A stretch of 46,873 nt of DNA, taken from positions 1-46,873 of the forward strand of contig JAGFXO010000009.1 in the NCBI GenBank assembly GCA_017861285.1, written 5' to 3'. Both the position numbers and the translations under genes were made by a program. The notes under the pieces were generated by a model, which searched no databases, was not told the DNA's origin, and was given only the letters and a program-made list of their open reading frames with translations. How positions within the stretch are numbered: the first letter of the stretch is position 1; each line of letters opens with the position of its first letter. The stretch is from Geobacteraceae bacterium (lineage in GTDB: Bacteria > Desulfobacterota > Desulfuromonadia > Geobacterales > Geobacteraceae). Shown piece after piece: positions 1 through 46,873 of the stretch.

Positions 1-966
1 AACCCGAAAAGAATCCTCACCATCATCGTTGAAAAAATGGTTGCGGCTATTGATGTGTCACGTTGCTCGATTATCGGCCTTGATGATGGCGGCGAATTGG
101 TCGTCAAGGCAAGTAGTGATCTTCCCGTCAACCAGGAGATCAAAATCGACCTGGGTAAATACCCGGAAATTGAAAAAGCCTTAACTACCCAGAGACCCGT
201 CGTTTTGCAGGACATCCATAATGACCCTCTTATGATCCCCGTAAGGGAAAAAATCCAAGGGCTTTCGGATCATGCCATCTTTGTGGTGCCCATTATCAAG
301 AAACAAAACGTCATCGGGACCTTTTTCCTGAGGACCGCATCCCCGGTCAAGGAGTGGGTTTCGACCAGGATCTTCAAGCTGTGTCAGTTGGTTGCGAGCA
401 TCTCCGGAAATGCCCTGGAGAATGCGGTTATTTTCGAGGCGATGCATTCGCAGAGGAAGTTGCTGGAAGACCTGGCGTTTCGAGACAGCCTGACGGGCCT
501 CTATAACCACCAGCATTTCCATACACGTCTTGAAGAAGAGTTCTACAGGGCCCAACGTTATGCTTTGCCCTTGTCCTGTGTCTTTGCTGATATTGATTAC
601 TTCAAACACATCAATGACCGTTACGGGCATGTCACCGGTGATGTTGTGTTAAAGCAGATTGGCAAACTGATTGATAAGATACTCCGTATGAGTGACATTG
701 CTGCTCGTTATGGGGGAGAGGAGTTTGCCGTCTTGCTGCCTAACACGGCACAGCGGGGAGCCAGCGACTTTGCCAAAAGGCTGGAAAAAGAAATTGGCAA
801 GTTGTCGATTCAACAGCTGAAGGGCAAAAAAGTTTCGATCAGCGTAGGTGTCGCGACCTACCAGGGTGGGAACGTGCCATCATACCAGGACTTGGTTCAA
901 CAGGCTGACGAAGCCATGTATGCGGCAAAAAAGGCGAAGAAGGAGAAAGGTTTATCGATAACCTAG
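1..966 (+). CDS. GAF-GGDEF diguanylate cyclase (5' end outside window)
   Basis: C-terminal part of a diguanylate cyclase that would make cyclic di-GMP from two GTP. The reading frame is open from base 1, so the start lies upstream; the ATG at 37 is inside the GAF domain and is probably not the start. Counting from base 1, residues about 1-145 form a GAF-like sensor domain, then a short helical linker, then a GGDEF domain opening with DSLTGLYNHQ. The active-site motif is GGEEF (residues 238-242), a catalytically competent form. An RxxD inhibitory site (RMSD, 229-232) lies exactly five residues before it, so product inhibition is expected. The N-terminus, possibly a receiver or other sensor domain, cannot be seen. 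The family call is secure; the signal sensed is unknown. Confidence 0.93.
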   Translation, partial: NPKRILTIIVEKMVAAIDVSRCSIIGLDDGGELVVKASSDLPVNQEIKIDLGKYPEIEKALTTQRPVVLQDIHNDPLMIPVREKIQGLSDHAIFVVPIIKKQNVIGTFFLRTASPVKEWVSTRIFKLCQLVASISGNALENAVIFEAMHSQRKLLEDLAFRDSLTGLYNHQHFHTRLEEEFYRAQRYALPLSCVFADIDYFKHINDRYGHVTGDVVLKQIGKLIDKILRMSDIAARYGGEEFAVLLPNTAQRGASDFAKRLEKEIGKLSIQQLKGKKVSISVGVATYQGGNVPSYQDLVQQADEAMYAAKKAKKEKGLSIT

Positions 967-1116
967 GGTTGTCTGTCCCCATCGCGCCTGGCATCGATTC
1001 TCGATTGAGCAGGACAATCGCCTTCCAGGCAAGACACCTCAGGACTCCGGATGGTACAGGGAAATCATCCGAAATCTGTTATCCGCGATCACGTCGTAAA
1101 AAATCCCAGTGACCAT

Positions 1117-1848
1117 TTACACGAATTTTTTCAGGCTCACAAAATAATACTTTTGTAACGATGCTATCCCTTTGCTTTCAGCCAGTAAAACCATGTATGC
1201 ATCAAGAACATGTTTCATTGCAGCCTTATCTTTCGCAGTTATGGTGTAATCTCTGTGCCCATACTCTCCCTCAAATCTTAACACGGCTTTCTTGGAGGCA
1301 ATTATGGATTTCATGATGTTGTATTGATTTCCATACAATTCCGATAGTTGAAGACATTCATCATAGACTTCCCAAACCTTGCCATCTGCATTTCCATGCT
1401 TCCATTCAACAGATGGAAAATAATAGCGAAACCCATCGACATAAACAGAAAAAGACCTGACAAATAACCAGTTACTGCCTGAATATTGAACGCAAAGGCG
1501 AATGTTTGGTTTAAGCAGAGTGTCATGAAATTGGCCGATATACAGAAGAATCCCTGTTTTTTCAAGCGGATTGGGAGTAGATCTGTCTCGATACCATGTT
1601 ACCCTTCCATCTTCATCAACCTTCTTACGCATCTTTGAAAGAGAGGAGGACAATTTCATTTTATCCTTCTGAGGCATCTTTTTATACTCGGTCAGCAGAT
1701 GTTCTTTGAGAGCAGTGTAAGGTTTCAAATTCGCTTCAATTTCCTGCATATTTCTTTCCTGTTTGACTTCGTGTACACTCTTTGAGCAAGCTACGAAAGA
1801 AATGATGGCAAAGAAAAAAAGAATGAAAAAATAAGTCAACCTTATCAT
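1117..1848 (-). CDS. Putative lipoprotein of unknown function
   Basis: 243-residue protein that I do not recognise. The N-terminus is a hydrophobic stretch ending in FVAC-S, a plausible lipobox with Cys21, so a membrane-anchored lipoprotein is likely. The rest is mixed alpha/beta with many Lys and Tyr residues and no motif I can name. The start is supported by an AAGGAGG ribosome-binding site about 10 bases upstream on the minus strand. It stands alone, convergent with the upstream GGDEF gene and divergent from the RluA-family gene. Its AT-rich composition differs from the metabolic operons downstream, which may mean more recent acquisition. Confidence in the gene is good; function unknown. 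Confidence 0.75.
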   Translation of the reverse strand: MIRLTYFFILFFFAIISFVACSKSVHEVKQERNMQEIEANLKPYTALKEHLLTEYKKMPQKDKMKLSSSLSKMRKKVDEDGRVTWYRDRSTPNPLEKTGILLYIGQFHDTLLKPNIRLCVQYSGSNWLFVRSFSVYVDGFRYYFPSVEWKHGNADGKVWEVYDECLQLSELYGNQYNIMKSIIASKKAVLRFEGEYGHRDYTITAKDKAAMKHVLDAYMVLLAESKGIASLQKYYFVSLKKFV

Positions 1849-2073
1849 ATGGATATAGCCTCCTTTTCTTTTGATAAGCCGTATCAGCTTTAGGAAATTG
1901 CAAGGGGAGAGAAAATAATCCTAAACTAAGTATAGCGTAAATAACCTTACCCCGAAAATAGCTCCATAAATTATGTTAGACTTAAATGACCTTTTCTCCC
2001 GAAAACCAGGCACAATAATCGGGGGCAGGTCATGCACGTTTGGCAATGCACCATGACACCAAAGGTGTACTAA

Positions 2074-2955
2074 ATGACTATTTCCAGATACTGTTCCACT
2101 GTTACCATGCCAGAAGTTGAAAAACCCTATCCTACAATTCTGGGTTTTTTGATTAAGAGGTTTCCTCACGTTCGGCACAACCTATGGGAGCAACGGATTC
2201 TCGAAGGGAAAGTTCTAGACGACAACAGGAATCCGATAACAACTGATACAGAGTATACCCCCTTTAAAAGAATTTTTTATTTCAGGGAAATCGAAAAAGA
2301 ACGGATCATTCCTTTCACTGAGAAAATCATATTTCAGAATGATGAACTGCTCGTTTCATGCAAACCTCATTTTCTTCCTGTTATTCCGGGTGGTCCTTAT
2401 GTTGCCGAATGTTTATTGAACCGTTTAAGAAAGAGAACGGGAAACGATGCTCTCGTTCCGATCCACAGAATCGACCGCGAAACTGCCGGTATTGTGCTGT
2501 TTTCCACCAACAGAAAAACCAGAGGTCTTTACAATGAACTTTTCAAGCAAGGTAAAGTAGAAAAAACATATCAGGCTGTCGCAGAATGTGCTCATACCCC
2601 GGGAAAAGCAGAATGGATGGTTGATAATCGGATAGTAAACGGAGAGCCGTGGTTCAGAATGAAAACGGCTCCCGGAAAATCAAATTCCCGTTCAATCATC
2701 AAGCTTGTGGAGAGAAAAGAAAAGATTGCGCGGTTTCTATTAAACCCGTTGACAGGTAAAACACATCAGCTGCGGCTTCATATGAGCGGTCTCGGGTTCA
2801 GGATCCTCAACGATAAATATTATCCTTATCTACAACCGGAAAAAGACGATGACTTCGACAATCCACTCCAACTGATCGCCAAAATGGTAAAATTCCATGA
2901 CCCCGTCACCGACAAACGCATGGAGTTCACATCGGATCGGGAGCTTCTATGGTAG
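2074..2955 (+). CDS. RluA-family RNA pseudouridine synthase
   Basis: Isomerises uridine to pseudouridine in rRNA or tRNA. The catalytic motif is HRIDRETAG at residues 131-139, with Asp134 as the expected nucleophile. Residues about 20-75 (TILGFLIKRFPH ... RIFYFREI) resemble an S4-like RNA-binding region, as in RluA/RluC/RluD proteins. The length, 293 residues, is usual. The start at 2074 is favoured because AAAGGTG lies six bases upstream; a second in-frame ATG at 2107 would also keep the domain intact. The exact target position in RNA cannot be assigned from sequence alone. The gene appears to be monocistronic or loosely linked to the DUF2284 gene 44 bases downstream. Confidence 0.9.
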   Translation: MTISRYCSTVTMPEVEKPYPTILGFLIKRFPHVRHNLWEQRILEGKVLDDNRNPITTDTEYTPFKRIFYFREIEKERIIPFTEKIIFQNDELLVSCKPHFLPVIPGGPYVAECLLNRLRKRTGNDALVPIHRIDRETAGIVLFSTNRKTRGLYNELFKQGKVEKTYQAVAECAHTPGKAEWMVDNRIVNGEPWFRMKTAPGKSNSRSIIKLVERKEKIARFLLNPLTGKTHQLRLHMSGLGFRILNDKYYPYLQPEKDDDFDNPLQLIAKMVKFHDPVTDKRMEFTSDRELLW

Positions 2956-2999
2956 TACATTCTGATCGCGAATCCAGGGGAATACCGTAAAGGAAAACT

Positions 3000-3539
3000 A
3001 TGGTTGACAAGCAATGTATTGAATCAATAGCTTCTAAACATGGTTGTAAGGATTGCCGATGGATTTCCGGCGGCGACGTAAAAGTTTGCCAATGGGTGCG
3101 CTTCAAATGCACATTCGGCTGTGATTCATATGGGAAAAAAGGCACATGCCCACCAGCAGTTCCCTCAATCCCGGAATGTCGGGAATTTTTCTCCGAATAT
3201 GATCACATCCTGGTGCTGCGCATCACTTCTACACTTGATGACCCGAATGACAGGAAGGAATGGAGCAGAAAGAAGAATCTTGCGTTGCTTCTTCTTGAGC
3301 ATGAGGTTTTCCTTGCCGGTCACCATAAAGCCTTTCTGCTATTTATGGATGAATGTCGGCTTTGCAATGAATGTCCCGGGACGCGAGAGGGTTGTCTGAA
3401 ACCGGCAATGGCTCGTCCATGTCCCGAGGCTTTGGGGGTGGATGTTTTCTCGACGGTAAGAAAAGCTGGTTTTCCCATCGAGGTGCTCACCGAATATAGT
3501 CAGGAGATGAACAGTTATGCGTTTCTCCTGGTCGAATAA
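3000..3539 (+). CDS. DUF2284 cysteine-rich metal-binding protein
   Basis: 179-residue DUF2284-family protein. Many conserved cysteines are arranged as in the family: C16, C19 and C30, then C37, C41 and C50 around KCTFGCDSYGKKGTCPP, and a second cluster at C119, C122, C125, C132 and C141 (CRLCNECPGTREGC). This suggests binding of one or two metal centres or Fe-S clusters; the function is not established. No signal peptide is seen, so it is probably cytoplasmic. The start is supported by a weak AAAGGA at spacing 5. Such proteins are common in anaerobes, which fits the other oxygen-sensitive enzymes here. Confidence 0.85.
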   Translation: MVDKQCIESIASKHGCKDCRWISGGDVKVCQWVRFKCTFGCDSYGKKGTCPPAVPSIPECREFFSEYDHILVLRITSTLDDPNDRKEWSRKKNLALLLLEHEVFLAGHHKAFLLFMDECRLCNECPGTREGCLKPAMARPCPEALGVDVFSTVRKAGFPIEVLTEYSQEMNSYAFLLVE

Positions 3540-3954
3540 TAAACGATCGGTGCAGAACGAAGCGCCGGATCCATCCGCAAAAGACGCGGTGGGTCAGTTC
3601 TCTGCTGTTACAATTCAAGGTGCTCAATCCAATGACCGGATATGTCCGCGCTGAGGAGCCAAAATTCGATGGCCATATTGATAACGGTATGGTCATTTTG
3701 ATTGCCAATAACAAGTGCCTAACTCATCTGTAATAGCTTCAAAAGTTCGAATTTTCCTACGTGCTGCGGGTATCCAGTTTGCTATTTTTTGCATTTTCAA
3801 TGGATTACGGGTAGAATCTTGGGCAAGTGTAACGGAGACGGACCGGAAGAACCGGAGCCCTTTTGTTCGTTTTGTCCAGTATGGGATTAAATACGCAGGC
3901 ACAGGGCACAAGCCTCAAGACACGAAGCACGAAGCACGACATAACGGAGTGTCA
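3540..3954 (+). other. 415-base intergenic stretch ending in a repeat array
   Basis: No convincing gene. The reading frame of the following gene stays open from 3715, but that extension lacks family similarity, and the good ribosome-binding site is at 3955. A second short open stretch (about 3610-3723) ends in a stop and resembles nothing I know. The last 57 bases hold GGCACA/AGCAC-type short repeats, described separately. Confidence 0.5.
3898..3940 (+). repeat. GGCACAGGGCACAAG-type short repeat array
   Basis: Imperfect 7-8-base units (GGCACA, GGGCACAA, CACGAAG) just upstream of the radical SAM start codon. The 15-mer GGCACAGGGCACAAG at 3898-3912 recurs exactly at 20525-20539. Related arrays lie before mqnE and gcvH. 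Confidence 0.7.
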
Positions 3955-5373
3955 ATGAAAGTGGTTTTTGTCCATCCGCACGGCAGCAACTGGATGGGCT
4001 CGTTGAAGGATATCAGCAGTATATTCAATCTCATGCCTCCCCTGGGGTTGCTGAGCATTGCCGCATATCTCGAGGAGCGCGGCATTGACGTCGAAGTCAT
4101 CGACTGTTATGCCACTCCCGCCGGTGTTGATGAAATTGCAGCGGATATTGTCGCCCGTTCGCCTGACGTTGTGGCATTTTCCTGCACGACATCGTGTTTT
4201 CTCGAGGGATATGAGATTGCACGGAGGCTCAAGGAGCACAATGACCGGCTGCCCGTGGTGTTCGGCGGCGCCCATGCATCCGCGTCGGGAGCCACACTCC
4301 TGGACGATTTCCCTGCCATAGATTATCTCGTCATCGGAGAGGGTGAGGCAACTTTTCATGATTTGATTACCGCCGGGTTCAGGTCTGTGGGCTCAATCCC
4401 AGGCGTGGGCTACCGTCTCGCCGGCAAAGGGACCCTCAGCTCCGTGCGGGAGAACATCGAAGACCTGGACTCTCTCCCCTTTCCCGCCTATCACCTGCTT
4501 CCGGGATTCCCCCGACGTTATAACCTGCCGCTGTTCAGCTATCCGAAGGCGCCGAATACCAGCATTATTTCAAGCAGGGGATGTCCGTACCAGTGCAGCT
4601 ACTGCGACCGGTCGGTTTTCAAAAGCGGTTTCCGCGCCAATTCCCCTGCCTATGTCCACCAGCACCTGGAATATCTGTACCGGGATTTCGGTATACGGCA
4701 TGTATTTTTCTATGACGACCTGTTCACCTTTGACCGTGGACGGATCGAAGCGCTCTGTATCCTCAAGGAAAGGAAAAAACTTCCGGTTACCTATAACTGT
4801 ATTGCCCGGCTTGAGCATGTGGATAAGGAATTGCTTGCCCTGCTTCGGCGTTCGGGATGCTGGCAGGTGAACTTCGGCATCGAATCCGGGGATCCGGACG
4901 TTCTGGGGAGACACCGCAAAACCTGCGATCCCCATGAGGTATACCGGAAACTCCTCATGGTGCGGAAAGCGGGGATGCGGGTCAAGGGCCTGTTTATGGT
5001 CGGTCTTCCGGGGGAAACGGAACAGTCCATCCGGCGCACCATCGATTACGCCCTTTCACTGCCTCTCGATGAAATCAATGTTACCAAGTTTACCCCGTTC
5101 CCCGGAGCGCCCGTGTACAGGACGATCCGTGAGCATGGCGAGTTCCGCGAAGACTGGTCCGCCATGAACTGCATGAATTTCGTTTTCGTGCCCCGCAACC
5201 TTACACTCGAGAGAATGGAAGAGTTATACAATGAATTCATCCGCGGGTTCTACCGTCGAAGCCATATCCACTGGGGATATGCCAGGATGCTCTGGAAGTC
5301 GCCGCACAGTATCGCCCGCTTCCTGGGCAACCTCCCCGAAATTCTGAGATTCCAGATAAAGCAGAAATGGTGA
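3955..5373 (+). CDS. B12-binding-domain radical SAM protein
   Basis: 472-residue radical SAM protein with an N-terminal cobalamin-binding-like Rossmann domain (residues about 1-140; motifs MPPLGLLSIAAYLE, VVFGGAHAS and VIGEGE). A radical SAM core follows with the [4Fe-4S] motif C210-x3-C214-x2-C217 (GCPYQCSYCDRS). The usual ESGD and GLPGETEQS segments are present. Such proteins methylate or otherwise modify unactivated carbons, often in lipid or cofactor pathways; the substrate is unknown. Start chosen at 3955: MKVVFVHP is a typical family N-terminus and GGAG stands six bases upstream. A longer frame from 3715 would add about 80 residues with no similarity. It precedes the menaquinone genes by about 95 bases; a role there is only inference. 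Confidence 0.9.
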   Translation: MKVVFVHPHGSNWMGSLKDISSIFNLMPPLGLLSIAAYLEERGIDVEVIDCYATPAGVDEIAADIVARSPDVVAFSCTTSCFLEGYEIARRLKEHNDRLPVVFGGAHASASGATLLDDFPAIDYLVIGEGEATFHDLITAGFRSVGSIPGVGYRLAGKGTLSSVRENIEDLDSLPFPAYHLLPGFPRRYNLPLFSYPKAPNTSIISSRGCPYQCSYCDRSVFKSGFRANSPAYVHQHLEYLYRDFGIRHVFFYDDLFTFDRGRIEALCILKERKKLPVTYNCIARLEHVDKELLALLRRSGCWQVNFGIESGDPDVLGRHRKTCDPHEVYRKLLMVRKAGMRVKGLFMVGLPGETEQSIRRTIDYALSLPLDEINVTKFTPFPGAPVYRTIREHGEFREDWSAMNCMNFVFVPRNLTLERMEELYNEFIRGFYRRSHIHWGYARMLWKSPHSIARFLGNLPEILRFQIKQKW

Positions 5374-5468
5374 AGACGGCAAATAAACCATTGTCAGGAC
5401 ACCCCTCGTAATGCTACAAAAGTCAATGCTCTTGCAAGAAAATCATCTCGGGACGTATTGAGGTCGGT

Positions 5469-6893
5469 ATGGCGTATCCTGACCTTCACCATTTCCTGGA
5501 TAGACTGGATCAAGAGGGTGAGCTTCAGCGGGTGACGGTGGAGGTTGATCCGGTATTGGAGATTTCCGCTATTGCCGACCGGGTGAGCAAGATGCCTGGT
5601 GGCGGCAAGGCCCTCCTCTTTGAGAATGTCAAAGACAGCCAATTCCCGGCGGCAGTCAATATCTTCGGCTCATACCGGCGTACGTGTCTCGCTCTGGGAG
5701 TGGAAGAACTGAATGATCTCTCCGGGCGTGTGGATGATTTTTTCGCCGCATTGCCCGCCGGATCGGCGGATGAATGGTGGCTGAATCTCGGTTTTGAACC
5801 CCGCCAGGTAATCCAAGCACAGTGCAGGGAGATAATTGATTACTCACCGGACCTGGAATCATATCCTTTCCTGAAAAGCTGGCCGGAGGACAGCGGCAGG
5901 GCGGCGACGCTTCCGCTGGTTTTCACGGAAGACCCTGAAACCGGTCGTGCCAACTGCGGCATGTACCGCACGCAGGTTCTCGGACCCGTAACGGTTGCCA
6001 TTCATTGGAGCCCGGGCAGCGGGGGAGGGCGTCACTACTCACGGTACCGGGAGAGCGGAAGACGGATGCCGGTAGCAATTGTCCTTGGCGGGGATCCCTC
6101 CCTTGTCTTTTCCGCGATGCTTCCCCTTCCCGATGAGGCTGACGAGATGCGTTTCGCCGGCTTGCTGCGCAACAGCCCCGTTGAGATGGTCCGGAGTCTC
6201 ACCTCTTCCCTTCTTGTCCCGGCGAACGCCGAACTGGTCATTGAGGGATTCGTTGAGTCCGGTGAGGTTGTTTCCGGGAGTGTTTTCGGCAATCATACCG
6301 GGTTTTATGCGCCGGCACCGGATGCGCCGATTGTGAGGGTAACCTGTGTAACCCGGAAATCAGTTCCGGTTTTTCCCTCGACCGTGGTCGGCAGACCTCC
6401 CATGGAGGATTGCTGGATGGCGAAGGCTTGTGAGAGACTTCTGCTTCCGTTCATCAGGCGGGCTATGCCGGAAGTGGCCGATATAAATATGCCGCTGGAA
6501 TGGATATTCCATAACAGTGCCGTCGTTGCTGTCGACAAGGCATATCCCGGGCATGCCGTCAGGGTGATGGATGCCCTCCGGAACGGCGGCTGGTTGCGCA
6601 ACGCCAGGCTTCTGATCGTCGTTGATGCAGGCATCGACATACAGGACCTGTCGCTGGTAGCCTGGCGTATGCTGAATTGCGTGGATTGGCAGCGGGACAT
6701 CGTGAGGTTCGGACAGTGCCGGGAGCATGCGCAGCCTGTTCGCACCCTGCCTGGAAGCGGGACGTTCCTGGGGGTCGATGCAACGCGAAAATTGCCGGAG
6801 GAACATCCGGGCCGCGCATGGCCCGGGGAAATTGCCATGAACGACGATGTGACGCGGCTGATCGAGGCGCGATGGCGGGCATACGGGTTATAG
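5469..6893 (+). CDS. mqnL: UbiD-family decarboxylase, probably menaquinone (futalosine) pathway
   Basis: 474-residue UbiD-family decarboxylase, expected to use prenylated FMN to remove the naphthoate carboxylate late in futalosine-pathway menaquinone synthesis. The assignment rests on the family and on the adjacent UbiA, UbiX, MqnE and MqnC genes. Conserved parts include NCGMYRTQV (N162, R167), the GGRHY segment, and EWIFHNS. The segment usually reading EGPFG(D/E)H reads SGSVFGNH here (269-276), so an acidic residue often counted in the catalytic E-R-E triad appears replaced. One base separates its stop from the next gene, indicating translational coupling. The gene symbol follows the naming of futalosine-pathway homologues and is tentative. 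Confidence 0.88.
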   Translation: MAYPDLHHFLDRLDQEGELQRVTVEVDPVLEISAIADRVSKMPGGGKALLFENVKDSQFPAAVNIFGSYRRTCLALGVEELNDLSGRVDDFFAALPAGSADEWWLNLGFEPRQVIQAQCREIIDYSPDLESYPFLKSWPEDSGRAATLPLVFTEDPETGRANCGMYRTQVLGPVTVAIHWSPGSGGGRHYSRYRESGRRMPVAIVLGGDPSLVFSAMLPLPDEADEMRFAGLLRNSPVEMVRSLTSSLLVPANAELVIEGFVESGEVVSGSVFGNHTGFYAPAPDAPIVRVTCVTRKSVPVFPSTVVGRPPMEDCWMAKACERLLLPFIRRAMPEVADINMPLEWIFHNSAVVAVDKAYPGHAVRVMDALRNGGWLRNARLLIVVDAGIDIQDLSLVAWRMLNCVDWQRDIVRFGQCREHAQPVRTLPGSGTFLGVDATRKLPEEHPGRAWPGEIAMNDDVTRLIEARWRAYGL

Positions 6894-6894
6894 T

Positions 6895-7755
6895 GTGGAA
6901 AAGATAAAGATTTTCCTGGAAATGATAAAATTCTCCCATACGGTGTTCGCCCTTCCCTTTGCCTTTACCGGCGCCGTTCTTGCGGCAGGGGGGCTTCCCA
7001 CGGCACACCAGGTTTTCTGGATCGTTGCTGCCATGGTCGGCGCGCGCACCGCGGCAATGGGCCTCAATCGCCTGATAGATGCCGAGATTGATGCGAAGAA
7101 CCCGAGAACCTCCATGAGGGCTGTTCCGGCGGGTCTTCTCGACAGGGGAACCGTTGCGGCATTTATTGCGCTTTCCCTGGTGATTTTCATGTATGCGGCG
7201 TACATGCTGAACGATCTCTGCTTTTATCTTTCTCCGGTTGCGGTTGCACTTGTGCTGCTGTATTCCTACTGCAAACGTTTTACCTCCCTGAGCCATCTCG
7301 TCCTCGGCCTCTGTCTGGCCATGGCTCCGGTGGGGGCGTGGATCGCCATCCGGGGGACACTCGAGCCGCCTGCGGTTATCCTTGGCCTGGCGGTACTGTT
7401 CTGGGTTGCGGGCTTCGATATCCTGTATGCGCTGCAGGACCTGGACTTCGACAGGTCGGCAGGTCTCCATTCGATTCCGGCGCGGCTCGGGGTAGCGGGG
7501 TCGCTACGGGTGGCCCGTCTGTTTCACCTGACCCTGGCGGTTATGCTGCTTGCACTGTACCGTTTGCTGGGCCTCGGCCCTGTATACCTTGCCGGAGTCC
7601 TGCTTGCAGCGACCATTCTTTTCCACGAGCACCGACTGATACGGAATGGTAATCTGGCAAAACTGGACGCGGCATTTTTCAATATGAATGGTTACATAAG
7701 CCTCACCCTGTTTGTCTTCACTCTGGCCGATGTTCTCTTGTGGGGTGTGCTATGA
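6895..7755 (+). CDS. mqnP: UbiA-family prenyltransferase, probably menaquinone (MqnP-like)
   Basis: 286-residue integral membrane prenyltransferase. It should attach the polyprenyl chain to the carboxylated naphthoquinol intermediate of the futalosine pathway. The two Asp-rich motifs that bind Mg-diphosphate are visible: N58-R-L-I-D62-x3-D66 followed by NPRT, and D175 with D182, D184 and D186 (DILYALQDLDFDRSAG). About eight to nine hydrophobic segments are present. It starts with GTG at 6895, one base after the UbiD stop, and its stop overlaps the ubiX start by four bases (ATGA), so the three genes are translationally coupled. Family confident; the menaquinone role rests on context. Confidence 0.92.
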   Translation: MEKIKIFLEMIKFSHTVFALPFAFTGAVLAAGGLPTAHQVFWIVAAMVGARTAAMGLNRLIDAEIDAKNPRTSMRAVPAGLLDRGTVAAFIALSLVIFMYAAYMLNDLCFYLSPVAVALVLLYSYCKRFTSLSHLVLGLCLAMAPVGAWIAIRGTLEPPAVILGLAVLFWVAGFDILYALQDLDFDRSAGLHSIPARLGVAGSLRVARLFHLTLAVMLLALYRLLGLGPVYLAGVLLAATILFHEHRLIRNGNLAKLDAAFFNMNGYISLTLFVFTLADVLLWGVL

Positions 7756-8357
7756 AAAACAGGCATATTGTGCTTGCAATAACCGGTGCGTCCGGTGCAA
7801 TCTATGGTCTCAGGCTTGGTATGGAGCTGCTGCGGGCAGGAAGTCGACTGTCCCTGCTGATCAGCAGGACCGGCTTCGATGTTCTCAGGCACGAGACCGG
7901 TCTTGACTGTCGAGGCAGCGAGGCAGAGATTGCAGGTTTTCTGCGCGGACATTTTCATGCGGGGGAGGGGAGCCTTTCATATTATGCCGAAGACAATTTC
8001 TTCGCTCCGGTAGCGAGCGGCTCAGCGTCTGCCGATGCCATGGTCCTCTGCCCCTGTTCTATGGGAACCCTGTCGAGGATAGCTTCCGGCAGTTCGGGAA
8101 ATCTGATCGAGCGCTGCGCCGATGTGGTGCTGAAGGAGCGCCGCACCTTGGTAATGGTGCCCCGTGAGACGCCATTGAATGACATTCACCTGGAAAACAT
8201 GCTGAAGCTTTCCCGCATGGGGGTGCGGATTGTTCCGGCAATGCCGGCCTTTTATTACGGTCCGGAGACCGTTGATGATATGGTTGATTTTGTGGTGGGC
8301 AAGGCTCTCGATTCCCTGGGAATAGGGCATAGCCTGTACCGGCGCTGGGGGGGGTAA
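7752..8357 (+). CDS. ubiX: UbiX-type flavin prenyltransferase
   Basis: 201-residue UbiX homologue, which makes prenylated FMN, the cofactor needed by the UbiD-family enzyme two genes upstream. Visible features are the N-terminal flavin-binding AITGASGAIYGLRL, CPCSMGTLSRIASGSSGNLIERCADV, and VPRETPLNDIHLENM near the C-terminus. Start chosen at ATG 7752 because it overlaps the UbiA stop as ATGA and GGGGTG lies just upstream; an in-frame GTG at 7740 is less likely. Cytoplasmic. Homologues within futalosine clusters have also been called MqnM. The presence of the UbiX/UbiD/UbiA trio next to mqnE and mqnC makes the pathway assignment strong. Confidence 0.95.
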   Translation: MKNRHIVLAITGASGAIYGLRLGMELLRAGSRLSLLISRTGFDVLRHETGLDCRGSEAEIAGFLRGHFHAGEGSLSYYAEDNFFAPVASGSASADAMVLCPCSMGTLSRIASGSSGNLIERCADVVLKERRTLVMVPRETPLNDIHLENMLKLSRMGVRIVPAMPAFYYGPETVDDMVDFVVGKALDSLGIGHSLYRRWGG

Positions 8358-8359
8358 AG

Positions 8360-8396
8360 GCGGGCACAAGGCAAAGGGCAAAGGGCAAAGGGCGGG
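8360..8396 (+). repeat. GGGCAAA tandem array before mqnE
   Basis: GGGCACAAG followed by three GGCAAAG units and GGGCGGG, ending one base before the mqnE start codon. Four GGG tracts (8376-8378, 8383-8385, 8390-8392, 8394-8396) with 1-4-base spacers fit a G-quadruplex motif on the coding strand. No ordinary Shine-Dalgarno sequence is present. Confidence 0.8.
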
Positions 8397-8397
8397 C

Positions 8398-9480
8398 ATG
8401 ATATCAATTGAATCCATAAGAGACAAGGTGCAGAAAGGCCTGCGTGTAACCGACGAGGATGCACTGTTTCTCTTTGAATCCAAGGAACTGCTGGAGGTCG
8501 GCGAACTGGCGGCTCTCGTGAATGAAAGGAAAAACGGCAAGCGGGTCTTCTTCAACATAAACCGCCATATCAATTACACCAATATCTGCGTCAAACGCTG
8601 CGCTTTCTGCGCCTTTTCACGAAAGTCCGGAGAGGATGGCACGTATACCCTGAGCCTTGCGGAGATTACCAATCGGGCTTCCGAAGCGCAGCGACAGGGG
8701 GCCACGGAACTGCACATTGTCGGAGGGCTCCACCCTGAACTGCCGTTCGATTTCTATCTGGACATGCTCAGAGAGGTCAAGTCGGCAGCGCCATTGCTCC
8801 ATATCAAGGCATTTACCGCCGTGGAAATCGACCATTTTTCGTCTATCTCGGGACTTGCCCCGGTAGATGTTTTGGCATCACTGCAAAAGGCCGGCCTCGG
8901 TTCTCTGCCGGGTGGCGGGGCGGAGATATTTGCTCCTAAAGTGAGGCAGGAGCTTTGTCCGGAGAAGATCAGCGGGAAAAGGTGGCTTTCGATTATGGAA
9001 GATGCCCACCGGAACGGGCTCAGGTCGAATGCCACGATGCTCTACGGGCACTTGGAGAATTATGCCGACCGGGTTGATCACCTTTGCAGGCTGCGGGAAT
9101 TGCAGGATAGAACAGGCGGCTTCCAGGCATTTGTCCCGCTGGCGTTTCAGCCCGGGAATACGCGGCTGTGGACCGCTGGAATGGCTGGAACTACGGGGAT
9201 GGATGATCTCAAGACCCTTGCCGTTTCACGTGTGTACCTGGATAACTTCGATACGATAAAAGCATACTGGGTGATGCTGGGGGAAAAGATAGCCCAGGTT
9301 GCCCTCTCCTTCGGCATAAATGACCTTGATGGTACGGTCATCGAGGAGAAGATCGGGCATGATGCAGGGGCTTCTTCACCCCAGTCCCTGGGCAGGGAGG
9401 AAATCCTCTGCCTGATCCGCAAGGCGGGCAGACTGCCGGTGGAGCGGGACACATTGTACCGTGCCGTTCGGGAGTATTAG
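8398..9480 (+). CDS. mqnE: Aminofutalosine synthase MqnE (radical SAM)
   Basis: 360-residue radical SAM enzyme. MqnE joins the radical formed from S-adenosylmethionine to 3-[(1-carboxyvinyl)oxy]benzoate, giving aminofutalosine. The cluster motif is C64-x3-C68-x2-C71 (CVKRCAFC). It is told apart from MqnC by NRHINYTN, the CAFSRKSGEDGTYTLS stretch, and LHIVGGLHPELPF followed by HIKAFTAVEI, all typical of MqnE. The length is normal. The 5' side is unusual: a G-rich repeat array abuts the ATG, which may affect translation. MqnA, MqnB and MqnD are not in this window and must lie elsewhere if the pathway is complete. Confidence 0.94.
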   Translation: MISIESIRDKVQKGLRVTDEDALFLFESKELLEVGELAALVNERKNGKRVFFNINRHINYTNICVKRCAFCAFSRKSGEDGTYTLSLAEITNRASEAQRQGATELHIVGGLHPELPFDFYLDMLREVKSAAPLLHIKAFTAVEIDHFSSISGLAPVDVLASLQKAGLGSLPGGGAEIFAPKVRQELCPEKISGKRWLSIMEDAHRNGLRSNATMLYGHLENYADRVDHLCRLRELQDRTGGFQAFVPLAFQPGNTRLWTAGMAGTTGMDDLKTLAVSRVYLDNFDTIKAYWVMLGEKIAQVALSFGINDLDGTVIEEKIGHDAGASSPQSLGREEILCLIRKAGRLPVERDTLYRAVREY

Positions 9481-9536
9481 TGCCTGTCGGCAAGTAAAAG
9501 TATCCATATCTCTTGTGCGACGGATTGGGGCCGCAA

Positions 9537-9667
9537 CCCCATCCCCACCCTGGCCCCCCCTGAAAGGGATGGAACTGAAATTCGGGGGTTTCGGCAGGGG
9601 ATATCAGCCCTTACCCTGAAACGGGATCCTCGTCATACTCCTCGCTGATGGGGAGGGGGATGGGGTA
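9537..9667. repeat. Degenerate inverted-repeat element between mqnE and mqnC
   Basis: The 229-base gap between mqnE and mqnC has no gene. ACCCCATCCCC at 9537-9547 is exactly inverted at 9657-9667, and the interior holds further C-rich and G-rich blocks. It looks like an intergenic palindromic repeat, possibly a decayed relative of the CCCTCTCCC palindromes around 22.7 and 23.0 kb. Confidence 0.55.
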
Positions 9668-9709
9668 AAGAAAAGGGAAAAACTTTCAGGGTTATCTCAA
9701 TAGTTAGAC

Positions 9710-10780
9710 ATGATCGAATCGATTCGAAAAAAAATTGAAGCCGGTGAAGGGATTGACAGACAGGAAGCCCTCTGGCTTCTCGAAGAAGCGGACCTTCTCT
9801 TTGCGGGAAGGCTTGCCGACGACATCCGTCGCCGGTTGCACCCGGAAGACATCGTCACCTTCGTGGTAGACAGAAATGTCAATTATACGAATATCTGCGA
9901 GGCCAAATGCAGCTTCTGCGCCTTTTATCGCGACAGTTCGGCACCGGACGGGTACGTTCTTTCCGATGAGGTGATTTTTGAAAAGATCGATGAACTCGTG
10001 CGGCAGGGGGGGACTCAACTCCTCATGCAGGGGGGGCTGCACCCCGGTCTTGACATTGTTTTTTTCGAAAGACTGTTCCGGGAGATCAAAAAACGTTATC
10101 CTTCGGTCCAGAACCATTCCCTCTCCCCGCCCGAAATCGTGCAGATAGCCGCCGTCTCCGGGCTCGGGACAGCGGAAACACTGTCAAGGCTGAAGAATGC
10201 CGGTCTCGATTCGATCCCGGGCGGCGGTGCAGAGATACTTGTGGATTCTGTGCGGAGGGAAATCTCTCCGAAAAAGATCGGTTGGGAAGAGTGGGCCGGG
10301 GTCATGAGGGAAGCGGCGCGACTTTCGATGCCGACTACCGCAACCATGATGTTCGGCAGCAGGGAAAGGCCGGAGGATATCGTGGAGCATCTTTTCCGCA
10401 TCAGGCAGCTGCAGGCCGGGGGCGGCTCGTTTACCGCGTTTATTCCCTGGACATACCAGCCGGGCAATACGGAACTGGGAGGCCAGACTGCTACCGCCGC
10501 GGAATACCTGAAGGTCGTGGCTTTGTCCCGGATCCTCCTTGACAACATACGGAACATTCAGGCAAGCTGGGTGACTCAGGGGGCAAAAATAGCCCAGATC
10601 GCCCTGCATTTCGGGGCAAACGACCTTGGCGGGACCATGCTGGAAGAAAATGTAGTGGCTGCCGCCGGCTGTTCCTTCCGGATAGCCAGGGAGCAGATGA
10701 TACATCTGGTGCGGGATGCCGGTTTCCGCCCCGCCCGAAGAACCACCCTATACGATAACGTTGAAAAATATGACAGGTAA
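9710..10780 (+). CDS. mqnC: Cyclic dehypoxanthinylfutalosine synthase MqnC (radical SAM)
   Basis: 356-residue radical SAM enzyme. MqnC closes the spiro ring of dehypoxanthine futalosine to give the cyclic product in menaquinone synthesis. The cluster motif is C63-x3-C67-x2-C70 (CEAKCSFCAFYR). MqnC-type features are VTFVVDRNVNYTNIC, GGTQLLMQGGLHPGLDI, SLSPPEI, and the C-terminal GTMLEENVVAAAG. It is about 35-40 percent similar by eye to the upstream mqnE, as expected for these sister enzymes. The start ATG at 9710 matches the family N-terminus, although only a weak AGGG lies upstream. It is separated from mqnE by a palindromic repeat element. Confidence 0.94.
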   Translation: MIESIRKKIEAGEGIDRQEALWLLEEADLLFAGRLADDIRRRLHPEDIVTFVVDRNVNYTNICEAKCSFCAFYRDSSAPDGYVLSDEVIFEKIDELVRQGGTQLLMQGGLHPGLDIVFFERLFREIKKRYPSVQNHSLSPPEIVQIAAVSGLGTAETLSRLKNAGLDSIPGGGAEILVDSVRREISPKKIGWEEWAGVMREAARLSMPTTATMMFGSRERPEDIVEHLFRIRQLQAGGGSFTAFIPWTYQPGNTELGGQTATAAEYLKVVALSRILLDNIRNIQASWVTQGAKIAQIALHFGANDLGGTMLEENVVAAAGCSFRIAREQMIHLVRDAGFRPARRTTLYDNVEKYDR

Positions 10781-10842
10781 TAGCGGATTTGTCCATCAAT
10801 CCGGAAGGACGCACGAATTCAGTTTCCTGTAGAAAGAGTACC

Positions 10843-11988
10843 ATGACCACCAACAAAAATGCAGCACCGGAAATCATCTCTACCCGTCAGGGGCTTGAGA
10901 GGCTTGTCCGTGAGCACATCAATGAGTCCTATCTTGCCTTCGACCTGGAGGCCGATTCCATGCATCACTACCGGGAAAAGGTGTGCCTTCTCCAATTCGC
11001 GACGTCGTCCGGGGTATTCCTGATCGACCCTCTTGCCCTGTCGGACCTTTCGCCGCTCGCCGTGCTGTTCGGCGACCCTTCCATTCGCAAGGTGCTCCAC
11101 GGGGCAGACTATGATGTCCGTTCCCTGAGGCGCGATTTCTCTCTCGCTATCAATAATCTTTTCGATACAATGATTGCCTGCCAGTTTCTCGGGGAGAAGG
11201 AAGTGGGTCTGGCGGCGGTGCTGAAAAAAAGGTTCGGTGCCGAGCTAGACAAGCGTTTTCAGAAGGCGGACTGGAGCAGGAGACCGCTGGATCCGGCGAT
11301 GATCGAGTATGCGGCGGCGGATACTTCACTGCTCGTCGCGTTATACGGACAACTTGAACGGGAGCTTACGGCGAAAGGAAGGCTTTCGTGGGTAGAGGAG
11401 GAGTCGGAACTGGTATCCCGGGCTGTCGCAACGGAGCGCAACAAGGAACCTTTGTTCTGCCGCTTCAAGGGTGCAGATAAAATGGACGAGAGGACACTCG
11501 CGGTCCTTGATGAGCTGCTTCGCTTGCGGGAAGAAAAGGCTCAGCAGAATGACAGGCCGCCGTTCAAAGTGCTGTCCCATGACACGCTTGCCGGTCTTGC
11601 GCAGAAAAAGCCCCGGAAGAGGGCCGAGCTGTTCGATATCCCGGGGCTTTCCCCGAAGCTTATCGACAGATATGGGGATGAGCTTCTCAAATCGGTTTCG
11701 AAAGGGTTGAATCTTCCCGACACAAGCCTGCCAAGCTACCCGAGGACCGACCGTCGTAAAAAAGACAGTCACATGAAAGAACGGTGCAGGAGATTGAAGG
11801 CATGGCGTGAGGTGAAAGCTTCGGAACTGGGGATCGATGCCGGTGTCGTTGCAAACAACAGCCTCCTCGAAACCCTCTCGGAAGCCGTGCCCCGCGACAT
11901 GAATGACCTTGACGCGATAAAAGCGCTCAGGAACTGGCAGAAAATGGAGTTCGGGGAAGAGTTGCTCAACGTATTATCGGCAACGTAA
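10843..11988 (+). CDS. rnd: Ribonuclease D (DEDDy exonuclease with HRDC domain)
   Basis: 381-residue 3'-5' exoribonuclease of the RNase D family, acting on tRNA 3' ends and other structured RNAs. The DEDDy exonuclease residues are visible: D34-x-E36 (AFDLEAD), D91 in HGADYDVRSL, and Y156-x3-D160 (EYAAAD). An HRDC domain follows at about 200-285 (RTLAVLDELLRLREEKAQ ... LFDIPGLS). Start chosen at ATG 10843; a TTG-initiated extension from 10789 adds 18 residues with no similarity. The gene is convergent with the zinc-ribbon gene; only 40 bases separate the stops. Confidence 0.9.
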   Translation: MTTNKNAAPEIISTRQGLERLVREHINESYLAFDLEADSMHHYREKVCLLQFATSSGVFLIDPLALSDLSPLAVLFGDPSIRKVLHGADYDVRSLRRDFSLAINNLFDTMIACQFLGEKEVGLAAVLKKRFGAELDKRFQKADWSRRPLDPAMIEYAAADTSLLVALYGQLERELTAKGRLSWVEEESELVSRAVATERNKEPLFCRFKGADKMDERTLAVLDELLRLREEKAQQNDRPPFKVLSHDTLAGLAQKKPRKRAELFDIPGLSPKLIDRYGDELLKSVSKGLNLPDTSLPSYPRTDRRKKDSHMKERCRRLKAWREVKASELGIDAGVVANNSLLETLSEAVPRDMNDLDAIKALRNWQKMEFGEELLNVLSAT

Positions 11989-12028
11989 TTTCAAAGGGTG
12001 TTGATCTGCCATTTCGAATCCGCCGGTC

Positions 12029-12817
12029 TCACTCTTCAGTTTTGTTGTTATCAGGGTTTTCATCTGTCTGGAAGATAGATTCGAAATCCTTATCAAAATC
12101 CGAAAAGTCCGTAGTGTCTTTTTTTGGTTCAATCTTTTTGACGTTCGTTCCTATGACGTTGCCGGAAAAATCTTCCAGAACAAATTCATTTTCACCGCCA
12201 TCAGATTCGGGAGAAAAGTCGTAGATGCCGCCGGCAGGCTGCGATTCCGTAGCAGCATCCTGCAGCTGTTCCGGCATGAGCTCTCCAATTATTCCCGTTT
12301 GGCCGAAAGGATCGCTTTCACCCCGCTGCTCTTCTTCCATTCCACTGGAAACCGCATCCTCCCCAAGTTCCAGCGTTTGCTCATAGAAGGAGAATTCTTC
12401 GGCAGGCGCTGCCTTTTCTACCTCTTCCGTATCGGAACTTTCCATAACCGGTTCATCGTCGAAGGAAAACGCAGTTTCCTGCTCAGCAGGCTTTTTATCG
12501 CCGTTTATGAAGTCGAGGTCGAACCCCGAAAATTTCGAGTCGGACTCCGTGGCTGTTTCACTGAGCGCCGGAATGTCCCAGGTGAAAGCCACTTCCGGTT
12601 CGATGCCTGACGGTTCGATGCCGACAGCCTCCAAGGGTACTTCTTCGTGCAAGGTTTCGGCACCCGGTTCCTGCGGAGCCGCGGTCACTAATTGGCTTGG
12701 TGCGAATACGATCGGGCTGATGCCGAAATTCCTTTTGAAAGCAATCAGGTTGTTGCCGCATTTCTTGCAATTGTCGAGAAATTCGAAACTGTTAAAGCCA
12801 CATTTGGGGCACTTCAT
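12029..12817 (-). CDS. Zinc-ribbon protein with long acidic tail
   Basis: 262-residue protein, not assignable to a named family. The N-terminus MKCPKCGFNSFEFLDNCKKCGNNL is a zinc ribbon with two CxxC pairs (C3, C6; C17, C20). The remaining 230 residues are strongly acidic, rich in Glu, Ser, Pro and Phe and likely disordered, with no membrane segment. Repeated short FSFDDEP- and FDLDFINGD-like motifs suggest linear binding sites. The ribosome-binding site AAGGAG is seven bases upstream. It is last in a minus-strand set after prmA and rsmE, 31 bases behind rsmE, so probably cotranscribed. A role tied to translation or ribosomes would be pure inference. Confidence 0.75.
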   Translation of the reverse strand: MKCPKCGFNSFEFLDNCKKCGNNLIAFKRNFGISPIVFAPSQLVTAAPQEPGAETLHEEVPLEAVGIEPSGIEPEVAFTWDIPALSETATESDSKFSGFDLDFINGDKKPAEQETAFSFDDEPVMESSDTEEVEKAAPAEEFSFYEQTLELGEDAVSSGMEEEQRGESDPFGQTGIIGELMPEQLQDAATESQPAGGIYDFSPESDGGENEFVLEDFSGNVIGTNVKKIEPKKDTTDFSDFDKDFESIFQTDENPDNNKTEE

Positions 12818-12848
12818 TTGCTTTCTCCTTTTTCATGTGCCATGGAAT

Positions 12849-13589
12849 TTATCCGATATCTCCCCAGAAAAACTGCAGAATAGCCAGAATGGCAATGGCC
12901 GCGGTTTCCGTTCGCAGGATCCTGCTCCCCAGGGTTATCGGGATGAAGCCGGCATTTATCGCGGTTTCCGCTTCTTCCGGAGTCAGTCCCCCTTCGGGCC
13001 CTACCATAACTGCAACGCTTTCGGGTACGGACCTTTCCGTCAAGACAGCCTTGAGTCTGTTCGACTGCTCTTTTTCCCACAAAAGTAGTTTAACGGATTG
13101 CGCGGATGAAGCGGGAATTTCCGAAAAATCCCTCACCAGTGAAACGTTGGGGAACATTGAACGGTTCGATTGTCGCGCGGCTTCCCGTGCAATTGCCTGC
13201 CAGCGGGCAAGTCTCTCGTTTTCACGTTCTTTCGGAAGTCTCGGTATCGACCGCACCGCGACGAATGGAATAATATCCGCGACTCCCAGTTCGGTAGTTT
13301 TTTGCAAAATGAATTCCATCTTGTTGCCCTTGGGTAACCCCTGATACAGGGTTATCCTGGGGCCGGTTTCTCCGTGCGACTCCTGGACCGTTTTCTCTAT
13401 GGTGACAGTGAGGTTTTCTCTTCCTATGGAACGTATTATTCCCGTGTAACGGGAGCCTTCTTCGTCGATAAGCATGGTGCTTGTGCCGATTTTCAGACGA
13501 AGCACCTTTGCCATGTGACGAAAAAGGTTACCGGAAATAATGGCGTTGCCCTCCTGCAGCATGCTCTTGTCGATGAAGAAACGCCTCAT
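12849..13589 (-). CDS. rsmE: 16S rRNA (uracil1498-N3)-methyltransferase
   Basis: 246-residue SPOUT-class methyltransferase that methylates N3 of U1498 in 16S rRNA. The N-terminal MRRFFIDK...HMAKVLRLKIG region is the PUA-like domain. The C-terminal knot has VMVGPEGGLTPEEAE and the terminal LGSRILRTETAAIAIL signature that binds S-adenosylmethionine. The start codon lies one base after the prmA stop, so the two are translationally coupled, an arrangement common in bacteria. Length and motifs are standard. Confidence 0.95.
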   Translation of the reverse strand: MRRFFIDKSMLQEGNAIISGNLFRHMAKVLRLKIGTSTMLIDEEGSRYTGIIRSIGRENLTVTIEKTVQESHGETGPRITLYQGLPKGNKMEFILQKTTELGVADIIPFVAVRSIPRLPKERENERLARWQAIAREAARQSNRSMFPNVSLVRDFSEIPASSAQSVKLLLWEKEQSNRLKAVLTERSVPESVAVMVGPEGGLTPEEAETAINAGFIPITLGSRILRTETAAIAILAILQFFWGDIG

Positions 13590-13590
13590 A

Positions 13591-14532
13591 TTATGGGTTG
13601 CGGCGGTATGTCAGGCAACTCCACTCCGCCTCACGTGTAATTTCCGCCAGTTTGATGCCAGCGGCGGGGAATCCATGCAATACGAAATCTTCCTTTTCTG
13701 CCAGTATCCCGGACAGGATGAGAAATCCCCCCCGGGCGGTCTTTTCAATCAATGCCGGCGCCATCTTCACAAGTTCTTCCGCCAGTATGTTGGCAACCAC
13801 TATGTCATGCGTCCCCTCAACCAATTCCAGGGGCATATCGGAAACCTTCACCGAATTTTCGGCACTGTTCAGGATTACGTTTTCCTTTGCAACCGCCACG
13901 GCCTGCTGATCTATGTCTATTGCGATGACCCGTTGCGCTCCGAGCTTTGCTGCCGTAATGCTCAGTATGCCCGAGCCGGTTCCCACGTCCAGAACCTGAA
14001 CGGGTTTTCCCACCGCAAGTTCCCCGTACGGTCCCTCCCGAAAAAATATTTTTTCCAGGACTTCCATACAGAGCCTTGTCGTCGCATGTGTACCGGTTCC
14101 GAATGCCATGCCCGGGTCGAGTTCTATGACAATGTCCCCGGGGCCGTGATCATATTCTTCCCAGGTCGGTTTGACGACAATCCTCTTTCCGATCCGGGAA
14201 GGTTTGAAGTGGCTTTTCCAACTGCTGCTCCAGTCCTCTTCCTTGATATAACGTATCGATGGTTCTTTGTACGAAAAGCCGGGGTATGAACATCCAGCTT
14301 TTTCCAGGAATGAGCGAACCTGCTCAATTTTCTCCGTTAGATGAAGGTCGGCTTCGAAAAAGACGGTTACCGTTTTTATCGGGGATTCATCCACGCAATC
14401 CAGCGAGAAGGTGTCAAGCATCAGGTTTTCCGTGACGACACCATCAGGGGAGAGTTCCAGTAAAAACTCGGAAATCTCATCTGCCATTGCACCCGGTATC
14501 TCATAGGAAACCTGGGCCCATAGTTTCTCCAT
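13591..14532 (-). CDS. prmA: Ribosomal protein L11 methyltransferase
   Basis: 313-residue methyltransferase that trimethylates ribosomal protein L11. The N-terminal substrate-binding domain (MEKLWAQVSYEIPGAMADE...) is followed by the class I S-adenosylmethionine fold with VLDVGTGSGILSITAAKLG and the NILAEEL active-site loop. Start chosen at 14532, where MEKLWAQ begins and GGAG lies six bases upstream. The frame stays open back to 14826, but that 98-residue extension has no similarity and crosses a likely promoter region. First gene of a prmA-rsmE-zinc-ribbon unit. Confidence 0.95.
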   Translation of the reverse strand: MEKLWAQVSYEIPGAMADEISEFLLELSPDGVVTENLMLDTFSLDCVDESPIKTVTVFFEADLHLTEKIEQVRSFLEKAGCSYPGFSYKEPSIRYIKEEDWSSSWKSHFKPSRIGKRIVVKPTWEEYDHGPGDIVIELDPGMAFGTGTHATTRLCMEVLEKIFFREGPYGELAVGKPVQVLDVGTGSGILSITAAKLGAQRVIAIDIDQQAVAVAKENVILNSAENSVKVSDMPLELVEGTHDIVVANILAEELVKMAPALIEKTARGGFLILSGILAEKEDFVLHGFPAAGIKLAEITREAEWSCLTYRRNP

Positions 14533-14688
14533 TTTTTCTCCTGTCCTGCCGGAACAAGATGCCGGCCGGTGTTTTCCTTGTCTTCTGGATATTCTGTTTT
14601 CTTTATATATTGAAGAGTTAGGGTTTTTTTGGAAGAGCAGAACTTCCCGATAAGTTATCAGAACCGGTATCTTATGGCAATTAAAACC

Positions 14689-14717
14689 TTGACAAAAAAT
14701 TGAAACTGGAGTGTAAT
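14689..14717 (+). promoter_or_regulatory. Sigma70-type promoter pointing away from prmA
   Basis: TTGACA at 14689-14694 and TGTAAT at 14712-14717 with a 17-base spacer on the plus strand. No ORF follows closely, so it may drive a small RNA. Confidence 0.55.
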
Positions 14718-14723
14718 TCTCAT

Positions 14724-14816
14724 TAAAACACGTTGTAAAGGCGAGGCGTTCCCAAGAAAAAAATCTTAAACCGGTTCCATCAACAAGTTCCAACGATCGA
14801 GCGTCGGTTTTTTTTC
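14724..14816 (+). ncRNA. Candidate small RNA
   Basis: About 90 bases lie between the predicted start site of the promoter above and a run of eight T residues (14809-14816) preceded by an imperfect hairpin (CCAACG ... CGTCGG with one mismatch). No start codon with a ribosome-binding site is seen, and it matches no RNA family I know. The promoter is convincing, the terminator weak. Confidence 0.3.
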
Positions 14817-15061
14817 TGTTTTCCACTCGTGGTGACGGAATTGTTCTCCGGAGATTTTGTCACGATCCGGATGGATGGTGCAAATTTTCATTTATGGTTT
14901 GACCGAATCAAGTGTCAAAGGAACAAATGTGGCACGAATAGCATGCGCAACGTCTTCAAACGGGAAGCATATGCTGTCATGATAATATATTTCTGAAGCT
15001 AAAGACAGTAAAATCAGCTTGTTATTGAGTAAGAGGCAAGACGTGGCGGAAAAAAATCGAT

Positions 15062-15130
15062 ATATGCTTAATAAGCATATTTTACTTATTGCGAGCTCAA
15101 AAAAATGTGCTAGCATTTAATGAGCATTAA
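15062..15130. promoter_or_regulatory. Cluster of AT-rich palindromes, possible operators
   Basis: ATATGCTTA at 15062-15070 is inverted as TAAGCATAT at 15072-15080 around a single base. A second palindrome, TTAATG/CATTAA around a two-base centre, is at 15117-15130. GCTAGC lies between them at 15109-15114. All share a GCATTA/GCTTAA core, which suggests binding sites for one regulator, about 190-250 bases before the response regulator start. Confidence 0.5.
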
Positions 15131-15154
15131 GTCATGGGGGTGGCAAGGAGAAGT

Positions 15155-15205
15155 ATGATGTATCCATCCATGACATTATTTTCGAAAGCTGACAATGTTT
15201 TTTGA
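15155..15205 (+). CDS. Possible 16-residue leader or small peptide
   Basis: A 16-codon ORF (MMYPSMTLFSKADNVF) with an excellent AAGGAG at 15145-15150, the strongest ribosome-binding site in the local region. It lies about 110 bases before the response regulator start. No run of one amino acid suggests classical attenuation. It may be a small protein, a leader peptide or chance. Confidence 0.35.
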   Translation: MMYPSMTLFSKADNVF

Positions 15206-15315
15206 TGGAAAACTGTAGACGGAAATACCACAGTATTATTTTCAGGTAGTTCTTGCAGGCTAATGAATGCAGCAGATTAACAGTCGATACATATTCACAT
15301 GGGGGTGCCCTTACA

Positions 15316-15987
15316 ATGAAAATTCTGGTTATCGAAGATGAAAAAAAAGTCGCAAATTTTATCAAGAGGGGGCTTGAAGAAGAAAAATTTGAAGTAGATA
15401 CGGCAAATGATGGGGAAACCGGCCTGCAAATGGCGATAGAAGGGTCCTATTGTCTGGTGATTCTCGATGTCATGCTCCCCAAGAGAGACGGAATGAGCGT
15501 TGTTAGGGAACTGAGATCCCGGAAAATGATGGTACCTGTTTTAATGCTGACAGCAAAGGATTCACTGGACGATATCGTTGCCGGCCTCAATTCGGGTTCT
15601 GATGATTATCTGACCAAACCGTTCGCGTTTGCCGAGCTTTTGGCGCGAGTAAGGGCATTGTTGAGAAGAACCGAGTTGGAGAGAGGTGCGGAGATCAGGT
15701 TTGCGGACCTGCGTCTCGATCCGGTTACTCACAAGGTATGGAGAAAGGACAAGGAGATCGACCTGACTGCCAAGGAATACGCCCTTCTCGAATTCTTTAT
15801 GCGCAATCCGAACCAGGTCCTTACCCGTACCACCATAGCGGAAAATGTATGGGACTATGTTTTCGACAGTTTTACCAACATCATTGATGTTTATGTAAAC
15901 TATCTGCGAAAAAAGGTGGACCGCGATGCCGACAAGAAACTCATCCATACCGCCAGGGGTCTCGGATACATTCTGAAGGAGGAATAA
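15316..15987 (+). CDS. OmpR/PhoB-family response regulator, orphan
   Basis: 223-residue two-component response regulator. The receiver domain (1-115) has the acidic pair E7/D8, the phosphorylatable D51 (VILDVMLP), the LTAK motif and YLTKPF. A winged-helix DNA-binding domain follows (about 125-223: LTAKEYALLEFFMRNPNQVLTR ... IDVYVNYLRKK ... TARGLGYIL). It resembles CusR/CopR/MprA-type regulators. The start is placed at MKILVIED, with GGGGGTG upstream; the frame is open to 15253 without similarity. No histidine kinase is adjacent on either side, so its partner is elsewhere. A strong terminator follows, so it is probably a single-gene unit. Targets are unknown. Confidence 0.92.
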   Translation: MKILVIEDEKKVANFIKRGLEEEKFEVDTANDGETGLQMAIEGSYCLVILDVMLPKRDGMSVVRELRSRKMMVPVLMLTAKDSLDDIVAGLNSGSDDYLTKPFAFAELLARVRALLRRTELERGAEIRFADLRLDPVTHKVWRKDKEIDLTAKEYALLEFFMRNPNQVLTRTTIAENVWDYVFDSFTNIIDVYVNYLRKKVDRDADKKLIHTARGLGYILKEE

Positions 15988-16078
15988 CGGACAAGCGTCC
16001 GGGCCTTGCAATTCCAAAGTGCCGACGGCACTGAATATTGGCTGATCTTACCCTTCGTCCAATGACGCACTGCCGTAG

Positions 16079-16111
16079 GAGGTCGCATGTACTATGCGGC
16101 CTCTTTTTTTT
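16079..16111 (+). terminator. Rho-independent terminator after the response regulator
   Basis: A ten-pair stem (GAGGTCGCAT with ATGCGGCCTC, including one G-T pair) and a five-base loop, followed by eight T residues. Confidence 0.88.
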
Positions 16112-16142
16112 GATACTAATCGGGAGTGTAGCCTTGATTTTT

Positions 16143-16191
16143 TACCGGCTCGGGATAAACTCCGAGAAGGGTACATCTTCGGTTCCCGGTA
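16143..16191 (+). other. Possible structured leader of the glycine cleavage operon
   Basis: Between the terminator and gcvT, an outer stem TACCGG/CCGGTA encloses two small hairpins (CTCGG/CCGAG and GAAG/CTTC), a possible three-way junction. It lacks glycine-riboswitch consensus segments. Stems are short, so chance is possible. Confidence 0.3.
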
Positions 16192-16222
16192 TTTCCAGCC
16201 CTCTGCTGAAAAAGGATTGTGG

Positions 16223-17314
16223 ATGAAAGATCTCAAGCTGACACCGCTGCTCCCGGAGCACAAGGCTCTCGGCGCGGGTATGGCGCCATTCGGCGGGTGG
16301 CTGATGCCGATACAGTATTCCGGTATCCTTGCCGAGTCCGGATGGTGCAGAAAAAGCGCAACCCTTTTTGACACGTGCCACATGGGGGAATTCCATTTCC
16401 GGGGAGACCTCGTTGCGAGCGGATTCGAAAGATTGTTCTCGTGCAGGGTCGATTCCATCCCCGTTGGCCGCGGCCGTTACGGGTTTTTGCTGAATGATGC
16501 CGGTGGCATTATGGACGATCTGGTGATTTTCCGCCTGTCCCCCGAAGAACTGATGATCGTGGTGAATGCCGGTACTGCGGAGAAAGACTTTCAAACAATC
16601 CGCGCCGGGCTGAAGGGTGATGCCGTTTTCACCGACGTCACTTCGGAAACAGGAAAGCTCGATATCCAGGGCCCTTTGTCAAGGGATGTGCTGGAAAGCG
16701 TCTGTGAAATAAGTATTGCCCGTACTCCCTACTTCGGGTTCGAAAAAATTTCGATTTTCGGTGCCGAGGCTATAGTCAGCCGTACCGGATACACAGGCGA
16801 ACTTGGTTATGAATTCTATGTGGAAAACGATGCGCTTCATGAACTCTGGAGGCGTTTTCTTGCGGACGGTCGGGTGAAGCCGGCGGGACTCGGGGCACGG
16901 GACGTATTACGATTGGAAATGGGATACTGTCTGTACGGCAGTGACCTGGATGAATCTGTTACCCCCCTGGAGGCAGGCCTTGGCCAGTTTGTCGATTTCG
17001 AAAAGGATTTTGTCGGCCGGGAGGCACTCGTACGGCAGAAGCGGGAAGGACTTTCCCGGACGAGGGTGGCGTTTCTGGCTGACTCACGCCGCACCCCGCG
17101 CCGCGATTACGGGATTTACCATGGAGATGGACTGGTCGGCCATGTTACCAGCGGAGTATTTTCCCCCACGTTCTCCTGTGGCATCGGAATGGGATATGTA
17201 CAGCCCGGCGCGGCTTCACCGGGAACCTCTCTGGTTATCCGGCACGAGAACGTAACCATAAATGCCGTGGTGACGGAGATGCCATTGTATAAAGCGGGGT
17301 CTTTGAGGAAATAA
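16223..17314 (+). CDS. gcvT: Glycine cleavage system T protein (aminomethyltransferase)
   Basis: 363-residue T protein. It transfers the aminomethyl carbon from lipoylated GcvH to tetrahydrofolate, releasing ammonia and giving methylene-tetrahydrofolate. The family N-terminus KLTPLLPEHKALGAGMAPFGGWLMPIQY is visible. So are the folate-site regions (GILAESGWCRKSATLFD, SRTGYTGELGYEFYV) and the C-terminal HVTSGVFSPTFSCGIGMGYV. Start chosen at ATG 16223 with AAAGGA upstream; a longer frame from 16094 runs into the terminator of the preceding gene. First gene of the gcvT-H-PA-PB-lipM-lipA operon. A G-rich repeat array follows its stop. Confidence 0.96.
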   Translation: MKDLKLTPLLPEHKALGAGMAPFGGWLMPIQYSGILAESGWCRKSATLFDTCHMGEFHFRGDLVASGFERLFSCRVDSIPVGRGRYGFLLNDAGGIMDDLVIFRLSPEELMIVVNAGTAEKDFQTIRAGLKGDAVFTDVTSETGKLDIQGPLSRDVLESVCEISIARTPYFGFEKISIFGAEAIVSRTGYTGELGYEFYVENDALHELWRRFLADGRVKPAGLGARDVLRLEMGYCLYGSDLDESVTPLEAGLGQFVDFEKDFVGREALVRQKREGLSRTRVAFLADSRRTPRRDYGIYHGDGLVGHVTSGVFSPTFSCGIGMGYVQPGAASPGTSLVIRHENVTINAVVTEMPLYKAGSLRK

Positions 17315-17318
17315 AAGC

Positions 17319-17352
17319 GGGCAAAGGGCAAGGGGCAAAGGGCAAGGGGGGG
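17319..17352 (+). repeat. GGGCAAA/GGGGCAA array between gcvT and gcvH
   Basis: Short tandem units GGGCAAA, GGGGCAAA and GGGCAAG with five G tracts on the coding strand (17319-21, 17326-28, 17332-35, 17340-42, 17346-52). They fit a G-quadruplex motif 15 bases before the gcvH start. Confidence 0.8.
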
Positions 17353-17367
17353 CGGATTACGGGGGAT

Positions 17368-17745
17368 ATGATGGATGTACTGTACACGAAAGAGCATGAA
17401 TGGATCCGGATCGAAGGTTCGGCCGGAGTAGTTGGCATTACCGGGTATGCAGTCGGGCAGCTTGGCGATATCACCTTTGTGGAGCTTCCATCGGTCGGAA
17501 AGGTGGTAAAACAGTTCGATGTTTTATGCAGTATCGAATCGGTCAAGGCCGCCAGTGATATATACGCTCCTCTGGGCGGTACGGTGGTTGCCGTCAATCA
17601 ATCCCTGGACTCTCGGCCGGAAATCATCAATGAAAGTGCCGAAGAGAAAGGCTGGCTTGTCAAGATTGAAATTTCCGACCCTTCGGGTACGGGAAGGCTC
17701 ATGGAGCGGCAGGAATATGATGAGTATGTGAAAGGACTGGAATGA
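17368..17745 (+). CDS. gcvH: Glycine cleavage system H protein
   Basis: 125-residue lipoyl carrier that shuttles the aminomethyl group between the P, T and L proteins. The lipoylation site is K60 in the [10 protein letters not shown] motif. Domain length and the EHEWIR...[19 protein letters not shown] signature are standard. The start at 17368 (a second ATG follows immediately) lies after a GGGGGA. Its stop overlaps the gcvPA start by four bases (ATGA). The lipoyl group is probably installed by the LipM-like and LipA proteins encoded at the end of this operon. Confidence 0.97.
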
Positions 17746-19088
17746 GCGGCGCCGACTACTGTCCCAATACGCCGGGAGAGATACTGGAAATGCTCGATTC
17801 TATCGGTGTGGGGTCCATTGAGGAACTGTTCGAGGTCATCCCCCCCGAATTGCGCGCCGGTTCCCTGGGACTTCCCAAAGGGATGTCCGAGTTCGAAACC
17901 CTGCGGCGCATGCAAGGACTGGCCGAAAAAAATTCCCGAAAGCTTATACATTTTATCGGCGGTGGTTTTTACGACCATTTCATTCCATCGGTGGTGAACC
18001 ATATGGCGGGACGGGCCGAATTTTATACGGCGTACACCCCCTATCAGGCCGAGTGCTCCCAGGGCACTCTGCAGGCGCTCTATGAATACCAGACCGCAAT
18101 CTGCGCCCTGACCGGCATGGAGGCCAGCAATGCTTCTCTGTACGACGGCGGCACCGCTCTTGCCGAAGCGGCATTGATGGCTCTGCGAATCACCGGCAGG
18201 AACAGGCTCATTGTCGACGGGGCGGTCAATCCGTTCTATCGGCAGATCCTTCGCACCTACCTGAAAAACCTTCAGGTCGAACTGGTAGAGACAACTCCGA
18301 GTGCCGATGGCGCCGGTCGTGAGGACATACGCCTTCATGTGGATGACGGGACAGCCGCCGTTATCCTGCAGAACCCGAACTTTTTCGGTGGTATCGATAA
18401 TCTGGCCGACCTTGCCGAACGAACCCATGGCGCAGGGGCACTTCTCGTTGCCACTGTCTATCCCGTTTCCCTGGGATTGGTAAAAAGTCCCTATGAAATG
18501 GGAGTCGATATCGTCAGCGGCGACGGCCAGAGTCTGGGGAACCCCCTCAGTTTCGGCGGTCCGTCATTCGGCTTTATTGCCACGCGCAGGGAATATATCC
18601 GCAGCCTTCCCGGAAGAATTGTGGGAGAAACCGTGGATGTCGAGGGAAAACGCGGATTCGTCCTGACACTCCAGGCCAGGGAGCAGCACATCAGAAGGCA
18701 CAAAGCCACCTCCAATATCTGCAGCAACCAGTCCCTCTGCGCACTCCGGGGCCTGCTGTTCCTCTGCAGCATCGGGAAGCGGGGATTTGCGGAATTGGCG
18801 ACACTGAACCGGGACAAGGCGGAGTATGCCAAGGGTGTCCTCGGAGGTGTCAGGGGGATTTCGGTGTGGAACAGGACGCCGACTTTCAATGAATTCACTT
18901 TGACTCTGCCGCAGGATGCGCGGAAGGTGGTCGAAAAGCTCCTTTCGCGGGGCATTGCCGGCGGTGTTCCCCTCGGCGACTGGTTCCGGGGGATGGAGCA
19001 GTGCCTGGTGGTGACGGTCACGGAGAAACGCTCGAGGGAAGAGATCGATGCTCTTGCGGAAAATCTGGAGGATGCGCTATGGAGCTGA
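17742..19088 (+). CDS. gcvPA: Glycine dehydrogenase (decarboxylating) subunit 1
   Basis: 448-residue alpha subunit of a two-subunit P protein. With GcvPB it decarboxylates glycine using pyridoxal phosphate and loads the aminomethyl group on GcvH. It has the N-terminal [64 protein letters not shown] and [15 protein letters not shown] segments typical of GcvPA. The PLP lysine sits on the other subunit. It overlaps gcvH by four bases and gcvPB by ten, so expression is tightly coupled. The split P protein is typical of many anaerobes and differs from the single-chain enterobacterial GcvP. Confidence 0.97.
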
Positions 19089-20551
19089 TCTTCGAGAAAT
19101 CGGTTGCCGGTCGCCTGGGGGTGGCTCTTCCCGATAGTGATGTCCCCGGCTCTGACTTCCTTCCTGGAAACCTTCTCCGAACTGACCCGCCGCCTTTGCC
19201 GGAGGTGGGAGAGCCTGAACTGGTGCGCCATTTCACCAATCTGTCCCAACGCAATTTTTCGGTCGACACCAATTTCTACCCCCTCGGTTCGTGTACCATG
19301 AAATACAATCCAAAAGTTCTGGAGGAAGTTGCTGCGCTGTTTTCCGGCTGCCATCCCATGACCGCGCTGCTGCCCGGGGGCCATATTTTTGCTCAAGGGT
19401 CCCTCGAACTGATATATTGTCTCGGCAGGATGCTGTGCGAGATTACCGGTATGGACGAGGTTGCCGCCCAGCCGCTGGCGGGCGCCCATGGCGAACTGAC
19501 CGGAATCATGATTATTCATGCCTTCCACAAGGCGAGGGGCAACCGCAAGCATATCGTCATCGTACCCGATTCATCCCACGGCACCAATCCTGCCAGCGCC
19601 GCCATGATGGGCTATGAGATCGTAACCATACCCACCGCCCCGTATGGCGACATGGATATGAACCTGTTCAGGAAAGCCATGAACGGTGAGGTGGCGGCCG
19701 TTATGATGACCTGTCCGAACACCCTTGGCCTGTTCAATCCACATGTCGGGGAAATCTGCGCCATAGCCCACGAGCACGGTGCGCTGGCGTATTACGATGG
19801 TGCCAACCTCAATGCCATCATGGGAAAGGCGCGGCCGGGCGACATGGGTTTTGACGTTATTCATCTCAATCTGCACAAAACCTTTGCCACTCCCCATGGC
19901 GGGGGAGGGCCGGGAAGCGGTCCGGTCGGTGTGAAGAAGGAACTGATACCGTTTCTGCCTGTTCCCCGGGTGGTTAAAATCGACGACGGAGCCTATGCGC
20001 TTGAGCAGGAAAACCCCCTGAGCATCGGCCGTATCTCCGGTTTCTTCGGCAACTTTGCCGTCCTTGCCAGGGCCTGTGCCTATATCGTTCTTCTCGGGCG
20101 GGAAGGCCTCGTCAGGGTAAGCGAGCAGGCGGTGCTCAATGCGAATTATCTTCAAGAAAAACTGAAAAAATACTATGATCTCCCTTACGACATTTCGTGC
20201 ATGCATGAGTGCGTCTTTTCCGCTGCTCGCCAGTTGAAGCAGGGGGTTCATGCCCTCGATATCGCCAAATTTCTTATCGATAAAGGCTTCCACCCTCCGA
20301 CAGTCTATTTTCCGCTCATTGTCAAGGAGGCAATGATGATCGAGCCGACCGAGACGGAGAGCAAGGCGAACCTCGACGCCTTTATCGCTGCGATGATCGA
20401 GGCCGCGGAACTGGCGGAAAAAAATCCGCAGGCCCTGATGCAGGCACCGGTCACCATGCCGGTGAAAAGGCTTGATGAGGTGAAGGCGGCGAGGGAGATC
20501 AATGTTTGCCATTTGCTGGCACAAGGCACAGGGCACAAGGCACGGGATTAA
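19079..20551 (+). CDS. gcvPB: Glycine dehydrogenase (decarboxylating) subunit 2
   Basis: 490-residue beta subunit of glycine decarboxylase, carrying the PLP-binding lysine K267 in [21 protein letters not shown]. Other signatures: [30 protein letters not shown] and [17 protein letters not shown]. Start chosen at 19079 (MELIFEKS) with CTGGAGG seven bases upstream; a longer frame from 19001 is a shadow of gcvPA. The C-terminus, [12 protein letters not shown], is encoded by a GGCACAGGGCACAAG repeat array, so the last dozen residues are repeat-derived rather than family sequence. Confidence 0.96.
20518..20548 (+). repeat. GGCACA-type repeat array inside the 3' end of gcvPB
   Basis: Units GGCACAA, GGCACAG, GGCACAA and GGCACGG run up to the gcvPB stop and end about eight bases before the probable start of the next gene. 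It contains the same 15-mer as the array at 3898. Confidence 0.75.
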
Positions 20552-20555
20552 GCCA

Positions 20556-21368
20556 TTGAAATTTTGGAGATTTATAGATAGCGGTTCCATGGATGGGGCA
20601 ACCAACATGGCGCTGGACGAGGCCATCCTTGCCTCGTTCGATCCGGACTCTTCGACTCCGGTTTTCCGCCTGTACGGCTGGGATCCGGCGGCCTTTTCCA
20701 TCGGCAGGTTCCAGGATGCGGGCCAGTCCCTCGACTTCCGCAAGTGCCGGGATTCAGGGGTGGCCGCGGTTCGCCGCATGACGGCAGGCGGCATCATCTA
20801 CCATGGTGATGAGATCACCTACAGCGTTGTCTGCGCACCGGAGCATATCCCGGACGCACGCTCCATCAAGGAGTCGTTCAGAAAACTGTGCGGTTTCCTG
20901 CTGCTTGCCTACCGCGAACTGGGACTCGATGCCGGCTTTGCCGCGGATCGGAATGTTTCCGGGAAAAAATTGGGAGAGAGGACGGCATTCTGCTTTGCCG
21001 GCAGGGAGGAGTACGATATTGTCGTCAATGGCAGCAAGATCGGCGGCAACGCCCAGCGCCGCAAACGGGACGTCATTTTCCAGCACGGGTCCATACCGCT
21101 GCGCAACTGCCTGGCAGAGGCATCGGGCTTTCTTCGGGAAGATGAAAGTACAGCCTTGGCGGAAGCAGATACGGTCAGTCTGGAGGAACTGGACATTGTC
21201 CGGAATATCGAAGTGTTGAAAGGCATCCTTCTAAAATCTTTTGAAATCAACTTCTCCATATCTTTGTCCAGAATGGAACCCGATGCGCAGGTGACGGATA
21301 TGGCAGCGTATCTTCGAGAATCCAAATATTCCAGTGATTCCTGGAATATGTATGGGATAAAGGTATGA
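20556..21368 (+). CDS. LplA/LipM-family octanoyl- or lipoyl-transferase
   Basis: About 270-residue biotin/lipoate ligase-fold protein. Next to lipA it most likely supplies octanoyl groups to GcvH (LipM-like). Motifs: RRMTAGGIIYHGDEITYSV (usually RxTGGGAVxH) and KIGGNAQRRKRDVIFQHGSI. Cys146 in TAFCFAGREEYD sits where LipM enzymes carry their catalytic cysteine, which favours octanoyltransferase over ATP-dependent ligase. Start is uncertain. TTG at 20556 gives the family-like LKFWRFIDSGSMDGATNMALDEAIL. ATG at 20502, behind a GGGAG inside gcvPB, would add an 18-residue repeat-encoded leader. It overlaps lipA by four bases (ATGA). Confidence 0.88.
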   Translation: MKFWRFIDSGSMDGATNMALDEAILASFDPDSSTPVFRLYGWDPAAFSIGRFQDAGQSLDFRKCRDSGVAAVRRMTAGGIIYHGDEITYSVVCAPEHIPDARSIKESFRKLCGFLLLAYRELGLDAGFAADRNVSGKKLGERTAFCFAGREEYDIVVNGSKIGGNAQRRKRDVIFQHGSIPLRNCLAEASGFLREDESTALAEADTVSLEELDIVRNIEVLKGILLKSFEINFSISLSRMEPDAQVTDMAAYLRESKYSSDSWNMYGIKV

Positions 21369-22219
21369 CTGTCATGAAACCGGTTCGCCGTCCAGAGTGG
21401 CTGCAAAAAAAAATTTCCCCCGCCAGCCATGCCGAAATGGACCGCATGCTGGGGGACTTGCGGTTGCATACCGTCTGCCGCGAGGCAAACTGCCCCAATA
21501 TCTCCGAATGCTACCGCAGCGGCAGAGCGACTTTTATGATCCTCGGCGAGGCATGTACCCGCCGATGCTCCTTCTGCAACGTTGCCAAGAAGGAGCCACT
21601 GACCCCTGATTGCGGTGAACCCGCGAGGGTTGCCGAGGCCGTCCTCAGGCTCGCCCTCTGCCATGTGGTCGTTACCAGCCCGACCCGTGACGATCTGGCC
21701 GATGGCGGTGCGGGGGCTTTTGCCCTGACTGCCAGGGCAATACGGAACGCCTCGCCACAAACGGCTATCGAACTTCTTGTCCCGGATTTCAAGGGCGACC
21801 GGGAAAGTATTGCAGCGGTGGTCGCAGCCGGACCTGAAATTATCGGACACAATCTGGAGACCGTTCCACGGCTCTACCATATCCGCAGCGGGGCCGACTA
21901 CAGACGTTCCCTGAATGTTTTGCGCATAGTGCACGAGATCGATCCTGACATGAGAACCAAATCGGGAATCATGCTTGGCCTCGGAGAAAACAGGGAAGAA
22001 GTTCTGGCTCTCCTGGAGGACCTGCTGGACACGGGGTGTCGGTACCTGAGCATCGGCCAGTACCTGGCGCCGAGCCGCAATCACTACCCGGTCATGAACT
22101 TTGTGCTCCCGGAAGTGTTTGATGCCTACCGGCAGAAGGCGCTCTCCTTGGGTTTCGAACATGTGGAAAGCGGTCCGTACGTGCGCAGTTCGTATCATGC
22201 GGAGCGATACGGGAAATAG
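21365..22219 (+). CDS. lipA: Lipoyl synthase
   Basis: 284-residue radical SAM enzyme that inserts two sulfurs into the octanoyl group carried by GcvH. The auxiliary cluster motif is C38-x4-C43-x5-C49 (CREANCPNISEC) and the radical SAM motif C64-x3-C68-x2-C71 (CTRRCSFC). The C-terminal PYVRSSYHAE signature is present. It starts as ATGA overlapping the stop of the LipM-like gene, and a second ATG nine bases on is also possible. With its neighbour it gives the operon a full endogenous lipoylation route. Confidence 0.97.
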   Translation: MTVMKPVRRPEWLQKKISPASHAEMDRMLGDLRLHTVCREANCPNISECYRSGRATFMILGEACTRRCSFCNVAKKEPLTPDCGEPARVAEAVLRLALCHVVVTSPTRDDLADGGAGAFALTARAIRNASPQTAIELLVPDFKGDRESIAAVVAAGPEIIGHNLETVPRLYHIRSGADYRRSLNVLRIVHEIDPDMRTKSGIMLGLGENREEVLALLEDLLDTGCRYLSIGQYLAPSRNHYPVMNFVLPEVFDAYRQKALSLGFEHVESGPYVRSSYHAERYGK

Positions 22220-22368
22220 CACTATTAAACCTGATGACCAGCGATGGAAAAGATAAACACGATAAAATCTCTTTGTAAACTTTGCTTGCAGTTAAAAGGG
22301 ATGTGGCCAGAGTCTGAATACTTTGTTGTTGGGGAAAGAGAATTACACGGGGGTAAAGTGCTTGCCGC

Positions 22369-22397
22369 TTGACATTCGAGGTGGATTTTATGATAAT
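22369..22397 (+). promoter_or_regulatory. tRNA-Ser promoter
   Basis: TTGACA at 22369-22374 and GATAAT at 22392-22397 with an ideal 17-base spacer, 31 bases before the mature tRNA. Confidence 0.8.
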
Positions 22398-22428
22398 GCC
22401 ACATTCCGCATCAACCTCGGAGAAAAAT

Positions 22429-22518
22429 GGAGAGATGGCCGAGAGGTCGAAGGCGGCAGACTCGAAATCTGTTGTACCGCTTGCGGTACCTAGGGTTCGA
22501 ATCCCTATCTCTCCGCCA
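22429..22518 (+). tRNA. tRNA-Ser (anticodon CGA)
   Basis: 90-base class II tRNA with encoded CCA. Acceptor arm GGAGAGA pairs with TCTCTCC. The anticodon loop CTCGAAA gives CGA, which reads UCG. A long variable arm (GTACCGC/GCGGTAC) and the T loop GGTTCGAATCC are present. Serine identity follows from the variable arm and anticodon. Confidence 0.97.
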
Positions 22519-22526
22519 GTCAAATC

Positions 22527-22561
22527 AAGGGGTTAGCTTTCATGGCTAACCCCTTTTTTTA
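22527..22561 (+). terminator. Rho-independent terminator after tRNA-Ser
   Basis: AAGGGGTTAGC pairs with GCTAACCCCTT around a short loop, followed by a T run. The same stem sequence forms the terminator at 25042. Confidence 0.9.
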
Positions 22562-22671
22562 TTAGCCGCAGGTTTCTCTACCGAAACACATAGCCATTAC
22601 CCATCTGTTGTGAGTGTAAGAAATTACCATGCCCCCTAAACAATAGTGTGCCGGCGGGGGTAAAAATAGTC

Positions 22672-22694
22672 CCCTCTCCCCTTGTGGGAGAGGG
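22672..22694 (+). repeat. Left palindrome flanking the DUF559 gene
   Basis: Perfect nine-pair arms CCCTCTCCC/GGGAGAGGG (ten pairs including the outer C-G) with loop CTTGT. Its right arm supplies the GAGGGG that serves as ribosome-binding site for the DUF559 gene. Confidence 0.85.
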
Positions 22695-22704
22695 GTGAAA
22701 AGCA

Positions 22705-23088
22705 GTGCCTATTAACTTGACAGAAGCTGCCAAAGAACTGCGGAGGAGTTCGACGGATGCTGAACGACTATTGTGGAAACGCCTGAAGGCCAAACAGCTT
22801 AATGGATTGAAATTTCGTCGCCAGGAGCAGATTGGAAGATTCATTGTTGATTTTGTCTGCCACGAAAAGAGCATCATCATCGAAGCTGACGGCAGTCAGC
22901 ATGCGCTTGAAAAGGGAAAAGACCAAGAGCGGACTCAATGGCTGAATTCGCAGGGGTTCATAGTGCTCAGGTTCTGGAATAATGAAATTCTGATGAACAT
23001 CGAAGGGGTAATGGAAGCTATAAGGATGCAATGTGATTCCCCCCTCTCCCCGACCCTCTCCCACAAGGGGAGAGGGAGTGATATTTGA
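22705..23088 (+). CDS. DUF559 (Vsr-like) endonuclease-domain protein
   Basis: 127-residue DUF559-family protein, related to the very-short-patch-repair fold. Candidate nuclease residues follow the PD-(D/E)xK-like order: D50 in FIVDFVC, then E60 and D62 with H66 in IIIEADGSQH. The N-terminal RRSSTDAERLLWKRLKAKQLNGLKFRRQ is the typical family opening. GTG start at 22705; GAGGGG about ten bases upstream comes from the left palindrome. The C-terminus after about residue 111 (SPLSPTLSHKGRG) is encoded by the right palindrome. DNA cleavage or repair activity is predicted, not shown. Both gene ends are built from the flanking repeats, so gene and repeats appear to form one unit. Confidence 0.88.
   Translation: MPINLTEAAKELRRSSTDAERLLWKRLKAKQLNGLKFRRQEQIGRFIVDFVCHEKSIIIEADGSQHALEKGKDQERTQWLNSQGFIVLRFWNNEILMNIEGVMEAIRMQCDSPLSPTLSHKGRGSDI
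23054..23076 (-). repeat. Right palindrome flanking the DUF559 gene
   Basis: Exact reverse complement of the left copy, including the loop (ACAAG against CTTGT). A further CCCCCTCTCCCC half-copy precedes it at 23040-23051. Confidence 0.85.
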
Positions 23089-23227
23089 CAGTTCAAAATC
23101 CGCATCTACCCTTGAAAACCATGTCCCGAATAACCTTTCTTTGAACGTCCCTGCCTTAAGTAATTCACCATCAGGAGTCATAAGTTCTCAAGCCCGGGCC
23201 AACTTTGTAAGGCTTCGAAGCGACGGC

Positions 23228-23257
23228 TTGTGAAACTCCTTCTAAGTGTGCTATGCT
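23228..23257 (+). promoter_or_regulatory. Possible promoter of the ACT-UPF0210 operon
   Basis: TTGTGA and TATGCT with an 18-base spacer. A weak match; chosen by position before the palindromic leader. Confidence 0.35.
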
Positions 23258-23294
23258 TCACCATTTGAAAGATATCGCAGCTATTAAAAGAGTC

Positions 23295-23315
23295 ATCATG
23301 CACATTGTGCATGAT
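23295..23315. promoter_or_regulatory. 21-base perfect palindrome in the ACT gene leader
   Basis: Arms ATCATGCACA and TGTGCATGAT around a single T, ending 31 bases before the ACT start codon. AGCTAT copies flank it on both sides (23279-23284 and 23321-23326). It is either a repressor operator or an RNA hairpin near the start; there is no T run. Confidence 0.6.
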
Positions 23316-23346
23316 TCCGTAGCTATCAAACACAAAAGGAAAAAAT

Positions 23347-23625
23347 ATGTCATCGAGTCGTTTTGTTATTACGGTCATCGGTCTGGACAGCGTGGGTATC
23401 GTGGCGGGCATCAGCCGGGTCATGGCCGAACATCATGTCAATATCGCGGACATCAGGCAGACCATCATGGACGATCTGTTCACCATGATCATGCTGGCCG
23501 AGGTCAAGTCTGAAAACTTTGATCTGGCCGCTTTCCAGGAGGCCATGTCGGCAATCGGCAAGGAGTTGGGCGTGCAGGTTATCGTGCAGCATGAAGATGT
23601 TTTCCGCTTCATGCACAGGATCTGA
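23347..23625 (+). CDS. UPF0237-type ACT-domain protein
   Basis: 92-residue stand-alone ACT domain, a small-molecule (often amino acid) binding fold. The sequence SSSRFVITVIGLDSVGIVAGISRVMAEHHVNIADI is the usual ACT opening with the ligand-loop Gly residues. AAAAGGA lies upstream. It sits 12 bases before the UPF0210 gene, and this two-gene order is conserved across distant bacteria, so it probably senses a ligand for or regulates that partner. Being downstream of the glycine cleavage operon invites comparison with GcvR, but that link is inference. Confidence 0.92.
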   Translation: MSSSRFVITVIGLDSVGIVAGISRVMAEHHVNIADIRQTIMDDLFTMIMLAEVKSENFDLAAFQEAMSAIGKELGVQVIVQHEDVFRFMHRI

Positions 23626-23637
23626 GGAGGTTTAGTC

Positions 23638-24999
23638 ATGATTATCCATCCGGAAGAGATCCTTGAAACCATCAATATGGTGACCAATGAGCACCTGGAT
23701 ATCAGGACGGTCACCATGGGCATCAACCTGCGTGGATGCTGCCATCCTGAAATTGCGACTTTCAACGAGAAGGTCTACACCCGCATCCTGCGCTGCGCCG
23801 AAAACCTGGTCAGGACCACGGAGGACATCCAAACCCTTTACGGAATTCCCATTATCAACAAACGGATCTCCGTCACCCCCATCGCCATCGTGGCGGAGAG
23901 CTGCCATGCAGAAGATCTCAATTCCGTGGCGGAAACCCTGGACCGGGCTGCACAGGAGGCGGGCATCGATTTTATCGGCGGCTTCAGCGCCCTTGTGCAA
24001 AAGGGCATGACGCCCGGCGACCGGAGGCTCATCAACTCCATTCCCCAGGCCCTGGCATCGACGAAGAAAGTCTGTTCCTCGGTCAATGTGGCAACAACCA
24101 AGGCGGGCATCAACATGGATGCAGTAGCCCTCATGGGGCACATTATCAAGGAGACGGCGGAACTGACCCGGGATCGTGCGGGCATAGGCTGTGCGAAGCT
24201 GGTGGTATTTTCCAACGCACCCGACGACAATCCCTTCATGGCCGGCGCTTTCCACGGTATCGGAGAGCCTGACTGCGTGATCAACGTGGGCGTCAGCGGG
24301 CCCGGTGTGGTCAACTCCGCAGTTCGCTCGCTTCAGGATCCCACCCTGGGAGACATCTCGGAATGCATTAAAAAAACGGCCTTCAAAATCACCCGCATGG
24401 GCGAGATGGTGGGCAAGGAGGTTGCGCGGCGGCTCAACGCCCAGTTCGGCGTTCTTGACCTGTCCCTGGCGCCGACGCCGGCCGTAGGCGACAGCGTGGC
24501 GGCCATCCTGGAAGCCATGGGCCTGGAAAGCTGCGGGACGCACGGCACCACCGCGGCTCTGGCCCTGCTGAACGATGCCGTCAAGAAGGGGGGAGCCATG
24601 GCGTCGTCTTCCGTAGGCGGACTGAGCGGGGCATTCATCCCGGTGAGCGAGGACGAAGGCATGATCCGGGCGGTGCAACGGGGTTCCCTGTCCCTGGACA
24701 AGCTGGAAGCCATGACCTGTGTCTGCTCGGTCGGACTGGATATGATCGCTGTGCCCGGAGATACGCCAGCGTCTACCATATCGGCCATCATAGCCGATGA
24801 AATGGCTATCGGCATGATCAACAAGAAAACGACCGCCGTGCGCATCATCCCCGCACCGGGGACCAGGGTGGGGGATATGGTGGAGTTCGGCGGCCTGCTC
24901 GGCAGCGCCCCGGTCATGCCGGTGCACAATTTCAGCTCGGAGACCTTCATTGCCCGCGGCGGCAGGATCCCCGCCCCCATACAGTCCCTTACCAACTGA
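23638..24999 (+). CDS. UPF0210 (PFL-like fold) protein
   Basis: 453-residue UPF0210 protein of unknown function. The N-terminus [31 protein letters not shown] and the long Gly-rich core ([33 protein letters not shown]) are characteristic. Family members have a fold related to pyruvate formate-lyase and are often labelled PFL family, but I see no C-terminal glycyl-radical motif, so glycyl-radical chemistry is not supported. GAGGAGG precedes the start. Cytoplasmic. Coupled to the ACT protein upstream and ended by a strong terminator. Confidence 0.93.
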
Positions 25000-25041
25000 C
25001 AGGAAAAAATCGGGAAGTGTCCCTGTTTGTCTCTGTTACTA

Positions 25042-25080
25042 CAAGGGGTTAGCCGGCATTGGCTAACCCCTTGTTTTTTT
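25042..25080 (+). terminator. Rho-independent terminator after UPF0210 gene
   Basis: 13-pair perfect stem (CAAGGGGTTAGCC with GGCTAACCCCTTG), a six-base loop and seven T residues. Shares its stem core with the terminator at 22527. Confidence 0.92.
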
Positions 25081-25100
25081 GGCGGGTAGTTATGGCAACA

Positions 25101-25487
25101 TCATTGCCCGGCGAGCTTTTTAACAACGCTTTTCACCCGGGCGATTGAATGTGTTGGAATAAGCAAGGAATTCTTTAATCTTCTCTTTCCGGTTAGAAGA
25201 AGAGCTGCGCCGCACACAACAAGGATTGCAGCGGCGAGAAGTGATGCCAGCCAGAGGGGAAAGATCGTCTGGAGAGCGGCAATAGCTGCTATGACTAGTG
25301 CCAGTGACGCAAGAATGAGTATGAATGAGCCCGCCGCCATCAGGATGATTCCCTTTTTGGCGCAATGAATATTTCTTTTCACCTCGGCTTTTGCCAGACC
25401 CATTTCAATGTTCATGAATACAAGAAAGTCCTTCATCAACTCCAGAAACAGCATGAACGAGGAACGACTCTTCTTTTCATCTTTCAT
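25101..25487 (-). CDS. Holin-like small membrane protein
   Basis: 128-residue protein with two adjacent transmembrane helices in the middle (GIILMAAGSFILILASLALVIAAIAAL and PLWLASLLAAAILVVCGAALLL) between charged ends. It resembles the broad phage-holin superfamily-3 / DUF1469 group, which is mostly chromosomal and not tied to lysis. Start chosen at 25487 with AAGGTG six bases upstream. It overlaps the 3' end of the AI-2E permease gene by 11 bases and is last in that unit. No phage genes are near. Confidence 0.75.
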   Translation of the reverse strand: MKDEKKSRSSFMLFLELMKDFLVFMNIEMGLAKAEVKRNIHCAKKGIILMAAGSFILILASLALVIAAIAALQTIFPLWLASLLAAAILVVCGAALLLTGKRRLKNSLLIPTHSIARVKSVVKKLAGQ

Positions 25488-26559
25488 CTTCTTCACCTTC
25501 AGTTGCACCTTCTTCAACCCATGCCTGAAGCAGGGTGTAGATGACAGCGAGCACAACCGGACCAATGAACAAGCCAATGATACCGTATGCGATGAGGCCG
25601 CCGATGACTCCGGCAAAGATCAACAGGAGCGGCAGATCGGCACCCTTCCTGATCAGGAACGGGCGCAGTATGTTGTCGATCGTCGCTACGGGAATCGACC
25701 AGATGACCAGAACTGTTCCCCAGAGCGTCTGCCCCGACCAGTATAGCCAGGCAATACAAGGGATCAAAACCAGAATGGGACCGAGCTGCGCTACGCAGAG
25801 CAGGAAGATGACAGCGGTAAGAAGCATAGCGGCCGGAATTCCGGTGACGGCAAGGCCGATGCCTCCCAGGATGGACTGTATCAGTGCCGTCAAAACCACT
25901 CCCAGGGCAACGCCACGAATGGCTTTTGCAGCGAGCACCAGGGTCTGTTCACCCTGCCGTCCCGTGAGGCGGCAGGCAAGACGGCAGACTCCCTTCGCGG
26001 CGGTCTCGCCTTTCGCATAAAGTATTGACGATATGATTACAGTCAGGAGGAACTGCAGAATCATCATGCCGACATTTCCCGCCTGGCTGACGAACCAGCT
26101 TACAATGTTGCGCAAGTGGGGTTCGAGACTTGCCAATATTTCCTGTGAACTCGTGGAGGCAAAATGCTGCCATTTGCCGGCAAGTTTCGGGCCAACTACG
26201 GGAACATTGTTGAGCCATTCCGGCGGCGACGCAATGGTCAGGTTGGACAGCGATCTGAACCAGTCGATGATCTGTCCCGAATTATCGACGATGGTCGTAA
26301 TGGCGAGTGAAAGGGGCACAACCAGCAACATCAGAAGACCGACGGCCATCACCACAACCGCCATCCAGCGTTTTCCCCATAGGTACCCCTGCACCTTGAG
26401 CATGGCGGGCCATGTGGACACGACTATGATGATCGCCCAGACAAAGGCGGTCAGAAAGGGGCGCATCGTCCAGAAGCCTGCGGCAATCAACAGGCAGATG
26501 AAAAGAATTTTCAAGGTGATACTGGTGATGTCGCGGGATTCCGGTCTTTTATCATCCAT
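25477..26559 (-). CDS. AI-2E family transporter (YdiK-like permease)
   Basis: 360-residue polytopic membrane protein of the AI-2 exporter superfamily. Hydrophobic pairs at both ends flank a soluble loop (about residues 90-160) and the LLLIFAGVIGGLIAYGIIGLFIGPVVLAVIYTLLQ C-terminal signature. Members have been linked to autoinducer-2 export, sodium/proton exchange or unknown substrates, so the substrate here cannot be named. The C-terminus is acidic. It follows the CPA1 antiporter by 52 bases on the same strand, so cotranscription is likely. Confidence 0.88.
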   Translation of the reverse strand: MDDKRPESRDITSITLKILFICLLIAAGFWTMRPFLTAFVWAIIIVVSTWPAMLKVQGYLWGKRWMAVVVMAVGLLMLLVVPLSLAITTIVDNSGQIIDWFRSLSNLTIASPPEWLNNVPVVGPKLAGKWQHFASTSSQEILASLEPHLRNIVSWFVSQAGNVGMMILQFLLTVIISSILYAKGETAAKGVCRLACRLTGRQGEQTLVLAAKAIRGVALGVVLTALIQSILGGIGLAVTGIPAAMLLTAVIFLLCVAQLGPILVLIPCIAWLYWSGQTLWGTVLVIWSIPVATIDNILRPFLIRKGADLPLLLIFAGVIGGLIAYGIIGLFIGPVVLAVIYTLLQAWVEEGATEGEEDER

Positions 26560-26611
26560 GAACGGGGTTCTCCTTTCAATATCTGCACCGGGACAACTTA
26601 TGGCAGCAGTC

Positions 26612-27895
26612 TTATCCCCGGGAAGGACCTTTCAGGAAGCGGCGTCTCTCGCGCAGTTCGGGAAGCTCCTTCAATTCGGCAAGAGGCTCCGTTGCCTTGG
26701 CAAGCCGCCGTGAATACCAGAAAGACAGGGGCTTGGCCGAAATTCCATGGGTCAGGACACTCAACAGGATCGTCCAGGTTGCCACGGCAACGAGCAGGTC
26801 TATCGGTTTGCCGACATCCTTGAAAGTCATGAAGGCCAGCAGTGTAAAGACTACGGAGGCAAGACCGCGCGGCCCGAACCATCCCATGAGTGCAACCGTG
26901 TCGGTGCGCAGGCCGGCCCCGCGCATGGCCAGCGCCACCGGCAGCATCCGTACTACGGTGAGGCTCAGGACAGCGTATGCAAAGGGCCGCCAGTCGCTGC
27001 TGAAAAGGATCGCTTTCGGGACCGCTATGGCCCCGAAGATTCCCCAAACCAGCAGGGAAAGTACCGCACCGGTGTTCTCGGTGAACTCTGTCGGTTCGGC
27101 GAACCGGTTGGAAGTGGCGGCGCTGAAGATGATGCCTCCGGAAAAAGCGGCAATAAATCCGTTTCCTTCCAGCATCAATGAAGCAAAATAGGCGGTAAGC
27201 CCCAGACCAAAGACGGCAATCTGTTCCGATGTCCCTGAGGCCCAGCCACGGCCGACCGCCTTCGTCAGCAGCCATCCTCCGCCTATGCCGACCACAGTTC
27301 CCACAAGAAGGGCGATGACGACCTCCAGGAGGGCATAGGTGAGCCAGTTGCCGTGAGAGTGAGTTTGACTCGCCGTGGCAAAGGCGATGAATAACAGGAC
27401 GAACGGTGTGGCGATCCCGTCATTCAGCCCGCTCTCCACGTTCAACGCCCGACGGATGCGGACCGGCACCTTCGGCTCGTTAAAGATCGGCAGGCCAAGG
27501 GCCGCATCGGTGGGTGCAAGGATGACACCCAGCAGGGCGGCGAAAGCCAATCCCTCGCCGGGCAGCAATCCGAGCAGACAGGCCGTACCTAAAAGAATGG
27601 TGAGCGGCATGCCGATCCCGAGCAGTCGGAGTATGAGTGATGCATCGTTGCGGACCTGCCGCAGGTCGAGCGTCGATGCGTCGGCAAAGAGCAGAAGGGC
27701 AAGCGTAATCTCGGTGAGGGACTTCATCCCTTCGGTCCCCGGGGAGATTTGCAGAAGGTTCATGCCGCCGGGGCCGAGCAGAAAACCTGCTACCACGAAA
27801 ACCATCGGCATTGTTATGGACAATCTGCCGAGTTTGAGTGCAAGTGTCCCGTACAGAAAGATCAGCAACGAAACAATAGCAACTCCGACAAGCAT
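26612..27895 (-). CDS. CPA1-type cation/proton antiporter
   Basis: About 427-residue Na+(K+)/H+ antiporter with some 12 hydrophobic segments. The CPA1 hallmark Asn-Asp pair is seen in SGLNDGIATPFVLLF, and an LGVILAPTDAALGLP segment precedes it. WFGPRGLASVVFTLL is a further CPA1 signature. The start is placed at 27895 (MLVGVAIVSLL) with a GGGGG-rich upstream stretch; a GTG at 27934 lies inside a hairpin repeat and is less likely. It probably contributes to pH or sodium homeostasis; ion preference cannot be read from sequence. Confidence 0.9.
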   Translation of the reverse strand: MLVGVAIVSLLIFLYGTLALKLGRLSITMPMVFVVAGFLLGPGGMNLLQISPGTEGMKSLTEITLALLLFADASTLDLRQVRNDASLILRLLGIGMPLTILLGTACLLGLLPGEGLAFAALLGVILAPTDAALGLPIFNEPKVPVRIRRALNVESGLNDGIATPFVLLFIAFATASQTHSHGNWLTYALLEVVIALLVGTVVGIGGGWLLTKAVGRGWASGTSEQIAVFGLGLTAYFASLMLEGNGFIAAFSGGIIFSAATSNRFAEPTEFTENTGAVLSLLVWGIFGAIAVPKAILFSSDWRPFAYAVLSLTVVRMLPVALAMRGAGLRTDTVALMGWFGPRGLASVVFTLLAFMTFKDVGKPIDLLVAVATWTILLSVLTHGISAKPLSFWYSRRLAKATEPLAELKELPELRERRRFLKGPSRG

Positions 27896-27921
27896 GAAAT
27901 TTGCCCCCGCAGCCTGGTATT

Positions 27922-27952
27922 CTTCCCTCCCCACCAGGGGGGGGGAGGGAAG
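27922..27952. repeat. C/G-rich hairpin between EutBC and antiporter genes
   Basis: CTTCCCTCCCC at 27922-27932 is exactly inverted at 27942-27952, an 11-pair stem. It resembles the CCCTCTCCC palindromes elsewhere in the window. It has no T run, so it is probably an intergenic palindromic repeat. Confidence 0.7.
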
Positions 27953-27992
27953 TGCTTTTGATGTTACATTAAATGTTACGAGGTTCTTGTTA

Positions 27993-30320
27993 TCATCGCG
28001 GCCTGCTCGAGGGAACGAGCTTCGCCCTTATCTCCCGAATGATGGTGAGTGTCTCGTTGGCCGCTTCCTTCGGCGCCAGGGCCGTATCCGCAATGTTGCA
28101 CACCAGTTTCGTCATGTCGTGATCCATCTTCTTGGCAGCCCATGTGCTGCCTTTGGCAACGGAGATGTACGCCGAATAGGAATGGTGCATGGTGCCGGGG
28201 CGCTCCCCGATGATGTGAACAATCCCGTAAAGGCGGTTGGGGTCTGATTTTTCAAAAAGTATGTTGCCGATCTCGTAGCCGGCACGCACCCTGCCGTTGA
28301 TGACTACGATGTTCTTGTCGCTCATGACTGCGCCGTTTTCGGTAAGCAGCTTGCGGATTTCTTCCACGTAGGGCATGAGGTGCCCCTTGTCCATGATGGC
28401 GTCGGCATTCAAACCGTCGGAAATCACGATATATCCGTTCGGCTGTTTTTCTTTCCCTTTCCACGAGTCGCGGAGCCGTTCGATCACGGCCACGGATTGG
28501 GGGCTCAGCTTCTCGCCGGTGGCCGGTTGGGCAATATAGTTCTCACGGTCCTTGGACTGGGTCCTTACCTCCACCACGTTGGGGATGGTGGCGATGAAGG
28601 CGGGGGTAAGCTCAGACCAGAGACTTTTCTTGGCATCCTTGTAGAGGGTGGTGATGTTCGCTTCCAGCTTCGGGTTCAGATCCCAGATATTCTTTCCGTG
28701 GCCGACGGCAATATCCACACCTCTCGATTCCACTTCCTTCATCTTCTTCTTGCCTTCGGCATAGATCATTTCTTTGGAACGCTTGTCGCCCTTGGCCAGC
28801 CGATACTGATAGTACACCCAGAGCGGATCTCCGTAATGGGCGGTGTACCTGTTGTTCCTGTCCACGATCCCGATCCGTTTGTAGAAATCCCACATGGGAT
28901 CATTGACTTTCAGTTTGAACTTATCCCTCAGACGCACATGGTCCTGGAAAGAAGTGGTAAGGTAACTCAGCATCGGGTCGTTTTTGGTGGGAAGGGCAAT
29001 CAGATAGGCCGGGCCGGCCGGCATGATCTGGTCCTGGCACCAATCGAGGTCTTCGAGGCTTACGGCCATGTGCAGGGTGGAACAGATGTCAAGACCGATG
29101 GTCAGGCCATGCAGTTTGCCCATGGCGATATCTTCCAGGCAGCACCGCACCAGCTGTTCCCTGGTCCTGAAGACCTCGGGCCCGATGAATCCCGCCACGT
29201 CGTTGATATGGAGCCATGGTCCCTTGGGCTGAACCTTGGCCAGTTCCATCTGCACCGCCCTGCTGAATCCGTACTTCCTGGACTCCAGCACCATCATGTC
29301 CACGCCGTTGGCCGCGCCGTTGGTGAATTCCGAGCCCTGGCCGGTCTCGAAGTAAAGCCCGTACCTCTTTCCCTTCTTGGCCTTCGCATAATTCAGTATC
29401 TTCTCGACCGTCACATCGAAGGTCTTGTTGCAGTCATCGGTTCCGGCCAGGCTCTGGAACATGGTCTCGACCGTTCCCGGGTACTTCTTCTCGACCTCCG
29501 CCTGGACGTCGATATGTGAAAGCACGCACCAGGGGACTATATCACGAAGTTTGAAGGTTTCGACCACGTCCATGAGGGCTTTCTCCACCGTGGCGACGCT
29601 CTCTACCTGGCTGTCCACCGGGTTGACCCCGATGACGATGTCGCCCGTTGCATAGGAAAAGGCGTCAAAAGTCTGCCAGACGATGTCATCGGGATTGTCC
29701 GTCGGCGAGTTGGGCTGGATGCGGGCGCTCAGGTAGCCTTTTGCTCCCATTTTGGTACCGGGCATGACATTGTATATCTTCTGGTCAAACTTTATCAGTT
29801 CCTGATTGCTCATCAGTTTTGGGACGCATCCGATGATGTCGCTGTTCAACCCGCCCATGATCCCCTTGATCTGGGATTCGGACTTGGTCATCAGGAATTC
29901 TTTCAGCTCTCCCATGGTCCATCCCTTGATCTTCTCGTACCTGGCCTGATCCGTGGTCTTCCAGATAAGCTTCTGCAGGTCGTCTACAAGCAGTGGATGC
30001 TCATGGAGGTCCTTGAGCTTCGTGTTCGACAGGAGGGTGCGTGCGTTCTGCCTTGTTTTTTCATCAGCGGCCCCCACGCCGATGGTTACGTCTCCTTCCT
30101 TGAACGCATTTGCAGCACCGATTACCTGCCGGTAGAGGGTTTGATCGAAGCCTCCCTTTACCCGGGTCATGTATGCAAACACATCCTCTCCCGGCTTTAC
30201 ATCCGTAATCATGTTCGGGGTGACGGTCGGTGCCGTCTCCGCAAACACCTTGTCCAGATTGACAACAGACGGGATAATGGCGCCGGCAGCGCACAGTTTC
30301 AAGAAATCTCGCCTTTTCAT
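27993..30320 (-). CDS. eutBC: Tat-targeted fused ethanolamine ammonia-lyase (EutB-EutC)
   Basis: 775-residue fusion of both subunits of adenosylcobalamin-dependent ethanolamine ammonia-lyase (ethanolamine to acetaldehyde plus ammonia). Residues 1-27 are a twin-arginine signal (KRRDFLK, hydrophobic stretch, likely cut after VFA). Residues about 55-505 match EutB and keep the active-site residues known from E. coli: R200, Q202, N233, E325 (FETGQGS) and D411. Residues about 580-768 match EutC: VISDGLNADAI, GRV (676-678) and GERPG (705-709). The linker, about 505-580, is charged. GGAGG stands six bases before the start. It lacks eut neighbours (no EutA reactivase, no shell proteins) and lies downstream of envelope genes. 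Catalytic competence is inferred; substrate may differ. Confidence 0.93.
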   Translation of the reverse strand: MKRRDFLKLCAAGAIIPSVVNLDKVFAETAPTVTPNMITDVKPGEDVFAYMTRVKGGFDQTLYRQVIGAANAFKEGDVTIGVGAADEKTRQNARTLLSNTKLKDLHEHPLLVDDLQKLIWKTTDQARYEKIKGWTMGELKEFLMTKSESQIKGIMGGLNSDIIGCVPKLMSNQELIKFDQKIYNVMPGTKMGAKGYLSARIQPNSPTDNPDDIVWQTFDAFSYATGDIVIGVNPVDSQVESVATVEKALMDVVETFKLRDIVPWCVLSHIDVQAEVEKKYPGTVETMFQSLAGTDDCNKTFDVTVEKILNYAKAKKGKRYGLYFETGQGSEFTNGAANGVDMMVLESRKYGFSRAVQMELAKVQPKGPWLHINDVAGFIGPEVFRTREQLVRCCLEDIAMGKLHGLTIGLDICSTLHMAVSLEDLDWCQDQIMPAGPAYLIALPTKNDPMLSYLTTSFQDHVRLRDKFKLKVNDPMWDFYKRIGIVDRNNRYTAHYGDPLWVYYQYRLAKGDKRSKEMIYAEGKKKMKEVESRGVDIAVGHGKNIWDLNPKLEANITTLYKDAKKSLWSELTPAFIATIPNVVEVRTQSKDRENYIAQPATGEKLSPQSVAVIERLRDSWKGKEKQPNGYIVISDGLNADAIMDKGHLMPYVEEIRKLLTENGAVMSDKNIVVINGRVRAGYEIGNILFEKSDPNRLYGIVHIIGERPGTMHHSYSAYISVAKGSTWAAKKMDHDMTKLVCNIADTALAPKEAANETLTIIREIRAKLVPSSRPR

Positions 30321-30367
30321 GGTGAACCTCCAGTTTATTCGAGTTTGTTATCCTGAGCCATTGCTCT

Positions 30368-30847
30368 CTATTTCACCAGAGGCACCGCCGAGGCGAGCTC
30401 GTAACGAAGCGCGGCGCGTATCTTGTTCTCGATCTGCAGATAGCGGGCAACCTTGATTGCGGGAATGGCCTTGTACAGCTTCGGCGCGAATGATTTCTTC
30501 ATGACGGCCTCAGCTTCATCGATGGAGATCATTTCGGCAACCATCTTTTTGGACTTCTCGTCCGTCAGTGAATTATTGTTGTAGTCGGCGGCATAGGCTT
30601 TTATGAGCGTCATGATCCTTTTGTTGAGTTTTCCTAGTTCGACCTGGTAGGCGTCATAGACCGGCCAGAATTTTTTGGCTTCGGCGTCGCTCAGTTTCAT
30701 GTTGGCTGCAACCAAGAGTTTCTTGTCAGCCTTGACCTTTTCCAGAAGAATCTGCATGTCGCTGTCAGTAGGCTTCTGCGCGGCGACTGCCGGCAGGGAA
30801 ATCGACAAGGCCGAAACCAGCATAAGGAGAAATACGATTTTTTTCAT
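30368..30847 (-). CDS. Small helical periplasmic protein of unknown function
   Basis: 159 residues. A clear signal peptide (MKKIVFLLMLVSALSISLPAVAA) precedes a charged, almost wholly helical mature part with KFWPVYDAYQVELGKLNKR and LEKVKADKKLLVAANMKL. The pattern recalls Spy/CpxP-like periplasmic helpers, but the LTxxQ motif is absent. The start at 30847 fits the signal peptide; an upstream in-frame ATG at 30901 is less likely. It lies 31 bases after DUF2950 and 47 bases before the EutBC fusion, so all three are probably cotranscribed. It might be a partner or chaperone of an exported neighbour; that is inference. Confidence 0.8.
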   Translation of the reverse strand: MKKIVFLLMLVSALSISLPAVAAQKPTDSDMQILLEKVKADKKLLVAANMKLSDAEAKKFWPVYDAYQVELGKLNKRIMTLIKAYAADYNNNSLTDEKSKKMVAEMISIDEAEAVMKKSFAPKLYKAIPAIKVARYLQIENKIRAALRYELASAVPLVK

Positions 30848-30878
30848 GGGTGGAAAATCCTTTCGTGTTTGAAGATGG

Positions 30879-31859
30879 TTATTTTGCTGTGGGCGTCTCA
30901 ACTTTCTTCCAATCGGGACCCGGATCGAAGAGTTGCATTGTGGAGGCTACCTCGGAGGTCTTCGGCCCCAGGTCCTTCTGAAATACAATACCATCATGGT
31001 TGACGATAAACGTCATGACACCGGAAACGCCATATTTCGCGGGATAGGCGACTACCGCTACCCCACCGAGCAGATGCCCGTTAACCAGGTAGTCGTAAGC
31101 GCCTCCCCTCGCATGTTGACCCTGGCCGGTCACTATGCGGTAGAAGTAGCCGTAATAGGGAGAAGGAGCTTCTCCGCTCTTCTTTTCGGTATACCCCTTG
31201 GCCTTGGCCTTGGCCAGAAGCTCTCCCAGCGGACTTGGTGCCTCACCCTCCCCGGTCTGCCAGTAAAGTCCGTTTCTCTTGCCCGGATCACTCCAGAACC
31301 TGGCGGCATACTCATGCATACCATTGCCGTCATAGTCATTCATTGCGTACTCCAACTGCGCATCGATGATGGCCTGACAGGTTTGGATGGTATCGAGTTC
31401 GTTGGCTCCGATACGGCGGTTCACCAACTCCTGCATCCCGGCCCGGGTGTCAAAACGCCACCGGTTCTTGTTCATGACGAGCGGGATGGGGAAGGGCCAC
31501 TCATTCTTACCGACAACCAGTACAGCCTTGTTCCTACCTTCCCGCTGGAGCCGATGCGACTCCTCAAATTTCGCGACAAAACGTTCCTTGCGATACTCGT
31601 CGTTGACCGGGTCACCCGAAGAAAGCAACTTTACGCTGTTCGGACCGAAAAGTGCTGTAAGCGCAGTCTTGTCGTTTTTTTTCAACGAATCGAGAAACGC
31701 CTGCACCGCTTTTTCCGGTGATATGAAGGTTTTCTGTTTTTCTGTGGCAGCCGATGCGGGTATGGACAGGAAAACCGCCGTGAGGATGAGCGCCAGTCGG
31801 GTGATCGTCACCAACCAACCCGGGGCGCCGGCTTTTTCCCGTATCAAAGAGAGTTCCAT
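30879..31859 (-). CDS. DUF2950 periplasmic protein
   Basis: 326-residue DUF2950 protein. An N-terminal hydrophobic segment (about 17-37: WLVTITRLALILTAVFLSIPASA) is a signal peptide. The family's SPEKAVQAFLDSLKKND opening and the GGAYDYLVNGHLLGGVAVVAYPAKYGVSGVMTFIVNHDGIVFQKDLG C-terminal region are both visible. The family has no known function. AAGGAGG four bases before the start is near ideal. DUF2950 genes often sit next to DUF3300 genes, as here, which suggests a shared envelope task. Confidence 0.9.
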   Translation of the reverse strand: MELSLIREKAGAPGWLVTITRLALILTAVFLSIPASAATEKQKTFISPEKAVQAFLDSLKKNDKTALTALFGPNSVKLLSSGDPVNDEYRKERFVAKFEESHRLQREGRNKAVLVVGKNEWPFPIPLVMNKNRWRFDTRAGMQELVNRRIGANELDTIQTCQAIIDAQLEYAMNDYDGNGMHEYAARFWSDPGKRNGLYWQTGEGEAPSPLGELLAKAKAKGYTEKKSGEAPSPYYGYFYRIVTGQGQHARGGAYDYLVNGHLLGGVAVVAYPAKYGVSGVMTFIVNHDGIVFQKDLGPKTSEVASTMQLFDPGPDWKKVETPTAK

Positions 31860-31938
31860 GTTGCCTCCTTAAAGGTTCTTAAGTGTGTGCAGTGACAAAG
31901 CCTCATGAAGTTATCACTGCCGGAAATGTCGCCTCTCA

Positions 31939-33249
31939 TTACCGGCGACGCCCCCCTCCGCCGCGGGATCCACCTCCGAACCCTCCGCCGCGTGAACCTC
32001 CGCCGAACCCTCCCGAGGAACCTGAGCGGGACATGCTTTGGCGGCTTTCCATGCCGCGGCTGCTGAAATCCCTGGCGGAAGAGCCTCTATCCATCCCCTC
32101 GAAGGCGCTTGACCTTCCACTTCCCCGTTGAGAGGCGCTCACCCCGCCGTCCGTCCTGCCGTACCCGCTGCGCTGGTCGCCCCCCCGGCTTCTGTCCATC
32201 TGGCTCGCACCGCCGCGCTGTCCGCTATCCCCTCGACGGTCCATCTGGCCGGAACCGCCACGCTGTCCGCTATCAGCTCTCCGATCCGTCTGGCCGGAAC
32301 CGCCACGCCCAAGATCCCTTTGCACTGCCTCGGCGCGGCCTCGATAGTTTTCTCGGGACTTCACGGCCGCGGGGGATGATCCCCTGTTGTACTTTGACGC
32401 GGTTCTCTGATCCCGGTAGGCGACACCCTGGCGGTGGGAGGGGTTGTGCTGCCAGGAGCCGCGGCCCTGGCCCCCCTTGAACTCCGCCTTGTACTTGCTC
32501 CGGTCGATGTTCCTGTTGATGTTGGTGTTCCGGTTGACGTCGATATCCACATCACCATGTCCCCCCCAGGCATACCCCCATGCCGCTCCCACCGCCACGC
32601 CGGCTGCGAAGGAAAAGAAGGCCGCTCCGGCATAGTAACTGGGAGGGTAGTAGTACGCAGGCGGGTAGGCCGGATAGGGCCATGTGCCGTACACCACCGT
32701 GGGATTGTACGCAGGTACGTAGACCACCTGGGGACTCGCGGGTTGGATGATGATCGTTTCCTTCTCGACGATCACCTTCTGCTCTTTTGTCGAGTTGAGG
32801 TTGCCCGATGCCTGTGCCTTGGCGCGAAGGGACTGGACAGCCTTCATGACATCCTGCTGCTGCGCCAGGAAGGCGTCACCCACTTTCTGAGTCAGGTCGA
32901 TCTTTTCGCTCATCATGCTGAGCACGTCGGGGAAGTTGACCAGGGACTTCACGCTCGGGTCCCATGGCTGCTTTTCCAGTGCGGCGGTCAGCGCATTCCC
33001 CGTCAGTCCCTTGTTCTGCTTTGCCCACCGGTCGGCCTGGACTATCTCCAGGGGATAGGTGGAGGCAATCAGGATCTGGGCCAAGACATCATCGGGGTAG
33101 AGTGCGATGGGGGCCAGAATCTGCTCAAGTTCCGCCTGACTGAAAGAAGTCTTCCCTTGCGGTTCCTGCGCAAACGGAGCGGCAGGAAGAGACAGCAGCA
33201 GGATGAGGGCTATGGCAACGAGTTTCATAACCTTCCGCATTTCCTTCAT
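31939..33249 (-). CDS. DUF3300 protein with Arg/Gly/Ser-rich repetitive tail
   Basis: 436-residue secreted or periplasmic protein. A signal peptide (about 1-28) is followed by the DUF3300 domain (SQAELEQILAPIALYPDDVLAQILIASTYPLEIVQADRW ...). Next come a Tyr/Pro-rich stretch with PAYNPTVVYGTWPYPAYPP, a Gly/Ala membrane-like patch, and an Asn-rich DIDVNRNTNINRNIDRSKYK region. The last 130 residues are low-complexity (GGSGQTDRRADSGQR units, then GGGSRGGGFGG runs), probably disordered and cationic. Function unknown. AGGGAGGA precedes the start. Confidence 0.9.
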   Translation of the reverse strand: MKEMRKVMKLVAIALILLLSLPAAPFAQEPQGKTSFSQAELEQILAPIALYPDDVLAQILIASTYPLEIVQADRWAKQNKGLTGNALTAALEKQPWDPSVKSLVNFPDVLSMMSEKIDLTQKVGDAFLAQQQDVMKAVQSLRAKAQASGNLNSTKEQKVIVEKETIIIQPASPQVVYVPAYNPTVVYGTWPYPAYPPAYYYPPSYYAGAAFFSFAAGVAVGAAWGYAWGGHGDVDIDVNRNTNINRNIDRSKYKAEFKGGQGRGSWQHNPSHRQGVAYRDQRTASKYNRGSSPAAVKSRENYRGRAEAVQRDLGRGGSGQTDRRADSGQRGGSGQMDRRGDSGQRGGASQMDRSRGGDQRSGYGRTDGGVSASQRGSGRSSAFEGMDRGSSARDFSSRGMESRQSMSRSGSSGGFGGGSRGGGFGGGSRGGGGRRR

Positions 33250-33295
33250 TTATCCTCCCTTCGCGTAACCATGTTGCTTCACGCCCTGGCAGACT

Positions 33296-34114
33296 TCACC
33301 AACTATAGGCGACACCCAGTCCGGCTATCCATTGGTCAGCGTCACCGGCAATGTCGACGACCGGGCTGTCCTCTGCGTCACCCACGAGCCTCTGGTAACG
33401 AACTCCGGCGGCCAAATGCCATTTTGGGGAAAGGTGCATTACGACCCCCGGGAATATTCTGAAATTGGAGGTTCCTCCGTCAGCTTCGTAGATGGGAAGA
33501 CCGCTCAGAGACGAATCGGTGGAGCTTACCCCGAAATATGTGTTCATATAGTCGCTGTCGGCATACTGGAAACCGATACCGAGAACGACGTCGAACATTT
33601 TACCGACGGGGTGCCAGTACCGTGCGCTGATGGTTCCGATAGTTCCGTCGTGCTCACCGCCGACGTCGAAGAGGGCTTCGACATCCGCAACAATGCGATG
33701 CCGCCGATCCCCGTTGATCTTCCAATTAATGCCCAGAAAAGCCCCCGCTTCAACGGTGTCGTCAATTTCCGTCATCCTCTTCACGCGGGAATCTTCCACA
33801 TCGTCATCCCTGCCGAAGCGATAGTTGAGCACCGGGCCAAAGCGCAGAAACGGATGATCGAGAATGTTGAAGTACAGTTCCGTAACATTCAGCAGAAAAT
33901 AGCGCTCAGAATTGGGCAGGGCGATGCGGGCAAACGGGGCGACGCCGGCCGTGTAGTCGTTTGAGCCCACATAATCAGGCAGAACAGCGGCACCTACTCC
34001 AACGACGTTGTCCATGTCCTCGATAATCATGAAACTGTCCTGTGCGAATGAAACGGTGAAGGTGCCGGAAAAGAGCAGAAGCAACGTCAGCAGTATGAAG
34101 ATTTTTTTCATCAT
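33296..34114 (-). CDS. MipA/OmpV-family outer-membrane protein
   Basis: 272-residue outer-membrane beta-barrel. A signal peptide (about 1-24) is followed by alternating amphipathic strands typical of the MipA/OmpV family (GVGAAVLPDYVGSNDYTAGVAPFARI near the start) and a C-terminal aromatic residue (AYSW), the outer-membrane assembly signal. Some members scaffold murein enzymes; others are general porin-like proteins. GGAGG lies six bases before the start. It is placed between the efflux outer-membrane factor and DUF3300, all spaced under 50 bases. Confidence 0.9.
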   Translation of the reverse strand: MMKKIFILLTLLLLFSGTFTVSFAQDSFMIIEDMDNVVGVGAAVLPDYVGSNDYTAGVAPFARIALPNSERYFLLNVTELYFNILDHPFLRFGPVLNYRFGRDDDVEDSRVKRMTEIDDTVEAGAFLGINWKINGDRRHRIVADVEALFDVGGEHDGTIGTISARYWHPVGKMFDVVLGIGFQYADSDYMNTYFGVSSTDSSLSGLPIYEADGGTSNFRIFPGVVMHLSPKWHLAAGVRYQRLVGDAEDSPVVDIAGDADQWIAGLGVAYSW

Positions 34115-34152
34115 TTGTTTCCTCCTTTAAAAAGCAATTTTTCTTCTTGTTT

Positions 34153-35616
34153 TCATGGTGTTTGCCGGTCGGTAGAGCTTGAAGGGTGCGCCATTGTCGG
34201 CTCCCCTGAAGATGTCATCCTGTCGGCCAATCCGATCCAGCCACCACCCATCGCCTTGTAGATATTGACCACGGACTGGAAGAGCAATCCTTTTGTCTGC
34301 GCCTGGGAAAGCTGTGCATTGAACAGGCTGCGCTCGGCGTCCAGCACCTCGATATAGCTGGTGTAGCCGTTCTCGTACCGAAGTCGTGCGGTGCGGGCAT
34401 AATTCCCCAGGGATTCCACCTGCTTGTTCTGGGTCTCCAGCTGCTCCATGGTGCTCTTCCGGTCGACCAGTGCATCGTTCATATCACGGAAGGCATTCTG
34501 GATGGTCTGCTGATAGGTGATCAGGAGCTGCTTGTGGAATGCCTCCGCGGATTTGACCTGTCCGTAGATTGCGCCTCCCTTGAAAATGGGGGCAGCGACC
34601 TGGGCGGCATAGCTCCAGGTCTGCGCCGGCCCCATGAACAGACGGTCGATTTCGGTGCTCGACCAGCCGAACAGCCCGGTGAGAGAGATGCTCGGAAAAT
34701 ACTGGGCCTTGGCTACCCCGATCTGCGCGTTCGCGGAGATCAGGTTCTGTTCCGCTTGACGGATGTCGGGCCGCCGCGCCAGGAGATCGGACGGCAGTCC
34801 GGCCGGGACCAGGGGAAGGACGAGCTCGTCGATGGTCTTGCCCCGGGGGATGGGACCGGGATTGCGGCCGAGAAGGACGCTCAGGGCGTTCTCCTGCTGG
34901 GCGATCGATTTTTGGATGCCCGGAATCGTGGCAAGTGCCTCCTCGTATTGGGACTTGACCTGGCTCAGCTCCAGCTCGGAGACGATCCCTCCGCTGAAGC
35001 GGAGCTTGAAGATGTGATAGGACCCCTCGCGGCTCTTGACGGTTGCCAGTGCGATCTCCAACTGCCGGTCCAGGTCGCGGAGATTGATGTAACCCGTGGC
35101 AATGGAGGAGACCAGCGAGAGGATTGTCCCTCTTTTGGCCTCCTCGGAGCTCAGGATGTCGGCACGCGCGGACTCGTTTGCCCGGCGCAGCTTGCCCCAC
35201 AGGTCGATCTCCCAGCTCGCTGCGAACTGGGCCAGGTAGGAGTCGGCGGGGTTCTCCACAGACGAGGTGAGGGGAGCAGACCCCTTCTCGCTGGCGCGCT
35301 CCCTGCCGAAGCTGGCGCCGGCGTCGATCTGCGGGAAGAGTGCGGATCGGGTGGTGATGTACTGCCCCGCGAACTGCTCCATCCTCGCTGCGGCAATTTT
35401 AATGTCCTTGTTCTCCGCAAGGCCGATCCGGATAAGGTCATTGAGAGCAGGGTCGTTGAACTGCTCCCACCACCGGGTGTCGGCAACTTCGCGCATTTCC
35501 TGTTCCTGGAATCGCCAGTTCTGGGGAACGTCGACAGCGGGACGCTTGTAATCCGGGCCGATCATGCAGCCGGAGATGAAGAGGAGGAACACTGGGATCA
35601 TGATTTTTCCGCGCAT
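34153..35616 (-). CDS. NodT/OprM-family outer-membrane efflux lipoprotein
   Basis: 487-residue TolC-like outer-membrane factor, anchored as a lipoprotein (FISGC, Cys17). The opening CMIGPDYKRPAVDVPQNWR, the helical-barrel repeats, and PSDLLARRPDIRQAEQNLISANAQIGVAKAQYFPSISL are typical of RND-associated channels. It lies four bases after the RND pump gene, completing a tripartite pump. Confidence 0.95.
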   Translation of the reverse strand: MRGKIMIPVFLLFISGCMIGPDYKRPAVDVPQNWRFQEQEMREVADTRWWEQFNDPALNDLIRIGLAENKDIKIAAARMEQFAGQYITTRSALFPQIDAGASFGRERASEKGSAPLTSSVENPADSYLAQFAASWEIDLWGKLRRANESARADILSSEEAKRGTILSLVSSIATGYINLRDLDRQLEIALATVKSREGSYHIFKLRFSGGIVSELELSQVKSQYEEALATIPGIQKSIAQQENALSVLLGRNPGPIPRGKTIDELVLPLVPAGLPSDLLARRPDIRQAEQNLISANAQIGVAKAQYFPSISLTGLFGWSSTEIDRLFMGPAQTWSYAAQVAAPIFKGGAIYGQVKSAEAFHKQLLITYQQTIQNAFRDMNDALVDRKSTMEQLETQNKQVESLGNYARTARLRYENGYTSYIEVLDAERSLFNAQLSQAQTKGLLFQSVVNIYKAMGGGWIGLADRMTSSGEPTMAHPSSSTDRQTP

Positions 35617-35619
35617 GGG

Positions 35620-38600
35620 CTACTCCTCCTTTCCGTGGGCTGATTCGGCAGGTGCTGTTGCGGTATCCCCGCCATGTCCGGCGGGTGAGGGATGGTCGCC
35701 GGCTTTGCCCCTATGCCCCAGCTTTTCAACCACGTAGAAGGTGACCGGGATCAGGAAAATGGCGATGAAGGAGGCCGCGGCCATGCCGAAGATGACTGTG
35801 GTCCCCATGACCTGTCGTGAGATGGCACCCGCCCCGCTGGCGATGGCCAGCGGCACGCAGCCGAGGATGAAGGCGAACGAGGTCATAAGGATCGGCCGGA
35901 GCCGCAGTCGGGCGCCCTTGAGGGCCGCATCCATGATCGTCTCTCCCTTCTCGTACTCCATCTTGGCGAACTCGACGATGAGGATGGCGTTCTTGGCTGC
36001 CAGGCCGATGAGCATGACCAAACCGATCTGGGCGTAGATGTTGTTTTCGAAGCTCCGGAACAAGAGACCGGCGAAGGCACCGGCCACCGCGACCGGTGTG
36101 CCGAGGAGGACCGAGAACGGCAGCGACCAGCTCTCGTACTGGGCAGCCAGAATCAGGAAGACGCAGAGGAACGAGAAGGCGAAGATGGCAACCGGCGAGA
36201 CCCCCTCCATGGCCTTTTTCTCCTGGAACGACATGCCGCTGTAGTCGTAGCCCATCTCCCGAGGCATGGTCTCGGCGAACACCTCCTCGAGGGCCTTCAT
36301 GGCCTGGGCGGAACTGAAGCCGGGCGCGGCTGTGGCATTGATCTGGGCCGATCGGTAGAGATTGAAGCGCAGGGTGAACTCAGGACCGACGATGTTCCGG
36401 ACCGTCGTCAGAGTTGAAAGCGGTACGGTCTGGCCCTCATTGTTGCGTACGTAAAACTGGCCGATATTTTCGATGTTGGTCCGGTAATCCCCCTCGGCCT
36501 GCAGGAACACCTGCCACTGGCGGCCGAAGCGGTTGAAGTAGTTGATGAAACCGCTTCCCATGAAACTCTGCAGGACCTTATAGACATCCGAGATATTGAC
36601 CCCCTGTTTCAGCACCTTGTCGCGGTCAACATCCACGAACAGCTGGGGCACAGTGGGGAGGAAGGTGGTGGTGACCCGCGCCAGCTCCGGGCGCTTCTGG
36701 GCGGCCTCTATGAACTTCCTGGTGTTTTCCGCGAGAAATGCGATATCTTTTCCGGCCCGGTCCTGGAGGATGAAGGTGACCCCTCCCGAGGTGCCGACCC
36801 CCATGATAGCCGGGGGCGGGAAGGCGAAGCCCATGGCGCCCGGGATGCCGGCCATCCTTTTCGATATCGAGGCCTTTATCGCTTCGTACTGTTCTTCAGG
36901 TTTCTTGCGCTTGGCCCACTCCTCCAGCGAGATGAAGAAGAAGGCGCTGTAGGTATTCTGCACCTGGCTGAGCATGTTGTAGCCGATGATTGAAGAGCAG
37001 TACTTCACCCCGGGAGTTTTGATGATAATGTCCTCGGCCTGCCGGGCGACCTCCCCGGTCCGTTGAAGAGAGGCGGCATTGGGCAACTGGATACCGGCGA
37101 AGATGAACCCCTGGTCCTCGTCGGGGAGGAAGCTGCTTGGAATGCTCTTGCCGGTGAAACCGGCCAGCACCGTGATGCCGACGAGGAGGATCAGGCTGAT
37201 CAGGCTTTTGCGGATGGCCATCGAGCAGCCGCTGATATACCCGTCCGTGGCCCTGCCGAAGACCCGGTTGAACCAGTCGTAGAACTTCTGCAGCGGTCCG
37301 GTCCCCTTGACCTTTGGTTTCAGCAGCAGCGCGCACAGGGCAGGGGAGAGTGAGAGGGCGTTGAAAGCAGAGAAGATGACCGATATGGCAATGGTCACGG
37401 CGAATTGCTGGTACAGCTGACCGGTGATTCCGGGTATGAAGGCAGTCGGGACAAAAACGGCCGACAGGATGATGGCGATGGCGATGACCGGCCCGGAAAC
37501 CTCCTCCATGGCCTTCAGTGATGCTTCCTTGGGAGAGAGGCCCTTTTCGATGTGATGTTCCACCGCCTCCACAACGACGATTGCGTCGTCAACGACCAGG
37601 CCGATGGCAAGAACCAGGCCGAACAGGGAGAGCGTGTTGATGGAGAAGCCCAGCATGGGGAAGACGATGAATGTCCCGATCAGAGATACCGGAACCGCCA
37701 GGAGCGGAATCAGGGTGGCCCGCCATCCCTGCAGGAAAATGAAGACCACGAGGACGACCAGGAACAGGGCTTCAAAAAAGGTTTTCTGGATCTCCTTCAT
37801 CCCCTCGGTGACCGCCAGGGTGGTGTCCAGCGCCACCGTATAGTCCAGGTCCGGCGGGAACCGCTGCTTCAGCTCCTCCATCAGCTTCTTTGCACCGTTG
37901 GCCGCATCCAGGGCATTGGTCCCCGGCATCTGGTAGAGGGCGATGAGGGCGCACGGCTTGCCGTTCAGCCGCCCCTCCAGGTTGTAGGTCTGGGCGCCCA
38001 GTTCGATGCGGGCCACGTCCCTGACCCGGACGATGGAGCCGTCCGGGTCGGCACGCAGCACGATACTGCCGAATTCCTCCTCGGTCTGGAGGCGGCCCTG
38101 GGCCCGCACGGTGTAGGTGAACTCCTGCCCCTTCGGGATCGGCGGCCCGCCCACCTGGCCCGCCGGGTTCACGGTGTTCTGGGCGTTGACCGCGTTCATG
38201 ATCTCGGGAATGGTGATATTCAGCGAGGCGAGCTGGTCCGGCTTGACCCAGATGCGCATGGCATACTGGCCCGCGCCGAAGACCGTGACGCTGGCGATCC
38301 CCTTGATTCGGGTCATCTGGTCATTGATGTTGATGTAGGAGTAGTTGGCCAGGAAGATGTTGTCGTAGGTACCCTTGGGGGAGTAGAGGGCGAACATGAT
38401 AAGGGGCGACGAGGTGGATTTCTGCACCGTGACACCGTAGTTGCGCACATCGGATGGAAGTTGTGACTCGGCCTGACCCTGACGCATCTGGGCCAGCAGT
38501 TGGTCGGTGCTGGCGTCGGTCTTCAGGTCGAAGTAGTTGTACAGGGTCATCGCCCCGTTGTTTGCGTTGATGGAGTACATGTAGTCGAGGTTGTCGACGC

Positions 38601-38811
38601 CTGACATCTGCTGTTCGATGGGAGTGGCCACCGACTGCTCCAAAGTGAGTGCGTCGGCGCCGGTATAGGTTGCGTTCACCTGTATCGCCGGCGGGACGAT
38701 ATTGGGGAACTGGGCAACCGGAAGGCGCGACATGGCGACCAGGCCTCCGATGACCATTAGGATCGATATGACCATGGCAACAATGGGACGATTGATGAAG
38801 AATTTTGACAT
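35620..38811 (-). CDS. HAE1-type RND efflux pump (AcrB/MexB-like)
   Basis: 1063-residue inner-membrane proton-driven pump for hydrophobic and amphiphilic compounds. The opening [36 protein letters not shown] and the paired aspartates D408/D409 in [12 protein letters not shown], needed for proton transfer, are seen. Two large periplasmic loops and 12 membrane helices are expected from the sequence. The length is standard. Seven bases separate it from the membrane fusion protein gene and four from the outer-membrane factor gene. Substrates cannot be inferred. Confidence 0.97.
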
Positions 38812-38817
38812 GGCGGG

Positions 38818-40029
38818 TTACCTCTTCCCGGCAGGCGCCGGTTCGGAAGTCCCGACCGGCTTCTTTTCCGCCGCTTTCTTTTCAACCTGGTTCGGGGGGG
38901 CAAAAGGTTTGGGGCTGACCGGCATCCCCTCCTTGACCTTCTGGACACCTTCCGAGACGACTTTCTCACCGGGGTTCAGCCCCTTGGAGATCACCTGCAG
39001 CTGGCCGACCCGCTGACCTGCTTCGACCGACCGGATAGTAACCTTGTTGTCGGGACCGACAACGGCCACCATGAGTTTCCCCTGCATGTCGGTAACCGCA
39101 CGCTGCGGAACCAGCAGCGCGTTCATCTCGGTTCCAATCCTGGCCCTCACCTTGGCGAACTGTCCCGGACGCAGCAGGTTTCCTGGATTGGGAAACAGGG
39201 TGGCTACCTTGATGGTTCCAGTCTTCGGATCGATCTGGCGGTCGGCGAAGGTGATTTTTCCCTTGTGGGGAAAGGTGCTGCCGTCGGCGAGAATCAGTTC
39301 GAGCGTGGTGCCGTTGGAACGACCCTTCCTGCTCTCCGTGGACTTCAGGTACTGCTGCTCGCTGACGGGCACATAGACCTTGATGGGGTCAACGGTTGAA
39401 ACCGTTGTCAGTTCCCCGATCTGGCCGGGACCGACCAGGTCGCCGATCTGGGCCTTGGCGATGCCCGCGACACCGTCGATGAGCGATGTTACCCTGGTGA
39501 ATTCCAGGTCGAGTTTGGCCTTGTCCACCGTAGCCTGTGCGGCGATCACCGAGGCGTGGGTGGACTGCTCCTGGCCGGTGGCGTCGTCCAGATCCTTCTG
39601 ACTGACGGCGTTCTGAGCCGCAAGGGGCTTGATGCGCTTGAGATTGGCCTTGGCCGTGGTCCAGCGCGCCTGCTGCTGGGCGAGTTGCCCATTCGCCTGA
39701 TCCAGCGCCGCCTGGAACACACGGGGGTCTATCCGGAAAAGGACCTGGCCTTTCCTGACCACGTCTCCTTCCTTGTAGTTCTGGCTGATGAGGTAGCCGG
39801 TGACCTGGGGCCGTATGCTGGCGTTGACGGAACCGTCCGTGGAGGCGACCCACTCCATGGTCACCGGGACATCCTGCTGGACGACATCAACGACTTCCAC
39901 CACCGGAGGCGGAGGGGGGGCGGCTTTTTCTTTTCCGCAGCCGGCAGCGGTGCAGGTCAATATGGCAAGAATGACGGGCCATGAAAGCCTTAACTTTGTT
40001 GGGAAACAGATTTTTTCGATCGTATCCAT
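38818..40029 (-). CDS. RND membrane fusion (periplasmic adaptor) lipoprotein
   Basis: 403-residue AcrA/MexA-type adaptor. Lipobox TAAGC (Cys31), then a Pro-rich linker, a barrel-sandwich lipoyl domain (RPQVTGYLISQNYKEGDVVRKGQVLFRIDP), a helical hairpin (about 110-175), and beta-barrel and membrane-proximal domains. The start is supported by GGAGGG upstream. First gene of a minus-strand run that continues through the pump, MipA, DUF3300, DUF2950 and the EutBC fusion. Confidence 0.95.
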   Translation of the reverse strand: MDTIEKICFPTKLRLSWPVILAILTCTAAGCGKEKAAPPPPPVVEVVDVVQQDVPVTMEWVASTDGSVNASIRPQVTGYLISQNYKEGDVVRKGQVLFRIDPRVFQAALDQANGQLAQQQARWTTAKANLKRIKPLAAQNAVSQKDLDDATGQEQSTHASVIAAQATVDKAKLDLEFTRVTSLIDGVAGIAKAQIGDLVGPGQIGELTTVSTVDPIKVYVPVSEQQYLKSTESRKGRSNGTTLELILADGSTFPHKGKITFADRQIDPKTGTIKVATLFPNPGNLLRPGQFAKVRARIGTEMNALLVPQRAVTDMQGKLMVAVVGPDNKVTIRSVEAGQRVGQLQVISKGLNPGEKVVSEGVQKVKEGMPVSPKPFAPPNQVEKKAAEKKPVGTSEPAPAGKR

Positions 40030-40184
40030 AATGACCCTCCGCTTTTGATTCTTAAATATATGGTCTCTCTTTTCCGTATTCGTCCATCCACAAGAAGACT
40101 ATGCGGGTTACTGGACAACCGTAAAAAGCCGGTCGGAGCCCGCGCAACGTTTCCCGCTTCCGTTGATGCACCCTCTTTATCGTT

Positions 40185-40889
40185 TTATCGGCGTCGGGCA
40201 TACGCGCTCACCAGCCATGCAACAATCACTGCCATATAAAACTGTCCGATGACTGCTTCCAGTATGGCCAGTGTCTGTGTCACCGGCAGTTTCGGCACGA
40301 TGTCTCCGTATCCGAGAGTAGCGATGGTGACGAAACTGAAGTAGTTGAGCTGCATCTTCAGAGAATCGCTATCTTCGGCGCCCGTTACCCCTGCTATGGA
40401 AAAACTCGTTGGCTCGAAAACGGCCACCGCCTGGAATATGGCTGAAAAGGCGAAAGCAATCAAAAAGTAGGCGACAAGCGCGCCGAAGATAGTATCCAGG
40501 GTCACTTCGCGGCTCTTCAGCACATAGCGCAAGATCAAGACCACGCTGATAATGAGAAGCAGAGTCCTGAAAATGTCCGATGTGATATAAAGCCACATTG
40601 CGGTTGTGAGATCCCCGGTTCCGAGAGCGGCCCAATCAAGCAGTGGTCCGAAAAGCCACAGTAGAACCAGCGCCCAGCGACCACAGACACTGAATCCCGC
40701 AAAGGAGAGGCTGACTATCAGGATGTTCAGGAAAAAAGCCGACAACAGGGCCGATAGCAGCGGTGTCCTGTTCAGGAGAGGGGACAGGAGTATGACCAGG
40801 ACAAGAAAGATAAAAAGCTCTACGAACCTGAAGGGCTTCCAGTTGATGAGGTGAAAACGCTTGGCTATCCTGGTGAACTGGGTGGTCAT
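40185..40889 (-). CDS. Potassium-channel-family membrane protein
   Basis: 234-residue protein with about six hydrophobic segments (near 21-39, 44-66, 72-89, 95-122, 132-156 and 208-230). A K+ selectivity filter TLGYGD lies at 191-196 before the last helix, a two-pore-helix (Ion_trans_2) arrangement. The four-helix N-terminal part lacks the Arg-rich S4 of voltage sensors. No C-terminal RCK domain is present, so gating is unclear. The ribosome-binding site is weak. It is 155 bases upstream of the efflux operon on the same strand, but I see no clear promoter in that gap. Confidence 0.85.
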   Translation of the reverse strand: MTTQFTRIAKRFHLINWKPFRFVELFIFLVLVILLSPLLNRTPLLSALLSAFFLNILIVSLSFAGFSVCGRWALVLLWLFGPLLDWAALGTGDLTTAMWLYITSDIFRTLLLIISVVLILRYVLKSREVTLDTIFGALVAYFLIAFAFSAIFQAVAVFEPTSFSIAGVTGAEDSDSLKMQLNYFSFVTIATLGYGDIVPKLPVTQTLAILEAVIGQFYMAVIVAWLVSAYARRR

Positions 40890-40986
40890 GGCATATCTCG
40901 CAAGACAGTCTACCCTCTGTTCCGGTTTCTATTTTGAAACGCACCTGCTTCCGTACGCTTCCTTTTTCCCACTGGTGCGTGACACA

Positions 40987-41382
40987 TCATGGATTCATGC
41001 ATGAACCGAATACGACAAAGCTCTCACCGTCACCTGAAGCAGTCAGGGTAAGGGAGTTGGAATTCTCCCCGAGTGCCATGCTCCAGCCCCGCTGCTCGGT
41101 GCCGTGCAGGACAAGAATTCCCCCTAAACGATCAATATCCTTGAAGCTGCTTTGCCGTGAGACGTCTTTGTCGAGGGATTTTATTGTCTTCGCTTTCAGA
41201 TCGATCCGTATGAAGCGCGGAAGAGCCATTTCCTGGATAGACCATTCCTTGCATCCATCTTCGCTTGTGCACTCGAATGCCTTCGTCAGTGCGCAGGTTC
41301 GGATGGTGTCCTCTGCCGACGCGACCTGGAATATGCCTGTAATAAACATTATTGTAAAAAGTAAGGCTGATAATCTCACCAT
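40987..41382 (-). CDS. Small secreted protein of unknown function
   Basis: 131 residues with a signal peptide (MVRLSALLFTIMFITGIFQVASA). The mature part holds four cysteines in two near pairs (CALTKAFECTSEDGC and a C-terminal FGSCMNP), which may form disulfides in the periplasm. No family is recognised. The start at 41382 is supported by GGAGG eight bases upstream; the longer frame overlaps the next gene. It follows the glycine-zipper gene by 41 bases. Confidence 0.75.
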   Translation of the reverse strand: MVRLSALLFTIMFITGIFQVASAEDTIRTCALTKAFECTSEDGCKEWSIQEMALPRFIRIDLKAKTIKSLDKDVSRQSSFKDIDRLGGILVLHGTEQRGWSMALGENSNSLTLTASGDGESFVVFGSCMNP

Positions 41383-41423
41383 GATATTTACCTCCACGGG
41401 TGTAAAGCTGAGTCGTTGCGGGG

Positions 41424-41930
41424 CTACTTTACCGTGTAGCCTTTTCCTTCCATGCAGGCTCCCCATGCCCGGTTGTACTCATTGCGTCGCTGCTCGTAGC
41501 CGGCGGCCTGTTGCTGGGCATATTGCTCCTGCTGTTGCTGACTCTTTGCCTTGCGCGCCCCGCCGATGATCCCTCCGGAAGCGGCGCCGATAGCAGCTCC
41601 TTTCCCTGCATCACCGGCAATAGCGCCTACAGCCGCACCAAGCGCCGCGCCTCCGGCCGCGCCTCTCAATGCTCCTCCTTTTTGTTGAGGAGGAGGTGCG
41701 GTTGCTGTCGGAGCCTGCATCGGGTCAAAGCCGGTCTGCCCCTTGGCCCACCCGTAGCAGGAATACTTGTCCTGCTCCATCTGGTTGGCGCTCTGCCCCT
41801 TGCTCGGGTAGACGATCGGTTCCTGTGCGTTACAGTCAGCACTTGTCGAAAGCATTACGAACATTGTTGCCATGGCAACTAGGCAGACCGGGGAGGTCTT
41901 TCTCCATGGAAATGCTTTCCCTTTTATCAT
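41424..41930 (-). CDS. Glycine-zipper envelope protein
   Basis: 168-residue exported protein. An N-terminal signal-like segment (about 14-35) is followed by a Gly-zipper (ALRGAAGGAALGAAVGAIAGDAGKGAAIGAASGGIIGGA, 86-124), which can pack into membranes. A Gln-rich coiled segment and YNRAWGACMEGKGYTVK end the protein. Similar to YMGG-like and other glycine-zipper families. AAAGGAG lies six bases upstream. Function unknown. Confidence 0.85.
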   Translation of the reverse strand: MIKGKAFPWRKTSPVCLVAMATMFVMLSTSADCNAQEPIVYPSKGQSANQMEQDKYSCYGWAKGQTGFDPMQAPTATAPPPQQKGGALRGAAGGAALGAAVGAIAGDAGKGAAIGAASGGIIGGARKAKSQQQQEQYAQQQAAGYEQRRNEYNRAWGACMEGKGYTVK

Positions 41931-42015
41931 CGGACGCTCCTTTCGACGGTATTGTTCAATTAGCCAAATTCGATCCGGGGTGCGGGACCCCGCATCATTT
42001 ATTCAATTCAAGATT

Positions 42016-42579
42016 TTAATCCGGATTGATCCTGGTAATCTTCGTCCCCTGCAAGCCCAGCCCGGCCATAAGACCCTTCTGGTCGAAGAAAAACGCATAG
42101 ATCTCTTTTCTCGCTGTTGTGGTCGTAAGCGCTTTGGCCACACCAGCATCCACGATGACGATACTGGGGCCGACGCCAACCTCCCAGCCGCCGCTTTTGT
42201 CGAGATAGGCGAGGGCGGAATCGGTCATGAAGAAAAGGGCGTAGCCGAATTTCTGCAGGCCCGCCTGCAGGCCGTACGAGGCAGCGACTGTATTGTAGTA
42301 ACCCACCGTTTTCCCCTGTATCCGCAATGCCCCCTCTCCGATCTGGCCGCCCCAAATGAAACCACCCTTGATGATGCTCGGGAAAACGAGGATGGCTTTG
42401 GCCTCTTTAGCCAGCAACCGTGCCGAGGTATTGTTCTCGATAAGCTTCGGCAAGGCAGCGTCGACTTTGCTGTCGATTTCAGCCTTGCTTGCAGCCATTG
42501 CACGGCCGGTATCCAGAATCGTCAGGGTCGTGATTCCGAGAAGGATAGTAATTGCGAACATACGAATGATAGTTGACAT
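42016..42579 (-). CDS. YSC84/SYLF-domain lipid-binding protein
   Basis: 187-residue exported SYLF-domain protein. A signal peptide (about 1-29) precedes the conserved LLAKEAKAILVFPSIIKGGFIWGGQIGEGAL and GYYNTVAASYGLQAGLQKFGYALFFMTD segments. Members bind phospholipids; the bacterial role is unclear. Start chosen at the second ATG (42579), because GGAGGAG then stands six bases away; the ATG at 42585 is too close. Its upstream region carries the promoter-like element and palindrome pair also found before the DUF4105 operon. Confidence 0.88.
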   Translation of the reverse strand: MSTIIRMFAITILLGITTLTILDTGRAMAASKAEIDSKVDAALPKLIENNTSARLLAKEAKAILVFPSIIKGGFIWGGQIGEGALRIQGKTVGYYNTVAASYGLQAGLQKFGYALFFMTDSALAYLDKSGGWEVGVGPSIVIVDAGVAKALTTTTARKEIYAFFFDQKGLMAGLGLQGTKITRINPD

Positions 42580-42652
42580 GGTCATCTCCTCCCTACCGAT
42601 AAATTTGATTTCCCTTCCTGATCATCGGCAGTTTCACCTATGATAGGTTTAC

Positions 42653-42673
42653 AATCCCAGATTCGTGCCAATT
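42653..42673 (-). promoter_or_regulatory. Sigma54-like element, copy 1
   Basis: Minus-strand TTGGCACGAATCTGGGAT, about 73 bases before the YSC84 start. The -24 half (TGGCACG) is perfect; the -12 half reads TGGGA instead of TTGCA. An identical 21-base copy is at 45848. Confidence 0.5.
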
Positions 42674-42765
42674 CATTGATATCCGGTTCATGAGGTGTAA
42701 GTTGTCATAATGATTGAATATCTTTAGTGAATTGATGAATCGCTGAATCGGCCTGCCTCAACATG

Positions 42766-42800
42766 AAGGCGATATATCGCCTTTAGTACGATATTTCGCC
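42766..42800. promoter_or_regulatory. Paired palindrome, possible enhancer, copy 1
   Basis: Perfect palindrome AAGGCGATATATCGCCTT followed by a second, degenerate site with ACGATATTTCGCC, 93 bases upstream of the sigma54-like element. A diverged copy of the same two-part pattern stands at 45976. Confidence 0.55.
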
Positions 42801-42806
42801 TTGCTT

Positions 42807-44753
42807 TTACGGACCCCGGTCTGTGGAAGGCGCCGGAGGAGCTGAAATCGGCGGTTCTTGAGGCGGTTCCGCTTGTACCGGCCCGGCTACCTGGACACCA
42901 ACGTGTTCCATCAGAATCCGCCTGACTTCCTCGATGGTGAAGGGGTGCCCCTGGCAGGAGTGGCCGGAACGGACGATGAACTCCGATGCCACTCCGTCGA
43001 TATGGGCGCTCTTATACTCGACTACCCCATCGTTTCCTGTTTCGATCGCCATGCCAGGCAGCACGGCAACGATGGAGTGTCCCGTTACCCCCGGCCGCAG
43101 CGGGAGCTTGACCAGGGACTGGAGCAATGGGTTGTCCGCTGACATTCCATCGATGCTGGTGGGGACCCTTTTGCCCATAGAGGCCGGCAATTTGAGCTGG
43201 GTGGAAAGCTTGTCGAAGAAATTGGCCGGACTGAATACCAGATCGATGGGGAGCGTCACGACCCCCCTGATCAGGTTTCGCACCCATTGTTTGGTCAGGA
43301 AACTTCCCCGGTGAGGGGTTGAAATGAAGACTACCCGTGTGACAAAGGGGAGAGGCTCAAAGAGGAGCATGCGACGGGCAAGGTCCTTGGTCTCCACGTC
43401 AGCATCCAGTTCGTCAATGCTCTTGTCGCTGATGCTTTTCCAAAGATTGTCCCCCGGCGCCACCGCCGTCATTTTGGTCAGGAGCCCCCCCTGGCTGTGG
43501 CCGATCACCACCATCTGCTTCAAAGCCGGATCCTGCCCGGTCGGGTCCAGTTTCCCGACCGTGTCGGACAGGGTTTTACGCAGTTGAGCCGCGGAGGCGA
43601 CTATGAGGTTGTTGCTGTTGTACTGGAAGAACCAGAACTGATAACGCTTGCGGATGACCGGGTCTGCACGGAGGGTGTTGAGCATTTCAGCCCACCAGAC
43701 CGGACTGCTGGCCGTGCCGTGGACGAAGACCACCGGAATCCGCCCCCGCTCGTAGGGCTGGATGAGGATCATCGGCCTGGTTACTTTCAGTCCGGTTAGA
43801 AAATGCTTGCGTCCGAGTGCCCATATATCCCGATCGTCGAGACGGTAGGCCAGCGGCGTGGTGAAATCGGTCTCCAGGGGGACGGAGCGGCCGTTGACCT
43901 TCACCTCGGTATCATCATAGGCGGAGTAGAATTCCAGAGTCGCACTTTCCGTGCTTCTCCCAAGCTCCTTCACCTTTGCAGGGACACGGAGGAACGCAGT
44001 CACCGGCAGAACTCCTCCCTTGGGCATATCCGCCATTTTCGGGGTCAACGCGATGAGCGGCAGGCCCAGCCCCGGAGTCCGGTTGCGGACCGCGAGGCCG
44101 CGGATTTCATAGTCATCAGCCGGGATGAACCCCTCGATGTTCTCCAGCTTCCAGGCGAGGGTCTCCGGTTTCAGTGTCATGTTTAGGTCGCCCATCATGA
44201 GTTTCCGCGGTCCGCTCCTGAACTCCAGGGCACCGTCCTTTTTCGCGGGGAAAGCACGCCCCAGGGCCCGGTTGTATAGTTCGCAAGCCTCCCGGAAACG
44301 TGTGTCGTAAGCGGTAGGCGGGGGTTCCGTGCCATCGCCCAGAAGATAGAGGTAGGCATAGACCGCCGATTGGAGGAAGGAGTCATAAGCTTGAAGTGAA
44401 AGGTTGAACAGAAGCCGTTCACCGTCCAGATAGCTCAGTTCGGCCAGGGCAAAAAGGATATCCCGCCGGTCGTCTTTGATGGCGGTTTCGTGGAGGAACC
44501 GAATAGTGCCCTGCGGGTCATTGTGAAACGTCTCCTCCAGGTTGTATCGCTGAAGCACCGCCTTGGCGCTGTTGCTCAAGACTCCCTGGTTCAGGGGGTT
44601 GTCGGAGCTCAGCCGGTATGACTTCTCGGCGGAAACCCTGGATACGCCGATGGGGGTTGCGCATCCTGCCAGGAGGCCGAGCAGCAGCAGCGGCGCCAGA
44701 CATCGGAAGATGAGTAGCGAAACGCGGTGAGGTGACGTCGTTTTATCTTTCAT
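42807..44753 (-). CDS. Alpha/beta-hydrolase lipoprotein
   Basis: 648-residue lipoprotein (LLAGC, Cys31) with an alpha/beta-hydrolase domain in its second half. The oxyanion-side motif is VFVHGTASSP (343-351) and the nucleophile elbow is GHSQGG with Ser420. The first 330 residues are a family-specific N-terminal region. The C-terminus is Pro-rich. Likely a lipase or esterase acting in the envelope; the substrate is unknown. It follows the DUF4105 gene by eight bases, so both are one operon under the second sigma54-like element. Confidence 0.88.
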   Translation of the reverse strand: MKDKTTSPHRVSLLIFRCLAPLLLLGLLAGCATPIGVSRVSAEKSYRLSSDNPLNQGVLSNSAKAVLQRYNLEETFHNDPQGTIRFLHETAIKDDRRDILFALAELSYLDGERLLFNLSLQAYDSFLQSAVYAYLYLLGDGTEPPPTAYDTRFREACELYNRALGRAFPAKKDGALEFRSGPRKLMMGDLNMTLKPETLAWKLENIEGFIPADDYEIRGLAVRNRTPGLGLPLIALTPKMADMPKGGVLPVTAFLRVPAKVKELGRSTESATLEFYSAYDDTEVKVNGRSVPLETDFTTPLAYRLDDRDIWALGRKHFLTGLKVTRPMILIQPYERGRIPVVFVHGTASSPVWWAEMLNTLRADPVIRKRYQFWFFQYNSNNLIVASAAQLRKTLSDTVGKLDPTGQDPALKQMVVIGHSQGGLLTKMTAVAPGDNLWKSISDKSIDELDADVETKDLARRMLLFEPLPFVTRVVFISTPHRGSFLTKQWVRNLIRGVVTLPIDLVFSPANFFDKLSTQLKLPASMGKRVPTSIDGMSADNPLLQSLVKLPLRPGVTGHSIVAVLPGMAIETGNDGVVEYKSAHIDGVASEFIVRSGHSCQGHPFTIEEVRRILMEHVGVQVAGPVQAEPPQEPPISAPPAPSTDRGP

Positions 44754-44761
44754 GATTTACC

Positions 44762-45796
44762 TTACCTTTCCACTCCGGGCAGCCACTCACGGATGCGCCG
44801 GGAAAAGTCCGAATCCTTGTCCGCCCCCTGGGCTCTGGCGTTTATGTAGCTCCGCTTCTTCAGTTCGGCGAACGGCAGGCTCGTGTTGATCGTGCCCCGT
44901 TCGTACATCATCTCGTCGATGAAACCATTGACGATGATGCGCCAGTCGAACTTCGCATTCTGGTTATAGGGCGCGGTGTGCCCCCGGATATTGGTGGTGC
45001 AGTTGCTGGTGAGGGCGTTGTACCACTCGGCCCGTTCATGAATCCGGTTGACCTGCCGCAGGTAGTCGAGGAACACGTTGCGCGCCAGCTCCGGCTCCGT
45101 CTTCAGCCGGTACAGGTAGACATCCTCCTTGCGGTAATTGCTTCGCAGCCGCACCAAGTCGCGCTCATCAGCCACGATATAGGTAAGCTCGTACTGCTTG
45201 AAAAAGCCCTTGATGGCGGAGTACTCCTCCCCCTTCTCCTTGCGGGTCTCGATGGAGAAGCAGACCGGCCCCTGCCCCTCAAAGCCGAAGCTGAGCATGG
45301 TATGGGCGATCAACGGCGAGCCCCAGTAAACCAGGAACCCATCGACACTCCTCAGTTTCTCCAGGTCAAAGGTCCGGTCGTAGTACCGGCAGGTATAGTC
45401 GGTTTCGCTCCGGTAGTCGCAGTTCCGGATATTGTGGATGGTGACCTTGTCCCCTGCGATGGTTGCCGAGGGGAGCACCGCCACGTCCGACTGCCAGTCA
45501 CGGCTGTTGGAAGGTGGAATGGTGAGCCACCAGCCGACCACGAGTGCGAAGATGCAGAGGTAGGCGATGACTCCCCGCCGCCGTGGGCGCACCAGGAGGG
45601 GGATGAGGAGGGATATGATGCCGAACCCTCCCGCCGCCCATGGCCGCAGTGAAGGCGGGAGATTGGAGTACCAGATGGCCATGACCCCCCAGCAGGTCAT
45701 GAGTAACAGAAGCAGCCCCATGAATATCCAGCCGATGACCCTCCCGGGACGGGCAGGGCGTCCTGTTTTTCGTGTACCCGAAAATTTTCGTGGCAT
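44762..45796 (-). CDS. DUF4105 membrane protein (Lnb N-terminal-like)
   Basis: 344-residue protein with three N-terminal membrane helices (about 22-41, 52-69 and 76-93) and a periplasmic DUF4105 domain. Candidate catalytic residues, by analogy with the permuted cysteine-peptidase fold of Lnb, are His165 (HTMLSFGF) and Cys266 (TSNCTTNI). Lnb of Gram-positives transfers acyl chains to lipoproteins; Gram-negative DUF4105 proteins are less studied. Pairing with a lipoprotein hydrolase suggests acyl-chain or lipoprotein processing, which is inference. The ribosome-binding site is weak. Confidence 0.82.
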   Translation of the reverse strand: MPRKFSGTRKTGRPARPGRVIGWIFMGLLLLLMTCWGVMAIWYSNLPPSLRPWAAGGFGIISLLIPLLVRPRRRGVIAYLCIFALVVGWWLTIPPSNSRDWQSDVAVLPSATIAGDKVTIHNIRNCDYRSETDYTCRYYDRTFDLEKLRSVDGFLVYWGSPLIAHTMLSFGFEGQGPVCFSIETRKEKGEEYSAIKGFFKQYELTYIVADERDLVRLRSNYRKEDVYLYRLKTEPELARNVFLDYLRQVNRIHERAEWYNALTSNCTTNIRGHTAPYNQNAKFDWRIIVNGFIDEMMYERGTINTSLPFAELKKRSYINARAQGADKDSDFSRRIREWLPGVER

Positions 45797-45847
45797 AGAT
45801 TGGTTCCGCTACTTTCTTGTTATTGGCAGTATCGCAAACGATAAGTG

Positions 45848-45868
45848 AATCCCAGATTCGTGCCAATT
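45848..45868 (-). promoter_or_regulatory. Sigma54-like element, copy 2
   Basis: The same 21 bases as copy 1 on the minus strand (TTGGCACGAATCTGGGAT core), about 51 bases before the DUF4105 start. ATATCA also lies a few bases upstream in both copies. Confidence 0.5.
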
Positions 45869-45975
45869 TTATGATATTCTGCCCATATCTTTTTAAGACT
45901 TTGTAATCACACGATATTATCTGTGAATTGTCTGTGAATTGCGGTTTGTAAAAATTTGAACAGGTTGAGAAGAGA

Positions 45976-46004
45976 GTCGGTATATCGTCTTCGGTATGAT
46001 TTCC
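45976..46004. promoter_or_regulatory. Paired palindrome, possible enhancer, copy 2
   Basis: GTCGGTATATCGTC followed by GGTATGATTTCC, matching copy 1 in order and spacing with several substitutions, 108 bases upstream of the sigma54-like element. Confidence 0.5.
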
Positions 46005-46188
46005 CCGTGTTTTTGCAGCATGGTGATCAATAAGGGACGCATAATTGACAGTATAAAACGGAAGGTCGCCCACCTTGAATACCCGGGGCGACATTTCGTC
46101 CTCAAGACGAATTGGTGCTGGCATTGGAACCGGTGAACTGGAAAGCCTTTCCGGTATGATGTTTAATACACACGTAGTAGCGGTGACA

Positions 46189-46497
46189 TCACTCGACGAT
46201 TCGGACACAGTTCATGCTTCCGAACTCATTGGGAACACAGTCACAGCAGACCGGGTCGCTCTCCCAGAGCCCGTCGGCAAGAAAGCGATATTCGTACCTT
46301 CCGGGCGCCAGGGTGAGGCTCGCCTTCCACAACCCCTTCTTGTCCCTTTTCATCGGGGTTGCAAGGACATCCCAACCGTTGAAGTCACCTGCAAGGTAGA
46401 CATCATGTGCATCGGGTGCAAGGTATTCGAACGGGACTTTTTTAGTAACGGACTTTTTTGTTGCGACGCTTGCATCGGTCTCTTTCTTTTTTGCCAT
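46189..46497 (-). CDS. Stand-alone CBM48/AMPK-type glycogen-binding domain protein
   Basis: 102-residue protein. A Lys/Thr-rich N-terminal tail (about 1-20) is followed by an isoamylase-N/CBM48 fold: VYLAGDFNGWDVLATPMKRDKKGLWKASLTLAPGRYEYRFLADGLWESDP. Such domains bind alpha-glucans; alone, it may tether partners to glycogen. Start chosen at 46497 (MAKKKETD), because the upstream in-frame ATG at 46512 lies within the GGAGG-rich ribosome-binding site. Cytoplasmic. A palindrome and promoter lie upstream. Confidence 0.88.
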   Translation of the reverse strand: MAKKKETDASVATKKSVTKKVPFEYLAPDAHDVYLAGDFNGWDVLATPMKRDKKGLWKASLTLAPGRYEYRFLADGLWESDPVCCDCVPNEFGSMNCVRIVE

Positions 46498-46512
46498 CTC
46501 TCCTACCTCCAT

Positions 46513-46819
46513 ACTAAATAAAGTTAATTTTCGCCTGATAATTAGCCTCTCTTTCCATTAAGGCGATGATCTTGTTTAAAACTTTATATCATAAAGTTCC
46601 TCTGTCAATCGTTTCGCTGCGAAAGGCGGATTGCCCCGCCGATCCCGGTCATCAATTGAAAGCCGGTTGCGGCCGCTGCTTGAAGAAAATAAAATCTGTC
46701 CTACAATTCATAAGAATGATCCATCCCGAAACGGGGGAGAGTGGATAAGAGTGGGGATAAAGGCGGAGGAGAATTTATTCCGGCCAGTCAGAGTCCGGGA
46801 ATTGCTTGATTTAGGGAAA
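46513..46819. other. Intergenic region before the window-end repeat
   Basis: About 300 bases between the CBM48 start and the repeat. Besides the promoter/operator above it holds the palindrome TTTCGCTGCGAAA (46612-46624). No gene is seen. Confidence 0.5.
46580..46608 (-). promoter_or_regulatory. Possible promoter with overlapping operator for the CBM48 gene
   Basis: Minus-strand TTGACA (46608-46603) and TAAAGT (46586-46581), spacer 16. The palindrome AACTTTAT/ATAAAGTT (46580-46598) overlaps the -10 region. Confidence 0.4.
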
Positions 46820-46873
46820 ATGAAAAATGAGACAAAAATGAAGAAGGAGACAAAAATGAAGAAGGAGACAAAA
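46820..46873 (+). CDS. Possible 5' end of a gene with 18-base N-terminal repeats (runs off window)
   Basis: An open frame from ATG 46820 to the window end encodes three MK(K/N)ETK hexapeptides. The three 18-base units are nearly identical, the first with two differences. Each later ATG has AAGGAG six bases before it, supplied by the preceding unit. The gene body is outside the window, so its reality and product are unknown. Confidence 0.35.
   Translation, partial: MKNETKMKKETKMKKETK
46820..46873 (+). repeat. 18-base tandem repeat, three copies to the window edge
   Basis: Unit ATGAAGAAGGAGACAAAA. Copies start at 46820 (two substitutions), 46838 and 46856. More copies may follow beyond the window. 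Confidence 0.9.

Follow-up and report, generated by a model that had tools for sequence, protein, structure and literature searches.

The window analyzed here is the whole 46,873-nucleotide stretch of a Geobacteraceae contig. Its minus strand carries a single open reading frame for a 775-residue protein in which a signal-like N terminus precedes an EutB and an EutC domain. The frame, its start, and its Pfam domains all bear out the original prediction of one EutB-EutC chain that begins with KRRDFLK and a hydrophobic stretch. The locus comprises the following features.

27993..30320 (stop codon included), minus strand: probably exported EutB-EutC fusion, 775 amino acids (ORF list and Pfam)
30327..30331, minus strand: ribosome-binding site GGAGG, 6 bases 5' of the fusion ATG (sequence)
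30207..30320, minus strand: N-terminal signal region, residues 1-38, MKRRDFLK plus a moderately hydrophobic stretch (sequence, RR in 24/24 members, weak TIGR01409 match)
28839..30134, minus strand: EutB domain, residues 63-494, with R200, Q202, N233, E325, and D411 (Pfam and alignments)
28023..28715, minus strand: EutC domain, residues 536-766, with ISDGLN, GRV, and GERPG (Pfam and alignment)
30368..30901, minus strand: small 177-amino acid protein with a signal-like N terminus, 47 bp upstream of the fusion
30879..31859, minus strand: DUF2950 protein with a signal-like N terminus (Pfam), same strand as the fusion
31939..33249, minus strand: DUF3300 protein with a signal-like N terminus (Pfam), same strand as the fusion

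The fusion starts with ATG, and GGAGGTTCACCATG lies directly upstream on that strand. Because GGAGG precedes this ATG, the start codon, and with it the signal, is well supported. The genes for DUF3300, DUF2950, and the small exported-looking protein precede the fusion in that order on one strand. The 177-residue protein has no family match, and its gene is possibly co-transcribed with the fusion. The window neighbors give no pointer to ethanolamine use, and the original statement that no eut genes are nearby holds: none other than the fusion was found among the window proteins scanned with Pfam and NCBIfam. The DUF3300-DUF2950 pair also lies near fusions with Tat-type signals at L027 and at four rhizobial loci (L009, L022, L087, and L089).

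The EutB half is a near-complete Pfam domain (E = 2.1e-146) and scored 639 bits against an NCBIfam EutB subfamily model with a cut-off of 554. The EutC half, on the same chain, is likewise near complete and above the Pfam cut-off (E = 3.6e-30). Its score with the NCBIfam EutC equivalog was 78.6 bits, below the cut-off of 230, indicating that this half is divergent. Solved EutB structures matched the fusion over ∼435 residues (E = 1e-69 and 8e-64), and the match to solved EutC structures was weaker. An AlphaFold2 model derived from 25 too-similar relatives (pLDDT 62.6, pTM 0.47) was too weak for use.

A 25-member alignment shows no variation at the five EutB residues named in the original prediction (R200, Q202, N233, E325, and D411), which align with Arg-160, Gln-162, Asn-193, Glu-287, and Asp-362 of Escherichia coli EutB. 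The equivalents of these five and of Ser-247, Phe-329, and Leu-402 are unchanged in 66/66 exported fusions. Glu-287 reportedly interacts with the adenosyl ribose (PMC4413051), and Arg-160 is described as critical for radical catalysis in a title cited in PMC10440813. The EutC motifs ISDGL, GRV, and GERPG were also found as claimed, with the GL, RV, and GERPG columns kept in 65/65 sequences. The canonical EutC residues Ser-170 and Arg-141 are replaced in the fusion lineage by Asn and Glu.

The window protein thus shares EutB and EutC domains, catalytic residues, and EutC core motifs with the two-subunit enzyme of E. coli (PDB 3abo and relatives). In contrast to that enzyme it is one chain with a signal, its EutB part is about one-third identical, and it is accompanied by neither a eut operon nor EutA. 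Closer relatives are the cytosolic EutB-EutC fusions at L049-L052, which have the same domain order, the catalytic residues, and several of the fusion-lineage EutC changes. Nevertheless, these proteins are only 37-39% identical to the window fusion and begin at the EutB domain without any N-terminal extension. In a maximum likelihood tree of the EutB part only, a single clade (54 rows sampled, support 100/98) holds the exported fusions, with the cytosolic fusions (100/99) as its sister; two-subunit EutB is separate (100/100).

Relatives were found at 36 loci among genome contigs. Counts that include two-subunit EutB were 19 of 97 relatives, 35 of the 395 genomes searched from the phylum, and 50 of 244 from the class, and a search of the same scope also found EutB-like genes on rhizobial megaplasmids. 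Hosts of the exported fusion include Geobacter-, Syntrophaceae-, and Syntrophobacteraceae-type bacteria as well as rhizobia and similar organisms (Sinorhizobium/Ensifer, Rhizobium, Mesorhizobium, Bradyrhizobium, and Microvirga). The fusion also occurs in single metagenome-assembled genomes labeled Acidobacteria and Verrucomicrobia. The viral contigs scanned held no relatives of the fusion. Cultured bacteria with an exported fusion include Sinorhizobium meliloti (on pSymA) and probably Pelobacter carbinolicus, which makes the idea of an exported ethanolamine ammonia-lyase testable.

The N termini were read directly and compared with a Tat pattern of our own. In the window fusion the Tat motif RRDFLK, within MKRRDFLK, is followed by a hydrophobic stretch, and cleavage after VFA (residues 25-27) is possible as judged from the sequence. 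A search for further Tat-signal EutB-EutC fusions, suggested with the original prediction, returned such proteins, and the RR pair is kept in 24/24 aligned Tat-type members. In this alignment the mean frequency of the top residue is 0.53 at N-terminal positions 5-40 versus 0.81 for the remainder. Tat-like patterns arose by chance in 9 of 8400 shuffled N termini. With the TIGR01409 TAT_signal model the window fusion scored 12.8 bits (E = 0.12), a weak match under the cut-off of 16.7, and 7/25 members reached E ≤ 1. Other Tat-type motifs are SRRDLLVMAG and similar sequences in rhizobia and SRRKFC in a more distant set. At three loci (L014, L022, and L029) the automatic choice of start had removed the signal, and RR lies in frame just upstream. 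The Tat signal of the L003 member (9965 onwards) ends in a lipobox-like LAGC, and this protein may be a lipoprotein.

A second set of members has Sec-like signals lacking RR plus FLK, for example MKRFILFIAMLCFGVLAFSTNSDA. Two proteins assigned to it, L044 and L047, start with MRR, and L044 passes the Tat pattern; both were classed as Sec type by high hydrophobicity and place in the tree. The Tat and Sec labels each require at least two changes on the EutB tree. Such signals, swapped but never lost, suggest selection for leaving the cytoplasm. Family-wide conservation therefore supports the export part of the original prediction but not a specifically Tat route, and the many homologues that do lack RR, an outcome expected to count against export, carry a Sec-like signal instead. 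That export is conserved across the family and the route is not is well supported by the N-terminal sequences, and the fusion very probably leaves the cytoplasm.

The gene neighborhoods of the two signal types differ. Sec-type fusions usually lie in a cluster with genes for a Gcw_chp protein, a PotD-like binding protein, a multi-spanning membrane protein, and an ABC ATPase with a FecCD permease, and the cluster further holds a binding protein, MoxR, DUF58, and a vWA protein. The best named matches of the ATPase and permease are corrinoid transporters (BtuC/BtuD-like), at scores below curated cut-offs. The membrane-protein marker adjoins 11/14 Sec-type loci versus 0/38 Tat-type loci. This contrast carries no correction for shared ancestry, and its Fisher value, for which loci count as independent, is purely descriptive. 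The membrane protein is absent from the genome of the window, and the window itself lacks the corrinoid-type ABC and vWA cluster. Multi-spanning membrane proteins of the type encoded at L090 11549-12328 accompany Sec-type fusions; this protein and its homologues (∼260 residues) gave no Pfam, NCBIfam, or PDB match. Among the 38 Tat-type loci compared, an alcohol dehydrogenase gene neighbors the fusion at 22 and a phosphoketolase gene at 14. An aldehyde:ferredoxin oxidoreductase gene adjoins the fusion at L102, L104, L105, and L106. Rfam searches of the window and of 11 related loci returned no cobalamin riboswitch.

An EutB-EutC fusion is already known from P. carbinolicus. In a 2012 report (PMC3543383), two fused genes, eutBC1 and eutBC2 (Pcar_0491 and Pcar_0467), are described in the absence of eutA, with neighbors that make up the Sec-type cluster including the corrinoid-type transporter. 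The report states that P. carbinolicus strains grow on ethanolamine, and the text searched makes no mention of signals or export for the fused proteins. Genome G498 carries two fusion copies ∼29 kb apart in the gene order described there, and we infer that it is probably P. carbinolicus. Each copy bears a Sec-like signal, and G498 gave no further EutB match. If the species grows on ethanolamine, as stated for its strains, an exported fusion is the sole ethanolamine ammonia-lyase candidate found in that genome. The window fusion belongs to the same fused family and likewise lacks EutA, but it differs in its Tat signal and in the absence from the window of the corrinoid-type ABC and vWA cluster.

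No second EutB was found in the genome of the window (2.46 Mb, 98% complete). This genome carries TatC, a BtuR-type adenosyltransferase, CobS, and two aldehyde:ferredoxin oxidoreductase genes, indicating a host that can make adenosylcobalamin (AdoCbl) and export folded proteins and that could use acetaldehyde. A PduO-type adenosyltransferase was not found there. Candidates for EutA were rejected as FtsA-like from where they matched and from their length, being ∼30-bit matches over ∼46 residues in open reading frames of FtsA-like length, and no real EutA was found in this genome or in the related genomes searched.

The EutBC-type vitamin B12 radical enzyme is normally cytoplasmic or enclosed in protein microcompartments. 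We are not aware of any report of an exported AdoCbl radical eliminase, and a literature search found no papers on Tat-exported or periplasmic ethanolamine ammonia-lyase. The best single reading of the sequence evidence, to which we give a probability of about 0.6, is that the fusion is a working periplasmic AdoCbl ethanolamine ammonia-lyase. Points against it are the missing EutA, the negative riboswitch searches, the ∼50 changed EutB positions described below, and window neighbors that do not suggest ethanolamine use. The sequences themselves show the fusion, its intact catalytic residues, the two kinds of conserved signal, the association with the cluster, and the host genes for AdoCbl synthesis and Tat; from these we infer its location, cofactor loading, substrate, and the roles of its neighbors. 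The Tat signal would take the folded, cofactor-loaded single chain over the inner membrane. There ethanolamine, released for instance as phosphatidylethanolamine is turned over, would be cleaved by the enzyme to acetaldehyde and ammonia, both of which would enter the cell. Aldehyde:ferredoxin oxidoreductases or alcohol dehydrogenases of the cytoplasm would then oxidize or reduce the acetaldehyde. The periplasm would replace the eut microcompartment, providing an alternative way of handling acetaldehyde, and an ethanolamine importer would be unnecessary. Reductive dehalogenases, which are Tat-exported corrinoid enzymes, provide a precedent for exporting a B12 enzyme. However, they combine redox corrinoid and iron-sulfur chemistry with no adenosyl radical, and their fold is unrelated.

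Another substrate, such as choline or a 2-amino alcohol, would leave the fusion an exported AdoCbl eliminase. The exported fusions depart from two-subunit EutB at about 50 positions that hardly vary in the latter, so the substrate may differ, and the binding protein encoded next to the Sec type belongs to the PotD/YdcS class. Furthermore, the annotators of P. carbinolicus suggested separate ethanolamine and choline lyases for its two copies (PMC3543383). The residues unchanged in 66/66 fusions nevertheless include the known substrate contacts of E. coli EutB, and we consider a different amino alcohol unlikely. An exported former lyase that now serves to bind or scavenge periplasmic cobamides would be consistent with the missing EutA and with the corrinoid-type transporter beside the Sec type. 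This role is improbable, as catalytic residues kept throughout would not be expected in a binding protein and genes for aldehyde:ferredoxin oxidoreductase and alcohol dehydrogenase commonly adjoin the fusion. Equally improbable is a nonfunctional signal, with the fusion retained in the cytoplasm or held at the inner membrane face: despite the weak matches to TAT_signal models, RR is invariant amid varying residues, Sec-like signals replace Tat signals on the tree, and cytosolic fusions lack the extension.

If the fusion is indeed a periplasmic lyase, the cell needs a supply of AdoCbl outside the cytoplasm and perhaps a means of renewing it there. A Sec-type chain would cross the membrane unfolded, so its cofactor would have to be inserted outside, and the corrinoid-type ABC transporter and the MoxR/DUF58/vWA set of the Sec cluster are candidates for cofactor supply and insertion. 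We tentatively suggest, as a rather speculative scheme, that Sec members obtain AdoCbl in the periplasm via this transporter and that MoxR, DUF58, and vWA proteins stand in for EutA, with assembly and repair outside the cytoplasm and Tat members loaded inside. Loading inside would explain why the MoxR/DUF58/vWA set, to judge by the membrane-protein marker, is missing beside Tat-type fusions.

Elsewhere in the window, positions 3715-5373 encode a radical SAM protein of the B12-binding type that scores below the cut-off of every named subfamily, and a row of futalosine-type menaquinone genes (UbiD-like, MqnP-like, MqnE, and MqnC) occupies positions 5469-10780.
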